Assembly: GCA_017408025.1 (NCBI GenBank)
Contig: JAFQVJ010000030.1
Span: 1-64,000 of the forward strand
Reading direction: 5' to 3'
From: Lachnospiraceae bacterium
Lineage (GTDB): Bacteria; Bacillota; Clostridia; Lachnospirales; Lachnospiraceae
DNA: 64,000 nucleotides
In this document: positions 1-64,000 of the stretch, one piece after another
How the letters are laid out: each line of letters starts with the position of its first letter
How positions within the stretch are numbered: position 1 is the first letter of the stretch
Translations under genes and position numbers: made by a program
Notes under the pieces: generated by a model
What the model was told of the DNA's origin: nothing
The model's database searches: none
The model's input: the letters and a program-made list of their open reading frames with translations, nothing else

Positions 1-138
1 CGTGAAGCCCCCCTCAAGATGAGATATCCCATAGCATAAGCTAGTAAGACCCCTTGAAGACGACAAGGTTGATAGGTTAGAGGTGGAAGCATGGTAACAT
101 GTGTAGCTGACTAATACTAATAGGTCGAGGGCTTGACC
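1..138 (+). rRNA. rrl: 23S ribosomal RNA, 3' end (partial)
   Basis: The first 138 bases match the conserved 3' end of bacterial 23S rRNA, including the segment ending in ACTAATAGGTCGAGGGCTTG. The gene starts before the window. The 3' boundary is placed just after GCTTGACC and is approximate. No 5S rRNA signature is visible in the 190 bases before the first tRNA. Confidence 0.95.
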
Positions 139-327
139 ATAAAGGTTAGGTTGTTATTCCAAGAGGAATCGGAAAAGTCTAAAGATAAATTTTGTGTGAA
201 GTTTTGAAGGTACAAAAATCAATAATTATGATTTGATAGCATATTTATTTGAAAAAATGAATATAATAAAAGTACCAAAGACCAAAATTATATATTTAAT
301 ATAAGACTGGTCTCTTTTAAATTTTAT

Positions 328-400
328 TCCTCGATAGCTCAGTCGGTAGAGCGCTCGGCTGTTAACCGAGTTGTCGTAGGTTCGAGTCCTACTCGGGGAG
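328..400 (+). tRNA. tRNA-Asn (GTT)
   Basis: A complete 73-nt cloverleaf. The acceptor stem TCCTCGA pairs with TCGGGGA, the T arm has GGTTCGAGTCC, and the anticodon GTT lies at 361-363. It is the first of three tRNAs behind the 23S gene. CCA is not encoded. Confidence 0.97.
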
Positions 401-518
401 TTGACCATGATTTTAAAGAAGATTTGCTGAAAAGACTATATACAGCGAAAGAAATTAAGGTCACACCTAAACTTTTTATTTAAAATATTTGGGGCAAATA
501 TTTTAAAGCATAATATTT

Positions 519-590
519 GGCTCCATGGTCAAGCGGTTAAGACATCGCCCTTTCACGGCGGTAACACGGGTTCGATTCCCGTTGGAGTCA
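519..590 (+). tRNA. tRNA-Glu (TTC)
   Basis: A 72-nt cloverleaf. The acceptor stem GGCTCCA pairs with TGGAGTC, and the anticodon loop CTTTCAC places TTC at 552-554. The T arm GGGTTCGATTCCC is intact. Confidence 0.97.
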
Positions 591-670
591 TTGGGCAATA
601 AAAAAGTTGTAAAACTGATTGACTAATGCCACATACATTGGTATAATGTATGAGCTGACAAATTGAATAT

Positions 671-741
671 GGCGCGATCGCCAAGTGGTAAGGCCCCGGT
701 CTGCAACACCGTTATCACCGGTTCAAATCCGGTTCGCGCCT
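671..741 (+). tRNA. tRNA-Cys (GCA)
   Basis: A 71-nt cloverleaf. GGCGCGA pairs with TCGCGCC, the discriminator base is T as expected for Cys, and the anticodon GCA is at 703-705. It is followed at once by an intrinsic terminator, so it ends the rRNA/tRNA transcript. Confidence 0.97.
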
Positions 742-747
742 CTCTAG

Positions 748-779
748 TACCTCAGAGATATTCTCTGGGGTATTTTTTT
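748..779 (+). terminator. Intrinsic terminator of the rRNA-tRNA unit
   Basis: TACCTCAGAG pairs with CTCTGGGGTA around a 5-nt loop and is followed by seven T residues. It sits six bases after tRNA-Cys. Confidence 0.9.
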
Positions 780-817
780 GTTTAATAGGAAAGTTCTTCA
801 AACTTCCCTATTAAACA
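779..817 (+). repeat. Dispersed hairpin repeat, copy 1
   Basis: An inverted repeat in which TGTTTAATAGGAAAGTT faces AACTTCCCTATTAAACA around a short loop. It belongs to the family also seen at 915, 3259, 7794, 37149, 59056, 61385 and 62721. Like most copies it begins in the T-tract of a terminator. Confidence 0.8.
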
Positions 818-821
818 AAAA

Positions 822-914
822 ACGCTCCGCTAAGGATCGCACTACGGCGGATAGGAAGATGTCGCTAAAGCGACCCGCCGTAGGCGGAGAATCTTGCAAG
901 CAAGATTCTTTTTT
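822..914 (+). other. Nested-stem structured segment ending in a terminator
   Basis: Three stems nest inside each other: CTCCGC (825-830) with GCGGAG (884-889), CTACGGCGG (842-850) with CCGCCGTAG (875-883), and GTCGCT (861-866) with AGCGAC (869-874). The 3' strand is continuous while the 5' strand carries two bulges of about ten bases. GAATCTTG (889-896) and CAAGATTC (901-908) plus a T-tract then form a terminator. No gene with a ribosome site is seen. It lies between two hairpin-repeat copies and may be the diverged body of a longer element. Confidence 0.6.
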
Positions 915-951
915 ATTGTATAGGAAAGTTTCGAGAACTTTTCTATACAAT
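915..951 (+). repeat. Dispersed hairpin repeat, copy 2
   Basis: ATTGTATAGGAAAGTT (915-930) faces AACTTTTCTATACAAT (936-951) around a 5-nt loop with one mismatch. It flanks the structured segment at 822-914 opposite copy 1, so that segment is bracketed by two family hairpins. Confidence 0.8.
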
Positions 952-1005
952 TATAAAAAGTCTGACAAATTCTATTGATTTCTATTGATTTCAATAAAAA
1001 TATGG

Positions 1006-1034
1006 TTTACCCGTAACATGTTATATGATATAAT
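1006..1034 (+). promoter_or_regulatory. Sigma-A-type promoter of the CheX-like gene
   Basis: TTTACC, a 17-bp spacer and a perfect TATAAT. The predicted start near 1041 leaves a leader of about 140 nt, which contains a small hairpin (GGATATA/TATATCC near 1114-1129). I did not recognise a riboswitch in it. Confidence 0.65.
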
Positions 1035-1183
1035 GTATAAATAACAATCGTCATGTGTGATTCGTTGAAATTTTATAATATTTACAATGAGCAAGCGAAA
1101 AAAATTATTGCGGGGATATAGTTATATCCTTGCTTTTATCTAACTAAACGTGAAAGTAATTACAATCAGAAAGGATGAACAAT

Positions 1184-1660
1184 ATGAAGGCGTTAGACGT
1201 AAAACACATAAATCCATTTCTACAGGCGACACTGAACATTATGGAAACAATTGCTGGCGTTAAGCTGGGGGTTGGAAAGCCAGCAGTTGCGAAACTAGAA
1301 TTTCCAGACAATATATTTATATTGCAGGTAGGTGTGACTGGGGCTCTTAAGGGACAAGTATTGTTGGTTATGTCAGATGACAATGCGAAGTCAATTGCCA
1401 GTAAGATGATGATGGGGATGCCCGTAGAAACTCTCGACGACATGGCAAGCTCCGCGTTATGCGAGCTTAGCAATATGATTATGGGAAGTACAGCTACATT
1501 ATTTTCTACTCAGAAGATAGTTATGGATATAACACCACCTATTTCACTTCATGGCAATAATTTAAAGCTACAGACAGATATACAGGCATTAAAGATTCCA
1601 ATGGCTTTAGATGGAGCGGAGATTGTGTCATTGTACTTGTGCATCGGTGAGGAAGAGTAA
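1184..1660 (+). CDS. CheX-like chemotaxis phosphatase family protein
   Basis: Encodes about 158 residues resembling the CheX/CheC-like fold, a family that includes phosphatases of the response regulator CheY-P. Typical features are the N-terminal helix, the central LVMSDDNAKSIASKMM stretch and the helix reading SALCELSNMIMGS. That last segment corresponds to the E-x2-N active-site helix of CheX (E and N are both present in ELSNMI). The start is placed at 1184 because AAAGG at 1170-1174 is properly spaced from it; the in-frame ATG at 1175 lies too close. No other chemotaxis gene is in the window, so the partner is unknown. The gene has its own promoter and a DUF951 gene follows closely. Confidence 0.8.
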   Translation: MKALDVKHINPFLQATLNIMETIAGVKLGVGKPAVAKLEFPDNIFILQVGVTGALKGQVLLVMSDDNAKSIASKMMMGMPVETLDDMASSALCELSNMIMGSTATLFSTQKIVMDITPPISLHGNNLKLQTDIQALKIPMALDGAEIVSLYLCIGEEE

Positions 1661-1706
1661 ATAGCACGATTTTGAGAATATATGTGCCGAGGGAAGGAAA
1701 ATTAAG

Positions 1707-1883
1707 ATGACAATTGAACTTAATGACATAGTGAAATTGAAAAAAAAACATCCGTGTGGAAGCTTCGAGTGGCAGATATTGAGAGTAGGAGCGGATTTTA
1801 GACTAAAGTGTTTGGGATGTGGACATCAGGTAATGATGGCGCGAACACTGGTTGAAAAGAATATTAAATCCATAAGAAAATAA
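1707..1883 (+). CDS. DUF951 family small protein
   Basis: A 58-residue protein starting MTIELNDIVKLKKKHPCG and carrying two cysteine motifs, HPCGS and CLGCGH, that resemble a small zinc-binding or beta-barrel fold. This matches the DUF951 family as I know it; that family is common in Firmicutes and often lies near rpsF. GGGAAGG at 1691-1697 serves as ribosome site. It probably shares the upstream transcript with the CheX-like gene. Its function is not established. Confidence 0.8.
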   Translation: MTIELNDIVKLKKKHPCGSFEWQILRVGADFRLKCLGCGHQVMMARTLVEKNIKSIRK

Positions 1884-1893
1884 ATAAAAGTAC

Positions 1894-1922
1894 TTGCAAA
1901 TATATATTTTATATGATAAACT
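1894..1922 (+). promoter_or_regulatory. Probable promoter of rpsF-ssb-rpsR
   Basis: TTGCAA, 17 bp, TAAACT. The predicted transcription start is close to 1929, just ahead of the hairpin at 1946. The -10 box matches the consensus at four of six positions. Confidence 0.5.
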
Positions 1923-1945
1923 CTGTATTTGTGATGAATTAAATT

Positions 1946-1972
1946 AAAGGACATATATTGTATGTCCTTTTT
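1946..1972 (+). terminator. Terminator-like hairpin in the rpsF leader
   Basis: AAAGGACATA (1946-1955) pairs perfectly with TATGTCCTTT (1961-1970), followed by more T residues. It may end the DUF951 transcript. If the promoter at 1894 is real, the hairpin lies inside the rpsF leader, 50 bases before the start codon, and could attenuate the operon. Confidence 0.7.
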
Positions 1973-2022
1973 CCTTGCTCATCGTCAGACGGTGGGCCAG
2001 AGACCAAAAGGAGGTAAAAAAC

Positions 2023-2313
2023 ATGAACAAGTATGAATTAGCAGTAGTTGTTAACGTTAAGCTTGAAGATGAAGAAAGAGCTGCTACAATCGAGAAGGTA
2101 AAAGAGTATATCGTACGTTTCGGTGGTACAGTTACTAATGTTGACGACTGGGGTAAGAAGAGATTAGCTTACGAAATTCAGAAGAGCAGAGAAGCATTTT
2201 ATTACTTCATTCAGTTTGAGTCTGAGTCAACAGATTGTCCAAACGAAGTAGAGGCAAATGTTCGTCTTATGGAAAACGTTGTAAGATACTTATGTGTTAA
2301 GCAGGAAGCATAA
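2023..2313 (+). CDS. rpsF: 30S ribosomal protein S6
   Basis: A 96-residue protein starting MNKYELAVVVNVKLEDEERA, with the S6 fold and the conserved WGKKRLAYEIQK segment that contacts 16S rRNA and S18. The start is fixed by the AGGAGG site at 2009-2014; upstream in-frame codons lack such a site. It leads the classic rpsF-ssb-rpsR operon, in which S6 and S18 assemble together in the small subunit. The leader holds a terminator-like hairpin that could be part of autoregulation, a form of control known for this operon in other bacteria. Confidence 0.97.
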   Translation: MNKYELAVVVNVKLEDEERAATIEKVKEYIVRFGGTVTNVDDWGKKRLAYEIQKSREAFYYFIQFESESTDCPNEVEANVRLMENVVRYLCVKQEA

Positions 2314-2372
2314 TCTAGTCGATTGCATTGAAGCATCATTGCTATATAGTAAGATGCGGAAAGGATGTTAGT

Positions 2373-2816
2373 ATGAATAAAGTTATTCTTATGGGACGTC
2401 TCACAAGAGATCCGGATATCCGTTATTCTCAGGGTGAGAATGCAATGGCGATAGCTAGATACACATTAGCAGTTGACCGTCGTTTTAAAAGAGATGGAGG
2501 TAATGAGCAGACAGCAGATTTTATTTCATGTGTAGCATTTGCTAAACTGGCAGAGTTTGCAGAGAGATACTTACATCAGGGAACAAAGCTTGTTGTTGAA
2601 GGAAGAATCCAGACAGGAAGCTATACAAATAAGGATGGTCAGAAAGTATACACAACAGAAGTTGTTGTAGAAAATTGTGAATTTGCTGAAAGTAAAGCTT
2701 CAGCAGGAGACGGCGGAAGCTACGCTTCATCAAGACCTGAGCCAGTTAATGCAGCAGGTGACGGATTTATGAACATTCCAGATGGAGTAGAAGACGAAGG
2801 CTTACCATTTAACTAA
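2373..2816 (+). CDS. ssb: Single-stranded DNA-binding protein
   Basis: A 147-residue SSB. The OB fold occupies about residues 1-105, with [18 protein letters not shown] at the start, [12 protein letters not shown] in the middle and the [14 protein letters not shown] loop. A low-complexity linker leads to the acidic tip DEGLPFN, the usual docking tail for partner proteins of replication and repair. The start follows GGAAAGG at 2358-2364. It sits between rpsF and rpsR as in most Firmicutes. Confidence 0.96.
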
Positions 2817-2869
2817 ATTGTATTTGCTTGCAAGTACGATTAAACAAAGTAAAACAGGAGGTAATAATT

Positions 2870-3139
2870 ATGCCAATGAATAGAGAAAAAGGCGATAAGA
2901 TGGATGGCTCTATGAAGAGAAGACCAATGCGCAGAAGAAAGAAAGTTTGCGTATTCTGTGGTGACAAGAACAACACTATCGACTTCAAGGATGTAAATAA
3001 GTTAAAGAGATATGTATCTGAAAGAGGAAAGATTCTTCCTAGAAGAATCACAGGAAACTGTGCTAAGCATCAGAGAGCTCTTACAGTTGCTGTAAAGAGA
3101 GCAAGACATATCGCTTTAATGCCATACACATTAGACTAA
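2870..3139 (+). CDS. rpsR: 30S ribosomal protein S18
   Basis: An 89-residue protein whose basic N terminus ([16 protein letters not shown]) and C-terminal segment [20 protein letters not shown] are diagnostic of S18. The start follows AGGAGG at 2857-2862. The CVFCGD motif and later Cys and His residues suggest the zinc-binding form of S18. It is the last gene of the operon; a terminator follows at 3224. Confidence 0.97.
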
Positions 3140-3223
3140 ACCCTGAAAAATCAAGGGTTTCAGAGGTTGTGAATTTGAGTTTGACTCAAATTTGACACAG
3201 GCTTTATATGTGAAATGTATATT

Positions 3224-3258
3224 AGACTCATAGTTCGAAAGGGCTATGGGTCTTTTTT
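3224..3258 (+). terminator. Intrinsic terminator of the rpsF operon
   Basis: AGACTCATAG (3224-3233) pairs with CTATGGGTCT (3244-3253) and runs into six T residues. A hairpin-repeat element begins in its T-tract. Confidence 0.9.
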
Positions 3259-3440
3259 ATTGTATAGGAGAGTTCTTGAAACTCTCTTATACAATAAAAA
3301 AGCTCCACAAGGAATTAATCACACGAAGAGAGAATTGTAAGCTGAAGCTGACCGTGCTCGGCTCGCAAAGCGGAACAAGTCCCTCAAGATAGAGTGATTT
3401 AGAGAGTTGGAGTGGACTTGTCCAGTTTGTTATAAAAAAG
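3259..3440 (+). repeat. Dispersed hairpin repeat, long form (copy 3)
   Basis: It starts with ATTGTATAGGAGAGTT facing AACTCTCTTATACAAT (3259-3295). A body of about 145 bases follows that shares with the copy at 7794 the blocks GCTGACCGTGCTCGGCTCGC, AAGTCCCTCA and GTGGACTTGTCCA. The last block is a small hairpin. The element ends directly before the -35 box of the NAD operon promoter. Confidence 0.8.
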
Positions 3441-3443
3441 TGT

Positions 3444-3472
3444 TTGACTTGTTATTGAAAAAGCGATATTAT
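3444..3472 (+). promoter_or_regulatory. Promoter of the NAD-salvage operon
   Basis: TTGACT, 17 bp, TATTAT. It directly adjoins the repeat element at 3259-3440. The first gene encodes an NrtR-like domain, so an NrtR-type operator could lie here, but I could not identify one by eye. Confidence 0.75.
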
Positions 3473-3506
3473 CAAAATGTGAATAACAAAAAGGGAGGAG
3501 AATTTT

Positions 3507-5675
3507 ATGACTTGTGAAGAGGTATATGAAACTGGTCTTCTGTATCATCATTATGCAAATACAGCATATCCACTTACGCCAGGTTCTTTTATGCAGTATC
3601 GCTTGAAAGAACAGAAGGAAATAAAGGAATTTGTTACAAACGAGTGGAAGGATGTAGACGAATTATGTTTGTATATACATATTCCGTTTTGTAAGACCAG
3701 ATGTAAGTTCTGTGAGTATGTTGTCTTAGAGAATACCGACGAGGAAATAGAAAATGAATATATAGAACTGCTTCTTAAGGAAATGAATATGTATTCAAAA
3801 CTTCTTAAGGGTAAACGAATTGTGGGGTATGATTTAGGTGGTGGAACACCTACTAAGCTTTCGGTAGAAAATCTTGAGAGAATTACACATGCGGTTAACG
3901 AATTGTTTAATATAGAAGATGGTATTACATTTAGTATTGAAACAACACCACTTATTGCAGCTAATGAGCCTGATAAAATTAAAGCTGTATACGATATGGG
4001 ATATAGAAGAATAAGTATGGGGGTTCAGACAGTGTCGGAGAAGCTTCTTTCGGAGCTTGGGAGAGATGGCTCGAAAAGCTTGTATGAGAGAGCTGTAGAT
4101 AATATTAGAAAAGCAGGTTTTAAGAATTTTAATATTGATTTGATGTATGGATTTTTACATCAGAGCGAAAGGGATTTTGATAATACACTACATTACGCAG
4201 TGGGCTTAGGCCCTGAGTATATTACTCTATATCGTAATCGTTACAAGGGAACTAAAATAGAGAGTGAAGCGGGTGGTGTTTCCATATATAAAGCTATGTA
4301 CCAATATCGAATCGCTTATCGTGTTCTTACAGAAAATGGATATAAGGCCAATGTTGGAAAGAATACATTTAGTAAGGTTGATGGAGATTATGGTACAAGT
4401 GACTACTTAACGACCAGAGTTATTAACGGTACTCCTTATGTGGGAATTGGACTTGGAGCCCAGTCTTTTGGAATGAATTATCTTGCATATAATCTTGGAG
4501 CAGCAGAGAAGAAGATGGAACGATATCGCAAGGCAATCAACGAAGGTATTATTCCTTTCCAGGATATATATCGTTTACCGCAGGATGAGTGCATTGCAAA
4601 AATGGTATCAGTAGCTTTCTACTTTGCTTTTATAGATATGGAGGCATTCAAGAAAAGATTTGGTATTGATATTAAGGATAGATTTAAAGATGAGCTTGAA
4701 TTTGTAATTGAAAATAAGTTAATGGAAATCAAAGATAATAGAATTTATCTTACAGAAAGAGGTTCTGATTATATTAATGGTGTAATTCCATTATTTTATT
4801 CCGATAGGTCAAAAGAAGAGCTTAAAACAGCATTTTTAAATCAAAGACGTTCAGAAAAATCGGATGAAGAGCTTTTCTTATCAGCATATAATATGGAGGA
4901 TTATGAAAGGCCGTCAGTAACGACGGATATAGTAGCTTTTTCTATTCAGTCAGAACAGCAGGATACTTATCGTCACAATCCTAAAAGTAAGCTTTCGGTA
5001 CTTTTAATAAAGCGAGGGGAACATCCGTTTATGAATAGGTGGGCATTGCCAGGAGGATTTCTTAAGGGAGATGAAAGTATTGAACAATGTGCTCTAAGAG
5101 AAATCACAGAGGAAACTAATGTTACACCAGAGGCACTTATGCTGTTTGACCAATTTAGTGAGCCTGATAGGGACCCTAGAGGGCGAATTATTACAAATGC
5201 ATTTTTGTCTATTATAAGTGAAGATGGATTAAAGCTTATGGGAGGGGATGATGCAATAGATGCAAGGTGGTTTGAAATATCACTTGACCAGAGGGAAGAT
5301 GGCAATTATATCTTACAGCTTAAATGTCAGGAAATGGCTATTACTGCTATTTTAAAAGAAAAGGTAAGTCGTTTTGGCAAGAAAGAATTTGATATTGTTG
5401 AAAGTGATGGTCTAGCCTTTGACCACGCGAAAATAATAGCGACAGCATTAACAGTACTTCGAAAAGATGTAAAAGATTTTGAATTTATTTTTGATTTTCT
5501 ACCAGAGAAGTTTACTCTTACAGCATTACAGAAGGTACAGGAAACGATTATGAATGTTTCGCAGCTTCCTGCTAATTTCCGTCGAAAAATTGCGGATTAT
5601 GTAATAGAAACTGACGAATATGTAACAGGTGCAGGTCATAGACCAGCTAAATTATTTAAAAGAAAGATGAATTAG
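3507..5675 (+). CDS. Radical SAM (HemN/HemW-like) - Nudix - NrtR-like wHTH fusion protein
   Basis: A 722-residue three-part protein. Residues 1 to about 460 are a coproporphyrinogen-oxidase-like radical SAM enzyme: the 4Fe-4S motif is C62-x3-C66-x2-C69, followed by GGGTPTKLS and a HemN-type C-terminal region. Residues about 490-600 are a Nudix domain with box GFLKGDESIEQCALREITEE; the usual Gly after the EE pair is replaced by Asn, but the metal-binding REITEE is intact. The last 90 residues match the winged helix of NrtR regulators, with NFRRKI and GAGHRPAKLFK. NrtR proteins sense ADP-ribose-type ligands and repress NAD genes. The next genes are nicotinamidase and NAD synthetase, so this protein likely senses or regulates NAD status. 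The role of the radical SAM half is unknown. The GGGAGGAG site at 3493-3500 sets the start. Confidence 0.85.
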   Translation: MTCEEVYETGLLYHHYANTAYPLTPGSFMQYRLKEQKEIKEFVTNEWKDVDELCLYIHIPFCKTRCKFCEYVVLENTDEEIENEYIELLLKEMNMYSKLLKGKRIVGYDLGGGTPTKLSVENLERITHAVNELFNIEDGITFSIETTPLIAANEPDKIKAVYDMGYRRISMGVQTVSEKLLSELGRDGSKSLYERAVDNIRKAGFKNFNIDLMYGFLHQSERDFDNTLHYAVGLGPEYITLYRNRYKGTKIESEAGGVSIYKAMYQYRIAYRVLTENGYKANVGKNTFSKVDGDYGTSDYLTTRVINGTPYVGIGLGAQSFGMNYLAYNLGAAEKKMERYRKAINEGIIPFQDIYRLPQDECIAKMVSVAFYFAFIDMEAFKKRFGIDIKDRFKDELEFVIENKLMEIKDNRIYLTERGSDYINGVIPLFYSDRSKEELKTAFLNQRRSEKSDEELFLSAYNMEDYERPSVTTDIVAFSIQSEQQDTYRHNPKSKLSVLLIKRGEHPFMNRWALPGGFLKGDESIEQCALREITEETNVTPEALMLFDQFSEPDRDPRGRIITNAFLSIISEDGLKLMGGDDAIDARWFEISLDQREDGNYILQLKCQEMAITAILKEKVSRFGKKEFDIVESDGLAFDHAKIIATALTVLRKDVKDFEFIFDFLPEKFTLTALQKVQETIMNVSQLPANFRRKIADYVIETDEYVTGAGHRPAKLFKRKMN

Positions 5676-5688
5676 GGGGGAATGATTT

Positions 5689-6213
5689 ATGAAGAAGTTT
5701 TTAGTAGTAGTTGATATGCAGAAGGATTTTGTCGATGGCGCTTTAGGGAGCAAAGAGGCTGTAGCTATAGTTCCTAATGTAGTAAAAAAGATTAATGAGT
5801 TTGATGGAGAAATATTTGTAACATATGATACACACTTTGAGAATTATATGGAGACAAATGAGGGAAAGAATCTTCCAGTTGAGCACTGTATAAAGGGCAC
5901 AGACGGATGGAAACTTAATGATGAGGTTGCTTTAGCATTAAAGGGGAAGAAATATACAGAAGTTGAGAAATTTACTTTTGGTTCTGTTAAGTTACCAGAG
6001 CTTGTAAAGGAAGCAGCAGGGAATGAGGAATTTACAGTTGAACTTATCGGTCTTTGTACAGATATATGTGTTGTATCAAATGCATTGATGCTAAAGGCTA
6101 ATTTCCCAGAGATGGATATGTTTGTTGATTCAGCATGCTGTGCAGGTGTTACAGTAGAGAGCCATGAGGCGGCACTCACAACTATGAAGATGTGCCAGAT
6201 AGGAGTGAAGTAA
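5689..6213 (+). CDS. pncA: Nicotinamidase / isochorismatase-family hydrolase
   Basis: A 174-residue cysteine hydrolase that probably converts nicotinamide to nicotinate. The catalytic triad is visible as Asp9 in VVDMQKDFVDG, Lys in EKFTFGS and Cys in GLCTDICVVSNAL. The metal-site pattern (D and H in TYDTHFENY) is also present. It begins 13 bases after the fusion gene stop, with GGGGGG nearby as ribosome site, and is followed by a 50-aa gene and nadE. This fits salvage of nicotinamide into NAD. A nicotinate phosphoribosyltransferase is not in the window. Confidence 0.9.
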   Translation: MKKFLVVVDMQKDFVDGALGSKEAVAIVPNVVKKINEFDGEIFVTYDTHFENYMETNEGKNLPVEHCIKGTDGWKLNDEVALALKGKKYTEVEKFTFGSVKLPELVKEAAGNEEFTVELIGLCTDICVVSNALMLKANFPEMDMFVDSACCAGVTVESHEAALTTMKMCQIGVK

Positions 6214-6214
6214 T

Positions 6215-6367
6215 ATGATTAAGCTAGATGAAAGCATAAAGTTGCTTGATTATTATGATTATCGGAATATAATAGAGGATGTATTGCCAAAGCTTAAGGA
6301 TGGCAAGATGATTAAGGAACAGAGTCTTGCAGAGATTAGAAATATTCTTCATGGAGGTAAGTTTTAA
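6215..6367 (+). CDS. Small 50-aa protein of the NAD operon, function unknown
   Basis: An ATG two bases after the pncA stop opens a 50-residue frame (MIKLDESIKLLDYYDY to RNILHGGKF). Its stop overlaps the nadE start as TAATG, which implies translational coupling. AGGAG lies just upstream, inside the end of pncA. The predicted protein is charged and helical with no cysteine motif or membrane segment. I do not recognise the family. Tight packing between two NAD genes suggests a linked role. Confidence 0.65.
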   Translation: MIKLDESIKLLDYYDYRNIIEDVLPKLKDGKMIKEQSLAEIRNILHGGKF

Positions 6368-7092
6368 TGTTTGATGCAGTAAAGGTAAAAGATGAATGTG
6401 TACAATGGATCAGAGATTTCTTTGAGGAGAATGGTCCAGGCTGTAATGCAGTATTAGGTATTTCAGGAGGAAAGGATAGCTCTGTAGCTGCTGCATTATG
6501 TGTGGAAGCGTTGGGAAAGGACAGAGTAATCGGCGTGCTTATGCCATGTGGTGAGCAGCATGATATTGATATGGCATATATGCTTGTAAATCATTTGGAT
6601 ATAAAGCATTATGTGGTAAATATTAAAGATGCTGTAGAAGGTCTTAAGGGAAGTATGCCACTTGAGTTATCAACACAGAGCTTGACAAATATGCCACCTA
6701 GAATTCGTATGACAACTCTTTATGCAGTATCTCAAAGTTGTAATGGTAGAGTTGTAAATACATGTAATCTCTCAGAGGATTGGGTAGGTTATTCTACAAG
6801 ATACGGTGATGCTGCAGGTGATTTTAGTCCACTTTGTAATCTTACAGTACAAGAAGTAAAGGAAATAGGACGTATTCTTAAACTTCCAGATGCTCTTGTA
6901 GACAAGGTGCCTATAGATGGATTATGTGGTAAAACGGATGAGGATAATCTTGGATTTACTTACGCAGAGCTTGATAGATATATTAGAACTGGTGAGATTG
7001 AGGATATGGCGAAGAAGGAGCGAATCGATACACTTCATAAGCGAAATCTGTTTAAGCTACAGTTGATGCCAGGTTTTGAGCCTAGTGTGTAG
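6367..7092 (+). CDS. nadE: NAD(+) synthetase (ammonia-type)
   Basis: A 241-residue N-type ATP pyrophosphatase. The PP-loop SGGKDSS is near residue 35. The segments NTCNLSEDWVGYSTRYGDAAGDFSPL and KVPIDGLCGKTDEDNLGF match the deamido-NAD and ATP-binding parts of NadE. There is no N-terminal nitrilase-type glutaminase domain, so ammonia is the expected nitrogen donor. It catalyses the last step of NAD synthesis and ends the operon. Confidence 0.93.
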   Translation: MFDAVKVKDECVQWIRDFFEENGPGCNAVLGISGGKDSSVAAALCVEALGKDRVIGVLMPCGEQHDIDMAYMLVNHLDIKHYVVNIKDAVEGLKGSMPLELSTQSLTNMPPRIRMTTLYAVSQSCNGRVVNTCNLSEDWVGYSTRYGDAAGDFSPLCNLTVQEVKEIGRILKLPDALVDKVPIDGLCGKTDEDNLGFTYAELDRYIRTGEIEDMAKKERIDTLHKRNLFKLQLMPGFEPSV

Positions 7093-7185
7093 ATGATGAT
7101 TAAGAAAGCATATTTGTAGCCAATTTGCAGTTGCTAGTTGATCCTAATGATAAGAAAAAATAAAAAAGGAACAAAGGTGGAAAAA

Positions 7186-7725
7186 ATGAAAACGATAAAG
7201 ATATGTGGTTGGATAACATTTACAGAAAAGATAGTATGCCTATTGTTGGTTGGCCTTATCTTTTTTACAGCTTATAGCTGTATGTCATATGCAGAAGGCT
7301 GTGCATCAAATAGTTTAGAGAGTATGAATAATGTAGACAGAGAAAGCGTCACAGCAGGATATGAGGTGTTAGGAAATTTAGGATCCACTATAGCAGGTGG
7401 TATGACTTGGACAGTTGCAGCATTAGTAATTGGATTAACAAGTATTCCGCTTTTGTTATATGTCCTGACTTGTTTAGTAAATATAATAGGTATGGTTAAA
7501 TTAAAACAATCTAAGACGGGAGCAATAAATGCTAGCTCAATAATTACAATTATTGTAGATATTCTTTTATTGTTATTATATTTGGCAGTTTTGATTCCAG
7601 ATATTAATCCATTTAGTTTATTAGTGTCAGCTGTTGTTTGTGTAGTACAGATATTTGATATCACAGTAAATTCAATATTGTTGTACAATGTATGTAAGAT
7701 TAAAAAATCAGTATATATCTCATAA
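7186..7725 (+). CDS. Putative membrane protein, four helices
   Basis: A 179-residue protein with hydrophobic segments at about residues 14-32, 72-96, 108-128 and 140-165, and polar stretches between. A ribosome site (AAAGGTGG, 7173-7180) precedes the ATG at 7186; an earlier in-frame ATG lacks one. I do not recognise the family. It lies 93 bases after nadE and is followed by a strong nested terminator, so it may be expressed from the NAD operon or on its own. Confidence 0.65.
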   Translation: MKTIKICGWITFTEKIVCLLLVGLIFFTAYSCMSYAEGCASNSLESMNNVDRESVTAGYEVLGNLGSTIAGGMTWTVAALVIGLTSIPLLLYVLTCLVNIIGMVKLKQSKTGAINASSIITIIVDILLLLLYLAVLIPDINPFSLLVSAVVCVVQIFDITVNSILLYNVCKIKKSVYIS

Positions 7726-7726
7726 A

Positions 7727-7791
7727 AAGCCTAGACCCTCAATGATATGTACCCAGTAAAGAGAGGTACATATCATTGGAATCCTAGGCTT
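7727..7791 (+). terminator. Nested terminator hairpin
   Basis: AAGCCTAG (7727-7734) pairs with CTAGGCTT (7784-7791), enclosing a second stem of AATGATATGTACC (7741-7753) with GGTACATATCATT (7765-7777). The T-tract is weak. It probably ends the upstream transcript, and a hairpin repeat begins three bases later. Confidence 0.7.
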
Positions 7792-7793
7792 CT

Positions 7794-7965
7794 GTTATTG
7801 TATAGGAAAGTTCTCGAAACTTTCCTATACAATAACAATAAGATGAGCACTCGCACGAGAAGAAAATGTCAGCTAAAGCTGACCGTGCTCGGCTCGCAAA
7901 GTGGAGCAAGTCCCTCATGAATGAGGGATTTAGGGAGTTGAAGTGGACTTGTCCACTTCGTTTTT
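7794..7965 (+). repeat. Dispersed hairpin repeat, long form (copy 4, best preserved)
   Basis: It opens with a perfect 19-bp stem: GTTATTGTATAGGAAAGTT (7794-7812) against its complement at 7818-7836. Then come GAGCAC/GTGCTC enclosing GTCAGCT/AGCTGAC (7845-7890), TCCCTCAT/ATGAGGGA (7911-7928), and GAAGTGGAC/GTCCACTTC (7940-7959) followed by T residues. The whole is stem-rich and ends like a terminator. The -35 box of the next operon starts 15 bases on. Confidence 0.85.
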
Positions 7966-7980
7966 GAATTAAAAAAAGTG

Positions 7981-8009
7981 TTGACAATAATGAAGTATTA
8001 GTGTACTAT
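7981..8009 (+). promoter_or_regulatory. Promoter of the GntR-ABC operon
   Basis: A perfect TTGACA, 17 bp, then TACTAT. The sequence around the start point contains a repeated TAGTG (7999 and 8016) that could be part of an operator for the GntR-type regulator encoded first in the operon; that last point is inference. Confidence 0.75.
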
Positions 8010-8070
8010 CTATCTAGTGCTCTGATATATTTTCTATAGAAGATTGCTTAAGCGAAAAAGGAGAGAAGAT

Positions 8071-8442
8071 ATGGAGTTTAAAAATAATATTCCTATTTAT
8101 CTACAAGTCATTGATGACATAAAACACCGCATAGGTTCAGGTGGGTTAAAACTGGGGGATAAGTTACCATCTACTAGAGAACTGGCCGTTTCATATCAGA
8201 TAAATCCAAATACTGCGGTAAGAGTCTACAATGAGATGGAGAGTATGGGAATATGCTTCACAAAGAGGGGACTTGGTACATTTGTTACTGAAGATGAGGA
8301 AAAATTTTATTCCATCAAAAAAGAGATGGCACAGGATTATGTGGATGATTTCGTCAATGGAATGAGTGGGTTAGGCATAGATAGAGAGGAAATGATTGAT
8401 TATATTAACACATATTTTAAAGAAAAGGATATGGAGGTTTAA
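8071..8442 (+). CDS. GntR-family (YtrA-type) transcriptional regulator
   Basis: A 123-residue protein with a GntR winged helix. NIPIYLQVIDDIKHRI, LPSTRELAVSYQINPNTAVRVYNEME and the wing GLGTFV are typical. Only about 40 residues follow, as in the YtrA subfamily, which usually controls an adjacent ABC transporter. The start is set by AAGGAGAG at 8058-8065. The ATPase gene begins two bases after its stop. Probable autoregulation of the operon is inferred from the family. Confidence 0.9.
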   Translation: MEFKNNIPIYLQVIDDIKHRIGSGGLKLGDKLPSTRELAVSYQINPNTAVRVYNEMESMGICFTKRGLGTFVTEDEEKFYSIKKEMAQDYVDDFVNGMSGLGIDREEMIDYINTYFKEKDMEV

Positions 8443-8444
8443 CT

Positions 8445-9137
8445 ATGTTAAAATGTGAAAACTTGGTAAAGAAGTACATGAATACAACAGCAGTGGCAGA
8501 TATATCTACTAATATTGAGCCAGGAAAGATTTATGCGCTGCTTGGACCTAATGGAAGTGGTAAAACAACATTTATGAAGATTGTGGCAGGTCTTATAAAA
8601 CCTACAGCGGGTAACATAACGTTTGAGGATAAACCCGTAGGCATATACTCAAAGGCACATATTGCTTATATGCCTACAGAGAACTTCTTTTACAGCTATA
8701 TGACTTGTAAGGATGCAGGACACTATTATAGGGATTTCTTTAATGATTTTGATGAAGAAAAATATCATCAGCTTTTAAAGGAGATGGATTTAGACCTAAA
8801 TCAGAAGATAAGCAAGATGTCATCTGGTATGGTGGCTAAGGCAAAGCTTGCTATTACTTTAGCGAGAAACAGCAGAATCATAATGTTAGATGAGCCATTA
8901 AATGGAATTGACATTATAGCAAGAGAGAAAGTCATAAATACTGTAATTGCCAACGCAACACAGGACAATGCAATTATTATGTCAAGCCACCTTGTTGATG
9001 AGCTTGAAAAGGTTATAGATTACGCAATATTCATAAGAAAAGGCGAGGTTGTAATGCAGGGAGAAGCAGAGGAGCTTAGAACAAGCAGAGGAATGTCTAT
9101 AGTAGATATGTATAAGCAGATTTATGCTCATGATTAA
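8445..9137 (+). CDS. ABC transporter ATP-binding protein (YtrB/BcrA-like)
   Basis: A 230-residue ATPase. Walker A is GPNGSGKTT near residue 35, the signature region is MSSGMVAKAKLA in place of canonical LSGGQ, Walker B is IIMLDEPLNG, and the H-loop is in IMSSHLVDE. It pairs with the membrane protein encoded next. Such GntR-ABC sets often export peptides or respond to cell-envelope stress; the substrate here is unknown. Confidence 0.9.
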   Translation: MLKCENLVKKYMNTTAVADISTNIEPGKIYALLGPNGSGKTTFMKIVAGLIKPTAGNITFEDKPVGIYSKAHIAYMPTENFFYSYMTCKDAGHYYRDFFNDFDEEKYHQLLKEMDLDLNQKISKMSSGMVAKAKLAITLARNSRIIMLDEPLNGIDIIAREKVINTVIANATQDNAIIMSSHLVDELEKVIDYAIFIRKGEVVMQGEAEELRTSRGMSIVDMYKQIYAHD

Positions 9138-9151
9138 AGGGAGGATTTGAG

Positions 9152-9916
9152 ATGTTTAGATTGATAAAATATGAAATGAGAAAAAACATAACAAGCGTTG
9201 TTATATTGTTTGCCGTTATTATGGGATTGGAAGGATATTTTCTTATCAGTGCTCTTACCGACAGTAGAAGTCATACAGCTATTTCTTCATCCCTTTTAGT
9301 TATAGCAACAATGGTTGCATATTTCTGTGTATGTATATTTGGTATAGCCACTTATTCCAAGGAGCTTAAGTCAAAGACTGGTTACATGACGTTTATGACA
9401 CCTATATCATCATTTAGTATTATCGGTTCAAAACTTATATCAACACTCATAGAAGGTGTATTTTTTGCAATTTTATTAGTAGTATTGGCATGCACTGATA
9501 TGGCACTATTTGAAGCTGTATTTCCTGAGACAAAACTATTTTCATCATTTATTAACATGCTTTTAGAATCGATGGGAGTTGATGCTTCAGGATTCTGGTT
9601 AGGAATGCTTGCAACTGTAATAGAACTTTTAGTGACATTTTTTGCTATAGTGTCAATGGCTTATCTTGCGATTACCCTTAGTTCAACGGCGTTTCAGAAC
9701 AAGAAGTATAAAGGTGTAATAAGCGCTGTAATATTTATAGTAATAGTCATTATTGTTAGCAAGGTGGCTGATGTGCTACCTAATATATATAGTAACCCGA
9801 CAAGTGTGATTGAAGCGATTGTTTCAATGGTTCCAGCATTGATATACTTTACGTTAATTACAGTAGCATCAATATTTGTATCGGGAACACTTCTTGAAAA
9901 AAAGGTAAGCTTATAA
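9152..9916 (+). CDS. ABC transporter permease (ABC-2 type)
   Basis: A 254-residue membrane protein with about six hydrophobic segments. The first is at residues 15-35 after a basic start (MFRLIKYEMRKN), and the rest lie near 45-65, 95-120, 145-175, 185-205 and 225-245. The layout matches permeases paired with YtrA/YtrB-like proteins. It begins 14 bases after the ATPase gene and ends the operon before a terminator. Confidence 0.85.
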   Translation: MFRLIKYEMRKNITSVVILFAVIMGLEGYFLISALTDSRSHTAISSSLLVIATMVAYFCVCIFGIATYSKELKSKTGYMTFMTPISSFSIIGSKLISTLIEGVFFAILLVVLACTDMALFEAVFPETKLFSSFINMLLESMGVDASGFWLGMLATVIELLVTFFAIVSMAYLAITLSSTAFQNKKYKGVISAVIFIVIVIIVSKVADVLPNIYSNPTSVIEAIVSMVPALIYFTLITVASIFVSGTLLEKKVSL

Positions 9917-9918
9917 AA

Positions 9919-9956
9919 AAAGGTGTGGTACTGTTGAAAGGTACCGCACTTTTTTC
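9919..9956 (+). terminator. Intrinsic terminator of the GntR-ABC operon
   Basis: AGGTGTGGTAC and GTACCGCACTT form a stem with one wobble around a 9-nt loop and end in a run of T residues. Confidence 0.85.
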
Positions 9957-10088
9957 TCTTTTATTATTAGTTATTTTGTGGTATTCTATAGAAAGTGGTT
10001 TTATATATTTGGGCTGTTAAGTAAGGTTGCATATTTTACAGTGTAAATCCTAGCTTTGACCATAACAGTTATATAAAGGGGATTAGTG

Positions 10089-12134
10089 ATGAATAGTAAA
10101 TTAAAATTTAAAGGGAAAATGATTACACATTTAATATATCCCGTAATATTAGGTTTGATGGTTTTAGGCATCGGCGTGTATGAGTATTTGAGCAATATGA
10201 CAGCGGGACTTATCATCATAATTGCATCAGCTATATTGACCATCGCGTCATTGATAATGTACTTAGTGCATAAGCCGGTGGTAATGCGTGACCTCATAGA
10301 ATTTGCGGTGGATTACGCCCAGGTTCAGAAGGAGCTACTACGTGATTTAGCCATACCATATGGTCTGATTGACACAGAGGGAAATCTTTTATGGACCAAT
10401 AAAGAGATAGAGATGGTTTTTGGCCAGGAGGTATCTCGTCAAAAAAACGTTTGTGATTTATTTGAAGAAATAAGTTTGGAAGAACTTAAACTTGAGGAAG
10501 AATCAAAAGAATTTCATATTAGGCATAACGATAGGGATTATTGTGTTGAGTGTAAGCGCATTGATGTAAAAAACGTATTTAATGCCACAAAAGTTCTTGC
10601 CATAGAAGAGGAAGATGATTATCTTGTGGCCATGTATTTCTTTGATGAGACAGAGATAAACAGGCTGCAGAAAGAAAATTCTGATCAGAGACTTGTGGCT
10701 GGTCTTATATATATAGACAATTATGAAGAGGCTCTTGAAAGTGTTGAGGATGTTAAAAAATCGCTTCTTACAGCTCTTATAGAGAGAAAGATTAATCAGT
10801 TTGGAGCTAATATTGACGCAGTAGTTAAAAAGCTGGAGAAAGACAAGTATTTTATAGCGTTTCAGTATAAGTACCTTGAGGGCCTGCAAGCTGGAAAGTT
10901 TGCTATTCTGGATGAAGTAAAGGCGGTTAATATCGGAAATGAGATGGATATGACCATCAGTATAGGTATTGGATATAATGGAGAGACATATAACCAGAAC
11001 TGTGATTACTCAAGAATGGCTATGGACATGGCTCTTGGACGTGGTGGTGACCAGGCAGTTGTCAAGGATGGTGACAGAACATACTATTATGGTGGAAAAT
11101 CAAAGCAGGTAGAAAAAAATACACGAGTTAAAGCAAGAGTTAAGGCACATGCTCTCAGAGAACTGTTAGCTACAAAGGAAACGGTTATCATTATGGGGCA
11201 TCAGATAGCAGATATAGATTCATTTGGTGCGGCCATTGGTATTTACAGAGCTGTTAAAGCCTTAAACAAGCGTGCGTATATTGTGCTTAATGAGGTTACA
11301 ACATCTCTTCGTCCTATGGTTGACAGATTTTTGAATAATAGTGATTATGAAGAAGATTTATTGATAAAATCACCTGCTGCAATTGAGCTTGCGAAAAAAG
11401 ACGCAGCGATCATCGTAGTAGATGTAAATAGACCTAGCTATACAGAATGTCCAGAGCTATTAGAGGTGGGAAGAACCATTGCAGTTCTTGATCATCACAG
11501 ACAGACAAGTGAAATTATCGAAAACGCACTTCTTTCATATGTGGAGCCATTTGCTTCATCAGCATGCGAAATGGTTGCGGAGATACTTCAGTATATTCAG
11601 GATGGCATTAAGCTAAAACAGGTTGAAGCAGATGCCATGTATGGCGGCATAATGATAGACACAAATAATTTCACACAGAAGACGGGTGTGCGTACATTTG
11701 AGGCGGCAGCATTCTTAAGAAGAAGCGGTGCAGATGTGACAAGAGTACGCATGATGTTTAGAAACAACATAACAGAATATAAAGCAAGAGCGGAGGCTGT
11801 TAGCCGTGCAGAAGTATTTATGGACCAGTTTGCCATAGCAGATTGCATTGCGGAAGGGTTAGAGAGCCCTACAGTTGTATGTGCTCAGGCCGCAAACGAA
11901 ATGCTCAATATAAGCGGCATCAACGCTTCGTTTGTACTGACAAAGTACAATGAAAAGGTGTATATAAGTGCAAGATCTATAAGTAATATAAATGTTCAGC
12001 TGATTATGGAGCGCTTAGGTGGTGGCGGGCATATGAATATAGCAGGTGCACAGCTTGAGGGATATACAGTTGCAGAGGCTAGAAGACATCTTAAAGAAAT
12101 AGTTATGTCAATGGTTGAGGAAGGAGATTTGTAA
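10089..12134 (+). CDS. gdpP: Cyclic di-AMP phosphodiesterase GdpP (DHH/DHHA1)
   Basis: A 681-residue protein. Two membrane helices span about residues 14-58, then come a PAS-like part (to about 155) and a degenerate GGDEF domain (about 170-300). The DHH domain carries [13 protein letters not shown] and VLDHHRQT (near residue 470), and the DHHA1 end has [12 protein letters not shown] (near 643). The family hydrolyses the second messenger c-di-AMP at the membrane. The ATG at 10089 is preferred over the adjoining GTG because AAAGGGG is better spaced from it. rplI starts two bases after the stop, so gdpP, rplI and dnaB form one unit, the order usual in Firmicutes. Confidence 0.95.
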
Positions 12135-12136
12135 AA

Positions 12137-12583
12137 ATGGAAGTTATATTATTGGAAGATGTAAAGGCATTAGGGAAAAAGGGAGAGATAGTAAAGGTAA
12201 ACGACAGCTACGCAAGAAATTGTTTATTGCCTAAGAAACTTGGTTTGGAAGCAAATAATAAGAATCTCAATGACTTGAAGCTTCAGAATGCCAATAAGGC
12301 TAAGATAGAAAAGGAAAAGCTTGAGGAAGCAAAGGCACTGGCTGAGAGAATGAAAGAGATGTCAGTGACTCTCAATATTAAGTCTGGTGAGGGTGGCAGG
12401 ACATTTGGTTCAGTATCTACAAAGGAAATAGCGCAAGCAGTAAAAGACCAGCTGGGGCTTGAGCTTGATAAGAAGAAGATGGTTCTTGATGAGCCTATAA
12501 AGGCACTGGGAAATTATGTTGTTCAGGTTAAGCTTCACAAAGATGTATCAGCCAATCTTACTGTTAAGGTAAAAGAAAAGTAG
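12137..12583 (+). CDS. rplI: 50S ribosomal protein L9
   Basis: A 148-residue protein with the L9 N-terminal RNA-binding domain ([21 protein letters not shown], then [12 protein letters not shown]). A long helix of about residues 41-75 links it to the C-terminal domain ([17 protein letters not shown]). Length and motifs match the family fully. The ribosome site overlaps the end of gdpP. Confidence 0.97.
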
Positions 12584-12638
12584 GCTTGTGTATAAAACAT
12601 AAGATGAAAACGTAACAGAAAGGTGGATGAGGACGGTC

Positions 12639-13982
12639 ATGGATGAAGCGTTGATAAAGAAAGTACTGCCTCATAGTGTGGATGCCGAAAAATCTGTGAT
12701 TGGTTCTATGCTTATGGATCAGGATGCAGTGGTAGCAGCATCAGAAATACTCACAAAAGATGATTTTTACGGAAAGCAATATGGCACATTGTTTGAGGCG
12801 ATGTTGATTTTGTATAAAGAGGGCAAGGCAGTTGATTTAGTTACATTGCAGAACCAGTTAAAGGAGATGGATGTACCGCCAGAGCTTACTAGCGTTGAAT
12901 TCTTGAGAGATATTATAAGTCAGGTATTTACATCAGCCAATGTAAAGCATTATGCAGGGATTGTAAAAGAGAAGGCAATACTTAGAAATCTCATAAAGAC
13001 AAATGAAGATATAGCAAATAGATGTTATCTTGGAAAGCAGCCATTGGATGAGATACTCAATATGACTGAAAAGAAGATATTTAGTCTGATGCAGACACAG
13101 GGTGGCGGCGAGTTTGTGCCTATTAAGCAGGTTGTTATCAATACTCTTGAGAAGATAGAGGCAGCCGCGAAGAATAAGGGAAGCGTAACAGGTATTCCTA
13201 CAGGATTTACAGATCTTGATTATCAGACCGCAGGATTGCAACCCTCTGACCTTGTGTTGGTAGCAGCGAGACCATCTATGGGTAAAACAGCCTTTGTCTT
13301 AAATATTGCGGAGCATATGGCATTTAAGAAGGGTGTTACAGTTGCCATATTCAGCTTGGAAATGTCAAAGGAGCAGCTGGTAAATAGATTACTCTCGCTA
13401 GAATCAAAGGTAAGCTCTCAGTTAATGAGAACAGGCAATTTGGAGGACTCAGACTGGGAGAGACTTATTGAGAGTGCACAGGTAATCGGTGGTTCAAATC
13501 TTATCATCGATGATACGCCTAGTATATCCATACAGGAAATGCGCTCAAAATGTAGAAAATATAAGATGGAACACAATCTTGGAATAATTATTATTGATTA
13601 CCTTCAGTTGATGAGTGCTGGTGCAGGAAATTCGGACAGTAGACAGCAGCAGATATCAGACATCTCTCGTTCATTGAAGGCATTGGCTAGGGAGTTGAAT
13701 GTACCGGTTGTGGCATTATCTCAGCTGTCACGTGCTGTTGAGCAGAGACCTGACCACAGACCAATGCTTTCGGATCTCCGTGAATCAGGAGCCATCGAGC
13801 AGGATGCCGATGTGGTTATGTTTATATATCGTGATGATTATTATAACAAGGATACTGATAAGAAGGGTATCGCTGAAATCATCATTGCTAAGCAGAGAAA
13901 CGGCCCAGTTGGAACAATTGAATTGGCATGGTTAGCAGACTATACCAAATTCGGAAATATCGATCATAGACGCCCACAGTAA
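12639..13982 (+). CDS. dnaB: Replicative DNA helicase
   Basis: A 447-residue DnaB-type helicase. The N-terminal domain begins MDEALIKKVLPHSVDAEKSV. The RecA-like domain has Walker A RPSMGKTAF near residue 214, Walker B IIIIDYLQLM, and the arginine and Q motifs near QLSRAVEQR and VVMFIYRDDYY. The start at 12639 matches the usual family start; the ATG at 12627 touches the AGGTGG site and is less likely. Downstream on the minus strand (30.6-32.7 kb) the window also encodes the loader-type proteins DnaC/DnaD that would work with it. Confidence 0.96.
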   Translation: MDEALIKKVLPHSVDAEKSVIGSMLMDQDAVVAASEILTKDDFYGKQYGTLFEAMLILYKEGKAVDLVTLQNQLKEMDVPPELTSVEFLRDIISQVFTSANVKHYAGIVKEKAILRNLIKTNEDIANRCYLGKQPLDEILNMTEKKIFSLMQTQGGGEFVPIKQVVINTLEKIEAAAKNKGSVTGIPTGFTDLDYQTAGLQPSDLVLVAARPSMGKTAFVLNIAEHMAFKKGVTVAIFSLEMSKEQLVNRLLSLESKVSSQLMRTGNLEDSDWERLIESAQVIGGSNLIIDDTPSISIQEMRSKCRKYKMEHNLGIIIIDYLQLMSAGAGNSDSRQQQISDISRSLKALARELNVPVVALSQLSRAVEQRPDHRPMLSDLRESGAIEQDADVVMFIYRDDYYNKDTDKKGIAEIIIAKQRNGPVGTIELAWLADYTKFGNIDHRRPQ

Positions 13983-14060
13983 AGTGGCGTAAATAAAGTG
14001 TAAAGCTTTGGTAAATTGTGTTTACAGGCTATTGAAAAAGTGTATAAAAGTGATGTAATG

Positions 14061-14096
14061 TAGGTTGGAAGGATTACGCCCTTTCAACCTATTTTA
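14061..14096 (+). terminator. Intrinsic terminator after dnaB
   Basis: TAGGTTGGAA (14061-14070) pairs with TTTCAACCTA (14082-14091) and runs into a T-rich tract. Confidence 0.8.
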
Positions 14097-14141
14097 TATT
14101 ATATGGAAAAGCTCTTGAAGCTTGCCTAATAATATAATAAT
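14094..14141 (+). repeat. Degenerate hairpin repeat (copy 5)
   Basis: TTATATTATATGGAAAAGC faces a partly complementary GCTTGCCTAATAATATAA. It has the same layout, position after a terminator and loop (TCTTGAA) as the other family members, with several mismatches. Confidence 0.55.
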
Positions 14142-14216
14142 AATCTCATATGGCTGCGGAAAACGCATATGGAAGATGATAAAATATAAACAAAGGTGAC
14201 TAGAAGGAGAGAGACA

Positions 14217-14873
14217 ATGGCTGAAATGTATATAACAAGTTTGGGTAGGACAGAAGGAAAGAGATACATGATATCTGATGCAGCGAAGATGGTTGATGTG
14301 GAGTCACATGTTCTCAGATATTGGGAAGAGGAGCTTGATATAGAGATTCCAAGAAATGAGATGGGTCATAGATATTATACTGATTATTACATAAATGTGT
14401 TTAGGAAGATAAAGGAACTGAAAGAGCAGGGATTTTTGCTTAAGGCCATAAAGATTGCGTTGCCTGAAATAATGGATGGTAATGATGTAGATGGTGCGAG
14501 AACCATTAAAGAGGAGGTAAATGCTACAAGAGAAGAGCTTGTGCAAGCAAGAAGTGAGATGGCAGTTCATATGGAAAGAGATGTGGACAAGCCTTCGAAG
14601 ATGGAGCAGTTTCAGATGATTTTAGGCAATATAGTCACAACAGCATTACAGGAAAATAATAAATCGCTGACAACCGAGGTGTCGAAAAATGTCAGTGATT
14701 CAGTCATAAAGGAGATGGATTATCTTCTCAGATTAAAGGAGGAGCGGGAGGAAGAACGCTTCAAAAAATTTGATGAGATGGTTAGAGGTTTACAGAAGGA
14801 TAACAAGATGGCGGCGCAAAAAAGTGGAGAAAAAAAGCGGAAGATATTTAGAAAAAGAAAATCACTGGATTGA
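14217..14873 (+). CDS. MerR-type HTH protein with coiled-coil tail (RacA-like)
   Basis: A 218-residue protein. Residues about 17-85 form a MerR-type helix-turn-helix (YMISDAAKMVDVESHVLRYWEEE and HRYYTDYYINVFRKIKEL). The rest is helical and charged and probably coiled-coil, ending in a very basic tail KKRKIFRKRKSLD. The lack of an effector domain and the long coil resemble RacA-type chromosome-anchoring or structural DNA-binding proteins more than classic MerR sensors. That comparison is inference. The start is set by GAAGGAGAG at 14203-14211. It stands alone between two terminators. Confidence 0.75.
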   Translation: MAEMYITSLGRTEGKRYMISDAAKMVDVESHVLRYWEEELDIEIPRNEMGHRYYTDYYINVFRKIKELKEQGFLLKAIKIALPEIMDGNDVDGARTIKEEVNATREELVQARSEMAVHMERDVDKPSKMEQFQMILGNIVTTALQENNKSLTTEVSKNVSDSVIKEMDYLLRLKEEREEERFKKFDEMVRGLQKDNKMAAQKSGEKKRKIFRKRKSLD

Positions 14874-14895
14874 TATTGAATATTAAGGCATAACA

Positions 14896-14940
14896 AAAGC
14901 CCCTAAGATAATTACATAAATCATCTTAAAGGGGCTTTAT
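14896..14940. terminator. Bidirectional terminator
   Basis: AAAGCCCCTAAGAT (14896-14909) pairs with ATCTTAAAGGGGCTTT (14923-14938) with one bulged base. A-rich and T-rich flanks let it serve the MerR-like gene on the plus strand and the ferredoxin gene on the minus strand. Confidence 0.85.
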
Positions 14941-14962
14941 ATGTTACTTTATATGTGTTTAA

Positions 14963-15130
14963 TTATTCCTGTGGAGCGCCAACTGGGCATGCACCTGCAC
15001 AAGCACCACAGTCTAAGCATGCATCTGCATCGATAACATACTTGCCTTCACCCTCAGATATTGCGCCAACTGGACAAACCTCTGCACAAGCACCACATGA
15101 TACACATTCATCAGAAATTGTATAAGCCAT
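14963..15130 (-). CDS. 2[4Fe-4S] ferredoxin
   Basis: A 55-residue clostridial-type ferredoxin with two CxxCxxCxxxCP clusters: CVSCGACAEVCP and CLDCGACAGACP. This is the usual length and spacing for the small electron carrier that serves hydrogenases, pyruvate:ferredoxin oxidoreductase and Rnf complexes in anaerobes. The AAGGAGG site lies 8-14 bases before the ATG on the minus strand. It is a single-gene unit sharing a bidirectional terminator with the MerR-like gene. Confidence 0.95.
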   Translation of the reverse strand: MAYTISDECVSCGACAEVCPVGAISEGEGKYVIDADACLDCGACAGACPVGAPQE

Positions 15131-15362
15131 TTTAAAGTCCTCCTTATATATTTAAAAATTAGTGTGAATATACAGATAGGGGAACCACCCCACATATCTG
15201 TCAGAAATCATAGCTGTTAAAGTACAGCCTTGATTTACTTCATTTTAACTCAAAATGATTATTAATACAAGGGAATATTCGTATTGCTAAAATTTACTTT
15301 TCTCAATAAGAATATAATTTTATATTAATGATAATTTAAACTTATAAGATATATAAATAATA

Positions 15363-15391
15363 TTGATTTTACTTATAACTACATATATGAT
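15363..15391 (+). promoter_or_regulatory. Promoter of purA
   Basis: TTGATT, 17 bp, TATGAT, about 75 bases before the purA start. The 15131-15460 gap otherwise holds AT-rich sequence and no gene I can support. Confidence 0.7.
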
Positions 15392-15464
15392 ACACTAAGA
15401 ATGAAAATGTAAAAAACAAAATGGGTAGGTCTTTTTACATCTTTAGAAGTGGAGGAACAGTAAT

Positions 15465-16742
15465 ATGGTAAAAGCAATAGTTGGCGCCAATTGGGGCGAT
15501 GAAGGAAAAGGCAAGATAACAGATATGCTTGGTGAGACATCTGATGTCATCGTCAGATTTCAGGGTGGAAGTAATGCAGGACATACTATCGTAAATAATT
15601 ATGGTAAGTTTGCTCTTCATATGTTACCATCAGGTGTATTTTATAATCATACAACAAGTATTATAGGAAATGGTGTTGCACTTAGCATACCAGCGTTATT
15701 TAAGGAAGTTAATGAGATTATCGAGAAGGGTGTTCCAGCTCCTAAGCTTCTGGTATCAGATAGAGCACAGATAGTTATGCCTTATCACATTCTTTTTGAT
15801 GAGTGTGAAGAGGAGAGACTTGGTAAGAAGTCTTTCGGCTCAACTAAGTCGGGTATTGCACCTTTTTATTCAGATAAATTTTCTAAGATTGGTTTTCAGG
15901 TGTCTGAACTTTTTGACGAGGAGTTATTGGTTGAGAAGGTTAAGAGAGTATGTGAGATGAAGAATGTTATATTAGAGCATATGTATCATAAAGCGCCTAT
16001 TGTACCTGAAGAACTTCTTGAAACCCTTCACGAGTACAGAGACATGGTTGCTCCATATGTATGCGATACAGCAGCATTTATTCAGGATGCAATTAAGGCT
16101 GGTAAGAATATACTTCTTGAGGGTCAGCTTGGTACATTGAAGGATCCTGATTTCGGTATATATCCAATGGTTACATCTTCTCATACACTGGCTGCTTACG
16201 GTGCTATTGGAGCAGGTATACCACCATATGAAATTAAGGAGATTATCGCTGTAGTAAAGGCATATTCAAGTGCAGTAGGTGCAGGTGAGTTTGTAAGTGA
16301 AATATTAGATGAGAAAGTAGCAGATGAGCTTAGAAAGCGCGGTGGCGATGGTGGCGAATATGGTGCTACAACAGGTCGCCCAAGAAGAATGGGATGGTTT
16401 GACGCTGTAGCTTCTAAGTATGGTTGCCGTATGCAGGGTGCTACTCAGGTTGCATTTACTGTTTTAGATGTACTTGGTTATCTTGATGAAATTCCTGTAT
16501 GTGTAGGATATGATATTGATGGCAAGGTGACAAAGGAATTCCCAGTTACATCAAAGCTTGCGAAGGCTAAGCCTGTATATGAGTATCTTCCAGGATGGAA
16601 GTGCGATATAAGAGGTATCAAGAAGTACGAGGAGCTTCCAGAGAATTGTAGAAAATATATTGAGTTTGTAGAAAAGGAAATCGGTGTTAAGATTACTATG
16701 GTATCTAATGGTCCGGGAAGAAGCGACATTATCTATAGATAA
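15465..16742 (+). CDS. purA: Adenylosuccinate synthetase
   Basis: A 425-residue protein of full length. The GTP-binding start VGANWGDEGKGKITDML, the IMP-site segments RFQGGSNAGHTIV and GSTKSGIAPFYSD, and the later NGPGRSD (guanine recognition) are all present. It makes adenylosuccinate from IMP and aspartate in AMP synthesis. The ribosome site GTGGAGGA precedes the ATG. It is monocistronic, and its terminator is the left arm of the 474-bp palindrome. Confidence 0.96.
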   Translation: MVKAIVGANWGDEGKGKITDMLGETSDVIVRFQGGSNAGHTIVNNYGKFALHMLPSGVFYNHTTSIIGNGVALSIPALFKEVNEIIEKGVPAPKLLVSDRAQIVMPYHILFDECEEERLGKKSFGSTKSGIAPFYSDKFSKIGFQVSELFDEELLVEKVKRVCEMKNVILEHMYHKAPIVPEELLETLHEYRDMVAPYVCDTAAFIQDAIKAGKNILLEGQLGTLKDPDFGIYPMVTSSHTLAAYGAIGAGIPPYEIKEIIAVVKAYSSAVGAGEFVSEILDEKVADELRKRGGDGGEYGATTGRPRRMGWFDAVASKYGCRMQGATQVAFTVLDVLGYLDEIPVCVGYDIDGKVTKEFPVTSKLAKAKPVYEYLPGWKCDIRGIKKYEELPENCRKYIEFVEKEIGVKITMVSNGPGRSDIIYR

Positions 16743-16796
16743 ACAATGAACCACAAAGTGGGATGTTGCACAAATATAATATAATTTACATTATGG

Positions 16797-16842
16797 GAAG
16801 ATTAGTCTTTAGTCCTCACCGACTGCTAATCTTCCTTTTTAT
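16797..16842 (+). terminator. Terminator of purA (left palindrome arm)
   Basis: GGAAGATTAG (16797-16806) pairs with CTAATCTTCC (16827-16836) and is followed by TTTTT. It is the inverted twin of the deoC terminator at 17161-17209. Confidence 0.8.
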
Positions 16843-17160
16843 GCCCGTCAATACTTTTATTCCCCTCTACACCGATTATCTGTGTATATTTTAAACGCGC
16901 TTTTTTCGAGGACTCGGAACTTTCTAGACGCCCTTTTTCGAAGAGTTTATTACAGTTCGTCTTTTATATGTCAGACAATATTGCTACAGACGGTATGTCT
17001 TACTATGGCACACAGCTGTAGCTATTGTCTGCCTTCATAAAAGACGAACTACTTATTCGAAAAAGGGCGTTAAGAAAGTTCACGAAACCTCTCAAAGCGT
17101 GTTTAAAATATATACAGAAAATTCGGTATACGAGGGTAGCAATAGCTTTCAGCGGGCATA

Positions 17161-17209
17161 AAAAGGAAGATTGCAGTCACCTGTGATGACAAGAATATAC
17201 AATCTTCCC
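17161..17209 (-). terminator. Terminator of deoC (right palindrome arm)
   Basis: Read on the minus strand, GGAAGATTG pairs with CAATCTTCC and is followed by TTTTT. Flanking bases and the T-tract are shared with the purA terminator in the opposite arm. Confidence 0.8.
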
Positions 17210-17289
17210 ATAATGTAAATTATATATTTGTGTAACAGCCTCTTTTGTTGTATAGGTACACAGGAAATTAGATAGATGGATAAATAAAT

Positions 17290-17943
17290 TTATCTGTCAT
17301 TTATAATAGCTACTGTGGCACTTGTACCAAGTCGGTCCGCACCTGCTTCAACCATTGCCATAGCTGTTGCGCTGTCTCGAATACCTCCAGAAGCCTTGAC
17401 AAATGCATTATCGCAAACAACTTCTCTCATAAGCGAAACGTCGTTTATCGTTGCGCCACCAGTGGAGAAACCTGTAGAGGTTTTAACGAAGTCAGCTCCT
17501 GCCTCCAGAGCCAGCTTACATGCGATCCTCTTCTCTTCGTCACTTAATAAACATGTCTCGATAATTACTTTAAGAGTAATCGTACCTTTCTTGCATACAT
17601 TACGCACAGCTTCAATATCATTTTTTACAGTATCGTAATCTTTGTCCTTTAAAGCGCCAATATTGATAACCATGTCAATCTCGTCCGCACCATCTTTTAT
17701 GGCAAGCTCTGTTTCGAAAGCTTTGACTTGGGACGACACCGCACCAAGAGGAAAGCCGACAACGGTACATACCTTTACATCGCTGTTAGCCAGCGTTTCT
17801 GCTACTTGCTTGGTTCGATATTGGTTAACACATACTGATGCGAAGTTGTGCTCTAAAGCTTCATTGCAAATTCTGTCTACGTCAGCAGATGATGCGTCAG
17901 GTTTTAATATAGTGTGGTCAAAAAGTTTTGAGTTTAATTTCAT
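17290..17943 (-). CDS. deoC: Deoxyribose-phosphate aldolase
   Basis: A 217-residue class I aldolase that splits deoxyribose 5-phosphate into glyceraldehyde 3-phosphate and acetaldehyde. Diagnostic parts are [32 protein letters not shown], the Schiff-base lysine in [14 protein letters not shown] and VKASGGIRD. The GAAAGGA site precedes the ATG. It is convergent with purA and has no other nucleoside-catabolism gene beside it here. Confidence 0.95.
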
Positions 17944-18034
17944 GGATTTAGTCCTTTCTTGAGTTTTGCTTATATAAAAGTATATATGATTTGTGCCCAG
18001 AGTCTATTTGAATGCTTTAAATTTATTTCATGTC

Positions 18035-18063
18035 TTGTCATAAATGGATAAATATGTTAATAT
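18035..18063 (+). promoter_or_regulatory. Promoter of the candidate non-coding RNA
   Basis: TTGTCA, exactly 17 bp, then TAATAT. The expected start point (18069-18071) coincides with the first base of the closing helix of the RNA described next. Confidence 0.7.
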
Positions 18064-18068
18064 TTATA

Positions 18069-18450
18069 TGAGATTTCAAGAATATTCGGTGGTGTACCAC
18101 TCGACACTGCTGCGAACAGTGCCGAGCAAAGAGGGTAAACTAGCTACCACACAATACAGACAAAGTCTGCGATACACATGTATTATTATAAATGAAAATG
18201 CTTTTCTTTACAATAGTAAATGTGGTGTGCGGACAATTTCTCTGATCCTTTGTATTATAGATTTTGCATGAAGGGTGTAGGTGTGGTAAAACATGCTTAC
18301 ACCCGTTCTTGACTTCTCACTTCAGATAACTATGTAGCGGAGTGCACACCGCTGCATAGGTTATCTGTTGATGAGAGAAAGTTATACTGTATGTTTAGTA
18401 TAAAAGACATGTATTAAAAAAGACGATTTCTATGTGGAAATCGTCTTTTT
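18069..18450 (+). ncRNA. Candidate structured non-coding RNA, class not recognised
   Basis: A transcript of about 380 nt bounded by a promoter and a terminator, with no credible gene inside. Helices I can see: a closing stem TGAGATTTCAAG (18069-18080) with CTTGACTTCTCA (18308-18319), ten pairs around a 2x2 internal loop; GTGGT (18089) with ACCAC (18146); CTCGACACTG with CAGTGCCGAG (18100-18126), one mismatch; GTCTGCG...CACAT (18165-18179) with ATGTG...GCGGAC (18220-18234); GGGTGTA (18273) with TACACCC (18298). After the closed core come a long hairpin CAGATAAC...GTTATCTG (18323-18367) and the terminator. I found no match to RNase P, tmRNA, SRP or 6S hallmarks. Confidence 0.6.
18416..18450. 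terminator. Bidirectional terminator
   Basis: AAAAAGACGATTTC and GAAATCGTCTTTTT form a perfect stem around a 6-nt loop, with A and T tracts on both sides. It ends the candidate RNA on the plus strand and can end the small membrane-protein gene on the minus strand. Confidence 0.9.
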
Positions 18451-18453
18451 CTG

Positions 18454-18522
18454 GTTATATAGGATTAGGGCTTTTGAAACCCTAATAAGTGTAGAAGAGT
18501 TTTCAAAATTCTCCTATATAAC
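18454..18522 (+). repeat. Compound hairpin repeat (copy 6)
   Basis: GTTATATAGGA (18454-18464) faces TCCTATATAAC (18512-18522). Inside lies a second stem ATTAGGG/CCCTAAT with loop CTTTTGAAA. The outer arms match the dispersed family, so this copy looks like a family hairpin with a second hairpin inserted or duplicated within it. Confidence 0.6.
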
Positions 18523-18535
18523 AAAAATACGCTGT

Positions 18536-18766
18536 TTACTTACAATTATTTTCTGCATCCTCGTCACGTATTTGTTGGCCTTTTTTCTTCAAGTATTTTG
18601 CAACCTGAAGATATATCCACATCATAACAGGAAGTATAATGTTGGCAGCCACGGCGGCCATGAAAAATCCATTTGATACAGGACTTCCAACTATGGCTGC
18701 AATAAGGGTTATTACATATAATGCAACTAATATAACTATACATAAAATCGCAAGTATTCGTTTCAT
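18536..18766 (-). CDS. Small two-helix membrane protein
   Basis: A 76-residue protein starting MKRILAILCIVILVALYVIT, with two hydrophobic segments (about residues 4-26 and 32-52) and a charged C-terminal tail. GAAAGGA lies eight bases before this ATG on the minus strand, so the longer upstream frame is not used. I do not recognise a family. The two-bases-shared spacing with a repeat and a terminator shows it is a single-gene unit. Confidence 0.65.
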   Translation of the reverse strand: MKRILAILCIVILVALYVITLIAAIVGSPVSNGFFMAAVAANIILPVMMWIYLQVAKYLKKKGQQIRDEDAENNCK

Positions 18767-18966
18767 ATTTGTATTCCTTTCGTTAAGATACATTGATATA
18801 TTAAAATTTTCATCAATATGGACGTTATTTGTAGGAACGTAATGTTGATTATAGCATGAACATGCCTTTGTAATCAAGAGTCATTTATGGGACAGAGTAT
18901 TGTGTATATTCTTATCATAGAAAAAGAAAGTAAAGAAATATTTTATGATAAGAAAGGATGATAAAT

Positions 18967-19068
18967 ATGAAGGGATATGTGGTGCCACAGGGATATATGG
19001 GTTATGTAGAGGGAGCATATAGATTGTTTCCAAGTGAAGCAGAGTACATAGAATATATGGAAGAATAA
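18967..19068 (+). CDS. Small 33-aa protein, function unknown
   Basis: A short frame reading MKGYVVPQGYMGYVEGAYRL then FPSEAEYIEYMEE. AGAAAGG sits nine bases before the ATG. The peptide is rich in Tyr and Gly, ends acidic and has a regular, protein-like composition. It resembles very small conserved proteins of Lachnospiraceae, but I cannot name the family. It is convergent with the PBP gene, which ends 98 bases away. Confidence 0.55.
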   Translation: MKGYVVPQGYMGYVEGAYRLFPSEAEYIEYMEE

Positions 19069-19165
19069 TAAAGATTTTGTAGAGACTTTAATTATTCCTC
19101 CATATTGTAACACGTTATAGTAACTGATTCTACATTGGCAGAGCCAACACTGAAGTTGTATCTTT

Positions 19166-21619
19166 TCAAATAAAGTTGCCATATTCATCAGTTTCAGATT
19201 CTACAGAGTTGTCTTCATTTATGAGATTGCCGTTCTCGTCGGTTTCAGATTCTATGGTGGAACCATCATGATCTGTTGCCTGTTCAATAAGATTGCCATA
19301 TTCATCAGTTTCGGATTCTATAGGGTTGCCAGCTTTGTCTGTTGCCTGTTCAATGAGATTGCCATATTCATCAGTCTCAGATTCAATAGGGCTATTTGGG
19401 TTAATGAGATTACCATTCTCGTCGGTTTCGGTCTCAATGAGGTTACCGTTTTCGTCAGTTTCAGGTTCAGGTTCAGTAAGATTACCGTTTTCATCAGTTT
19501 CAGGTTCAATAAGATTACCATTTTCATCGGTCTCAGGCTCAGTGGTTTCCTGTGGGATAGTCTCGTCCATGGTGCTGACAGTAGGAATATAAGTGCCGAT
19601 ATCTACCTGAGGTAAATCTGTATGTAGATATGTCATATATGAGCTCCATATTTTTCCGGCACATGTTGTTGCAATTCCATCATTCATTTCGCGAGGAAGA
19701 TCATAACCACACCACACAGCGGTAGTGTAATAGTAGCTGTAGCCAGTAAGCCATGAGTCATAGTTGTTATTGGTAGTACCAGTTTTTGCAGCGCAGATTG
19801 CGTTATCTATCTGATATTTGCGACCAGTTCCACGGTCAAGTACGCCCTTTAAAACGTTTGTCATAGTGTTGGCTGCATTCTCATCATAAATAATACGTGT
19901 ATTGATAGTGTTACCCGTATTGTCAATGATAACATTTCCTTCGTCATCAGTGATTTTTAATATACAGGTTGGATTTCTATAGACGCCATTGTTTTGGAGA
20001 GTTGAGTAGGCGGCAGCCATCTCGTATGATGAAGCTCCGTATGTAAATCCACCCAATGATGCTGCGGGAACATAGTCCGTATTGACTATTTTTGAAAAAT
20101 TCATTTTCAGTAAATAAGAAAGGCAGGTATGAGTGCCTATAGTGTCAAATATTTTCCAAGCAATGGTATTTTTTGACTTTTCAACAGCTGTTCTTATATC
20201 TATTTCACCAAGATATGTTTTGTCGGCATTAGATGGACCACCTTGAAATTTTTCGTCAATGACAATGGTGTCAGGTGTATATCCTCGCTCAAATGCAGGT
20301 GTATACACGATAAGCGGTTTGATACTACTACCAGGCTGTCTGAAGCTCTGGAAGGCTCTGTTTAGGCTATAGCCTGCGTGCTCCTGCTCACGACCACCAA
20401 CTATGGCAACCACAAAACCTGTCAGATTATCAATAGTAGTGGCACTAGCCTGAAAGGTATATATGCCTTCATCATTTGTTTCAGTGTAGTCTGACAGGGT
20501 AGAGTTGACAGTGGCTTGTAACTTGGCCTGTTTTGTCATGTCGATGGTTGTATATATTCTGTAGCCACCAGTAAATAACAGATTGTTGCAGTAGTTGTAT
20601 TCTGTGGCATAATATTCGTTGTAAGCTTCCTTGGCTTCTTCTGAAGAGAATTCATAGAGGAAGTTAAAGCCTCTGGCTCTCATGAGTTCCCTTGTAGCAC
20701 AATATCGTACAAAAGTTTCCACATAATCATGTTTGATATCCTCGCTTGGTGTGAGGATAATGGTTTCGTTTATTATCTCATTATAGAGAATTTGATCGAT
20801 TTCGCCCTGCTCGTAGAGCACCTTGGCCATAAGGTTGCGTCTGCTTAGTGTTGAGTCAATATTGGAAAATGGATCATATTTTGAGGGGCTGTTGGGAATG
20901 GCACAAAGAAAGATCATCTCCGAATTAGTCAAATCAGTGACGGTTTTGTTAAAATATCCCATGGCAGCAGCCTCTATGCCGTAGAAACCATTTCCAAAAT
21001 AAATGTTGTTAATGTAAAATTCAAGAATTTCATCCTTGGTATAAGTGTCTTCAAGCTCCGTTGCTATGAACATTTCCTTAACCTTACGCTCTATGGAAAC
21101 CTCATGAGAGAGGAAAATATTGCGGGCAAGCTGCTGAGTAATGGTACTTCCACCCTGAGTTACTTCACCTTCATTCTGGATAAGAGCAATAAAGGCTCTG
21201 AAGATGGCCTTGTAATCAAGACCAGAATGTTCATAGAAGTTCCTATCCTCGGTGGTGACAAATGCACGCTTTATCAGATAAGGAATCTCCTCACTAGTTA
21301 AATAATAGGAGTCTTTTTCGGCACACAGATTGGCAATAATTTCCCCATTGGTGTCATAGACAACGGTGGTAAGGCTTTGTTTGAAGGCATCCCTATTGGA
21401 TACCAGTTCCGATGCGTAATTCTTATACTCAACCATCATAGAACCATATTTTATTAAGACAAAAAGGCACACTAAAAGTGTGCCTGCAAGTATCAGCTTT
21501 AAGCCAGTCTTTATTCTCTTTTTAGCGATGCTCCACTTGGTAGAAGACTTCTTTTGGGAAGAAGCTTTATTGTTGCTGGAAGACCTTTTGTGAGAGCCTT
21601 TCTTAGACTTAGTGCTCAT
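19166..21619 (-). CDS. Class A penicillin-binding protein (glycosyltransferase/transpeptidase)
   Basis: An 817-residue PBP1a-type enzyme that polymerises and cross-links peptidoglycan at the outer face of the membrane. A basic cytoplasmic start is followed by one membrane helix (about residues 37-60). The GT51 domain has EDRNFYEHSGLDYKAIF and GGSTITQQLARN. The transpeptidase domain has SxxK as SSIK, SxN in KSKN and KTGT in AAKTGTTNNN. The last 120 residues are an acidic repeat of ETDENGNL/ETDEYGNL units. The stop comes right after ETDEYGNFI; a continuation is open in another frame. GAGGA precedes the ATG on the minus strand. Confidence 0.93.
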   Translation of the reverse strand: MSTKSKKGSHKRSSSNNKASSQKKSSTKWSIAKKRIKTGLKLILAGTLLVCLFVLIKYGSMMVEYKNYASELVSNRDAFKQSLTTVVYDTNGEIIANLCAEKDSYYLTSEEIPYLIKRAFVTTEDRNFYEHSGLDYKAIFRAFIALIQNEGEVTQGGSTITQQLARNIFLSHEVSIERKVKEMFIATELEDTYTKDEILEFYINNIYFGNGFYGIEAAAMGYFNKTVTDLTNSEMIFLCAIPNSPSKYDPFSNIDSTLSRRNLMAKVLYEQGEIDQILYNEIINETIILTPSEDIKHDYVETFVRYCATRELMRARGFNFLYEFSSEEAKEAYNEYYATEYNYCNNLLFTGGYRIYTTIDMTKQAKLQATVNSTLSDYTETNDEGIYTFQASATTIDNLTGFVVAIVGGREQEHAGYSLNRAFQSFRQPGSSIKPLIVYTPAFERGYTPDTIVIDEKFQGGPSNADKTYLGEIDIRTAVEKSKNTIAWKIFDTIGTHTCLSYLLKMNFSKIVNTDYVPAASLGGFTYGASSYEMAAAYSTLQNNGVYRNPTCILKITDDEGNVIIDNTGNTINTRIIYDENAANTMTNVLKGVLDRGTGRKYQIDNAICAAKTGTTNNNYDSWLTGYSYYYTTAVWCGYDLPREMNDGIATTCAGKIWSSYMTYLHTDLPQVDIGTYIPTVSTMDETIPQETTEPETDENGNLIEPETDENGNLTEPEPETDENGNLIETETDENGNLINPNSPIESETDEYGNLIEQATDKAGNPIESETDEYGNLIEQATDHDGSTIESETDENGNLINEDNSVESETDEYGNFI
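19175..19540 (-). repeat. Tandem acidic repeats in the PBP C terminus
   Basis: Eight ETDE(N/Y)GN units occur, spaced by I/T-E-P, N-P-N-S-P-I-E or Q-A-T-D inserts. Unit length varies between 11 and 22 residues. The DNA repeats closely as well, so slippage or recombination can change copy number. Repeated Asp, Glu and Asn with Gly could bind cations at the cell wall, which is inference only. Confidence 0.85.
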
Positions 21620-21645
21620 ATGAGTTTTCCTCGTTTTTGTATTGT

Positions 21646-21674
21646 AATTTATAACGATTGCTACGTTTACTCAA
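21646..21674 (-). promoter_or_regulatory. Probable promoter of the PBP gene
   Basis: On the minus strand TTGAGT, 17 bp, TAAATT, ending 27 bases before the start codon. It lies in the short gap behind asnS; the -10 box is weak. Confidence 0.45.
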
Positions 21675-21693
21675 AGCTTTTCGAATCTTGTCA

Positions 21694-23091
21694 CTAAAGT
21701 TCGCAATTTCCAACTGTTCTAGGGAATGGAACAACGTCTCTGATGTTTGACATACCTGTTAAGTACATTACACATCTCTCGAAACCAAGACCGAAGCCTG
21801 CATGTCTTGTGCTTCCGTACTTACGGAGATCAAGATAGAAGTCGTAATCCTCTGTCTTAAGACCTAACTCATTCATTCTTGCCACAAGCTTGTCGTAGTC
21901 ATCCTCTCTCTGGCTACCACCGATGATTTCACCGATGCCAGGTACGAGACAGTCCATAGCTGCAACAGTCTTGCCATCCTCATTGAGCTTCATGTAGAAT
22001 GCCTTAATCTCCTTTGGATAATCAGTTACAAATACAGGACGCTTAAATACCTCCTCTGTGAGGAATCTTTCATGCTCGGTCTGTAAATCACATCCCCATG
22101 AAACCTTATAGTCAAATTTATCATTGTGCTTCTCTAAGATTTCAATAGCTTCTGTATATGTTACATGTCCAAAATCTGAGTTGAGAACACCGTTTAATCT
22201 ATCAATAAGACCCTTGTCCACAAAGCTGTTGAAGAAGTTCATCTCTTCAGGAGCATTCTCAAGAACATAGCTGATAACATACTTGAGCATAGACTCAGCT
22301 AATATCATGTCATCCTTAAGGTCTGCAAAAGCGATTTCAGGCTCAATCATCCAAAACTCGGCAGCATGCCTTGTTGTGTTAGAATTCTCAGCTCTGAATG
22401 TAGGACCAAATGTGTAGATATTTCTAAATGCCATGGCATAAGTTTCACCGTTTAACTGACCTGAAACAGTAAGGTTTGTAGGCTTGCCAAAGAAGTCTTT
22501 GGAGAAGTCAACCTTGCCATCCTCTGTTGTAGGAATGTTAGATAAATCCATAGTTGTTACCTGGAACATCTCGCCAGCACCCTCGCAATCGCTTCCAGTG
22601 ATAAGTGGAGTGTGTACATACACAAAATCTCTCTCCTGGAAGAACTTATGAATAGCGTATGCAATAAGAGAACGTACTCTGAATACAGCCTGGAATGTGT
22701 TTGTTCTAGGACGTAAGTGGGATACTGTTCTAAGATATTCCATTGTGTGACGCTTTGGCTGTATAGGATAGTCCGGTGTAGAAGGACCTTCTACGAAAAC
22801 CTCTGTAGCCTGAAGCTCAAATGGCTGTTTAGCAGAAGGAGTAGCTACAAGTGTACCCTTTATGATAACTGCCGCACCAACGTTTAATTTTGATATCTCT
22901 CCAAAATTTGACAATGTGTCATTATATACTGCCTGTAATGTCTCGAAGAAAGTACCGTCATTGATAACGATAAAGCCGAAGGTTTTAGAATCTCTTACGG
23001 TTCTAACCCATCCGCCAACAGTAACTTCCTTTCCGATGTATTCATCGCGGTTTCTAAATAATTCTCTGACTGTTGTTAAATTTAAATCCAT
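21694..23091 (-). CDS. asnS: Asparaginyl-tRNA synthetase
   Basis: A 465-residue class II synthetase that charges tRNA-Asn. The N-terminal OB fold has [21 protein letters not shown]. Class II motif 2 is [21 protein letters not shown]-like, and the C-terminal part holds [10 protein letters not shown] and [15 protein letters not shown]. Length and motifs fit AsnRS rather than AspRS. No T-box leader is visible in the short 5' region. A tRNA-Asn gene lies at 328-400. Confidence 0.95.
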
Positions 23092-23129
23092 GATAATTAT
23101 CCTTTCCCAAAATAATTCAATTATTTAAT

Positions 23130-23158
23130 ATAGTAATGCAAAACTGTGTTTTTTTCAA
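23130..23158 (-). promoter_or_regulatory. Promoter of asnS
   Basis: On the minus strand TTGAAA, 17 bp, TACTAT, followed by a leader of about 30 nt without room for a T-box. Confidence 0.65.
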
Positions 23159-23300
23159 GGCTTTTCTTGAGTTTACATGCGATTGGAGGAAATGTATATA
23201 TGGCTGAGTGGATGTAAAGTATTGCAATGGCTTTTTTGACGTTAATGTGATAAAATATAAGTACATGCAAAGTTATGTATATATAAACAAGGAGAAGAGG

Positions 23301-25193
23301 ATGCAGATGGAAGATAAGTTGTTGGAAATGATTGTTGAGACGAGAAAGAAGTTAAATATACCCACATCTATATTATGTGAGGGAATATGCAGTGTACAAA
23401 TGTATAATTCAGTTATTAATGGGAAACGTTTTTTCGACAGAATTACCATAAAAAGATTTTTAGCAAGAATGGGTGTGGACAATACTAATTATGAGCATTA
23501 TCTCCATTATGATGATTATGATGTATGGTTGCACAGAATGAGGCTTATTAATGCGATTGAGTCGGGTCAGAGTGAGGATGCCAGTAAGCTTTTAAATGAT
23601 TATCTGAACGGTATAGGAGTTGGATTAAGCAAAAGCAGAAGTGGGATAGAGGAGCAATTCTGTATATTTATGAAGTTGCAGATAATTCGCCATGAGTCAA
23701 TGGAAGAATATGAGAGTGTTGCAGAAAAAATGTATGAGAAAGCAGCAAAGCTGACAGTGCCCAATATAGATAATGCGGATATCGAGGAATTTCTTTTATC
23801 ACCTTTGGAATTTTGTATAGTACTGGAATATATGAGAATGAGGGTTAAGAATACATCATGGGAAAATAAATGGAAGATTTACAGAAGATTTGTCTATTAT
23901 TTAGAGAATTCTGCGTATGGTAAGCTGTCAAAAATAAAAACTTATCCAAAGCTTGTGGTGTGCATGTACGAAGATATATGTGCTTACGAACTGTATACTG
24001 ATGAGAAAAAAGAAATGTATATGGAAATGTTTGAGTATTGTGAGAGAGCATTATCGTATCTTAAGGATAGAAAATTTATGTATTATATGACAGAGATATT
24101 AGAAATTAGGCTAGAGTTATTAAATCGGCTTAAAACGAACCATGATATGGGTATAGCAGAGAATGAATGCGAAAAGCTCATAGAAGAAACGAAGCCACAA
24201 TTAAAATGTCTAAAGGAAATGTATGAGGAATATGGATTAGAGACATATATGAAGGATGACTGCTATCTATATAGAGAAAGTGGAATATATTGCATAGGAG
24301 ATGTTATTAAAAATAGGCGAAAAATGATGCATCTGAGCAGAGAGAAACTTTGTGAAGGTATATGCGATGTCAGAACGATAATGCGTGAAGAAAATAGAAA
24401 GCATACAATGCACAGGAATATCTTTAGAGATATATTTAAAAGGCTTATGCTTAATCCTGACTATATAGACATGGGTATAGTAACAGGGGATAAGAAGGAC
24501 ATAGAATTGTATGAAGAATTGCGATATGCAGAAAATTTATTTGCATATGAAAGGGTTAAGGAATTGGTATCAGAGCTTGTGATAAGATTGCCGAAACATC
24601 CTATAAATGAGCAGGTATTGACAAGAATAGAGAGTAATCGTCAATATAAAAATTGTGAAAAAAATATTGAGGAACATATTGAAACGTTAGTTGAAGCTTT
24701 GAAATGTACTGTCAGTTTAGAAGATATAGTAGCAAGTAAAAAAAATATGTATCTTACTAACGAGGAATTGATTACACTGTATTTGATATCTGAAGCATAT
24801 AAATATGCAAAAATGTATGATGAGGCATACGCATATGCAAAACAATTGTATGAGTATTCTCAGTATATTGAGCAAACCGATATTGTTGATGGTAGGTTGG
24901 GGATATACGAATTGCTGATGGAATACTTAGCAAATTTATATGGAGATATAGAAAAGTATGAAGAGTCAAATAATATCTCAGATAAGCTGATTAAATTATG
25001 CTTAAGGACGAGACGAAGTCATAGTATTCATTTTAGCTTGTACAACAAAGCATGGAATAATAATGAATGTAAAAAAACAAATTTCGATTATTGTAAGGAA
25101 ATATACCGTTGCATTTATTTTAGTCAGCTGACCCGTGATACCAATAATGAGGAGTTTTATAATAACAAATTAGCGAACTGTTACAGTAGATGA
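23301..25193 (+). CDS. Large helical regulator with two XRE-like segments
   Basis: A 630-residue, strongly helical protein, rich in Tyr, Glu and Lys. Near residue 25 it has LCEGICSVQMYNSVINGKRF, and near residue 350 a second copy reads LCEGICDVRTIMREENRKH. Both resemble the helix-turn-helix of XRE-type regulators (family form LCEGLCSxxxLSRIENG), somewhat degenerate. Each is followed by helical pairs suggestive of TPR repeats, as in peptide-binding Rgg/PlcR-type regulators. It therefore looks like a duplicated HTH-TPR unit. A tiny secreted-peptide gene overlaps its 3' end on the other strand, and a secretion cassette follows. The start uses GGAG at 23291-23294; ATG at 23307 is an alternative. 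Confidence 0.65.
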   Translation: MQMEDKLLEMIVETRKKLNIPTSILCEGICSVQMYNSVINGKRFFDRITIKRFLARMGVDNTNYEHYLHYDDYDVWLHRMRLINAIESGQSEDASKLLNDYLNGIGVGLSKSRSGIEEQFCIFMKLQIIRHESMEEYESVAEKMYEKAAKLTVPNIDNADIEEFLLSPLEFCIVLEYMRMRVKNTSWENKWKIYRRFVYYLENSAYGKLSKIKTYPKLVVCMYEDICAYELYTDEKKEMYMEMFEYCERALSYLKDRKFMYYMTEILEIRLELLNRLKTNHDMGIAENECEKLIEETKPQLKCLKEMYEEYGLETYMKDDCYLYRESGIYCIGDVIKNRRKMMHLSREKLCEGICDVRTIMREENRKHTMHRNIFRDIFKRLMLNPDYIDMGIVTGDKKDIELYEELRYAENLFAYERVKELVSELVIRLPKHPINEQVLTRIESNRQYKNCEKNIEEHIETLVEALKCTVSLEDIVASKKNMYLTNEELITLYLISEAYKYAKMYDEAYAYAKQLYEYSQYIEQTDIVDGRLGIYELLMEYLANLYGDIEKYEESNNISDKLIKLCLRTRRSHSIHFSLYNKAWNNNECKKTNFDYCKEIYRCIYFSQLTRDTNNEEFYNNKLANCYSR

Positions 25194-25319
25194 CAAATTT
25201 TGGTCGCTTTTTACAGTGTTGCCTACATTAAGAGATAGAAAAGTTTCCTCAGATGTAGGTACTGTTACCATAGTAGCAATAAGAACGGTTGCGATTAGAT
25301 TTTTAACAAATTTTTTCAT
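25170..25319 (-). CDS. Small secreted peptide precursor (candidate signal peptide or pheromone)
   Basis: A 49-residue frame with a clear AAAGGAG site nine bases before the ATG. It starts MKKFVKNLIATVLIATMVTV, a basic tip followed by a hydrophobic core typical of Sec signal peptides, then PTSEETFLSLNVGNTVKSDQ and a short tail ending TVTVR. The last 24 bases overlap the convergent regulator gene. Such genes beside TPR-type regulators are known to encode signalling peptides in the Rgg and PlcR families. That role is inferred; it could also be a small bacteriocin or a relic. Confidence 0.55.
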   Translation of the reverse strand: MKKFVKNLIATVLIATMVTVPTSEETFLSLNVGNTVKSDQNLSSTVTVR

Positions 25320-25407
25320 AATCAGTGCTCCTTTGTAAAAAAAAGTTTATTTAATTTGCACTACACAGTGTCTTTAAACAAATATATTATGACATTAGAT
25401 TTTATAC

Positions 25408-25465
25408 AAAAAAAGTGCCAGAGTGGTTGATTTGAAAAAATATCAACCACTCTGGCACTTTTTTT
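25408..25465. terminator. Perfect 24-bp terminator hairpin
   Basis: AAAAAAAGTGCCAGAGTGG plus TTGAT (25408-25431) is fully complementary to 25442-25465, around a 10-nt loop. The nearest upstream plus-strand gene is the regulator ending at 25193, so its mRNA would run antisense across the whole small-peptide gene before ending here. On the minus strand it stops transcripts before they enter the peptide gene. Confidence 0.9.
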
Positions 25466-25544
25466 AAGGTGAATGTTGTGTTACGATGCAAATATAAGAT
25501 GTGCACATGGGGATTAAATTTTTTGGTAGTGTAAAGGAGGCTAT

Positions 25545-25994
25545 ATGAAAAAGATATTAAGAAAAATGGTGGCGGTTATGTGTGTGGTGATTGTTTCACT
25601 AACATCAGTAGGAATTGTAGAAACACATGCAAAAACAACGTTGATTCAGGAGGAGATAGGTTCTTCAAGGTTTAAGGATGACTGGAAAAAGGTATCATAT
25701 CTGTATTTAAATAATGGGACGATTGTAGCAAAATTAATCTACGGGTTTGATACTGTATGGATTGATGAGGACTATACTCGAGGAATATCGTATGAAGCAT
25801 ATGCGACCTCAAGCATAAAAAGAAACGGGTACGATGATGACTATGTAAGTGATGATGGAAGAAAGGGAATAGGGACATATTCTGAAACTGAGATTGCACA
25901 TAAAAAAGATTCAGTGTACTATAGGCTTGTGCAAACAGCAACATATACGATTAGTAATATTAATTGTAAAACATATAGTTTACCAGTGAATTAG
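25545..25994 (+). CDS. Secreted protein, candidate lactococcin-972-like product
   Basis: A 149-residue protein with a Sec signal peptide (MKKILRKMVAVMCVVIVSLT, probable cleavage after THA near residue 29). The mature part is polar, Tyr-rich and predicted beta, ending IAHKKDSVYYRLVQTATYT and a short tail with one Cys. GGAGG precedes the ATG. Two genes downstream match the membrane protein and ABC ATPase that accompany lactococcin 972-type bacteriocins, hence the call. It is longer than lactococcin 972 (91 residues) and similarity by eye is weak. Confidence 0.5.
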   Translation: MKKILRKMVAVMCVVIVSLTSVGIVETHAKTTLIQEEIGSSRFKDDWKKVSYLYLNNGTIVAKLIYGFDTVWIDEDYTRGISYEAYATSSIKRNGYDDDYVSDDGRKGIGTYSETEIAHKKDSVYYRLVQTATYTISNINCKTYSLPVN

Positions 25995-26038
25995 TAAACA
26001 GACATGGTAACTATGAGATTAGATATGAGGAGATAATG

Positions 26039-27997
26039 ATGAAAAGGATAAAATGGTGTGTTGGAATACTTATGATTTCATTAGCACTTATGCTTGGTTC
26101 AGAATTATATCAGAATTATCTTAAAACATTTACAAATCAGTTCTACTATTTTGAAGTGAATGAGCCAATGTTAAAAGAAGAGGCTTGTGAAAAAGTAGAG
26201 GAGATTGCAAAGCAAAATAATGTGGGAGTTTTTGCTGTATCTATATTTACAGATACAGCTTTTTCCTGTGAAGTAAAAATATACACAACAGAAGAGGCTA
26301 AAGAGACATTTGAAAAATATTATTTAGAAGAGGGAGTCAAAAAGAGCCTATTCTCGGGAAATGTAACCATTATGTATAAAAATTTCTCTGAATTAAAGGA
26401 CGTTGTTTCGGCTTCACAAAGATATTATTTTGTTGGATCGCAGGAGGAAACAACAACTATTAAAAAAAATCTTGGTGAACAGTATGATGTGTCTAGGTTT
26501 GTGAGGATAGAGCAACAGGACGAGTTTGATTTTCTTATATGGGCAGTATGGGGCTTGGTTTATGCAATATTACTTATGCTTACATTGTTTGACATAAAAT
26601 TGCAGTCAAAGGAAAATTTTATTCAGATGTCAATGGGGGTACCTTGTAAAAAGCTTATAGCAAAGAATGTTTTGAGTGATGCGTGTGTATTCAGTTTCTC
26701 ATTTGGTATAATAGGCTTGTTGCTGAGTAATCTAATAAATTTGGAGTACAGATGGCAAGAGTTACTTGTAATGTTTGGGATATTTCTTGTATTTAACAGT
26801 TTTTTATATTTGAAAATGTTTAAATATGATTATAAACAGGTGCTGTACGGTGCAGTTATAAATTATAAAACTTTGGGTAATTGTTATATATTAAAAGCAA
26901 TTTCTATGATAATAGCAATAATTACTTTGGCGGTAAGTATGGAGCTTATAGCTGAAAATACACATTATCTTGACATGTATGAAGAGATAGAAAAATATGG
27001 GCAATATTATTATTTGACGGTAAAAGCTGATACTTCAATGGCTACGGATGAAAATGAAGGCTCCGATATACAGCAGGACACAGAATGTAGAATATTTTAT
27101 GATTATTACAAACAGGGCAAGGTGGCATTAGATATCAACATGATAGTTGAAAATGATGATAGCCCAATAATTTCGATTAATCAATATACTGTCGGAGTTC
27201 CAAAGTTTATAAGTGATGTGGTAAAAGACGATTTTGTTGGATATTATATTTTTATTCCAAAGGAACAGGAAAATGAAAAAAATCTGGCAGAGGATGTATA
27301 TATAAGGACGGTATTAAGCTTTGAGGGCTTTGTGGAACAGGTAGATTATGAAGCAATTATATATGAAGAAGATATAGACATGCTTTACTTTGACAACAGA
27401 GAGGTGTCGGACCTTGAGTTTGGATTTGATAAAGAGAGTAATCCAATTATAGTATATTTTAGCAATATGGAAGAATGTACAGATTATAAATTTGATGATG
27501 TATATTATGTTCATGATAGTATTATGTATAGATTTACAGAGGATGATATAGAGCAGCTTAAAGAAACATATAATCTTCGGGAAGTTAAGGTTACAAAGGT
27601 AACTGAACAATGTGAGCAATACAAGGCTTCATTTTTACGAAAAGTATTGATTGTGACAGTTATCAGTGCCTTTATGATGCTGTTAGAAATGATTATAATG
27701 ATGACAATTATACGAACAGAGTATGTTGTAAATGCAAGAGAACTGGCAGTAAAGAAAGTTTTAGGGTATAGTATTTGGAAAAAAAACAGAGAATTAATTC
27801 TATTAAATTTATTTTCTGCTATGATTGCCCTCACAACTATGATGGTCATACATTTTATGTATAATGTACTAACTCTGAAATCTATATGCGTTTCTGGAAC
27901 TATAATTTATTTGCTGGAACAGATATTTATGATTTATTACATAAATAGGATTGAACGGGTGAATGTTTCAAAAATATTGAAAGGAGGCAGTCTATGA
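26039..27997 (+). CDS. Bacteriocin-associated integral membrane protein (DUF1430-like)
   Basis: A 652-residue protein with one N-terminal membrane helix, an extracellular domain, four further helices between about residues 165 and 305, a second soluble domain (about 305-535) and three C-terminal helices. This FtsX-like, seven-or-more-helix layout matches the family named for lactococcin 972-type clusters (immunity or export). The ATG at 26039 is better spaced from GAGGAG than the one at 26036. Its stop overlaps the ATPase start (ATGA). Confidence 0.7.
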   Translation: MKRIKWCVGILMISLALMLGSELYQNYLKTFTNQFYYFEVNEPMLKEEACEKVEEIAKQNNVGVFAVSIFTDTAFSCEVKIYTTEEAKETFEKYYLEEGVKKSLFSGNVTIMYKNFSELKDVVSASQRYYFVGSQEETTTIKKNLGEQYDVSRFVRIEQQDEFDFLIWAVWGLVYAILLMLTLFDIKLQSKENFIQMSMGVPCKKLIAKNVLSDACVFSFSFGIIGLLLSNLINLEYRWQELLVMFGIFLVFNSFLYLKMFKYDYKQVLYGAVINYKTLGNCYILKAISMIIAIITLAVSMELIAENTHYLDMYEEIEKYGQYYYLTVKADTSMATDENEGSDIQQDTECRIFYDYYKQGKVALDINMIVENDDSPIISINQYTVGVPKFISDVVKDDFVGYYIFIPKEQENEKNLAEDVYIRTVLSFEGFVEQVDYEAIIYEEDIDMLYFDNREVSDLEFGFDKESNPIIVYFSNMEECTDYKFDDVYYVHDSIMYRFTEDDIEQLKETYNLREVKVTKVTEQCEQYKASFLRKVLIVTVISAFMMLLEMIIMMTIIRTEYVVNARELAVKKVLGYSIWKKNRELILLNLFSAMIALTTMMVIHFMYNVLTLKSICVSGTIIYLLEQIFMIYYINRIERVNVSKILKGGSL

Positions 27998-28602
27998 TAG
28001 AAATAAAAAATCTTTCAAAGAGTTTTGGTGAAAAAGTTGTATTTAGGGAATTCTCATTGAAAATAGAAGATGGTGAATTTGTTGTGTTCGCAGGAAATAG
28101 TGGATGCGGTAAAACGACACTTTTAAATATTATTGGTGCATTGGAAAAACCGGATGATGGACAGGTTTTAGTAGATGGACAGGATATTTATAAAATCAAA
28201 AAGACAGAAGATTATTTTACATACAAGGTAGGATTTCTGTTTCAAAATTTTGCCTTGATAGAGAACAAAACTGTTAGAAAGAACCTTGAGTATGTGCAGA
28301 AGAAAGCAAGAACAGATATATCTGTGGAGGAAGCTTTAAAAAGGGTTGGAATTGAAGACAAGATAGATACATTGGTATATAAATTGTCAGGTGGCGAACA
28401 GCAGAGAGTAGCATTGGCACGGCTTATGTACAAAAAATGTGATATTGTATTGGCTGATGAACCGACGGGCTCACTTGATGCTCAAAATGCAAAAATAGTT
28501 ATAGATTTTTTGCATGACTTAAATAAGCAGGGTAAGACTATTGTTTTAGTTACACATGATGAAAAAATAATCAACAGTGAAGAGAAGGTGGTATGGTTAT
28601 GA
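27994..28602 (+). CDS. ABC transporter ATP-binding protein, lactococcin-972 export type
   Basis: A 202-residue compact ATPase. Walker A is GNSGCGKTT, the Q-loop is in FLFQNFALIENKTVRKNL, the signature is LSGGEQQRVALARLM, Walker B is DIVLADEPTGSLD and the H-loop is in VTHDE. The short length and the LIENKTV stretch fit the bacteriocin-export (LolD/MacB-like) group. AAAGGAGG lies before the start. It is translationally coupled with the membrane protein before it and the anchored protein after it. Confidence 0.85.
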   Translation: MIEIKNLSKSFGEKVVFREFSLKIEDGEFVVFAGNSGCGKTTLLNIIGALEKPDDGQVLVDGQDIYKIKKTEDYFTYKVGFLFQNFALIENKTVRKNLEYVQKKARTDISVEEALKRVGIEDKIDTLVYKLSGGEQQRVALARLMYKKCDIVLADEPTGSLDAQNAKIVIDFLHDLNKQGKTIVLVTHDEKIINSEEKVVWL

Positions 28603-29141
28603 GCGAGAAAAAAGGTATATGGAAGAAACTTATAATAATGGCAATTGTTATAATAACCGTATTTGGGGCTATAAATGCCGTTTGGTATTTTGGATTAAAA
28701 GTCAGATATAACAAAATAGAGAAAAAATTAGCTGAATGTGAGACCGTAACCATATTTGGTACAGAGGATGTTGGTGTATTATATAATGGTTGTGTAGTAG
28801 GAGTGAAACAGCCAAGCTATATACAGAATGGGGGATTTGTTACTTTTACGGATATTAAAGAGTATGAACCCTTTATTAACATTGGGCAAAGTGAAATAGT
28901 AGAAGAAGATGATATAAGTGTTACATTAATGTATTGGCCACAGATATTCGGAGATGACAGATATGGCGTAGATATATGTCAAGGCGATGTATGGGAACAG
29001 ATATATATCGATAAAGATGGAAACTATGTGAGTTTAGAGGATGCGGATGAGGAGATGGATGAATATCTTCAATCTCTTTTGGATGAATATAGAGGAGAGA
29101 TAGATGAATTATTAAATGTGGCTAAAAAGCTAATTGAATAG
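28599..29141 (+). CDS. Membrane-anchored accessory protein of the secretion cassette
   Basis: A 180-residue protein with a basic start (MSEKKGIWKK), one membrane helix at about residues 11-32 and a soluble acidic domain likely outside the cell. The start at 28599 overlaps the ATPase stop as ATGA and is well spaced from AAGGTGG; the ATG at 28593 is too close. I do not recognise a family. Position suggests an immunity or accessory role for the secreted product, which is inference. Confidence 0.6.
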   Translation: MSEKKGIWKKLIIMAIVIITVFGAINAVWYFGLKVRYNKIEKKLAECETVTIFGTEDVGVLYNGCVVGVKQPSYIQNGGFVTFTDIKEYEPFINIGQSEIVEEDDISVTLMYWPQIFGDDRYGVDICQGDVWEQIYIDKDGNYVSLEDADEEMDEYLQSLLDEYRGEIDELLNVAKKLIE

Positions 29142-29147
29142 AGTAAC

Positions 29148-29188
29148 AAAAAAAGAATTGCTCATGCAGGCATGGCAATTCTTTTTTT
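29148..29188. terminator. Bidirectional terminator
   Basis: AAAAAAAGAATTGC pairs with GCAATTCTTTTTTT around a 13-nt loop. It serves the secretion cassette on the plus strand and prs on the minus strand. Confidence 0.9.
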
Positions 29189-29212
29189 ATTATATATATG
29201 GTTTTGTATCTA

Positions 29213-30397
29213 TTAGTCTAAATGTCCACCATTAGCCTTGTACTTCTCCACAACCTTGTGGATTCTTCCAACTGGATTCAAAAGTTCGCTGATAGAACCG
29301 TCATGGTTAAGTGTGTCGATAATAAGAGCAATGTATTTGCTCATATCGCAGTTTACATACCAAGGCTTTGTCAGAAGCTCTGGTGTCTGATATACAAGAT
29401 TTGTTGTAAGGACTCTGTCTATGATACCATTTTCATATGCTTCATCAAATTTTGAAAGACCATTTGTGAAAAGACCAAAAGTTGTAGCGATGAATACCTT
29501 TCTGGCCTTTCTAGCCTTGAGCTCTTTTGCAACATCGATAGCACTCTCACCTGATGAAATCATATCGTCGATAATGATAACATCCTTGCCATCAACAGAA
29601 GAACCAAGGAATTCATGAGCAACGATAGGATTACGTCCGTTGATGATAGTAGAGTAGTCACGTCTCTTGTAGAACATACCCATGTCAAGACCAAGTACGT
29701 TTGCAAGGTAAACGGCACGACTTGTACCACCTTCATCAGGAGATATAACCATCATATGCTTAGAATCTATCTGAAGGTCAGGCTCTGCATGAAGAAGACC
29801 TTTGATGAACTGATATGCAGGCTGAACAGTTTCAAATCCCTTTAATGGAATAGCGTTCTGAACTCTTGGGTCATGAGCATCGAAAGTAATGATATTGTCA
29901 ACGCCCATGCTTGTAAGCTCCTGAAGAGCTAAAGCGCAATCCAAAGATTCACGTCCTGTTCTCTTGTGCTGTCTGCTCTCGTAGAGGAAAGGCATGATAA
30001 CAGTGATTCTACGAGCCTTGCCACCTACTGCTGCGATGATACGCTTTAAATCCTGATAGTGATCATCAGGAGACATGTGATTCTCGTATCCGCAAAGTGA
30101 ATATGTCATAGAGTAGTTGCTGACATCTACCATAAGGTATAAATCATCACCTCTTACAGACTGATTGATGATACCTTTTGCTTCACCTGAACCAAATCTT
30201 GGAACCTGTGCTTTAACAAGGTATGAATCCTTCTGATAACCTGAGAATGCAATAGTGTGTGTATGTTCACCAGTACGGTCTTTACGCCACTCTGCGATGT
30301 AGTTGTCAACCTTCTGTCCTAATGCCTTGCAGCTCTCCATGGCCACAATGCCTAAAGGTCCTACAGGTATGGTTTCTAAGTTCTTTTCTTCTGGCAT
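29213..30397 (-). CDS. prs: Ribose-phosphate pyrophosphokinase family protein
   Basis: A 394-residue PRPP-synthetase-like protein. It has the ATP-site segment MPFLYESRQHKRTGRESLDC, FDAHDPRVQNAIP and the PRPP loop VIIIDDMISSGESAIDVA. It is about 80 residues longer than classical Prs (about 315), with extra N-terminal sequence and insertions that I associate with a clostridial variant. The start at 30397 is set by GGAGG nine bases upstream; an earlier in-frame ATG lacks a site. Product PRPP feeds the purA and hpt purine routes and the NAD salvage genes seen elsewhere in the window. Confidence 0.88.
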   Translation of the reverse strand: MPEEKNLETIPVGPLGIVAMESCKALGQKVDNYIAEWRKDRTGEHTHTIAFSGYQKDSYLVKAQVPRFGSGEAKGIINQSVRGDDLYLMVDVSNYSMTYSLCGYENHMSPDDHYQDLKRIIAAVGGKARRITVIMPFLYESRQHKRTGRESLDCALALQELTSMGVDNIITFDAHDPRVQNAIPLKGFETVQPAYQFIKGLLHAEPDLQIDSKHMMVISPDEGGTSRAVYLANVLGLDMGMFYKRRDYSTIINGRNPIVAHEFLGSSVDGKDVIIIDDMISSGESAIDVAKELKARKARKVFIATTFGLFTNGLSKFDEAYENGIIDRVLTTNLVYQTPELLTKPWYVNCDMSKYIALIIDTLNHDGSISELLNPVGRIHKVVEKYKANGGHLD

Positions 30398-30438
30398 GTC
30401 AGATAACCTCCGTTTAATCGTTTGTTTTTGTCGCATTA

Positions 30439-30467
30439 TTTATAACATTAACTTTTGTGATAGTCAA
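30439..30467 (-). promoter_or_regulatory. Promoter of prs
   Basis: On the minus strand TTGACT, 17 bp, TATAAA, about 40 bases before the start codon. Confidence 0.7.
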
Positions 30468-30571
30468 TCTACAAAGTGATAATACCAATTATCAAACATT
30501 GTACAAAACTATCAAAAAGAATATTATTGATAAAATTTATCCCATAACAATCTAAAAAAGCAATTTTAAGT

Positions 30572-31567
30572 TTATCTAAGCTTCATTCTCAAATCCTCAC
30601 CATATATCTTCAATAATGTGTAATTGCTTGTAATGCGTGAAAATACTCGCTCAGAATAGTTTGCCCTCAATTCGGCTAATGAGAGATTTGTTGAGATGAT
30701 AACTGACTTTTGTCTCAAATGTCTCTCATTTATGCAATTGAATAATGAAGAGGCGGTGAAGGAATTGACAAGCTCAGTTCCCAAATCATCTATAATAAGC
30801 AAATCGCAATCATGGAGATTGGATGCCAGATCAGATGATGGTGCAGCATTGTCGTTGCTACGTTTGAACGTGTTCCCTGCTAGTATTTCAAAGAGCCTGA
30901 TAGCAGATACATATATAACTGAATGTGAACTGTCTATTAACTCTTTTGCAACGCAGTTGGTAAGGAATGTCTTTCCAACTCCTGTGGCGCCATATAGATA
31001 GAGATTTCTATATTCGTTATCAAATTCATCAATGAAGGTACGACAGGTTTTTACAACATTGTGCATATTTTCTAAGGCTGTCATACCTGTAGCAGCATCC
31101 TTTGTAGTATTGTCGTAGTGAGAGAATGAAAATGAATCAAAATTCTCTCGCTTCAAAACATCCTTGATGTTAGATTGCTGATATAATATCTCTATAATAG
31201 CATTTTTAAGACAATGGCATTTATTGTGCCCGTCGTAACCGGTATCCTTGCATGTGTTACAGGTGTATCTCATGCTAAGATAATCTTCTGGATAACCGTT
31301 AGAGCGCAAAATGGAAGCCTTTTCTTGCGAAAGGGCTTCGATCTCTTTTTTAATGTCTTTTATACCCAAAGTATTCCCTGTATTATCTAGTAGCATACGT
31401 TTAGCTCCAGCTACAGATATAGAGGAAATAGAATCATTAATCTCTTTGATACGTGGTATTTTGTTGTAGATTTCTCTTACTCGCTCATCAAGATCACGCT
31501 TATGGTTAAGCCTAACCCTGTCGTATTCTCTCATGATGGCATCGTATTGTGATGTGTTAAGTCCCAC
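30572..31567 (-). CDS. DnaC/DnaI-type helicase loader ATPase
   Basis: A 331-residue AAA+ protein starting with GTG behind AAGGAG. The N-terminal helical part leads to a zinc motif (CNTCKDTGY then CHC). The ATPase part has Walker A LYGATGVGKTFL, Walker B LLIIDDLGTE and sensor 1 VIISTNLS. It would load DnaB onto DNA. It starts three bases after the DnaD-like gene, matching the dnaB-dnaI type pairing of Firmicutes. Confidence 0.9.
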   Translation of the reverse strand: MGLNTSQYDAIMREYDRVRLNHKRDLDERVREIYNKIPRIKEINDSISSISVAGAKRMLLDNTGNTLGIKDIKKEIEALSQEKASILRSNGYPEDYLSMRYTCNTCKDTGYDGHNKCHCLKNAIIEILYQQSNIKDVLKRENFDSFSFSHYDNTTKDAATGMTALENMHNVVKTCRTFIDEFDNEYRNLYLYGATGVGKTFLTNCVAKELIDSSHSVIYVSAIRLFEILAGNTFKRSNDNAAPSSDLASNLHDCDLLIIDDLGTELVNSFTASSLFNCINERHLRQKSVIISTNLSLAELRANYSERVFSRITSNYTLLKIYGEDLRMKLR

Positions 31568-31570
31568 GAG

Positions 31571-32665
31571 TTATCTCCTTCTAAGTAAATCACGCTCCAG
31601 TGCAGCATAGTCGTAGTCTCTCTGAGAAGAGAAGCTGTTGAAGCTGTTTTTTGAAGTCTGCTTTGCAGATATAGATTCCTTTGCTCTTGTCTCATGTATT
31701 GCATCGAGAGACTTGATGTCAGAAGGTGTTTTAACGCCATTTTTTAGCCATCTTTGAAGTATAGAATCTGCATACTGGAAGCTTGGCTGGTGAATGGTAT
31801 TTATAGTACGGTTGCATGCATCAAGAATCATATCCATTGAAAAACCATAATCATTTGTCCATTTTACAATAAATTCTTTTTCTGATGTACCCGGGTTTCT
31901 TCCCTGAAGTCCAAACGCCTGCAATACGGGATAGCAGTTATTGGTAAATGTAGCTACCTTAGCCTTGGCATCGGTAACAGTTTCAATATTTTCACTTGCC
32001 CATTCAATAGCAACCTTCTCTATGTAGCGTATGGTCTTGTGACCATTTGATACGCAGTACTCTATAAGATATTCTATAAGCTCAACAGAGAAACCAAGAC
32101 CATCATAGAAGTAGAGGATAGTATTTGTCTCTGCAGGTGAAAATGTTTTTTCTAAATATGTCTGAGCTACATATAACAATTCCTTGATATCTTCGTCCGA
32201 AGTAAACTTGGTAAGCTCCGTAGCTGTAAATTCTCTCTTTACAGGAACATCATCGGATATACCTGTTGGGGCAGCAGTAAGCATCTTATCCTGCTTTGGT
32301 GTTGCAGTGGTATGTGTCTGCTGGGTAGCCTCAGGGACAATCTTAAATGATATAGGTAAATCCTTTCTCAAGTCGTTAATAACAATTCTTGTGATGTTCT
32401 TACCTGACCTATCATAATCTAATCCAAGTACTCTTGACTGTTCCCAATATTTTAAAGCACGAGTCACATCTGCACCTGTAAGCTCAAGGGCATCAGCTAT
32501 AGAATCTGCGGAAAGCTCTGAATCAGCTTTGGTGCTCAGACGAAGAATGTAAAGGTAAACCTTGACATATTCTCCATTTGCTCGTGGCATGTATTCATCC
32601 AGAAATAAATTTGAAATTAGTGTAACGTCCGCTAAGGGACTTTTTTCCAATGATATCTTCTCCAT
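31571..32665 (-). CDS. DnaD-domain replication initiation protein
   Basis: A 364-residue protein. The first 110 residues form a winged-helix-like domain (LISNLFLDEYMPRANGEYVK to VLGLDYDRSGKN). The central and C-terminal parts are DnaD/DnaB2 domains, with YDGLGFSVELIEYLIEYCVS, HKTIRYIEKVAIEWA and the related C-terminal segment near SFQYADSILQRWLKNGV. Such proteins help recruit the helicase-loader complex to DNA. The start at 32665 follows GAGGA; the ATG at 32680 has no spaced site. A promoter and DnaA-box-like repeats lie upstream. Confidence 0.88.
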   Translation of the reverse strand: MEKISLEKSPLADVTLISNLFLDEYMPRANGEYVKVYLYILRLSTKADSELSADSIADALELTGADVTRALKYWEQSRVLGLDYDRSGKNITRIVINDLRKDLPISFKIVPEATQQTHTTATPKQDKMLTAAPTGISDDVPVKREFTATELTKFTSDEDIKELLYVAQTYLEKTFSPAETNTILYFYDGLGFSVELIEYLIEYCVSNGHKTIRYIEKVAIEWASENIETVTDAKAKVATFTNNCYPVLQAFGLQGRNPGTSEKEFIVKWTNDYGFSMDMILDACNRTINTIHQPSFQYADSILQRWLKNGVKTPSDIKSLDAIHETRAKESISAKQTSKNSFNSFSSQRDYDYAALERDLLRRR

Positions 32666-32699
32666 AACTCTTTTCCTCATATATGTTTCGTGTAGACAT

Positions 32700-32727
32700 A
32701 CTATAGCACATTTTTTCTAAGTTTCAA
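32700..32727 (-). promoter_or_regulatory. Promoter of dnaD-dnaC-like operon
   Basis: On the minus strand TTGAAA, 16 bp, TATAGT, about 35 bases before the DnaD-like start. Confidence 0.65.
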
Positions 32728-32775
32728 ATAGAAAAATTCCAGTGTTTTCAAGGAAAACAGCCGTCTTGATGATAA

Positions 32776-32802
32776 AGTGGAAAATGTGGAAAATGTGGAA
32801 AA
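32776..32802 (-). promoter_or_regulatory. Three tandem DnaA-box-like 9-mers
   Basis: On the minus strand TTTTCCACA, TTTTCCACA and TTTTCCACT lie head to tail with no gap. The first two differ from the consensus TTATCCACA at one base. They lie between the murC stop and the promoter of the dnaD-dnaC operon, about 50 bases ahead of its -35 box. Confidence 0.5.
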
Positions 32803-34194
32803 TTAGTTTTTAAGGAGATTATCTCCGATATTTACTACATTTCCTGCTCCCATAGTTATCAACAAATCACCTTTTTTGCAATTTTTTAATAAAAATTTTT
32901 CTATATCTTCAAAACTTGGGAAGTAATATGCTTCCTTTCCAGTTTCTTTAATTGCTTTATAAAGATCCTCAGATGAAATGCCAATGGTATTGACCTCTCT
33001 TGCGGCGTATATGTCAGCCAGTACAACAGCATCGGCAAGGCTTAGAGATTTTACAAAGTCGTTGAAAAATGCCTTTGTGCGAGTGTATGTGTGTGGCTGG
33101 AATACGCACCACAGCTTTTCGTGAGGATAATTTGCTGCAGTTGAGAGTGTTGCGGTGATTTCATCTGGATGATGAGCGTAGTCATCAACAATTGTAACTC
33201 CATTTAAATCACCTTTATATTCAAATCTTCTTGCAGTGCCTGTAAAGGCTTCAAGACCTTTCTTTATGATATCTACGGAAATACCTATAGAAAGGGCTGT
33301 AGCTGCGGCAGCAAGAGCGTTGTATATATTATGAAGACCGATTACCTTTAAACCGATACGAGCAAGGAAATTACCATTATTTACTAGGTCAAAACTTCCG
33401 CAAGCCATGCTATTATAAGTAATATTTGCGGCAGTTACATCGGCTGTACTGTCATTTGCGCTAAAGGTGACCACCCTGCAATTTAAATCGTCTGTGAAAA
33501 ATGAAAGGTTGTCGATGTCTTTGTTAAGTACAACAGTTCCGTCTGTAGGTACAAGCTCCGCAAATTTTTTGAAGGAGTGGCGTATATCGTCAAGATCTTT
33601 GAAGAAATCCATATGGTCCTCGCTGATATTGAGGATAACAGCTGTTGTCGGGCTAAAGGAAAGGAAGCTGTTGGTGTACTCGCAAGCCTCTGTAATCATT
33701 GTGTCTGATTTGCCGATTCGGAGATTTCCATTTATGGAATTCATTATTCCACCAACCAATATAGTTGGGTCAGTTTCAGCTTCTAAAAGTATCTGAGAAA
33801 TCATAGAAGTAGTAGAAGTTTTTCCGTGTGTACCAGATACTCCGATAGCATGTCTGTATTGTTTCATAAGTAATCCGAGAAGCTCGGCTCTTGGAATTGT
33901 CGGAATATTTTTTGTTCTGGAAGCAACCAGCTCTGGGTCACTGTCATTTATGGCAGCAGTATAAACAGTCAAATCTATATCATTAGTAATGTTTGCAGCT
34001 TCTTGAACATATGAAATTTTTACACCGGCGGCTTCTAACTTTTTAGTAAGCTGTGAAGGCGTTGTGTCTGAGCCTGATATGGTGTAACCCTTGGTCAGAA
34101 GAATTTCAGCAAGTCCACTCATGGAAATTCCTCCAATACCTATAAAATGAACCTTATGGATTTTATCAAAATCAATTTTTTTTAAATTGTTCAT
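32803..34194 (-). CDS. murC: UDP-N-acetylmuramate--L-alanine ligase
   Basis: A 463-residue Mur ligase. It begins MNNLKKIDFDKIHKVHFIGI, with the UDP-binding GIGGISMSGLAEIL, the ATP loop GVSGTHGKTSTTSMI, the mid-domain SEDHMDFFKDL and the C-terminal VDDYAHHPDEI. The set fits MurC rather than MurD, E or F. It adds L-Ala to UDP-MurNAc; the MurD2/MurL pair at 43.7-46.5 kb would act next. AGGGAG upstream sets the start. Confidence 0.94.
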   Translation of the reverse strand: MNNLKKIDFDKIHKVHFIGIGGISMSGLAEILLTKGYTISGSDTTPSQLTKKLEAAGVKISYVQEAANITNDIDLTVYTAAINDSDPELVASRTKNIPTIPRAELLGLLMKQYRHAIGVSGTHGKTSTTSMISQILLEAETDPTILVGGIMNSINGNLRIGKSDTMITEACEYTNSFLSFSPTTAVILNISEDHMDFFKDLDDIRHSFKKFAELVPTDGTVVLNKDIDNLSFFTDDLNCRVVTFSANDSTADVTAANITYNSMACGSFDLVNNGNFLARIGLKVIGLHNIYNALAAAATALSIGISVDIIKKGLEAFTGTARRFEYKGDLNGVTIVDDYAHHPDEITATLSTAANYPHEKLWCVFQPHTYTRTKAFFNDFVKSLSLADAVVLADIYAAREVNTIGISSEDLYKAIKETGKEAYYFPSFEDIEKFLLKNCKKGDLLITMGAGNVVNIGDNLLKN

Positions 34195-34245
34195 ACATAT
34201 ACGCTCCCTGAATATAATGTAGCGAGCAATGCTCACTCTATGGTT

Positions 34246-34273
34246 ATTATACACTTTATGGACTAAAAAGCAA
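34246..34273 (-). promoter_or_regulatory. Promoter of murC
   Basis: On the minus strand TTGCTT, 16 bp, TATAAT, about 50 bases before the start. A small inverted repeat (GTGAGCATTGCTCGC) lies in the leader at about 34222-34236. Confidence 0.6.
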
Positions 34274-34329
34274 TAAAGTTGGTGCTTTTTTAACGATGAA
34301 GTCATTGTGGAAATTATTCGACAAAAAAC

Positions 34330-34358
34330 TTCACTTATCTGACATCTTGTGATATAAT
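34330..34358 (+). promoter_or_regulatory. Promoter of glgC-glgD
   Basis: TTCACT, 17 bp, a perfect TATAAT, 31 bases before the GTG start. It is divergent from the murC promoter. Confidence 0.65.
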
Positions 34359-34389
34359 AAACCTATATAATATACAACGAGGTGATAGC

Positions 34390-35661
34390 GTGATTAAAAA
34401 AGAGATGATTGCCATGCTTTTGGCAGGAGGACAAGGTAGCCGATTAGGCGTACTCACATCAAAAGTCGCAAAACCGGCAGTTGCCTTTGGTGGAAAATAC
34501 AGAATTATCGATTTTCCACTTAGTAACTGTATTAATTCAGGTATAGACACAGTAGGTGTTTTGACACAGTATCAGCCGCTTAGGCTTAATTCACATATCG
34601 GAATAGGTATTCCATGGGATCTTGACAGAAATGTTGGAGGTGTTTCAGTGCTTCCACCATATGAGAAGAATGGTAATAGTGAGTGGTACACAGGTACAGC
34701 AAATGCCATTTTCCAGAATATAGATTACATGGAACAGTATAATCCAGATTATGTATTGATTTTATCTGGTGACCACATCTACAAGATGGACTATGAATTA
34801 ATGCTCGATTATCACAAAGCAAATAATGCTGACATTACCATTGCAGCTATGCCGGTTCCGATGGAAGAGGCTAACAGATTTGGTATTGTAGTTACGGATG
34901 ATACTAACCGTATCACTGATTTCCAGGAGAAACCTGAACATCCAAAGAGTAATCTTGCTTCTATGGGTATTTACATATTCTCTTGGCCAGTTCTTAAGGA
35001 AGCTTTGATTAAGCTTAAAGATCAGAGTAACTGTGATTTTGGTAAACATATTATCCCGTATTGCTTTGAAAAACAGGATAGAATATTTGCATATGAGTAC
35101 AACGGATACTGGAAGGATGTTGGTACTCTCGGTTCGTATTGGGAAGCTAATATGGAGCTTATAGATATTATTCCTGTATTTAACCTTTATGAAGAATTCT
35201 GGAGAATTTACACAAACAACGACATTATTCCACCACAGTATATAGCAGAGAGCGCGAAGATTGACAGAAGTATTATTGGCGATGGCTGTGAAATATATGG
35301 TGAGGTTTATAATTCGGTGATTGGAGCAGGAGTAACCGTTGGACGTGGGGCTGTTATCAGAGATTCTATCATTATGAAGGATACTGTTATCGGTGATGGA
35401 TGTCAGGTCGACAAGGCCATCATAGCAGAAGATGTTGTTGTTGATAATAATTGTATTATCGGTGTTGGTAATGAAGCACCAAGCAAGCTTGATTCAAGAA
35501 TTTATGCATTTGGACTTGCCACTATTGGAGAAAAATCATATATTCCGAAGAATGTAAAAATAGGTAGGAATACAGCTATATCAGGTAAGACTGAGCTGGC
35601 TGATTATCCTAATGGAGAGCTTCAGAGCGGAGAATATATTGTTAAGGCAGGTGAGATGTAA
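34390..35661 (+). CDS. glgC: Glucose-1-phosphate adenylyltransferase, catalytic subunit
   Basis: A 423-residue enzyme that makes ADP-glucose for glycogen synthesis. It has the nucleotide loop [20 protein letters not shown], the substrate segment [51 protein letters not shown] and a C-terminal left-handed beta-helix. The start is GTG, supported by GAGGTGA eight bases before it; an ATG 15 bases on lacks a site. The glgD start overlaps its stop (TAATG). Confidence 0.95.
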
Positions 35662-36782
35662 TGAAAGCGATAGGTATTATTTTAGCAGGTGGAAATAATA
35701 ATAAGATGCGTGAGCTTTCACAGAAAAGAGCGATAGCAGCTATGCCTATTGCAGGAAGCTACAGAGCTATTGACTTTGCACTTAGCAATATGTCAAACTC
35801 TCATATTCAGAAGGTTGCAGTGCTTACACAGTACAATGCCAAATCTCTGAATGAGCATCTTAACTCATCTAAATGGTGGAATTTTGGTAGAAAACAAGGT
35901 GGCTTGTACACGTTTACACCATCTATTACAGCGGATAATGGTTTCTGGTATAGAGGAACGGCTGACAGTATATGGCAAAACATCAGCTTCCTTAAAAATA
36001 GTCATGAACCATATGTAATCATTGCTCCTGGTGATGGCGTATATAAGCTGGATTTCAATGATGTTCTTGATTATCACATTTCAAAGAAAGCAGATATCAC
36101 AATTGTGACTAAATGTCTTGAGGATGGAGAAGATGCTTCTAGATTTGGTGTGGTTAAGACAGCAGAAGATAACAGAGTAATTGATTTTGAAGAGAAGCCG
36201 GTACAAACAAAAGACAGAACTGTTTCAGCAGGTATCTATGTAATTAGAAGAAGACTCCTTATTGAACTTATCGAAAGATGTGCTGAGGAGGAAAGACATG
36301 ATATCGTTAATGATATTCTTATTAGATATAAGAATGTTAAGAAGATATATGCATATGAGATGAATACATTTTGGAGAAGTATTTCGTCTGTTGAGTCATA
36401 TTATGAAACCAATATGCAGTTCCTGAATTCTGAAGTGAGAAATTATTTCTTTAAACAGCTTCCACCAGTATATTCGAAGGTGGATGACTTACCACCAGCG
36501 AAGTACAATCCAGGGTCGCAAGTTAAGAATAGCTTAGTGTCAAGTGGATCGATTATCAATGGTACAGTTGAAAATTCGATTTTATTTAAAAAAGCATATA
36601 TTGGCAATAATTGTGTAATTAAGAATTCTATCATACTGAACAATGTATATATTGGTGACAACACCTATATAGAAAATTGTATAGTAGAGAGCCGTGATAC
36701 AATTCGTGCCAACTCTAACTACGTGGGTGAACCAGGAAAGCCAATGATTGTTACAGAGCGTGGCAACAGATATAACATTTAG
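35661..36782 (+). CDS. glgD: Glucose-1-phosphate adenylyltransferase subunit GlgD
   Basis: A 373-residue GlgC paralogue, coupled to glgC by one shared base. It keeps the fold (IILAGGNNNKMRELSQKRAI, GSYRAIDFALSNM) but has NNNK where GlgC has QGSR. The family is regarded as a regulatory partner in Firmicutes, where GlgC and GlgD form a mixed enzyme with higher activity. Other glycogen genes are not adjacent, although a GH13 enzyme lies at 59.2 kb. Confidence 0.93.
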   Translation: MKAIGIILAGGNNNKMRELSQKRAIAAMPIAGSYRAIDFALSNMSNSHIQKVAVLTQYNAKSLNEHLNSSKWWNFGRKQGGLYTFTPSITADNGFWYRGTADSIWQNISFLKNSHEPYVIIAPGDGVYKLDFNDVLDYHISKKADITIVTKCLEDGEDASRFGVVKTAEDNRVIDFEEKPVQTKDRTVSAGIYVIRRRLLIELIERCAEEERHDIVNDILIRYKNVKKIYAYEMNTFWRSISSVESYYETNMQFLNSEVRNYFFKQLPPVYSKVDDLPPAKYNPGSQVKNSLVSSGSIINGTVENSILFKKAYIGNNCVIKNSIILNNVYIGDNTYIENCIVESRDTIRANSNYVGEPGKPMIVTERGNRYNI

Positions 36783-36827
36783 CAGCATATAGTATCAGCG
36801 TGGGGTAACCGGAAAGGAGACTGGTTT

Positions 36828-37106
36828 ATGCAGATAACAGATGTGAGGGTAAGAAAGCTTACTAAGGAAGGTAAGATGAGAGCGGTCGTGTCAGTGACTC
36901 TTGATAATGAGTTTGTTGTACATGATATTAAGGTTATCGAAGGTGACAAGGGGTTGTTCATCGCGATGCCAAGCAAAAAAGCTACAGACGGTGAGTATAG
37001 AGATATAGCTCATCCGATTAATTCATCAACAAGAGATAGGTTGCAGCAAATTATACTGGAGAAGTATGAGGAAGCTGTAGCAAACGATGAAGAAGAACAC
37101 GAGTAA
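36828..37106 (+). CDS. spoVG: Regulator SpoVG
   Basis: A 92-residue protein with the complete SpoVG domain: [48 protein letters not shown] and [15 protein letters not shown]. It binds nucleic acid and affects septation and gene expression in Firmicutes. AAAGGAG precedes the ATG. It lies 45 bases after glgD and may be co-transcribed with it; a terminator follows. Confidence 0.96.
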
Positions 37107-37112
37107 ATGAAA

Positions 37113-37147
37113 AAAGGGACGAGATATGTGGTGTATCTCGTCTCTTT
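37113..37147. terminator. Intrinsic terminator after spoVG
   Basis: AAAGGGACGAGATA pairs with TATCTCGTCTCTTT around a 7-nt loop. A and T flanks allow use from both sides, for spoVG and for the convergent foldase gene. Confidence 0.85.
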
Positions 37148-37148
37148 G

Positions 37149-37182
37149 TTTATTGTATAGGAAAGTTTTTGAAACTTTACAT
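37149..37182 (+). repeat. Truncated hairpin repeat (copy 7)
   Basis: TTTATTGTATAGGAAAGTT is intact, but the 3' arm breaks off after AAACTTTACATA. It starts in the T-tract of the spoVG terminator like its relatives. Confidence 0.65.
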
Positions 37183-37193
37183 AGAGATGATTT

Positions 37194-38222
37194 TTAGTAT
37201 TCTGAAGGAAGGTCTTCTTCGGTGAAAATATGTTCATCGAAATTGATAGTTGCCCAGGCATCCTCATTAACTGTCACAGGCATTTCTGACAGTAATTTCT
37301 GATAATATGCTGCAACCGCTTCTGCCTTTAGCTCTTCAAGCTTGTTTTCTTCAGCAATATCCGTTGCATCCTCATCATATTCAAGATAACAGTAAACAAC
37401 GAAATATGTTCCATCTATCTGTGTTGTCTTACATTCACCACTTTTAAGGCTTAAACATAATTCTTCGAGAATATTTCCTCCAAGGCTGCCTTTGCCAATA
37501 TTTCCTTTTACGGCTTCGGCATCGTAGATTGAAGCTACCTCAGTAATCACTTCACCACTGTTCACACGGTTCATGATAGTTTCGGCAGTCGTGTCAGGAG
37601 ATGTATAGTATTTTGGACTCAGCTCCACAGCTGCTACAAGACATTGGCGAACTTCGTCTCTATCAATTGTTAAATCTGTTTTGCTGTATATCTGATCGCA
37701 TAGTTTGTCATGATATGCAGTTCGTATATAAACTCTCCTTAGGACATCATTAGTCACCTGCGTCGCAGCAATAAGTTTTTTATTGCTGTCAGAAATAAAT
37801 GTTTCAACTTCGCTTTCTATAGAGCTCAATTCTGTATCAGAAATAGTTATTCCGTTTGACTTAGCATATTCAGAAAAAAGAAAAATTTCTTTGACAAAAT
37901 CCAAGCTTTCTTCCAAAACAACCTCTTGGAATGTTTTACCGTCTTCATAATCCATATTCCAGTCTAAATCTGCATCAGTTGAAAGATAATATGCTTCATA
38001 GTACGCCTGCTTATTTTTTGTCAGGAATAGAGCTTCGTCAAGAGTCATCTCATATTCACCACTTGACAGTAGCACAGTTTTATCCAAGCTTGGGTGATTG
38101 TTATCTGATTCCTTGCTACATATCATGTATATAGCAAGAGCAGTGGCAAGAATAACTATAACTGCACAAATTATGGTCTGAAAACGATGTTTTTTAATAA
38201 AACCTAATAATTTTTTTATCAT
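37194..38222 (-). CDS. Membrane-anchored PrsA/SurA-like foldase
   Basis: A 342-residue protein. A basic start and one membrane helix (about residues 14-34, a signal anchor without a lipobox) lead to a SurA-N-like helical part. A parvulin-type segment follows (YYTSPDTTAETIMNRVNSGE, IGKGSLGG, LKSGECKTTQIDGTYFVVYC), then a C-terminal helix. It probably helps proteins fold outside the membrane. The parvulin core is short, so isomerase activity is uncertain. It ends the pth-mfd-foldase unit on the minus strand. Confidence 0.75.
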   Translation of the reverse strand: MIKKLLGFIKKHRFQTIICAVIVILATALAIYMICSKESDNNHPSLDKTVLLSSGEYEMTLDEALFLTKNKQAYYEAYYLSTDADLDWNMDYEDGKTFQEVVLEESLDFVKEIFLFSEYAKSNGITISDTELSSIESEVETFISDSNKKLIAATQVTNDVLRRVYIRTAYHDKLCDQIYSKTDLTIDRDEVRQCLVAAVELSPKYYTSPDTTAETIMNRVNSGEVITEVASIYDAEAVKGNIGKGSLGGNILEELCLSLKSGECKTTQIDGTYFVVYCYLEYDEDATDIAEENKLEELKAEAVAAYYQKLLSEMPVTVNEDAWATINFDEHIFTEEDLPSEY

Positions 38223-38237
38223 TGTGAATTCTCCTTT

Positions 38238-41200
38238 TTATAACAGTGTTTTCATATCCTCGATAAGAGATTGAAGGATGTTAAAACACATTTCGTTATC
38301 TTTTATAGCATTTCTAGCCGTGAAGGTAAAGTGTGGATTTGTGTCAGGTACAAATTTTAAATCGCCTCTGTATTTCTCTATAAGCTCGGGTATTCTTGTG
38401 ATGTCTACCGGTGCTTTTTGATACATATCTATGCGAAACTGCTTCTTTGTTCCCTTTAATTCTAAAACGTATGCCTTATGGGCATTTGCCTTTAATAAAG
38501 CAATATTTAGCAAATTTACCACAGCTTTTGGTAAATCTCCGAAGCGGTCGTTTAGTTCATCAAGCATATCCTCGTATTCGGTTGTGCTTTCGATAGTGGC
38601 TATCCGCTTGTACATAGTCAGCTTTTGTAATTCATTTTTGATATATGTCGCTGGAATATAAGCATCCATATCAAGATCGATGGTTGTCTCAAAACTGTCA
38701 GCTTCCTCGCGTTCACCTTTCATAATCAATACAGCTTCATTAAGCATCTTGCAGTATAAATCATAGCCGACGGCCTCCATATGACCGCTTTGCTCTGCGC
38801 CGAGAATATTTCCTGCTCCGCGGATTTCCAGGTCTCGCATAGCGATTTTAAAACCACTTCCTAGGTCGGTAAATTCTCTGATGGCCTGTAGTCTTTTTTC
38901 GGCAACTTCCCGAAGAACTTTATCACGCTTGTACATAAGAAATGCGTAGGATGTTCTGTTGGAACGACCAATACGCCCTCGCAGCTGATACAGCTGGGAC
39001 AAACCAAGTTTATCAGCATCGTGTATTATCATAGTATTGGCGTTTGATATATCGAGACCAGTTTCGATAATCGTGGTTGATATAAGAACATCTATCTCGC
39101 CGTTTATGAAATCATACATTATCTGCTCAAGACGTCGTTCACTCATTTGGCCATGAGCAAATGCAACATTTGCATCAGGTACAAGATTAGCTATATGATT
39201 TGTTATTTCTTCAATATTGTTTACGCGGTTATATACATAGTAGACCTGTCCTCCTCTGGCGAGTTCTCTGTTTATAGCTTCACGTATCATTTCATCATTG
39301 TGTTCCATAACATATGTCTGGATTGGCACTCTGTCCACAGGGGCCTCTTCTAGAACACTCATGTCTCTAATACCAACAAGGCTCATATGTAGAGTACGTG
39401 GTATAGGTGTGGCTGTTAATGTCAATACATCTATATCAGCTTTCAGCTGCTTTATTTTTTCTTTGTGTGTTACACCGAAGCGCTGCTCTTCGTCAATTAT
39501 TAAGAGACCTAAATTTTTATAACTTATATCCTTTGATAGGACCCTGTGAGTACCTATGACAATGTCAACAAATCCTTTCTTCAAACCTTCCACAGTTTTC
39601 TTTTGCTGAGCGGGAGTGCGGAAACGAGACATAAGTTCTATGGTTACAGGGAAATCTTTCATACGCTGGGTAAAGTTGTTGTAATGCTGCTGTGCAAGGA
39701 TAGTAGTGGGAACCAGAAACACAACCTGCTTACCTGACTGTACAGCCTTGAAAGCGGCTCGAATAGCAATTTCTGTTTTACCAAAGCCAACATCACCACA
39801 GATTAAGCGATCCATGATTTTGCGGCTTTCCATATCCTTCTTTGTATCCTCAATTGCTGACAGCTGGTCATCTGTTTCGTCATATGGAAACATTTCCTCG
39901 AATTCTCGTTGCCACAAGGTATCCGGTTCAAATGGAAAGCCTGCCTTAGATTGCCTTTTGGCATAGAGCTTCACCAAATCGGCAGCAATATCCATGACAG
40001 CTCCGCGAACACGGTTTTTAGTCTTTGACCATTCCTGAGTTCCCAGTTTATGAAGCTTAGGCTTTTTGGCATCGGAGCCAGCATACTTTTGTATCATATC
40101 CAACTGAGTGACAGGAATATATAGATTTCCCTTATCTGCGTATTCGATTTTTATATAATCCTTAATGGTTTTATCGATATTAATTTTATCAATACCCTTG
40201 TATATGCCTAGGCCATGGTTTTCGTGAACAACATAATCTCCGATGGAGAGATCAGCAAAGTTAGAAATGTGTTGTCCGCTATATTTGCTCTTTTTCTGTT
40301 TTTTCTTTTTTATGGTGCCAAAGATGTCTGTCTCGGCTATGACAGCGTACTTGATGGCAGTGTATTCAAATCCTTTGTGAATATTACCATAGGTTACAAG
40401 AATTTGACCAGGCTCACATATCACAGAGGAATCCTCGGTATAAAAGGCATTGAGATTATATTCATTTAATAGATCATCTGCGAGACGAGCCGCCCTTGTC
40501 TTAGAGGCAGACAATATAACGACAGAGAAACTGCGGGACTTGTATAAATTCAAATCCTTTATAAGTGTCTCAAAACTATTGTTATAAGGGTTGACACCTC
40601 GCATAGACATGTGAAATGTCTCGCTGACAGTAAAGCTTTTGAGCTTCTGATCCAGTGTTGTAAAGTGAATGACATTTCCCTTGTCGATTCGTGCTAAGAT
40701 GGATTTTATGTTCCATATAACATCGGTCTGTTTAGGGAGGAGGTACCCCTTTTCTAAACGTGATATCATGCTCTCACGAAATTCCTGTTCCACGGTGAGG
40801 GCATGTTCTTCGATTCTTACAGGTTCATCCAATAAAAAGATGGAATTATCTTTGTCAAAATAATCAATCAGGGACACTGGTTCATCGTAAAAGAAGTTTA
40901 TAAATGAATCAAGTACAATATTTGCCTGAGAATAATTTGCTGAATCAATAAATTCATTAATATATGAAGTAATGCGGTGAGCCTCCTCTGTTTTCATCTG
41001 CTTTCTAAGAGAGTCGGCATATTCCTTAGCGTCAGCTTCAATACGTTGTAAGCCCTCATTTAGCTGAGACTTATTTAAAATAAATTCAGTGGCTGGATAT
41101 ATTTCTATTTCATCAAGATTTTCCACTGTTCTCTGGCTCTCCACGTCAAAGGATTTGAGAGAGTCGATGGCATCATCCCATAGGTCGATTCTGTAAGGAA

Positions 41201-41762
41201 CCTCTTCGATAAGAGAGAATACGTCAATGATGCTGCCACGTATAGAGAATTGACCAGGCATCTCCACCTGAGCAACCTTCTCATAGCCCATAGCTACAAG
41301 CTTTATTGCAAATGCACTAGTATCTATGATACTGTCCATATCTATCAATAATGAATTTTCTTCGAGAATGTAAGCAGGAGCCAGTTTATCTAAAAGAGCA
41401 TCGATGGTGGTTACGATTGTAACGGGTACCTCTCCAGACAATGCTTGAAGTGTCCTGATTCGCTCAGTAACCAGATGTTTGCCCTGAATATCTGCACTAT
41501 AAAATATTAAATCTTTGGCAGGGTAATAGTATGTGTTTGGGTCAAAGAATCGCATATCATCATAGATTTCACGAGCTTTTTGCTCACTAAAAGTAAGGAT
41601 GATTTTGTGCTTAAAACCATCCGAAACCAGATTCATCATATGGACAAGACCAGAATCAATACATCCTGTAATATGAAGATTAAAATGTTTATTTTTCTGA
41701 AGCTCCCTAAGCTTATTTAGTTCAGCCAAGGATTCAAAGGGGGCTGATAAAGCGTTTAACAT
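38238..41762 (-). CDS. mfd: Transcription-repair coupling factor
   Basis: A 1174-residue protein of normal Mfd length. The N-terminal UvrB-homology part runs to about residue 350. The RNA-polymerase-interaction domain contains GDYVVHENHGLGIYKGIDKI. The translocase has Walker A CGDVGFGKTEIAIRAAFKA, box II IIDEEQRFGV, LTATPIPRT, and QLRGRIGRSNR. A TRCF C-terminal domain ends the protein. It releases stalled RNA polymerase and recruits UvrA. It begins eight bases after pth, as in Bacillus. Confidence 0.97.
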   Translation of the reverse strand: MLNALSAPFESLAELNKLRELQKNKHFNLHITGCIDSGLVHMMNLVSDGFKHKIILTFSEQKAREIYDDMRFFDPNTYYYPAKDLIFYSADIQGKHLVTERIRTLQALSGEVPVTIVTTIDALLDKLAPAYILEENSLLIDMDSIIDTSAFAIKLVAMGYEKVAQVEMPGQFSIRGSIIDVFSLIEEVPYRIDLWDDAIDSLKSFDVESQRTVENLDEIEIYPATEFILNKSQLNEGLQRIEADAKEYADSLRKQMKTEEAHRITSYINEFIDSANYSQANIVLDSFINFFYDEPVSLIDYFDKDNSIFLLDEPVRIEEHALTVEQEFRESMISRLEKGYLLPKQTDVIWNIKSILARIDKGNVIHFTTLDQKLKSFTVSETFHMSMRGVNPYNNSFETLIKDLNLYKSRSFSVVILSASKTRAARLADDLLNEYNLNAFYTEDSSVICEPGQILVTYGNIHKGFEYTAIKYAVIAETDIFGTIKKKKQKKSKYSGQHISNFADLSIGDYVVHENHGLGIYKGIDKINIDKTIKDYIKIEYADKGNLYIPVTQLDMIQKYAGSDAKKPKLHKLGTQEWSKTKNRVRGAVMDIAADLVKLYAKRQSKAGFPFEPDTLWQREFEEMFPYDETDDQLSAIEDTKKDMESRKIMDRLICGDVGFGKTEIAIRAAFKAVQSGKQVVFLVPTTILAQQHYNNFTQRMKDFPVTIELMSRFRTPAQQKKTVEGLKKGFVDIVIGTHRVLSKDISYKNLGLLIIDEEQRFGVTHKEKIKQLKADIDVLTLTATPIPRTLHMSLVGIRDMSVLEEAPVDRVPIQTYVMEHNDEMIREAINRELARGGQVYYVYNRVNNIEEITNHIANLVPDANVAFAHGQMSERRLEQIMYDFINGEIDVLISTTIIETGLDISNANTMIIHDADKLGLSQLYQLRGRIGRSNRTSYAFLMYKRDKVLREVAEKRLQAIREFTDLGSGFKIAMRDLEIRGAGNILGAEQSGHMEAVGYDLYCKMLNEAVLIMKGEREEADSFETTIDLDMDAYIPATYIKNELQKLTMYKRIATIESTTEYEDMLDELNDRFGDLPKAVVNLLNIALLKANAHKAYVLELKGTKKQFRIDMYQKAPVDITRIPELIEKYRGDLKFVPDTNPHFTFTARNAIKDNEMCFNILQSLIEDMKTLL

Positions 41763-41770
41763 AAAAACTC

Positions 41771-42334
41771 CTAACTGTTGTAAAGGTTCATTGCCTTCTC
41801 AAAATTTTCCGCTATGATAGCACCGGTAGCATCTACAGCTCGGGTGATACTATCATCTACCAGTTTCCTGTCGGATGATGAAAAATGGCTCAATACGTAA
41901 TCTGCAAGATCCCATCCATCAGGTTTAGCGCCAACACCGACTTTTATACGCAGAAATTGTTCGGAACCTAAGTGGGTTATAATGTTTTTTATGCCATTAT
42001 GTCCACCGGCGCTTCCTTTTTTTCGAAGACGAAGCCTTCCAGGCTCCATACTAATGTCATCATATATGACAATTAAATCTGTTGTAGCATCACTTTTATA
42101 GAAATTAATGGCATCTATAACAGCCTCTCCGCTGAGATTCATAAATGTCTGAGGCTTCATAAGAAGTACCTTTTCACCTTCTATCATACCTGTACCACAG
42201 AGAGCTCTATGCTTTGCGTTTTCTACTTTTATAGAATATTTATCTGCCAATGCATCTATGACATCGAAGCCAATATTGTGGCGCGTTTTTTCATATTTTG
42301 AAGTTGGATTCCCTAAACCTACAATTATATACAT
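41771..42334 (-). CDS. pth: Peptidyl-tRNA hydrolase
   Basis: A 187-residue enzyme that recycles peptidyl-tRNA. It starts MYIIVGLGNPTSKYEKTRHN, with the catalytic His in TRHNIGF and Asp in IYDDISMEPG, plus KPQTFMNLSGEAV and GSAGGHNGIKNII. The start at 42334 uses GGAG six bases upstream and matches the family N terminus. First gene of the pth-mfd-foldase unit. Confidence 0.96.
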   Translation of the reverse strand: MYIIVGLGNPTSKYEKTRHNIGFDVIDALADKYSIKVENAKHRALCGTGMIEGEKVLLMKPQTFMNLSGEAVIDAINFYKSDATTDLIVIYDDISMEPGRLRLRKKGSAGGHNGIKNIITHLGSEQFLRIKVGVGAKPDGWDLADYVLSHFSSSDRKLVDDSITRAVDATGAIIAENFEKAMNLYNS

Positions 42335-42377
42335 ATTAAACTCCGTTCTGTGCAAAAATTAACTCACCATTCATACT

Positions 42378-42406
42378 AGAATAACACATACAAAGCGCGG
42401 ATTCAA
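42378..42406 (-). promoter_or_regulatory. Promoter of pth-mfd
   Basis: On the minus strand TTGAAT, 17 bp, TATTCT, about 40 bases before pth. Divergent from the ilvE promoter. Confidence 0.6.
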
Positions 42407-42443
42407 GAAATGTTTGCAAAGATGTGTAAGGAAAATAAAAGGG

Positions 42444-42472
42444 TTGCAGTGGCAATTCAAAAGTGCTAGACT
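42444..42472 (+). promoter_or_regulatory. Promoter of ilvE
   Basis: TTGCAG, 17 bp, TAGACT, about 50 bases before ilvE. No leucine/valine leader peptide or T-box was seen in the short leader. Confidence 0.5.
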
Positions 42473-42525
42473 ATAGGGAAATGGGGCAGTTATATAGAGA
42501 TTGCCGTAGAAAGGAAGTATGTAGG

Positions 42526-43551
42526 ATGGAAAAGAAGAATATTGATTGGTCAAACCTAGGTTTCGGATATATTGAGACAGAAAAAAGATTTGTGTCCAAT
42601 TATAAGAATGGAGCATGGGACGAAGGTGCTCTTGTATCAGATTCAACTATACAGATAAGTGAGTGTGCAGGTGTGCTTCAGTATGCACAGACATGTTTTG
42701 AAGGTCTTAAAGCATATACTACAGAGGATGGTCATATAGTAACATTCAGACCTGATTTAAATGCATCTCGTATGAAGGATTCTTGTGAGAGGCTTGAGAT
42801 GCCTGTATATCCGGAAGATAAATTCGTGGAGGCTGTGACAAAGGTTGTTGCTGCAAACGAAGCATTCGTGCCACCATATGGTTCAGGTGCGACACTTTAT
42901 CTCAGACCATATATGTTTGGTTCATCACCAGTTATTGGTGTAAAGCCAGCTGAGGAGTATCAGTTTAGAATCTTTGCAACACCAGTTGGCCCATACTTTA
43001 AGGGCGGTGTTAAGCCACTTACAATCCGTGTAAGCGATTTCGATAGAGCAGCTCCTAATGGAACAGGCCATATTAAAGCGGGACTTAACTATGCCATGAG
43101 CCTTCATGCAATCGTTTCTGCACATAAGGAAGGTTATGATGAGAATATGTATCTTGATCCAGGTACAAGAAAGAAGGTTGAGGAGACAGGCGGAGCAAAC
43201 TTCATCTTTATCACAAAGGACAATAAGGTTGTTACTCCAAAGTCATCAAGTATTCTTCCATCTATCACACGTCGTTCACTTATGGTAGTTGCAAAGGAGT
43301 ACCTTGGCCTTGAAGTTGAAGAGAGAGAAGTATATCTTGATGAGCTTAAGGATTTTGCAGAATGTGGTCTCTGTGGTACAGCAGCAGTTATCTCACCAGT
43401 AGGTAAGGTGGTTGACCACGGTACAGAAATCTGCTTCCCAAGTGGAATGTCAGATATGGGACCTGTTACAAAGAAGCTTTACGATACACTTACAGGTATT
43501 CAGATGGGTAGAATCGAGGCACCAAAGGGCTGGATTCACGTAATTAAATAA
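42526..43551 (+). CDS. ilvE: Branched-chain amino acid aminotransferase
   Basis: A 341-residue class IV PLP enzyme. It has LQYAQTCFEGLKAYTTEDG, RPDLNASRM, the PLP lysine in GHIKAGLNYAMSLHA, GGANFIFITKDNK and CGTAAVISPVGKV. It carries out the last step of Ile, Leu and Val synthesis or the first of their breakdown. The ATG at 42526 is well spaced from AAAGGAAG; the longer upstream frame lacks a site. It stands alone. Confidence 0.94.
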   Translation: MEKKNIDWSNLGFGYIETEKRFVSNYKNGAWDEGALVSDSTIQISECAGVLQYAQTCFEGLKAYTTEDGHIVTFRPDLNASRMKDSCERLEMPVYPEDKFVEAVTKVVAANEAFVPPYGSGATLYLRPYMFGSSPVIGVKPAEEYQFRIFATPVGPYFKGGVKPLTIRVSDFDRAAPNGTGHIKAGLNYAMSLHAIVSAHKEGYDENMYLDPGTRKKVEETGGANFIFITKDNKVVTPKSSSILPSITRRSLMVVAKEYLGLEVEEREVYLDELKDFAECGLCGTAAVISPVGKVVDHGTEICFPSGMSDMGPVTKKLYDTLTGIQMGRIEAPKGWIHVIK

Positions 43552-43604
43552 GTATGTAGTGGGCAGGATGGAATATAATATATGAGAGGTATCCTGTTTG
43601 TCGT

Positions 43605-43637
43605 AGATACGCGTCATGTACTGCATGGCGCGTATTT
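43605..43637 (+). terminator. Hairpin between ilvE and murL
   Basis: GATACGCGTCATG pairs with CATGGCGCGTATT around a 5-nt loop, with wobble pairs. The T-tract is poor (TTTAG), so it may pause or partly stop transcription. Confidence 0.55.
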
Positions 43638-43670
43638 AGTAGGATAGGAAAGATAATAACGGAGATTGAT

Positions 43671-45107
43671 ATGGAAAAGTATAAGAAGTTCAGAGAAGAG
43701 TATCCACAATTTGTATATAATGGATATACTATTAAAGAAGATGAAGATAATATAGGTATAGAGTACCATTTTGAAGTACCGGGATTGTCAGTGTTCAATC
43801 CGTCCTGGGTCTTTCCGAAGAAGTCGCCATATAGCAAGACAAAGAAATTCGCCCAGAAAAAGAAGTTTAAGGAGATGGTGTATTCTCTAGGGCTGGTAGA
43901 GCTTGTAAGCTATTGGAAAATAGCATGTCCACCAGAAGTGGTGATCAGATGTGGAAATCTTGATAATAATCAGAAGGCATGGTGGAAATCTCTATACTTT
44001 AATGGGCTTGGTGAATTTTATTATACAAATGGTATAGAAGAAAATGAAGTTGATTTTATGGACATAGTTATAGAAGAAAACAGTGATGATACTATTTCCA
44101 ATGCTAAAAAGGAAAACATGATGTCGTCAGAAAATAATGATAATGGTAATGATAGCCATCTTAAGGGATGTCTTGTACCTATAGGAGGCGGAAAGGATTC
44201 TGCATTGTCTCTTAGTATATTAAAAGACGAAAAGGAAACAAATTACTGCTATATTATCAATCCCCGCGGTGCAACTATAGAGACATATAAGGCAGCTGGA
44301 TATGATGAGGAAAAGGTCATTGCGGCTAAGAGAACATTGGACAAAAATATGCTGGAGTTGAATAAGCAGGGATTTCTTAATGGTCATACACCATTCTCAG
44401 CTATTGTTTCATTTTCAGCAACTATAGCGGCATATATCAACGGTATTAAATATATAGTTTTGTCAAATGAATCAAGTGCAAATGAGAGTACTGTAGAAGG
44501 AAGCTATGTCAATCATCAGTATTCTAAGAGCTTCAAGTATGAGAAGGATTTTCATGAGTATGAGAAAAAATATATAGGAAGCGGAACATATTATTTCAGT
44601 CTTCTTAGACCTATGAGTGAATTCCAGATAGCTGAACATTTTGCTAAGTGTACAGAGTATCATGACATATTTAGAAGCTGTAACGTGGGAAGCAAGGAGG
44701 ATATATGGTGTGGACATTGTCCAAAATGTCTTTTTGTATGGCTTATTTTGTCCCCATTCTTATCTCAGAAACGTCTCACAGAGATTTTTGGAAGAAATAT
44801 GGCTGATGATAGGGAGATGGAGCTATATTTCTCACAGCTTATAGGTATGGAGAAGGAAAAACCATTTGAGTGTGTAGGTAGTAGAGATGAGATTAATGCC
44901 GCTGTCACCATAACTATCAGAGATTTTGAAGAAGGCATTAACTGTGGAGCAAAGCTCTCATATCTGTTGGAGAGATACAAGGAGCTGGGCATGTATGAGA
45001 AACATTTGGACGGATGTGAGGCATATTTTGAGTTTTATGATAATGAGCATCTCATACCAGAAAAATACCTTCAAAAGCTTAAAGAACATGGAATAAAGGT
45101 TGAATAG
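43671..45107 (+). CDS. murL: UDP-MurNAc-L-Ala-L-Glu epimerase (MurL-like)
   Basis: A 478-residue protein with a PP-loop-like GCLVPIGGGKDSALSLSIL near residue 170, a substrate segment HTPFSAIVSFSATIAAYING, NESSANESTV, and the cysteine motif WCGHCPKCLF. This set fits MurL, which inverts the terminal L-Glu of UDP-MurNAc-L-Ala-L-Glu to D-Glu (described in Xanthomonas). The MurD-type ligase that would supply its substrate starts 44 bases downstream, which strongly supports the call. A linker at about residues 130-160 is low-complexity (Asn, Asp, Glu, Ser). Confidence 0.78.
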   Translation: MEKYKKFREEYPQFVYNGYTIKEDEDNIGIEYHFEVPGLSVFNPSWVFPKKSPYSKTKKFAQKKKFKEMVYSLGLVELVSYWKIACPPEVVIRCGNLDNNQKAWWKSLYFNGLGEFYYTNGIEENEVDFMDIVIEENSDDTISNAKKENMMSSENNDNGNDSHLKGCLVPIGGGKDSALSLSILKDEKETNYCYIINPRGATIETYKAAGYDEEKVIAAKRTLDKNMLELNKQGFLNGHTPFSAIVSFSATIAAYINGIKYIVLSNESSANESTVEGSYVNHQYSKSFKYEKDFHEYEKKYIGSGTYYFSLLRPMSEFQIAEHFAKCTEYHDIFRSCNVGSKEDIWCGHCPKCLFVWLILSPFLSQKRLTEIFGRNMADDREMELYFSQLIGMEKEKPFECVGSRDEINAAVTITIRDFEEGINCGAKLSYLLERYKELGMYEKHLDGCEAYFEFYDNEHLIPEKYLQKLKEHGIKVE

Positions 45108-45151
45108 CCCAATGAAGGTGCAAGAAAGTGCAATAGAACGGAGTGGCGTAG

Positions 45152-46516
45152 ATGAGAAGAATAATTCACGACCTTATATGTGATAAAAAAGTAGTAATAT
45201 TAGGATTTGGAAGAGAGGGAAGAGCGACATTTCCATGGCTTATGGAAGATGGAAGTGCAGCAAAGCTGGCAATAACTGATCTAAATCCGGTAACATTGCC
45301 TGAGGGTGTTGATAGGGAAATAGCTGAAAGCATCGAGATAATATCAGGTAAGGACTATCAGAAAAGGCTAAATGAATTTGACGTGGTATTTAAGAGTCCA
45401 GGAGTTGTATTAGAGAAAGATAGAGCTTACTATACGTGCAGCATAGTGTCACAGATTGATGTGTTTTTTGCGGCTTACAGAGACAGAATTATAGGAATAA
45501 CCGGAACAAAGGGAAAAAGTACCACAACAACACTGATGTACCATGTTTTAAAAAACGCAGGTAGGAAGGTACTCCTAGCAGGTAATATAGGCATACCCGT
45601 TTTTGATATAGCAAAGGATATAGAGGATGATACAATGATGGTCGTAGAGCTTTCATGTCATCAGCTGGAGTACGCCACAAAATCGCCACATATTGGAGTG
45701 CTTCTCAATATTCATGAAGAGCATCTGGACCATTATGGAACGATGGATAAGTATGTGGCAGCAAAGAAAAACATCTACAAAAATCAGGTAGAAGGCGATA
45801 TCTTATTGTGTGAACAGCAATTAAGCCCAAAGGATGTCAGATCTAATGTTGTAACTGTGGCAGCAGTAGGCATGACTGGTGATGATACAGCGGATGTAGT
45901 TGTAAGAGAGCACGTGATTACTTTGAACTTTGGCAAAGATGAAAGTTATGAGATAAAAACAGAGGAGGTTCCATTGCTCGGCCTTCATAACTACTATGAT
46001 ATGGCATACGTGTATGCCATAGCCAGACAACTGGGGCTAAATGTGACAGACATAGAAAATGGGTTTAAGACGTATGTGCCATTACCTCATAGATTGCAGA
46101 AAGTAGGAACCAGAGATGGCATCACATATTATGATGATTCTATATCTACAATTGATGAGACTACCATTCAGGCGCTCAATACATTGAAGGATGCAGATAG
46201 TGTTATCATTGGAGGAATGGATAGAGGTATAAGCTACGAAAGTTTAGAAAAATATTTGTCGGAGTCTACTGTTTCACACATTATTTTGATGGAGGAGACT
46301 GGAAGAAGAATTAGTAAAGAGATAGAAGCAATGACAGATTTCAATGGAAAGGATAGAATAATTCTTGTAGAACATCTGGATGACGCAGTGAGAGTTGCCA
46401 AGGGGGTTACGGCAAAGGGAAAGGCATGTGTGATGTCACCTGCTGCGGCTAGTTATGGCATATTTAAAAACTTTGAAGAGCGTGGAGAAGTATTCAAAAA
46501 ACTGGTTTTAAAATAA
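45152..46516 (+). CDS. MurD-type ligase, probably MurD2 (adds L-Glu to UDP-MurNAc-L-Ala)
   Basis: A 454-residue Mur ligase. It has VVILGFGREGRATFPWL, ATP loop GITGTKGKSTTTTLMY, NIHEEHLDHYGTMDKY, PLPHRLQKVG, YYDDSISTIDETT and the C-terminal SPAAASYGIFKNFEERG of the MurD clade. Because it is paired with MurL, the expected substrate is L-Glu rather than D-Glu (MurD2). Sequence alone cannot settle the stereochemistry, and plain MurD remains possible. No racemase gene (murI) is in the window. Confidence 0.8.
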   Translation: MRRIIHDLICDKKVVILGFGREGRATFPWLMEDGSAAKLAITDLNPVTLPEGVDREIAESIEIISGKDYQKRLNEFDVVFKSPGVVLEKDRAYYTCSIVSQIDVFFAAYRDRIIGITGTKGKSTTTTLMYHVLKNAGRKVLLAGNIGIPVFDIAKDIEDDTMMVVELSCHQLEYATKSPHIGVLLNIHEEHLDHYGTMDKYVAAKKNIYKNQVEGDILLCEQQLSPKDVRSNVVTVAAVGMTGDDTADVVVREHVITLNFGKDESYEIKTEEVPLLGLHNYYDMAYVYAIARQLGLNVTDIENGFKTYVPLPHRLQKVGTRDGITYYDDSISTIDETTIQALNTLKDADSVIIGGMDRGISYESLEKYLSESTVSHIILMEETGRRISKEIEAMTDFNGKDRIILVEHLDDAVRVAKGVTAKGKACVMSPAAASYGIFKNFEERGEVFKKLVLK

Positions 46517-46537
46517 GGTTCAAATGATAAAAACGCA

Positions 46538-46566
46538 TGGACATTTTATCCGAAATAATATACAAT
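46538..46566 (+). promoter_or_regulatory. Promoter of the GGDEF/EAL gene
   Basis: TGGACA, 17 bp, TACAAT, about 48 bases before the start. Confidence 0.6.
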
Positions 46567-46613
46567 AATAACTAGATGATTGTGGCATGCAGGTTTTAAC
46601 TGGAGGAATAGCT

Positions 46614-49595
46614 ATGGGTGTAAATTTGAAAAGAGGAGATGGCTATGTACAAGAAAGTTACGTGGAAAAACACGCATTGACGGGATTGTATTACAATAAC
46701 GCCTTTTTTAAGAAAGTAGATCAGTATAAAAAGAGAATAACACCACAGACGTATATGATGGTGGCGTTAGATATTGAGCATTTTAGATTGTTTAATAAGT
46801 TATACGGAAGAGACGAAGGCGATAAATTACTTGTACATATAGCTAGCTGTTTAAAGGAATTAGAACGAAGAAATGATTCTGTCGCTGGATATATTAGTGG
46901 CGATAATTTTGGTATATTGATGCCAAAACGGATGGAGTTATTGGAAAAGCTTAGAATAAGCATATCAGAGGGGATTAAGAAGTTTAATAACACCATGGGA
47001 TTTTTGCCAGCATTTGGTGTGTATATAATTGATGATAATAGTAAACTTGCTGTGGCGATGTATGACAAAGCCACAATAGCGTTGACCCATGCTATCGGTA
47101 ATTATACAAAACGAGTGTGTGAGTATGATTCTGATATGACAGGAAAATTGGAGGAAGAGCTTAAGGTTCTTTCAGAGATTCAAGAGGGAATAGATAAGGA
47201 CGAATTTATATTTTACATTCAACCACAGTGCGACATTTCTACAGGTAAAATAGTAGGTGGAGAGTCTCTTGTGCGATGGAAACATGGGGACAAGGGAATG
47301 GTGCCACCAGGGGTGTTTGTGCCTGTACTTGAGAAGAATGGATTTATAGCAGATCTGGATAGATGCGTATGGGCGAAGGTGTGTAAATGGCTTAGAAGTT
47401 GGATGGACAGAGGTTATAAGCCTATTCCTATCTCAATTAACGTGTCGCGTATAGATATATTTTCTATGGATGTGCCAGCGTATCTTCAGAGCCTTATGGA
47501 CAAGTATGAGCTTCCGGCAAACTTACTTAAGATAGAGATTACGGAGAGTGCATATGCAGACAATGATGATAAGATAATAAGAACCGTAAAGCAGCTGAGA
47601 GATTGCAGTTTCTTAGTGATGATGGATGACTTTGGAAGCGGATATTCTTCTCTCAACATGTTAAAGAGTGTTGTGGTAGACGTATTAAAGATAGATATGA
47701 GATTCCTCGACATGGAAGTCGGCGAGGAGGAGAAAGGCATAGGTATCTTAGAGTCGGTTGTCAATATGGCAAGACAGATGAAAATACCTATTATAGTGGA
47801 AGGCGTAGAGACCCAGAAACAGGAAGATTTTCTATTGAGAATGGGTTGCAGATATACGCAGGGATTTTACTACTATAAGCCTATGTCTGTTCAGGATTTT
47901 GAGAAACTTATATCTGATGAACGCAAAATAGATTTTGATGGAATATGGTGTAAGCAGATTGAGCAGATGCATGTGAGAGAGCTTATAGATATAAATGTCT
48001 TTACAGATAGTATGGTCAATAATATATTGGGACCAGTGGCATTTTATGATATGTATGAGAATCAGATTGAGATTACTCGTGTAAATGAACCGTATTATCA
48101 GATGGTCGGCATCAAGTCTGGTAATGAAGCTGAGAAGGGTAAGAAGTTTTGGAATCAGGTACGTGATGATGACAGACAGGTACTTTTCAGTATATTTGAA
48201 ATGGCATATGAGCGCCCAGCAGTAGGAGCAGAAGGCTACGTTCACTACGTGAGAAGTGACGGAAGTGTTAAATGGGTACATATGAAGGTATTTTTCCTGC
48301 GAGAGAATGATGGTCATAAGATATTCTACAGTGCACTTAACGATATGACTTTCCTGGAGGAAAAGAAAAAGACAGAGGAATTAATGTGCTCTGTGCCTGA
48401 TGAACTTACTTATAAACAATTGGAGCACCTTGAAAAGCATTATGGTAATCTTCCATGTGGTTATGGGGTTGGAAAGGTTATTCTGAACGCGGAAGGTAAT
48501 CCGGATGAGTATGAAATCGTATATGCTAATCATGAAGCGGCAAAAGTGGCAAACGGAGATATGCAACGCCTTCAGTATATGATGAATAAAGTGTTTACTG
48601 GTAATAAGCAGGACATGCTTGACAAGGCGTATCGTGCGGCGTACTTAGGAGAAATAGAAGATCATTTACTATATAGCCAATTGTCTTGCAGGTATCTGCA
48701 TATAACATTTTTCCAGTACGAGAGAGGATATGTGGCATGCCTCCTTAGGGATGAAACACATACTAATATATATGAGCATGTGTTGAAGAGTGTAGCTAAC
48801 TCTTACAGAGCTGTTTATTTTGTAAGCTTGAAAGAGAATTATTGTCGTATGATATTCCCAGATGAAAATCATCTTTTGGAGAGAGGTAACTATAGCGAGC
48901 TTATAAATCGCCATTTCGCAAATGGAACAATACTTAGGTATGATGAAGAGAATGTCAGACATTTTCTATCAATTGAGCATTTAAGAGAAGCACTGGCAAA
49001 AGAAGATACAGCAGAATACAAGTACCGTAGAACTATAGATGGAAAGGGAGAGGAATGGTGTCTCGTAAACTTCAGTGTAAGTGAGCGGGAAAATGGCAAG
49101 CCAAAGACAGCTATACTTACTATCAGAAGCATAGAATCTCTTATGAGAGAACAGGAGGAAAAAAGACGTCAGCATATGGCGGAATCTTTGGCAAATATGT
49201 CAGATGGTTTCTTCATATACAGTGCCATTGGTGAGGAGAAGATTCTTTTTGTTAATCCACCTGTTATGAGGATGTATGGTTGTAAATCTCTGGAAGAGTT
49301 CAGAGAGTATGTGGGAAATTCCTTTAGAGGTATGGTTCATCCTGAGGATATCAATAGGGTTGAGTATGAAATTGAAGAACAGATTAAGCATTCTGATAAA
49401 AATATGGATTACATACGATACAGAATTGTGCGTAAGGATGGCGAAATACGTTGGGTTGATGATTGTGGACATCTGGAGGAAACGACATTGGACGACGGCT
49501 CGAAGATGTTCTATGTGTTCTTGCGTGATATAACTGATGAGATAACAGAAGCACAGAAGGATAGGCTTCTCACATTGAGTAGCCATTATAATTGA
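46614..49595 (+). CDS. GGDEF-EAL protein with PAS sensory domains
   Basis: A 993-residue cytoplasmic protein without membrane helices. Residues about 20-175 form a GGDEF domain whose motif reads SGDNF, so cyclase activity is probably lost. Residues about 185-430 form an EAL domain that keeps its key acids: ESLVRW, INVSRID, KIEITES, DDFGSGYSSL, LKIDMRF and VEGVE. It is thus likely a c-di-GMP phosphodiesterase. About 550 residues follow with at least two PAS-type domains, the last ending YRIVRKDGEIRWVDDCGHL. The domain order (catalytic first, PAS last) is unusual. GGAGG precedes the ATG at 46614. Confidence 0.88.
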   Translation: MGVNLKRGDGYVQESYVEKHALTGLYYNNAFFKKVDQYKKRITPQTYMMVALDIEHFRLFNKLYGRDEGDKLLVHIASCLKELERRNDSVAGYISGDNFGILMPKRMELLEKLRISISEGIKKFNNTMGFLPAFGVYIIDDNSKLAVAMYDKATIALTHAIGNYTKRVCEYDSDMTGKLEEELKVLSEIQEGIDKDEFIFYIQPQCDISTGKIVGGESLVRWKHGDKGMVPPGVFVPVLEKNGFIADLDRCVWAKVCKWLRSWMDRGYKPIPISINVSRIDIFSMDVPAYLQSLMDKYELPANLLKIEITESAYADNDDKIIRTVKQLRDCSFLVMMDDFGSGYSSLNMLKSVVVDVLKIDMRFLDMEVGEEEKGIGILESVVNMARQMKIPIIVEGVETQKQEDFLLRMGCRYTQGFYYYKPMSVQDFEKLISDERKIDFDGIWCKQIEQMHVRELIDINVFTDSMVNNILGPVAFYDMYENQIEITRVNEPYYQMVGIKSGNEAEKGKKFWNQVRDDDRQVLFSIFEMAYERPAVGAEGYVHYVRSDGSVKWVHMKVFFLRENDGHKIFYSALNDMTFLEEKKKTEELMCSVPDELTYKQLEHLEKHYGNLPCGYGVGKVILNAEGNPDEYEIVYANHEAAKVANGDMQRLQYMMNKVFTGNKQDMLDKAYRAAYLGEIEDHLLYSQLSCRYLHITFFQYERGYVACLLRDETHTNIYEHVLKSVANSYRAVYFVSLKENYCRMIFPDENHLLERGNYSELINRHFANGTILRYDEENVRHFLSIEHLREALAKEDTAEYKYRRTIDGKGEEWCLVNFSVSERENGKPKTAILTIRSIESLMREQEEKRRQHMAESLANMSDGFFIYSAIGEEKILFVNPPVMRMYGCKSLEEFREYVGNSFRGMVHPEDINRVEYEIEEQIKHSDKNMDYIRYRIVRKDGEIRWVDDCGHLEETTLDDGSKMFYVFLRDITDEITEAQKDRLLTLSSHYN

Positions 49596-49619
49596 TGTGA
49601 AAGCATAGTGTAATAAAAG

Positions 49620-49664
49620 AAAGAGCTTACATGCATATTTTATGATTTGCATGGAGGCTCTTTT
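49620..49664 (+). terminator. Intrinsic terminator
   Basis: AAAGAGC (49620) pairs with GCTCTTT (49657), with an inner stem ATGCA/TGCAT, followed by T residues. It separates the GGDEF/EAL gene from mrp. Confidence 0.75.
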
Positions 49665-49712
49665 GATGTAGAATAACTAAAGGTATTTATTAAATAAGTA
49701 GGAGGAAAAGAA

Positions 49713-50555
49713 ATTAGTGATAATTGCACAAGTAACTGTCAGAGCTGTAGCAAAGAAGGATGTGGCGATAGAAAAGCGGAGAGTTTTCTTGTAAAACCTC
49801 ACAGTGGCAGTAGAATAAAGAAGGTAATAGGCATAGTTAGCGGTAAAGGTGGTGTAGGTAAGAGTATGGTAACATCCTTGCTTACAGTTATGACTAAGAG
49901 AGCAGGATATAAAACTGCTATATTGGATGCAGATATTACTGGACCATCTATTCCAAGGGCGTTTGGTGTAAAGGAGCCCGCGACAATAGGACAGAATGAG
50001 ATATATCCAGTGTCATCAGAGGGTGGTGTTCCGATTATGTCATTGAATTTATTGACATTGAACGAAACGGATCCAGTTATATGGAGAGGCCCAGTTATCG
50101 GAGGAACTGTCAAACAGTTCTGGACAGATGTAGTGTGGGGTGATGTTGATTACATGTTTATAGATATGCCACCGGGAACAGGCGATGTACCATTGACAGT
50201 ATTTCAGTCCATACCAGTTGACGGAATTGTTATAGTTACATCGCCGCAGGAACTTGTAGGGATGATAGTGGAAAAAGCTGTCAATATGGCGAAGCTTATG
50301 AATATACCTATCCTTGCCCTTGTAGAAAATATGAGTTATTTCGTATGCGATAAGTGTGGAGAGAAGCATTACCTGTTTGGCGAGAGTCATGTAAATGATA
50401 TTGCGGAAAGACATGGTATAAAAGTGACAGCGCAGATGCCTATGAATCCAAAGTTGGCAAATATGTGCGATAATGGGGAAATAGAGAGAGTTGAGGGTGA
50501 TTGGCTAAAGCCAGTAGTTGATGCTATTGTTTCGTCGAGCTCAGTTGGTAAATGA
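49713..50555 (+). CDS. Mrp/ApbC/NBP35-family ATPase with apparent AUU start
   Basis: A 280-residue P-loop protein of iron-sulfur cluster assembly. The frame is open from 49698, yet contains no ATG, GTG or TTG until 49866, which lies inside the P-loop SGKGGVGKSMV and cannot be the start. The only sensible start is ATT at 49713, seven bases after a strong GGAGG. The resulting N terminus SDNCTSNCQSCSKEGCGDRK is typical of the family. Further motifs are DADITGPSIPRAFG, YMFIDMPPGTGDVPL and the cluster-binding YFVCDKCGEKH. It likely binds and transfers Fe-S clusters. A point mutation of ATG or a sequence error is the alternative. Confidence 0.88.
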   Translation: MSDNCTSNCQSCSKEGCGDRKAESFLVKPHSGSRIKKVIGIVSGKGGVGKSMVTSLLTVMTKRAGYKTAILDADITGPSIPRAFGVKEPATIGQNEIYPVSSEGGVPIMSLNLLTLNETDPVIWRGPVIGGTVKQFWTDVVWGDVDYMFIDMPPGTGDVPLTVFQSIPVDGIVIVTSPQELVGMIVEKAVNMAKLMNIPILALVENMSYFVCDKCGEKHYLFGESHVNDIAERHGIKVTAQMPMNPKLANMCDNGEIERVEGDWLKPVVDAIVSSSSVGK

Positions 50556-50673
50556 AAAAAAAATTATGACAAATCCATAGGAAAAAAGAAGTATAAAACT
50601 CCAAAATTTAGGTACACTAAGGTTACAATAAATTTCTAAATTAAATGTAAATATTTTTGGAGGCGAATTTAAT

Positions 50674-51219
50674 ATGAAAGCGACAGGCATAGTTAGAAGA
50701 ATAGACGACCTCGGTCGAATCGTTGTACCAAAGGAGATTAGACGTATTCTTAGGATACGAGAAGGCGATAATATGGAGATATTTACCGATGCAGAGGGTG
50801 GCATCGTGCTTAAAAAGTATTCGCCTATAGGAGAGATGGGCAATGTGGCAGCTCAGTATGCGGATTCACTGGCACAGGTATCTGGTCAGATAGCGGTTAT
50901 AACAGATAGAGATCAGATTATTGCGGCTACAGGTTCGGCAAAGAGAGAGTATCTGGGCAGAAGAATCAGCAAGAAGCTGGAGAACATTATGATAGAGCGA
51001 GATTTGTATCATAGCGCAAATGGCAAGCCAGTTATCTCTGTTACAGAGAATGATAATGTAGCGGTGGAAGAGCAGATGATTCAGCCTATTATATGCGAGG
51101 GTGACGTTATCGGAAGTGTGATAATAATGGCAAAAGATAAGGATAAAGGCCTATCTGAAATTGAAAAAAAACTGGTAAATATGGCTTCTAACTTTTTAGG
51201 AAGGCGAATGGAAGCATGA
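50674..51219 (+). CDS. spoVT: Stage V sporulation regulator SpoVT
   Basis: A 181-residue protein. An AbrB-type swapped-hairpin DNA-binding domain (MKATGIVRRIDDLGRIVVPK to GGIVLKKYSP) is followed by a GAF-like domain. This is the SpoVT layout, not that of short AbrB. It controls late forespore genes. GGAGG precedes the ATG. It heads a region of sporulation and division genes in the Bacillus order. Confidence 0.93.
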   Translation: MKATGIVRRIDDLGRIVVPKEIRRILRIREGDNMEIFTDAEGGIVLKKYSPIGEMGNVAAQYADSLAQVSGQIAVITDRDQIIAATGSAKREYLGRRISKKLENIMIERDLYHSANGKPVISVTENDNVAVEEQMIQPIICEGDVIGSVIIMAKDKDKGLSEIEKKLVNMASNFLGRRMEA

Positions 51220-51234
51220 AAATGCCGATTTTTC

Positions 51235-51263
51235 TTGACAAAATCAACCAAAGAGGTTATATA
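51235..51263 (+). promoter_or_regulatory. Promoter of hup
   Basis: A perfect TTGACA, 17 bp, TATATA, giving a leader of about 85 nt. Strong, as expected for a nucleoid protein. Confidence 0.75.
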
Positions 51264-51353
51264 TATAGTTAAGGGTAGCGAAAACATGTGCCCGTGCATA
51301 ATCCACGATAGTGGGTTAATATATAAAAACTATAACATAGGAGGAGTTTATCC

Positions 51354-51632
51354 ATGAACAAGGCTGAATTAGTAGCAGCTATTGCTGCAAAAACAGAATT
51401 ATCTAAGAAGGATTCTGAGAAGGCTTTAAAGGCTTTTATTGACGTAGTATCAGAGGAATTAAAGAAGGGCGAGAAGATTCAGTTAGTAGGCTTCGGTACT
51501 TTCGAGGTTGCTAAGAGAGCAGCTAGAACAGGTAGAAACCCACAGACTGGCAAGGAGATGAAGATTGCAGCTTCTAAGGCTCCAAAGTTCAAGGCTGGTA
51601 AGTCATTAAAGGACGAAATCAATAAGAAATAA
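51354..51632 (+). CDS. hup: DNA-binding protein HU
   Basis: A 92-residue histone-like protein with MNKAELVAAIAAKTELSKKD, VGFGTFEVAKRAARTGRNPQ, TGKEMKIAASKAPKFKAGK and the two basic arms that bend DNA. AGGAGG lies before the start. Monocistronic between its promoter and a terminator. Confidence 0.97.
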   Translation: MNKAELVAAIAAKTELSKKDSEKALKAFIDVVSEELKKGEKIQLVGFGTFEVAKRAARTGRNPQTGKEMKIAASKAPKFKAGKSLKDEINKK

Positions 51633-51648
51633 TGTTCTTGGTGAACGA

Positions 51649-51690
51649 GATAAAAGGTGTCTTCTAAACGGGAGACACCTTTTATCGTTT
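51649..51690 (+). terminator. Intrinsic terminator of hup
   Basis: GATAAAAGGTGTCT pairs perfectly with AGACACCTTTTATC around a 10-nt loop; T residues follow. Confidence 0.85.
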
Positions 51691-51736
51691 ATGGGCTTTT
51701 CACTAAGAGACAGGTGTTGCCATTAAGGAGGAAAAA

Positions 51737-51976
51737 ATGAGACTGGATAAATATCTAAAGGTTTCAAGGTTGATAAAGAGAAGGACTGTTGCCAACGAGG
51801 CCTGTGATGCAGGAAGAGTATTTGTTAATGATAAGCCAGCCAAGGCGTCTGTCAACGTAAAGGTAGGAGATATCATAGAGATTCAGTTTGGAACAAGAAC
51901 AGTTAAGGTTGAGGTAACAAGTATCGCCGAAACCGTAAAAAAAGATGAAGCTAAAGAAATGTATAAAGATTTGTAA
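51737..51976 (+). CDS. rqcP: S4-domain ribosome quality-control protein RqcP
   Basis: A 79-residue S4 RNA-binding protein (MRLDKYLKVSRLIKRRTVAN, then GRVFVNDKPAKASVNVKVGD), equal in length and place to Bacillus YabO/RqcP. That protein stabilises the P-site tRNA on stalled 50S subunits during Ala-tailing. AAGGAGG precedes the ATG. It is followed by the yabP-yabQ-divIC cluster. Confidence 0.92.
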   Translation: MRLDKYLKVSRLIKRRTVANEACDAGRVFVNDKPAKASVNVKVGDIIEIQFGTRTVKVEVTSIAETVKKDEAKEMYKDL

Positions 51977-52000
51977 AAGATTTGTTGAATATGAAATGTA

Positions 52001-52047
52001 AACCTCTAATATATATTATTAAGTATAATGTATATTAGAGGTTTTTT
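52001..52047 (+). promoter_or_regulatory. Terminator-like hairpin containing the yabP ribosome site
   Basis: AACCTCTAATATA (52001-52013) pairs perfectly with TATATTAGAGGTT (52031-52043) around a 17-nt loop; six T residues (52042-52047) run straight into the yabP ATG at 52048. The only ribosome site, AGAGG (52037-52041), lies inside the 3' strand of the stem at the right distance. Read-through RNA from rqcP would be terminated or have the site hidden. Confidence 0.75.
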
Positions 52048-52344
52048 ATGGCAAATTATCAAAAGGATTATCAAAGGGAAGAACATGCAAATCATAAAAT
52101 CTATATTACAGGCAGAAATACGGGCAGTGTAACTGGTGTGAAGGATGTAATCTCTTTTGATCTGGAAGAAATAGAGTTGGAAACAGTTATGGGCATACTG
52201 AATATTAAGGGAAAGGATCTTCATGTGAAAAGTATAAATCTGGATAAAGGACAGGTGGATATGGAAGGAACTATAGACTCCTTAGGATACTCTGATACAA
52301 AAATGATGAAAAAACAGTCGTTTGTGGGAAGGCTTTTTAAATAA
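52048..52344 (+). CDS. yabP: Sporulation protein YabP
   Basis: A 98-residue protein of the YabP family: HKIYITGRNTGSVTGVKDVI, SFDLEEIELETVMGILNIKG, and KGQVDMEGTIDSLGYSD. In Bacillus it is made in the mother cell under sigma-E and is needed for the spore cortex. Its stop shares one base with the yabQ start. Its ribosome site lies in a hairpin, see the preceding entry. Confidence 0.93.
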   Translation: MANYQKDYQREEHANHKIYITGRNTGSVTGVKDVISFDLEEIELETVMGILNIKGKDLHVKSINLDKGQVDMEGTIDSLGYSDTKMMKKQSFVGRLFK

Positions 52345-52772
52345 TGGAGCAGTTTATTATAGAAGAAGCGAGATTGTTTGTAGATTCATTGTTTACAGGT
52401 CTAATTGTGATGTCGTTGTATGATATCCTTAGATTATTTAGAAGAATCGTAAAACATAAAAATATTTTTGTCAGCATAGAGGATTTTTTGTACTGGAGTA
52501 TGGCGGGAGTTGTCATATTTGCCTTTGTTTATGCTGAAAATGATGGACGTATAAGATGGTTTATCATAGCGGGGATATGTATAGGAGCGTGGGTGTATGC
52601 TAAGTCCTTTGGGGCATTTATGGTAAAATATACCTCCAGATATATTAACAAGATATTAAATATAGTCTTGAAAAAACCACTGAATAAAGTTAAAATGGCA
52701 TTAAGATATGTTTTTAGAAAGGTAGTTGTAGCCAATGCCAAAAAATTATGGAAAAAAGAAAAGGACACATAA
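52344..52772 (+). CDS. yabQ: Spore cortex protein YabQ
   Basis: A 142-residue membrane protein with helices at about residues 8-26, 50-66 and 70-90, and a basic C-terminal tail. Position after yabP with TAATG coupling, the RLFVDSLFTGLIVMSLYDIL start and RIVKHKNIFVSIEDFLYW match YabQ, required for cortex formation. The last 38 bases overlap the start of divIC in another frame. Confidence 0.9.
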   Translation: MEQFIIEEARLFVDSLFTGLIVMSLYDILRLFRRIVKHKNIFVSIEDFLYWSMAGVVIFAFVYAENDGRIRWFIIAGICIGAWVYAKSFGAFMVKYTSRYINKILNIVLKKPLNKVKMALRYVFRKVVVANAKKLWKKEKDT

Positions 52773-53031
52773 AGCTGCGATGATTATGATTTTCTTCGTT
52801 GTGGCATTTTTTTGCGGTACTCTTTATATAAGTAATCGTTCCAGTGAAGAGGAGCTTGATAAGCTTAATGAAGAGAAAGACAAGCTTATGGCTCAGATAG
52901 AAGATGAAGAGAAAAGAACGCTTGAGCTTGAAGAACTGAGGGTGTATGTAAAGACCATGAAGTATGTGGAGGAGCGTGCAAAGCAGCTTGGTCTTGTATA
53001 TCCTAATGAAATTATTTATAAGCCTAAATAG
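52735..53031 (+). CDS. divIC: Septum formation initiator DivIC/FtsB
   Basis: A 98-residue single-pass protein: a basic cytoplasmic start, one helix (about residues 15-32), then an outward coiled coil (SSEEELDKLNEEKDKLMAQI) and a C-terminal VEERAKQLGLVYPNEII typical of DivIC. It acts in the divisome with FtsL/DivIB. GAAAGGTAG supports the ATG at 52735, inside the end of yabQ. Confidence 0.9.
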   Translation: MPKNYGKKKRTHKAAMIMIFFVVAFFCGTLYISNRSSEEELDKLNEEKDKLMAQIEDEEKRTLELEELRVYVKTMKYVEERAKQLGLVYPNEIIYKPK

Positions 53032-53137
53032 AGCATTATGAAATAATAATCTTAAAAAGGATGAGGTCCTTTGATTCGATTCAAAAAAGAGATAATCATG
53101 CAATCTGTCAATAAATCTTTTAAAAATCAATTGTGAA

Positions 53138-53171
53138 TTTGACAAAAAAATAAAAATTGGTGACTTATAAT
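53138..53171 (+). promoter_or_regulatory. Spo0A-type promoter of spoIIE
   Basis: TTGACA (53139-53144) and TATAAT (53166-53171) are both perfect but are 21 bp apart instead of 17. TTTGACAAA (53138-53146), the complement of the 0A-box form TTTGTCAAA, overlaps the -35 box. Bacillus spoIIE and spoIIG promoters have the same long spacing and are switched on by phosphorylated Spo0A. Confidence 0.75.
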
Positions 53172-53208
53172 CTCCCATGTTTCAAAAAAACATAGGAGGT
53201 TATTTTTT

Positions 53209-54903
53209 ATGAAAGGAAAAATTTTTAAATCAATTGTTGTACAGGCTATAGGATACCTGTCAACACAGGCGTGGATAGGAGGCTTCCATCCGGTGGCAAT
53301 GGGATTGTTTATGGCAGTATGGTGTAGCCGGCTAATCAGATTTCCGTTGTTTCCCATAATGACAGTAGGTATGGTAATGGCATCTGGACCATTAGTTGGA
53401 GCAAAGTATGGTTTAGTTATGTTTACCATAATGGTGGTTTACTACATAATGGAAGACAAACGTTCCCGTGTACCTATATTAAAAGGTGCGTTGCTAGGTG
53501 GTGGTGTGCTAACGGTAATGGAGTTTATCGACATATATATGTCGGAGGGAGGCAATAGACAATATGTACTGGCGTTGCTGGCAACGGTATTGAGCATGTC
53601 TCTTAGCATAGTATTTTATAGAATTATTGATATGATACAGATGCCTAGAGATAAGGAGCGTGGCAAGAAGGAGAAGGAAGCGTATAAGGAGGCATACAAG
53701 GAGGCTTATAAAGAAAAGCTTTCTTCCTATGAAGAAAAGATGAACAGCATATCAGGTGCATTTGCCAGAATGGCGCGAAGCGTTGAAAAAATTACGGGGG
53801 AATCTGTTTATATGGAAGAAGAGAAGAAAAGAGATTATTGTCCACATTGTCATGCCTTGTTGAGACAAAACGAAATATACAGACATAAACTGCTGGACAG
53901 CAAGAAAGTTATAGCTACTCAGTTATCGGAAATGTCAAGGATACTAGGAGAATGTCTGGATAATACATATGACTTTTGTGCTGTTTCCAATGAGAAACAA
54001 CAGGCTTTGACAGAGCAACTTAAGGAAGTGGGAGTTGTCTTGCAAAAGGTAGTATGCTTGGATAATCGGAGAGGCATATCGGAAATAATAGTGACGATAA
54101 AGGCAAAGAGAGGCAGGTGTGTCAGTGTACGGAGTGTTGCTGGTATATTGGTGGATGTTTTTGGTAAGAATCTTGAGATTGTCAAAGAAAAAAGACGTGT
54201 GGTAGGAAATGAAATGTCTACTTATCGATTCAAGGAAAAACCTAATTATTATGTTCTACACGGCATAGCAAAGGCTAATGCAGAGGATGTGTCAGGAGAT
54301 AATTTCTCTTGTCTTGAGCTTGATTCAGGTCAGACACTTTTAGGGATTTCTGATGGAATGGGAAGTGGAATTCAGGCCTACAGAGATAGTGAAATGGTTC
54401 TTGAATTGCTGGAAAATCTCATGGAAAGCGGATTTAGCGAAGAGACTGCGCTGCGACTTATCAATACCATATTTGTGCTGGAAGGGGACAATCTGGCTCC
54501 CGCAACGGTCGATATGGGAATTATCGACAGATATTCTGGTATATGTGATTTTATGAAACTGGGAGCAGCCTCTACCTATGTAAAACGAGGAGACTGGGTA
54601 GAGGCTATCCGCTCCACTTCTCTTCCTATGGGAGGAGGGGGAGCACCAGATATAGAGAGTGCAACGAAGAAATTGTATGATGGAGATTTTGTAATTATGA
54701 TGTCTGACGGTATAACAGAATCGGCGGCGAGATTAAATAAGGAGGATGTGTTAGGAAAAATGATTTTGGAAATGAAGTCTGGTAAACCGCAGGAAATGGC
54801 AAATGAGTTATTGAAGAAGGCCCGAAAGGAATTTCAGGTGGAGGAAGAGGATGACATGACAGTTATGGTAACAGGTATTTGGAATTATGCAAAATGCTCT
54901 TAA
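53209..54903 (+). CDS. spoIIE: Stage II sporulation protein E, short membrane domain
   Basis: A 564-residue protein. The N-terminal 145 residues hold about four or five membrane helices, compared with ten in the 827-residue Bacillus protein. A basic linker has EAYKEAYKEAYKEK repeats, followed by a central FtsZ-interaction-type region with HCHALLRQNEIY. The C-terminal 200 residues are a PP2C-type phosphatase: DGMGSGIQAYRDSEMVLELL and IMMSDGITESAA. It dephosphorylates the anti-anti-sigma factor SpoIIAA at the polar septum. AGGAGG sets the start. The promoter is described above. Confidence 0.93.
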   Translation: MKGKIFKSIVVQAIGYLSTQAWIGGFHPVAMGLFMAVWCSRLIRFPLFPIMTVGMVMASGPLVGAKYGLVMFTIMVVYYIMEDKRSRVPILKGALLGGGVLTVMEFIDIYMSEGGNRQYVLALLATVLSMSLSIVFYRIIDMIQMPRDKERGKKEKEAYKEAYKEAYKEKLSSYEEKMNSISGAFARMARSVEKITGESVYMEEEKKRDYCPHCHALLRQNEIYRHKLLDSKKVIATQLSEMSRILGECLDNTYDFCAVSNEKQQALTEQLKEVGVVLQKVVCLDNRRGISEIIVTIKAKRGRCVSVRSVAGILVDVFGKNLEIVKEKRRVVGNEMSTYRFKEKPNYYVLHGIAKANAEDVSGDNFSCLELDSGQTLLGISDGMGSGIQAYRDSEMVLELLENLMESGFSEETALRLINTIFVLEGDNLAPATVDMGIIDRYSGICDFMKLGAASTYVKRGDWVEAIRSTSLPMGGGGAPDIESATKKLYDGDFVIMMSDGITESAARLNKEDVLGKMILEMKSGKPQEMANELLKKARKEFQVEEEDDMTVMVTGIWNYAKCS

Positions 54904-54997
54904 TTTATCTAAAAAGCTTGATTTTACGCTGTGTCAAGTGTACATTTATATATGTGTATAAGTGGAAAACATCAGTTGATAGTTAATGGAGCTTGTG

Positions 54998-56407
54998 ATG
55001 AAAAACAGAGTATTAAATTACATTAGACAAAATAGAATGATAGAAGAGGGGGAATCGGTTGTCATAGGGGTATCAGGTGGAGCCGATTCCATGTGCCTTC
55101 TCAACATTATGGAGGAAATCAGTGAGCTTTTGTCATTGAAGCTTGCCGTTGTGCATATACATCATGGTATACGTAAGGAAACAGCGGACAGGGATGCAGA
55201 ATATGTGGAGAATTATTGTAAAACACGTGATATTCCATGTTTCATAAGCAGAGTGGATGTGCCTGCATTATGTAAACAATGGGGTATGTCGGAGGAGGAA
55301 GCAGGGCGAAAAGTCAGATATGACACCTTTGAGAAAATATTAAAGGAGATATCGAAGGATGGACATGGGAAAATTGCAGTAGCTCATAATGCTGATGACA
55401 GCGCAGAGACAGTACTTCTCAATCTGTTCAGAGGAAGCAGCATTAAGGGAATGGCCGGTATCTTACCAGTGAGAGGAAATATTGTGCGACCAGTCTTATG
55501 TCTTACCAGAAAAGAGATAGAGGAATACAATGAAAATAAAGGTGTGATTTATGTCCATGATGAGACTAATTTTGTGCCGGAATATACAAGAAATAAATTG
55601 CGTCTTCAGATTTTGCCAGCCATAAAGGAAGCTATCAATTCAAGGGCTTCGGAGCATATTAACCTGATGGGGCAGAGTCTGGCACAAATCGATGATTATA
55701 TGGAGAAGCAGTGTGATCAAATCTATGATGACATTGTTTCAAGGAACCAGACGGATGGTGCATTACATATAGATTGCAATAAATTTTATGAATTGCATAT
55801 AGCCATGCAGGTTCAATTGGTGAAAAAGTGCTTATATGAGGTTGCAGGAAGAGTAAAGGATATTACAGCGAAGCATATTCATAGTGTGAGAGATTTGTTT
55901 TCAATGGAGGTAGGAAAAAGTGTGGATTTGCCTTATAATATGGCAGCGGTAAAGGAATATGACGACGTAACCATAAAGGTTAAAGCTATAAAAGAGACTG
56001 AAAAAAACATCTCTAACGAAGTGATTATAAAAGGTGAAGGAACATATAGTCTGGAATTGGGCAATGAAATCATTGGGCTAACTGTAGGAAATGATTGCTT
56101 TAATGAAGGTATTTTTGAAGAAAACCAGTATACGAAATGGATTGAATATGATATAATGGATGGTAATTTATTGCTTCGAACTAGAAGAGATGGCGATTAT
56201 ATTATTTTGGATGAGAAAGGCTCGAGAAAAAAGCTTAAAGATTTTTTTATAGACAAGAAGATTCCAAGAGAAGAGAGAAGCCGTGTCTGTCTACTGGCGA
56301 GAGGCAGTGAAGTAATATGGATTGTAGGTTACAGGCTTAATGCAGCTTACAAAGTAAATAAAGATTCCAAGCATATATGGAAATTACAGATTACAGGAGG
56401 AAAATAA
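54998..56407 (+). CDS. tilS: tRNA(Ile)-lysidine synthetase
   Basis: A 469-residue N-type ATP-PPase. It has the PP-loop VIGVSGGADSMCLL, VHIHHGIRKETADRDAEYVE, AVAHNADDSAETVLLNLFRG and VHDETNFVPEYTRNKLR. The C-terminal part ends with the TilS C domain (RRDGDYIILDEKGSRKKLKD, FFIDKKIPREER). It modifies C34 of the tRNA-Ile that reads AUA. The start uses GGAG six bases upstream. hpt follows without a gap. Confidence 0.95.
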   Translation: MKNRVLNYIRQNRMIEEGESVVIGVSGGADSMCLLNIMEEISELLSLKLAVVHIHHGIRKETADRDAEYVENYCKTRDIPCFISRVDVPALCKQWGMSEEEAGRKVRYDTFEKILKEISKDGHGKIAVAHNADDSAETVLLNLFRGSSIKGMAGILPVRGNIVRPVLCLTRKEIEEYNENKGVIYVHDETNFVPEYTRNKLRLQILPAIKEAINSRASEHINLMGQSLAQIDDYMEKQCDQIYDDIVSRNQTDGALHIDCNKFYELHIAMQVQLVKKCLYEVAGRVKDITAKHIHSVRDLFSMEVGKSVDLPYNMAAVKEYDDVTIKVKAIKETEKNISNEVIIKGEGTYSLELGNEIIGLTVGNDCFNEGIFEENQYTKWIEYDIMDGNLLLRTRRDGDYIILDEKGSRKKLKDFFIDKKIPREERSRVCLLARGSEVIWIVGYRLNAAYKVNKDSKHIWKLQITGGK

Positions 56408-56935
56408 ATGAAAGAACATGTTGATATACTTATCTCAGAAGAGAATGTTGACAAGAAAATAGAAGAGATAGGCAAGAAGATAAGTGAGGAATACCAGGGA
56501 AAATCAGTTCATCTTATATGTGTGTTGAAGGGTGGAGCATTCTTTATGTGTGAGCTTGCCAAGAGAATTACAGTTCCTGTAAGCATGGACTTTATGGCTG
56601 TTTCAAGCTATGGCTCTGTTACAGAGAGCTCAGGACATTTAAAGATGATAAAAGATCTTGATGAGAGCATAGAGGGTAAGGATGTGCTTATCGTTGAGGA
56701 TATTATTGATTCGGGCAGAACACTTGATAAGTTGGTGACACTTCTCAAGACAAGAGGACCAAAGAGCATAAAGGTATGTACTTTGCTTGATAAACCGGAC
56801 AGAAGAGTTGTTGATGTAAATGTTGATTATACATGCTTTAATATTCCGGATGAGTTTGTTGTGGGCTACGGTCTGGATTATGATCAAAAATACAGAAATC
56901 TTCCATTTATAGGTGTGGTAAGATTTGAAGAATAA
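56408..56935 (+). CDS. hpt: Hypoxanthine phosphoribosyltransferase
   Basis: A 175-residue purine-salvage enzyme. It has LKGGAFFMCELAKRI, the PRPP loop VLIVEDIIDSGRTL and the purine-binding VGYGLDYDQKYRNLPFIGVV. AGGAGG lies at the end of tilS. The tilS-hpt-ftsH order is that of Bacillus. Confidence 0.95.
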   Translation: MKEHVDILISEENVDKKIEEIGKKISEEYQGKSVHLICVLKGGAFFMCELAKRITVPVSMDFMAVSSYGSVTESSGHLKMIKDLDESIEGKDVLIVEDIIDSGRTLDKLVTLLKTRGPKSIKVCTLLDKPDRRVVDVNVDYTCFNIPDEFVVGYGLDYDQKYRNLPFIGVVRFEE

Positions 56936-56952
56936 TTAAGGAGGTAGCTTTC

Positions 56953-58824
56953 GTGAAAAAGCAAGCAGGAGGCTTTGGGTTTTATTTTGTCATTCTTATA
57001 CTCATGGCATTTATATGGTATTTTATCAGCACCTTAGGTGCAAATAATGGGGATTATACTTATCATGACTTTAAAGAAGATCTAAAGGAAAATAATATTA
57101 AAGAAGTTGTTATTGTGCCAAGTCAGTACGTTCCAACAGGAACTTTGGAGTTGACACTTTATGACAAAAAGGCGACTGTAGAATTGTATGTTACAGATAC
57201 AGAGCAAGCTAAGGCTGATATGGATGAAGCTGAATTTGTGAACTATAGTGTAAGTGAGGTTGAGGGAGATAGTATATTCCTGACAACCATACTGCCACTG
57301 GGTATATCTATCGTAGCTGTAATATTTATATTTATGTTATTTAGCAGCCAGGCATCAGCTGGTGGTGGCAAGATGGCTAATTTCGGCAAAAGCCGTGCTA
57401 AGATGATGAGTGATAATGCCAAGAAGGTTACATTTGAGGATGTGGCAGGACTGGCAGAAGAGAAGGAAGAGCTTGAGGAGATAGTTGATTTCCTTAAGAG
57501 TCCTAAGAAGTATATTGAAGTTGGAGCGAGGATACCAAAGGGAGTTATTTTGGTTGGACCTCCAGGTACAGGTAAAACACTTCTTGCTAAGGCTGTAGCT
57601 GGTGAGGCGGGTGTACCATTCTTCAGTATATCTGGTTCAGATTTTGTAGAGATGTTTGTCGGTGTCGGTGCATCGAGAGTTAGAGATTTATTTGAAGAGG
57701 CAAAGAAGAATGCACCTTGTATTGTGTTTATAGATGAGATTGATGCTGTTGCAAGACGAAGAGGAACTGGTATGGGCGGCGGTCACTACGAGCGTGAGCA
57801 GACACTTAACCAGATGCTTGTTGAGATGGATGGCTTTGGTGTAAACGAAGGCATTATCGTTATGGCAGCAACAAACCGTGTAGATATCCTTGACCCTGCT
57901 ATTCTTCGTCCAGGCAGATTTGATAGGAAGGTCCATGTGGGCAGACCTGATGTTAAGGGAAGAAAAGAAATTCTGGATGTACATGTGAAGAATAAGCCAT
58001 TGGCAGAGGATGTCGATCTTGACAATGTTGCACAGACAACTGCTGGATTTACAGGTGCAGATCTTGAAAACCTTATGAATGAAGCTGCTATCAATGCAGC
58101 TAAGAAGGACAGAAAGTACATAACGCAGGAAGATATCAACAGTTCTTTTGTTAAGGTTGGCATTGGCGCAGAGAAGAAGAGCCGTATTATATCTGACAAG
58201 GAGAAGCGGATTACCGCTTATCATGAGGCAGGCCATGCGATTCTTTTCCATGTGCTTCCTGATGTGGGACCGGTTCATACAATATCTGTCATACCTACAG
58301 GAAATGGAGCAGCAGGTTATACAATGCCACTTCCTGAGAAGGATGAGATGTTTAATACAAAGGGCAAGATACTTCAGAGTATTATGGTTTCGCTTGGAGG
58401 ACGTATAGCAGAGGAATTGACCTTTGATGATATTACAACAGGTGCATCACAGGATATTAAGCAGGCTACAAGCTATGCAAAATCTATGGTTACAAAGTTT
58501 GGTATGTCTGATTCACTTGGACTTATCTGCTATGGTGATGATGACGAGGAAGTATTTATCGGAAGAGACCTTGCTCATGCACGTGGATATGCTGAAAATA
58601 CTGCCTCTAAGATTGATGACGAGGTTAAGCGTATCGTTGATGAGTGCTATGTAAAGGCAAAGTCTATTATTCTTAAACATAAGGATATACTTGAGAAATG
58701 TGCAGAGCTTCTTATAGAAAAAGAGAAGATATACCAGGCTGAGTTTGAAGAGTTATTTAAAGCAGAAGATACGGATGATGAATTCACAATCAAAAGTGTA
58801 TTTGATGATAAAACAGAAGAATAA
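56953..58824 (+). CDS. ftsH: ATP-dependent zinc metalloprotease FtsH
   Basis: A 623-residue membrane AAA protease starting with GTG behind AAGGAGG. Two helices (about residues 7-26 and 112-132) flank a short external part. The AAA domain has Walker [14 protein letters not shown] near residue 202, Walker [11 protein letters not shown] and the [20 protein letters not shown]. The protease site is HEAGH near residue 424, with the later zinc ligand in the [13 protein letters not shown] region. It degrades membrane and short-lived proteins. Confidence 0.97.
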
Positions 58825-58836
58825 AAGAAGGTATAA

Positions 58837-59064
58837 ACTGGTGATGATAAATGTGATTGTGCAAATTGTACAAAAGAAAATGCAAACTTTTGTAAACTTT
58901 GTGCACACTTTAAGATGTACAGGTGTTATACTACAAAACGTAAAAACCCCCCAATACATTTTATAGTTTTTGCTACACCCCATAAAAACTTTTGTTCGAT
59001 TTGTTTCGAACGCAAATACCTTCTCCTAAAGAAGTGGCTCCCCGCCACTTCTTTTTTGTTGTAA
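58837..59064 (+). pseudogene. Cys-rich frame without a start codon (possible decayed small zinc protein)
   Basis: Directly after ftsH a frame opens with no ATG, GTG or TTG. Its first 35 codons read TGDDKCDCANCTKENANFCK and LCAHFKMYRC, a dense C-x-C-x2-C...C-x2-C pattern typical of zinc-binding peptides. AGAAGG lies five bases before the first codon (ACT), as if an ATG had been lost. The distal part runs into the terminator and looks fortuitous. A different frame (MINVIVQIVQ) has an ATG but no such pattern. Confidence 0.3.
59028..59057 (+). terminator. Intrinsic terminator of the ftsH unit
   Basis: AAAGAAGTGG pairs with CCACTTCTTT around a short loop; six T residues follow. Confidence 0.85.
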
Positions 59065-59096
59065 AGGAAAGTTCTCGAAACTTTCCTTTACAACAA
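59056..59096 (+). repeat. Dispersed hairpin repeat (copy 8)
   Basis: TTGTTGTAAAGGAAAGTT (59056-59073) is fully complementary to 59079-59096 around the loop CTCGA, an 18-bp perfect stem. It again begins in a terminator T-tract. AACGCT/AGCGTT forms a small extra hairpin just after it. Confidence 0.8.
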
Positions 59097-59134
59097 ACGC
59101 TTTACCATAACAGCGTTGATATAGTAAAAAAAGC

Positions 59135-59164
59135 TTGAATAATGTATATTGTATAGATTATAAT
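59135..59164 (+). promoter_or_regulatory. Promoter of the GH13 gene
   Basis: TTGAAT, 18 bp, a perfect TATAAT. The AAAAAAAGC before the -35 box resembles the sequence between long repeat copies and promoters at 3444 and 7981. Confidence 0.65.
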
Positions 59165-59210
59165 ATATAAGTATGAAGATTGATTTGAGAATGTTAAGGA
59201 GGAACACAAC

Positions 59211-61328
59211 ATGTTGCCTTTAAATATAGATGCCCTTTCTAAATCAGAGAAAAAGCTCTTGTACATACAGTATCTTAAGCCTTTAATGAATAAGGTTATG
59301 TTATACAGTGATTGTACTGAGTGGTACGTTAATCCAGCAGAACCAGAAGTAGATAGTGACGTAACTATTAGATTTAGAACTGCTGTTGCTAATGTAGATG
59401 AGGTTCTTTTCTGCGACTATGAGAAAGAACAACCAATGCATTTGGTTGAATCGACACATGATTTTGATTTTTATGAGATAAAGGTTCATGTGACTGATAA
59501 AAAGTTAAGATATTACTTTAAAGTTTACAGTGGCTATGAATCTTGCTATTATAATAGATTTGGTGCGGTAGATACTCACAATGACGATTTTGCATTTGCT
59601 ATTGTACCTGGATTTAAAACTCCAGATTGGGCAAAAGGTGCAGTTATGTATCAGATATTCGTTGATAGATTTTTTGATGGCGACAGATACAATAACGTAG
59701 AGACAAATGAGTATTCCTACATAGGAGAAAATGTAACAAAGGTAGAAGATTGGGATAAATATCCAGCAGCTATGGGCGTTCGTGAATTTTATGGCGGAGA
59801 TTTGCAGGGTGTTATGGATAAGCTTGATTATCTTGAAAAGCTTGGAATAGAGGCAATATACTTTAATCCACTATTCGTTTCACCTTCTAATCATAAGTAT
59901 GATATACAGGATTATGATTATATTGATCCACATTATGGAAAGATAGTTGATGACAATGGCGAGTTATTGTCAGAAGGTATGTTGTCAAATGCCATGGCGA
60001 CAAGATACATTAACAGAGTTACTAATAAAGCAAACCTTGAGGCCAGTAATGAGCTCTTTGCAAAACTTGTGGAGGAAGCTCACAAGAGGGGAATCAAGGT
60101 AATCATAGATGGTGTATTTAATCATAGTGGTTCATTTAATAAATGGATGGATAGAGAACGCATCTATGAGAATCAGGAAGGATACGAGAATGGAGCTTTT
60201 ATATCAAAGGAAAGCCCTTATCACACCTTCTATAAGTTCTTTGAGACAGAGGATGACAAGTGGCCATATAACACAACATATGACGGATGGTGGGCCCACG
60301 ACACATTACCAAAGCTTAACTATGAGGATTCTAAGAAGCTTGAGGAATATATATTAAATATTGCAAAGAAATGGGTGTCAGCACCATACAATGTTGATGG
60401 ATGGCGTCTTGATGTGGCAGCTGACTTGGGACACAGTTCAGAGTACAATCACGAATTCTGGAGAAAGTTTAGAAAGACAGTAAAAGAAGCAAATCCAAAC
60501 GCTATTATCATAGCTGAACATTATGGAGATCCAGCCAGCTGGCTTCAGGGAGATCAGTGGGATACGGTTATGAACTATGATGCTTTTATGGAGCCTATAA
60601 CATGGTTCCTTACAGGTATGGAGAAGCATAGTGATGAAAAGAACGAAGGAATGAAGGGTGATTCCACAGGTATGCTCAATGCTATGAAATATCACATGGG
60701 TCGCTTCCTTATGCCATCCCTTCTGGTGGCTATGAATCAGCTTTCAAACCATGATCACTCAAGATTCCTTACTAGAACAAACGAGACTGTAGGAAGAACT
60801 GCTTCTAAGGGAGCAGAAGCGGCAAATAATGGTATACAGAAAGCTGTTATGAAAGAGGCTGTAGTTATGCAGATGACATGGCCAGGTGCCCCAACACTTT
60901 ACTATGGAGATGAGGCAGGTGTTTGTGGATGGACAGATCCTGATAACAGAAGAACTTATCCATGGGGACATGAAGATCTGGAGCTCCTTGAATTTCATAG
61001 AGATATGATATCCATCCATAAAAATAATATTGCCTTGAAGAGAGGCTCTTTTGTGCCACTTTATGAGGAATATAATTTGTTTGCATATGGAAGATTCTGC
61101 AAGAATAATATTCTTGTAATTGTCATAAATAATAATGACATCGAAAAGAGTATAAATATGTTTGTATGTCAGACAGGAATTCGCACCCAGGACAAGGTTG
61201 AAAGAATTATGCTAACTTCAGAGAATTCCTATAATGCAGGCTCCCAAAAGTATGAAATAAATAACGGCAGACTAGATATGGTAATGCCACCTAAGTCAGC
61301 TGCTATATTTAGAAGAGTTGAATATTAG
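59211..61328 (+). CDS. GH13 alpha-glucan hydrolase (neopullulanase/cyclomaltodextrinase-like)
   Basis: A 705-residue protein without signal peptide, so cytoplasmic. The N-terminal 130 residues form a CBM34-like beta domain. The barrel starts at WAKGAVMYQIFVDRFFDGD, with DGVFNHSG, the nucleophile Asp in DGWRLDVAADLGH (near residue 401), the acid/base Glu in IIIAEHYGD (near 435) and NHDHSRFL (near 513). A C-terminal beta domain follows. It probably trims maltodextrins or glycogen-derived oligosaccharides. GGAGG precedes the ATG. Monocistronic. Confidence 0.9.
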   Translation: MLPLNIDALSKSEKKLLYIQYLKPLMNKVMLYSDCTEWYVNPAEPEVDSDVTIRFRTAVANVDEVLFCDYEKEQPMHLVESTHDFDFYEIKVHVTDKKLRYYFKVYSGYESCYYNRFGAVDTHNDDFAFAIVPGFKTPDWAKGAVMYQIFVDRFFDGDRYNNVETNEYSYIGENVTKVEDWDKYPAAMGVREFYGGDLQGVMDKLDYLEKLGIEAIYFNPLFVSPSNHKYDIQDYDYIDPHYGKIVDDNGELLSEGMLSNAMATRYINRVTNKANLEASNELFAKLVEEAHKRGIKVIIDGVFNHSGSFNKWMDRERIYENQEGYENGAFISKESPYHTFYKFFETEDDKWPYNTTYDGWWAHDTLPKLNYEDSKKLEEYILNIAKKWVSAPYNVDGWRLDVAADLGHSSEYNHEFWRKFRKTVKEANPNAIIIAEHYGDPASWLQGDQWDTVMNYDAFMEPITWFLTGMEKHSDEKNEGMKGDSTGMLNAMKYHMGRFLMPSLLVAMNQLSNHDHSRFLTRTNETVGRTASKGAEAANNGIQKAVMKEAVVMQMTWPGAPTLYYGDEAGVCGWTDPDNRRTYPWGHEDLELLEFHRDMISIHKNNIALKRGSFVPLYEEYNLFAYGRFCKNNILVIVINNNDIEKSINMFVCQTGIRTQDKVERIMLTSENSYNAGSQKYEINNGRLDMVMPPKSAAIFRRVEY

Positions 61329-61342
61329 TTAAACAAGTATAA

Positions 61343-61383
61343 AGAAGCCAAGTCTCTTGAAGATGGGAGACCTGGCTTCTCTT
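61343..61383 (+). terminator. Intrinsic terminator of the GH13 gene
   Basis: AGAAGCCAAGTCTC pairs with GAGACCTGGCTTCT with one mismatch pair, around a 10-nt loop. Confidence 0.8.
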
Positions 61384-61384
61384 G

Positions 61385-61490
61385 TTATTGTAAAGGAAAG
61401 TTAACGAAACTTTCCTTTACAATAAACGCTCTCTAAGGAATTAATCGCAGTTGCTTTGCAACTACGATTTCTGACGCTGCTATCCTTTAT
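61385..61490 (+). repeat. Dispersed hairpin repeat with partial extension (copy 9)
   Basis: TTATTGTAAAGGAAAGTT (61385-61402) is fully complementary to 61408-61425. The extension includes AAGGAATTAATC, also found after the copy at 3259, and a small AGTTGC/GCAACT hairpin. From 61491 to 61698 the sequence is AT-rich and I see no gene. Confidence 0.75.
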
Positions 61491-61698
61491 TGTTGATGAC
61501 AATTATAAGAATCCTACTATCTTGAAAGACATGAAAGCGGTGATAAGAGATACCCCTTTTTTAATGTATGTAGTTATAAAAGGTAAATATAAGATGATGC
61601 TTTCTTCTTAAAAGTGATAAAGTGCGATGAAGCCATGAAAGTTTTGTGATAATATATAAAACTTTCTTACCATAAGAGGTGAAAACTTGTTTTATGGC

Positions 61699-62207
61699 AA
61701 GAAAAAATAAGTGAAGTATTAAAAGAGTTCTGCCCATAGAAGAGAAAAGAGTGTCGAAGGTAAGAAAAAATAAGTGAAGTATTAAAAGAGTTCTGCCCAT
61801 AGAAGAGAAAAGAGTGTCGAAGGTAAGAAAAAATAAGTGAAGTAAACAAGAATTTCTACCCATAGAAGAGAAAAGAGTGTCGAAGGTAAGAAAAAATAAG
61901 TGAAGTAAACAAGAATTTCTACCCATAGAAGAGAAAAGAAGGGTAGAAGGTAAGAAAAAATAAGTGAAGTAAACAAAAAGTTCTACCCATAGAAGAGAAA
62001 AAAGGGTAGAAGGTAAGAAAAAATAAGTGAAGTAAACAAGAATTTCTACCCATAGAAGAGAAAAAAGGGTAGAAGGTAAGAAAAAATAAGTGAAGTAAAC
62101 AAGAATTTCTACCCATAGAAGAGAAAAAAGGGTAGAAGGTAAGAAAAAAAGTGAAGTAAACAAGAATTTCTACCCATACAAAGAGAAATATGCTGGGTGG
62201 GTAGAAA
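61699..62207 (+). repeat. 63-bp tandem repeat array, eight copies
   Basis: Units begin AAGAAAAAATAAGTGAAGTA at 61699, 61762, 61825, 61888, 61952, 62015, 62078 and 62141, so the period is 63 bp with one of 64. Each unit has TTCTACCCATAGAAGAG or TTCTGCCCATAGAAGAG. In copies 5-7 TTCTACCC faces GGGTAGAA across a 15-nt loop; copies 1-4 have GTGTCGAA there and lose the stem. Copy 8 is degenerate at its end. The plus strand is highly purine-rich. No gene with a ribosome site is seen on either strand. Confidence 0.92.
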
Positions 62208-62230
62208 AAATTGTCATGAAAAGAAATTGC

Positions 62231-62259
62231 TTGCGTAATGCTTATGATTATGCTATTAT
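62231..62259 (+). promoter_or_regulatory. Possible promoter of tRNA-Tyr/tRNA-Leu
   Basis: TTGCGT, 17 bp, TATTAT. The 165-nt stretch before tRNA-Tyr has small hairpins (CGAAAATC/GATTTTCTCG, CATTTGC/GCAAATG and AAATTTT/AAAATTTTTT) and no gene. Confidence 0.4.
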
Positions 62260-62430
62260 GTCATAGGTGTCAATATTGATGCTATAAAATAATCATCTCG
62301 AAAATCTAGCGATTTTCTCGATGTCATTTGCAAGCAAATGCACGTCTGTACACATGAAAAATTTTACGTATTACGTAAGCAAGCTTACAAAATTTTTTAT
62401 GTATACATCCGGTTATTTTATTGTTTATTT

Positions 62431-62512
62431 GGGCAGATTCCCGAGTGGCCAAAGGGGACAGACTGTAAATCTGCTGCAACTTGCTTCGGTGGTTCGAATC
62501 CACCTCTGCCCA
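62431..62512 (+). tRNA. tRNA-Tyr (GTA)
   Basis: An 82-nt class II tRNA with a long variable arm. GGGCAGA pairs with TCTGCCC and the anticodon GTA lies at 62465-62467. Confidence 0.96.
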
Positions 62513-62550
62513 TTTAGCTGTCAAAAATAAATATTTGTTGATGACAGTAT

Positions 62551-62636
62551 GCCGGCGTGGCGGAACTGGCAGACGCACAGGACTTAAAATCCTGCGGGAC
62601 TAATCTCCCGTACCGGTTCGATTCCGGTCGCCGGCA
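62551..62636 (+). tRNA. tRNA-Leu (TAA)
   Basis: An 86-nt class II tRNA. GCCGGCG pairs with CGCCGGC, the anticodon stem CAGGA/TCCTG encloses TAA at 62585-62587, and the long variable arm is present. Confidence 0.96.
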
Positions 62637-62681
62637 TTTGCATTTATTTGAGGCAAATCAAAGTTATAAATATGTAGACAT

Positions 62682-62723
62682 AAGTCGCACAGAAGTATAT
62701 TCAATTCTGGGTGGCTTTCTTTT
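62682..62723 (+). terminator. Terminator after tRNA-Leu
   Basis: AAGTCGCACAGAA and TTCTGGGTGGCTT form a stem with wobble pairs and one mismatch, followed by TTTCTTTTT. Confidence 0.7.
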
Positions 62724-62875
62724 TATCATATAGGAAGGTTCTTCGAACTTCCCTATATGATAAAATAAGATGAGCACTGGCACGAGAAGAAAATATCAGT
62801 TAAAGCCTACTGCACACGGCTCGCAAAGTGGCGCAAGTCCCCCATGAATGAGGGATTAGTGACCCAATTTTTTTA
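62721..62875 (+). repeat. Dispersed hairpin repeat, long form (copy 10)
   Basis: TTTTATCATATAGGAAGGTT faces AACTTCCCTATATGATAAAA. The body shares AAGATGAGCACT, GCACGAGAAGAAAAT, CGGCTCGCAAAGTGG and CATGAATGAGGGATT with the copy at 7794. The 3' terminal hairpin of that copy is missing; instead a run of T residues follows GTGACCCAA. The remaining gap to 62994 shows no gene. Confidence 0.8.
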
Positions 62876-62994
62876 AGAAATTTTGCTTAACAGATTATTA
62901 AGAAAACTGTATGGAGGTCATTTAGAGAGTATATGAAGACTTGTCTGTATCTATTATAAGGCAGTTTTATAGTTGAAAGTGTATAGGAGGAAAT

Positions 62995-63972
62995 ATGAAC
63001 ATAATAAACATAAATGAAATCGAAAATATTAAAATAGGAAATGCGCAGAACACAGAAGCTGCTACAGGTTGTACAGTGGTTATATGTGAACGGGGTGCAG
63101 TGACAGGATTGGATGTGAGAGGTGGAGGACCAGCATCAAGAGAGACAGAGCTTTGCAAGCCTACATCTGCTCAAGGCTTCGTAAATGCAGTGCTTTTAAG
63201 TGGTGGAAGTGCGTTTGGATTAGATGCGGCAGGTGGAGTAATGCAGTATCTTGAGAAGAAAAATATAGGCTTTGATGTAGGTGTTACAAAGGTTCCGCTG
63301 GTATGCCAGTCGTGTATATTTGATTTGACAGTGGGAGACAAGGATATAAGACCAGATGCAGCTATGGCTATAAAAGCATGTGAGGCGGCAGAAGACAATA
63401 ATCCAGCCATGGGAAATGTGGGAGCAGGAACAGGTGCAACTGTAGGAAAGTTGGGCGGCATGCCTACAGCTATGAAGGGTGGTCTTGGTTCCTATGCTGT
63501 TCAGATAGGTGATTTGAAGGTTGGAGCTATAGTAGCAGTAAATGCCTGTGGAAATATATATGATTATGACACTCATGAAATGATAGCAGGAATGTTGACT
63601 CCAGATAAGAAATCAATGGTTGACATGGAACAGGCAATTTATATGATGGCAGAGCAGGCAGCAGCAAAACAAATGCAGAATACAACTATTGGAGTAATTA
63701 TTACAAATGGAAAATTTGATAAAGCCCAGATGAACAAGATAGCGACTATGGCTCATAATGGATATGCCAGAACCATTAATCCGGTTCATACATCAATGGA
63801 TGGGGATAGCATCTATGCAATGTCAGTAGGAGATGTGCCAGCAGATATGGACATGGTGGGAACACTTGCAGCAAATGTTATGGGGCACGCTGTGTGCGAT
63901 GCGGTAAAGAAAGCTCAGGATGCATATGGTCTTATGTGTGCAACCACGTTTAAAAATCAGAGTTCACAATAA
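62995..63972 (+). CDS. P1-family (DmpA/NylC-type) peptidase
   Basis: A 325-residue protein of the Ntn-like family that cleaves itself and then acts as an aminopeptidase or amidase. It has GCTVVICERGAVTGLDVRGG, VLLSGGSAFGLDAAGGVMQY, and GNVGAGTGATVGKLGGMPTA, the region of the conserved core. The precise self-cleavage residue is not certain to me. No signal peptide is present, so it is cytoplasmic. AGGAGG precedes the ATG. It ends 28 bases before the window end. Confidence 0.87.
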   Translation: MNIININEIENIKIGNAQNTEAATGCTVVICERGAVTGLDVRGGGPASRETELCKPTSAQGFVNAVLLSGGSAFGLDAAGGVMQYLEKKNIGFDVGVTKVPLVCQSCIFDLTVGDKDIRPDAAMAIKACEAAEDNNPAMGNVGAGTGATVGKLGGMPTAMKGGLGSYAVQIGDLKVGAIVAVNACGNIYDYDTHEMIAGMLTPDKKSMVDMEQAIYMMAEQAAAKQMQNTTIGVIITNGKFDKAQMNKIATMAHNGYARTINPVHTSMDGDSIYAMSVGDVPADMDMVGTLAANVMGHAVCDAVKKAQDAYGLMCATTFKNQSSQ

Positions 63973-64000
63973 AAATCAAGGAATATGAAGAGGTTTACGT

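Follow-up and report, generated by a model that had tools for sequence, protein, structure and literature searches.

The stretch of DNA analysed here, 64,000 nucleotides from a Lachnospiraceae bacterium and called the window below, encodes a real structured RNA of a new family at positions 18035-18450, as judged by comparing its sequence with that of its relatives. Most members of the family look like switch-like leaders with a promoter of their own, standing before genes that often encode surface or secreted proteins, and we consider the family to be probably a new leader RNA that acts in cis, is built like a riboswitch and was spread as a promoter-leader cassette. That the window holds a real structured RNA had been claimed in an earlier note made from the window sequence only, and the claim was confirmed by compensatory changes in most helices, by the homologues and by the conserved promoter.

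All parts of the RNA lie on the forward strand. The promoter (18035-18063) consists of a -35 box TTGTCA (18035-18040), a spacer of 17 nt and a -10 box TAATAT (18058-18063), which is preceded by TG as an extension. A single promoter match taken alone is weak evidence for an RNA gene here; promoter-type matches numbered 19 in 3 kb, against 11.6 expected. The closing helix, P1, has its 5' strand (18069-18083) at the expected transcription start and its 3' strand at 18305-18319, and the promoter with 17-bp spacing reported earlier to start at the edge of a closing helix was found as described, with the extended -10 in addition. In the minimum-energy fold of the window copy P1 was present, with 18069-18073 paired to 18315-18319 and 18076-18083 to 18305-18312, and the helix proposed at 18069-18080 with 18308-18319 is thereby formed. 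P2 pairs GTGTA (18092-18096) with TACAC (18173-18177). The hairpin P3 (18100-18126) is a helix of variable sequence with ten pairs, of which one is a mismatch in the window. It is followed by the hairpins P4 (GGTA with TACC, 18134-18148) and P5 (CAGA with TCTG, 18157-18169), and by P7 (18273-18304), a hairpin with a conserved GTGTGG element. The long hairpin and the strong terminator claimed behind the closing helix were recovered at 18323-18367 and at 18417-18450, respectively, both from the window sequence, the former in the place of a hairpin called P8 in the relatives and the latter with a U run and bidirectional in the fold.

The region 18069-18452 was more stable than its shuffled versions (z -8.1, none of 100 shuffles as good), and so was 18069-18320 (z -5.7, none of 200). 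Among the helices conserved in the family, P1 and P7 were present in the minimum-energy fold of the window, P7 with seven of its seven pairs, and P2, P3, P4 and P5 were absent from it with 0/5, 0/10, 0/4 and 0/4 pairs formed. A fold constrained to hold P2-P5 reached -120.3 kcal/mol, which is 13.5 less stable than the unconstrained -133.8 kcal/mol. The inner helices of the earlier note need correction in this respect. As a coding gene we considered and rejected an open reading frame of 75 amino acids (18044-18271), which crosses covarying helices and suffers insertions and deletions among the copies.

The initial relatives came from a nucleotide search of 61 genomes, that of the window included, which gave one locus in each of three other genomes (L003-L005). 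A covariance model, R1, was built on the 111-nt core of these four copies. It matched 22 of 397 genomes from the bacterial family of the window and, in wider draws, 6 of 392 genomes from the order (all six from the same bacterial family), 2 of 391 from the class (the second being G091) and 2 of 398 from the phylum (the second being G1319), the window's own genome being counted each time. The window core scored 115.9 bits, a value to be read with the window, like L003-L005, being a training sequence of R1. A pattern scan of GTDB gave 80 loci among the matches listed (the header of the scan itself states 87 stretches). The titles of these 80 were mostly Lachnospiraceae, genera of that family, Clostridia or Eubacteriales, and mostly of metagenome-assembled genomes, with a few isolates, for instance Acetatifactor muris DSM 23669 (locus L132). 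Two carried names from other phyla, Muribaculaceae (L085) and Gastranaerophilales (L121), which are possibly binning errors. Within 26 genomes picked as positive, 19 had one copy, four had two, one had three and two had five. Of 120 model matches in total, 106 were distinct copies and were used for comparison. Large stretches of the core were nearly invariant. An origin from phages or plasmids was rejected, as 50,697 phage and 72,556 plasmid records contained no blastn match to 18035-18455; a pattern search found a single viral contig, L036.

Covariation was assessed in two alignments. In the core alignment, A5, comprising 83 distinct cores, 96.7% of the pair cells were standard and the covariation score was above that of every one of the 500 shuffles. 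Of the five measures two failed, since doubly changed pairs were reached by 12 and further pair types by 497 of the 500 shuffles. The full-length alignment contained 64 of 78 copies left after filters for length, energy and redundancy. Here 91.1% of cells were paired and both sides had changed in 34 of 47 pairs. The covariation score was reached by none of 500 shuffles and all five measures by 0 to 3 of 500, and when the partners were slid against each other pairing fell to 31-49%. Compensatory changes were seen in P1, P3 (9 of 10 pairs, in the core alignment as well), P4 (3 of 4 pairs, with none in the core alignment), P5 (2 of 4 pairs) and P7 (all eight outer pairs), and one-sided changes to G-U in P1 and P7. 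The pairing of P2 was conserved in both alignments, with three compensatory cells in the full-length one and none in the core. RNAalifold, run independently, predicted 39 pairs, and 30 of these showed compensatory changes. We dropped P6, a helix in the middle (columns 141-160 of A7) in which just 65.9% of the cells were paired. For the closing helix we also compared native pairing with pairing to swapped partners, using the 99 of 106 copies with at least 330 nt downstream, and the native pairing was better in 87 of them.

The promoter was tested as TTG, 16 to 18 nt and nAnnnT within 60 nt upstream of each copy, with windows located 200-500 nt further upstream as controls. It was found before 98 of 106 copies and in 57 of 415 control windows, and the fit between promoter and helix edge is thus a trait of the family. 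The promoters of these 98 copies were also uniform in build: the spacing was 17 nt in 96 of them, an extended -10 was present in 95, and the -10 box of 86 copies ended 4-7 nt ahead of the first base of the model.

Two observations were made on the genes around the copies. Firstly, by automatic call the first downstream open reading frame was co-oriented with the RNA in 76 of 94 copies, some of which may be false. The gene upstream also tended to point the same way, in 60 of 90 copies (Fisher p 0.03 between the two). The 18 downstream exceptions, and only these, were re-read by eye; 14 had a co-oriented candidate frame, and no convincing one was found for the window copy, L053, L060 and L140. 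The second observation was that the proteins downstream were enriched in starts resembling signal peptides. By a home-made rule such starts occurred in 45 of the 76 co-oriented downstream proteins, in 25 of 96 upstream proteins (p 1.2e-5) and in 19 of 73 second downstream proteins (p 6.2e-5). A Pfam scan, which took in 72 of the 76, found BspA-type repeats in 11 downstream proteins; Ig-like, choline-binding and zinc-ribbon domains occurred in five each. Among the 96 upstream proteins each of these four was matched by one or none. Other targets differed, e.g., a TPR protein and an ABC permease according to their translations (the former also by Pfam), and the 72 proteins shared no single common function or metabolic theme in Pfam. 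Downstream genes were up to 2098 codons long.

A strict scan placed a terminator before the gene in 33 of 76 co-oriented cases. In 59 of 82 copies a U run separated P1 from the start codon, which in the other 23 was reached without one. The earlier proposal of a free-standing RNA held for the window copy, with its terminator and no gene behind it as judged by sequence, and was not supported for the family, with 76 of 94 copies before a co-oriented frame and 14 of the 18 re-read ones in addition. Extended to the whole family, that proposal would make all copies trans-acting RNAs with their own promoter and terminator, which would stand before surface genes simply because cassettes happened to land there. 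The window copy, having a promoter, an intact core, a terminator and no following gene, is what one would expect then, as are the terminators that come ahead of the gene in at least 33 of 76 cases and the large core stretches that scarcely vary. We nevertheless consider it an unlikely account, given that 76 of 94 copies, perhaps 90, precede a co-oriented gene, that 23 of 82 lack a U run ahead of the start codon, and that a second partner is possible for the 3' strand of P1.

This possible partner lies downstream of P1 in the relatives and could form P8 with the 3' strand of P1. Among cells of that strand departing from the consensus, 44 of 144 had both partners changed and yet made Watson-Crick pairs in P1 as well as in P8, a count inflated by register shifts. 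The search for the best pairing also favours finding P8, and the swap control is therefore the fairer figure: the own partner was better than a swapped one in 65 of 89 copies, with a modest gap (-16.4 against -14.8 kcal/mol). In L149 and L059 the segments forming the strands of P1 and P8 visibly change together. The minimum-energy folds of single copies went either way: those of L003 and L005 contained P8, those of L004 and the window P1, and the P8 of the window is a weak one (-8.3 kcal/mol). We also looked for masking of the ribosome site by the 3' strand of P1 and found none, native and swapped pairing being equal. An antiterminator between the P8 tail and the terminator region was also considered, native pairing outdoing swapped pairing in 54 of 80; it was set aside and is not relied on, because many of the best matches were the terminator hairpin itself. 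In several loci, among them L109, L126, L089 and L108, a segment past the terminator (such as CTCCGGTT or CTCTGG) complements the P8 tail (ATCGGAG, CCAGAG) and seems to change together with it. In L066, L124 and L138 the U run after P7 also belongs to the 3' strand of P1, and P7 followed by this U run resembles a terminator inside the element.

From the promoter, the structure and the gene orientation, all read directly in the sequences, we infer how such a leader would be expressed and would switch. RNA polymerase would start at the extended -10 promoter held at a near-fixed distance and produce a domain some 250 nt long that P1 closes and that contains the core P2-P5 and the hairpin P7. The expression platform 3' of P1 would then decide whether the next gene is produced, the 3' strand of P1 being paired to the 5' end in one state (P1) and to the downstream segment in the other (P8), often with an intrinsic terminator further on. 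With a putative input bound, P1 would be held and transcription would continue; otherwise P8 and the terminator would form. P1 would accordingly be the state that permits reading of the gene, a direction that is itself deduced.

The input need not be a small molecule. A leader with the same cis-acting part could answer a protein or an antitermination factor, in keeping with downstream genes of up to 2098 codons, terminators that need to be passed and targets that share no metabolic theme. We hold this to be a lesser possibility, as the 96 upstream neighbours include no recurring regulator family and, in our judgement, the large, closed and conserved core is more like a ligand pocket, points that are both non-exclusive.

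Returning to the probable leader cassette, its boundaries are supported by sequence in some genomes. Alignments of the closest copies within G036 and within the CASEML genome start about 43-73 nt upstream of P1 and extend to 337-400 nt past it, beyond which the genes differ; for one pair of G036 the alignment begins at -123 and stops early where the contig ends. For most copies of G118 and G416 the alignment is confined to the core, and in the pair L099/L122 the likeness continues into the gene. A unit of promoter and leader would thus have been copied before unrelated genes, often those for surface and secreted proteins. Dispersed copies, one to five per genome in the 26 genomes picked as positive, would also be expected of a mobile DNA element that needs the folded form for its movement and is transcribed incidentally, and so would the position of the window copy between two genes that adjoin each other in G001. 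This explanation appears highly improbable to us in view of the promoter at a near-fixed distance, the one-sided G-U changes in P1 and P7, and the orientation toward the next gene. Resolvase domains were seen in 2 of 96 upstream neighbours.

In the window the RNA lies between, and in antisense to, two genes of the reverse strand. The divergent upstream neighbour (17290-17943) we take to be deoC, a name that comes from the earlier note and from recall, and the convergent neighbour (18536-18766) encodes a small membrane protein. In G001, of the same genus, the homologues of the two genes adjoin 12 bp apart with no RNA between them, and the RNA may have been gained in the window genome or lost in G001, both of which fit. 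The link to deoC suggested by the earlier note was ruled out: all eight same-genus genomes have deoC homologues, the model finds the RNA in the window genome and G006 only, and in the latter it is about 25 kb from deoC. Behind the terminator of the window copy there are just two frames, of 80 and 67 codons, both antisense to the small membrane gene. Farther away, a forward 33-codon frame with a good ribosome site (18968-19069) lies about 500 nt past the terminator, and the reverse-strand gene of a class A penicillin-binding protein (19166-21619) encodes ETDENGNLI-type repeats at its C-terminal end (19166-19570). With promoter and core kept, no gene behind and a weak P8, the window copy should give a free RNA of about 380 nt if transcribed; it may be a recent orphan or a trans-acting RNA. 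If the family is a switch, such stand-alone copies would show a route from leader to free RNA.

One distant relative, L171, was found in another class. Its score with R1, 44.8 bits (E 2.9e-7 for its genome), is independent, which the score with the model R2 is not because R2 includes L171. By eye the order of helices is the same and the letters differ. The RNA (L171:1501-1941) is followed by a frame of 75 to 92 codons and then by a TnpB/Cas12f-like protein with a Cas12f1-like TNB domain. It is a single case: a search of 38 relatives of that genome did not find it, a search for its pattern gave no viral contig, and the contig of L171 is possibly misassigned.

At gathering score, Rfam gave no match to the window or to L003-L005, which sets aside its known families, among them RNase P, tmRNA, SRP, 6S, T-box and known riboswitches; the earlier failure to match the first four was thus upheld, and the Rfam search proposed at that time gave no family. 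With E values up to 10 the best value for the window was 0.069, located over the terminator region. At relaxed E, eight homologous loci gave a single match, a TwoAYGGAY RNA (L024:235-401) on the same contig as one copy of the new RNA and outside it. In the literature consulted, including PMC8040213, PMC11109978 and PMC8632094, the RNA is not described in the parts available to us, and supplementary tables of the surveys may list it unnamed. The closest objects are the candidate structured RNAs of human microbiomes in PMC8040213, which are likewise gut-bacterial and outside Rfam; unlike the present family, they are presented in a main text with no word beginning Lachnospir, and an unnamed overlap in its tables is possible.

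If the family is a switch, one signal would set the surface and secreted proteins displayed by these gut bacteria, and the cassette would be placeable before any gene; for finding the input the family supplies more than 100 natural variants. It is plausible, if short of probable, on the sequences at hand that the RNA is a ligand-binding riboswitch class new to Rfam, a mobile promoter-leader cassette that gives surface and secreted proteins of gut Lachnospiraceae a common signal, with freed copies as stand-alone RNAs and a distant cousin before a TnpB/Cas12f-like gene.

OLE, ROOL, GOLLD and raiA are large bacterial RNAs of unknown role, several hundred nucleotides long, ornate and patchily distributed. 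The new RNA resembles them in size, in its ornate fold and in its patchy distribution, and the window copy also in standing alone; it differs in that most members precede a gene and in that the loci tested have no Rfam match. In Clostridia, c-di-GMP riboswitches precede surface-protein genes. The new family differs from riboswitches in lacking an Rfam match and in the promoter of its own that travels with the RNA, and its window copy in having no co-oriented gene to lead. The family otherwise shares with them a conserved, covarying and closed domain in the 5' leader of a co-oriented gene, a closing-helix strand with a possible second partner, an intrinsic terminator that often comes next and, in some genomes, several copies before different genes.
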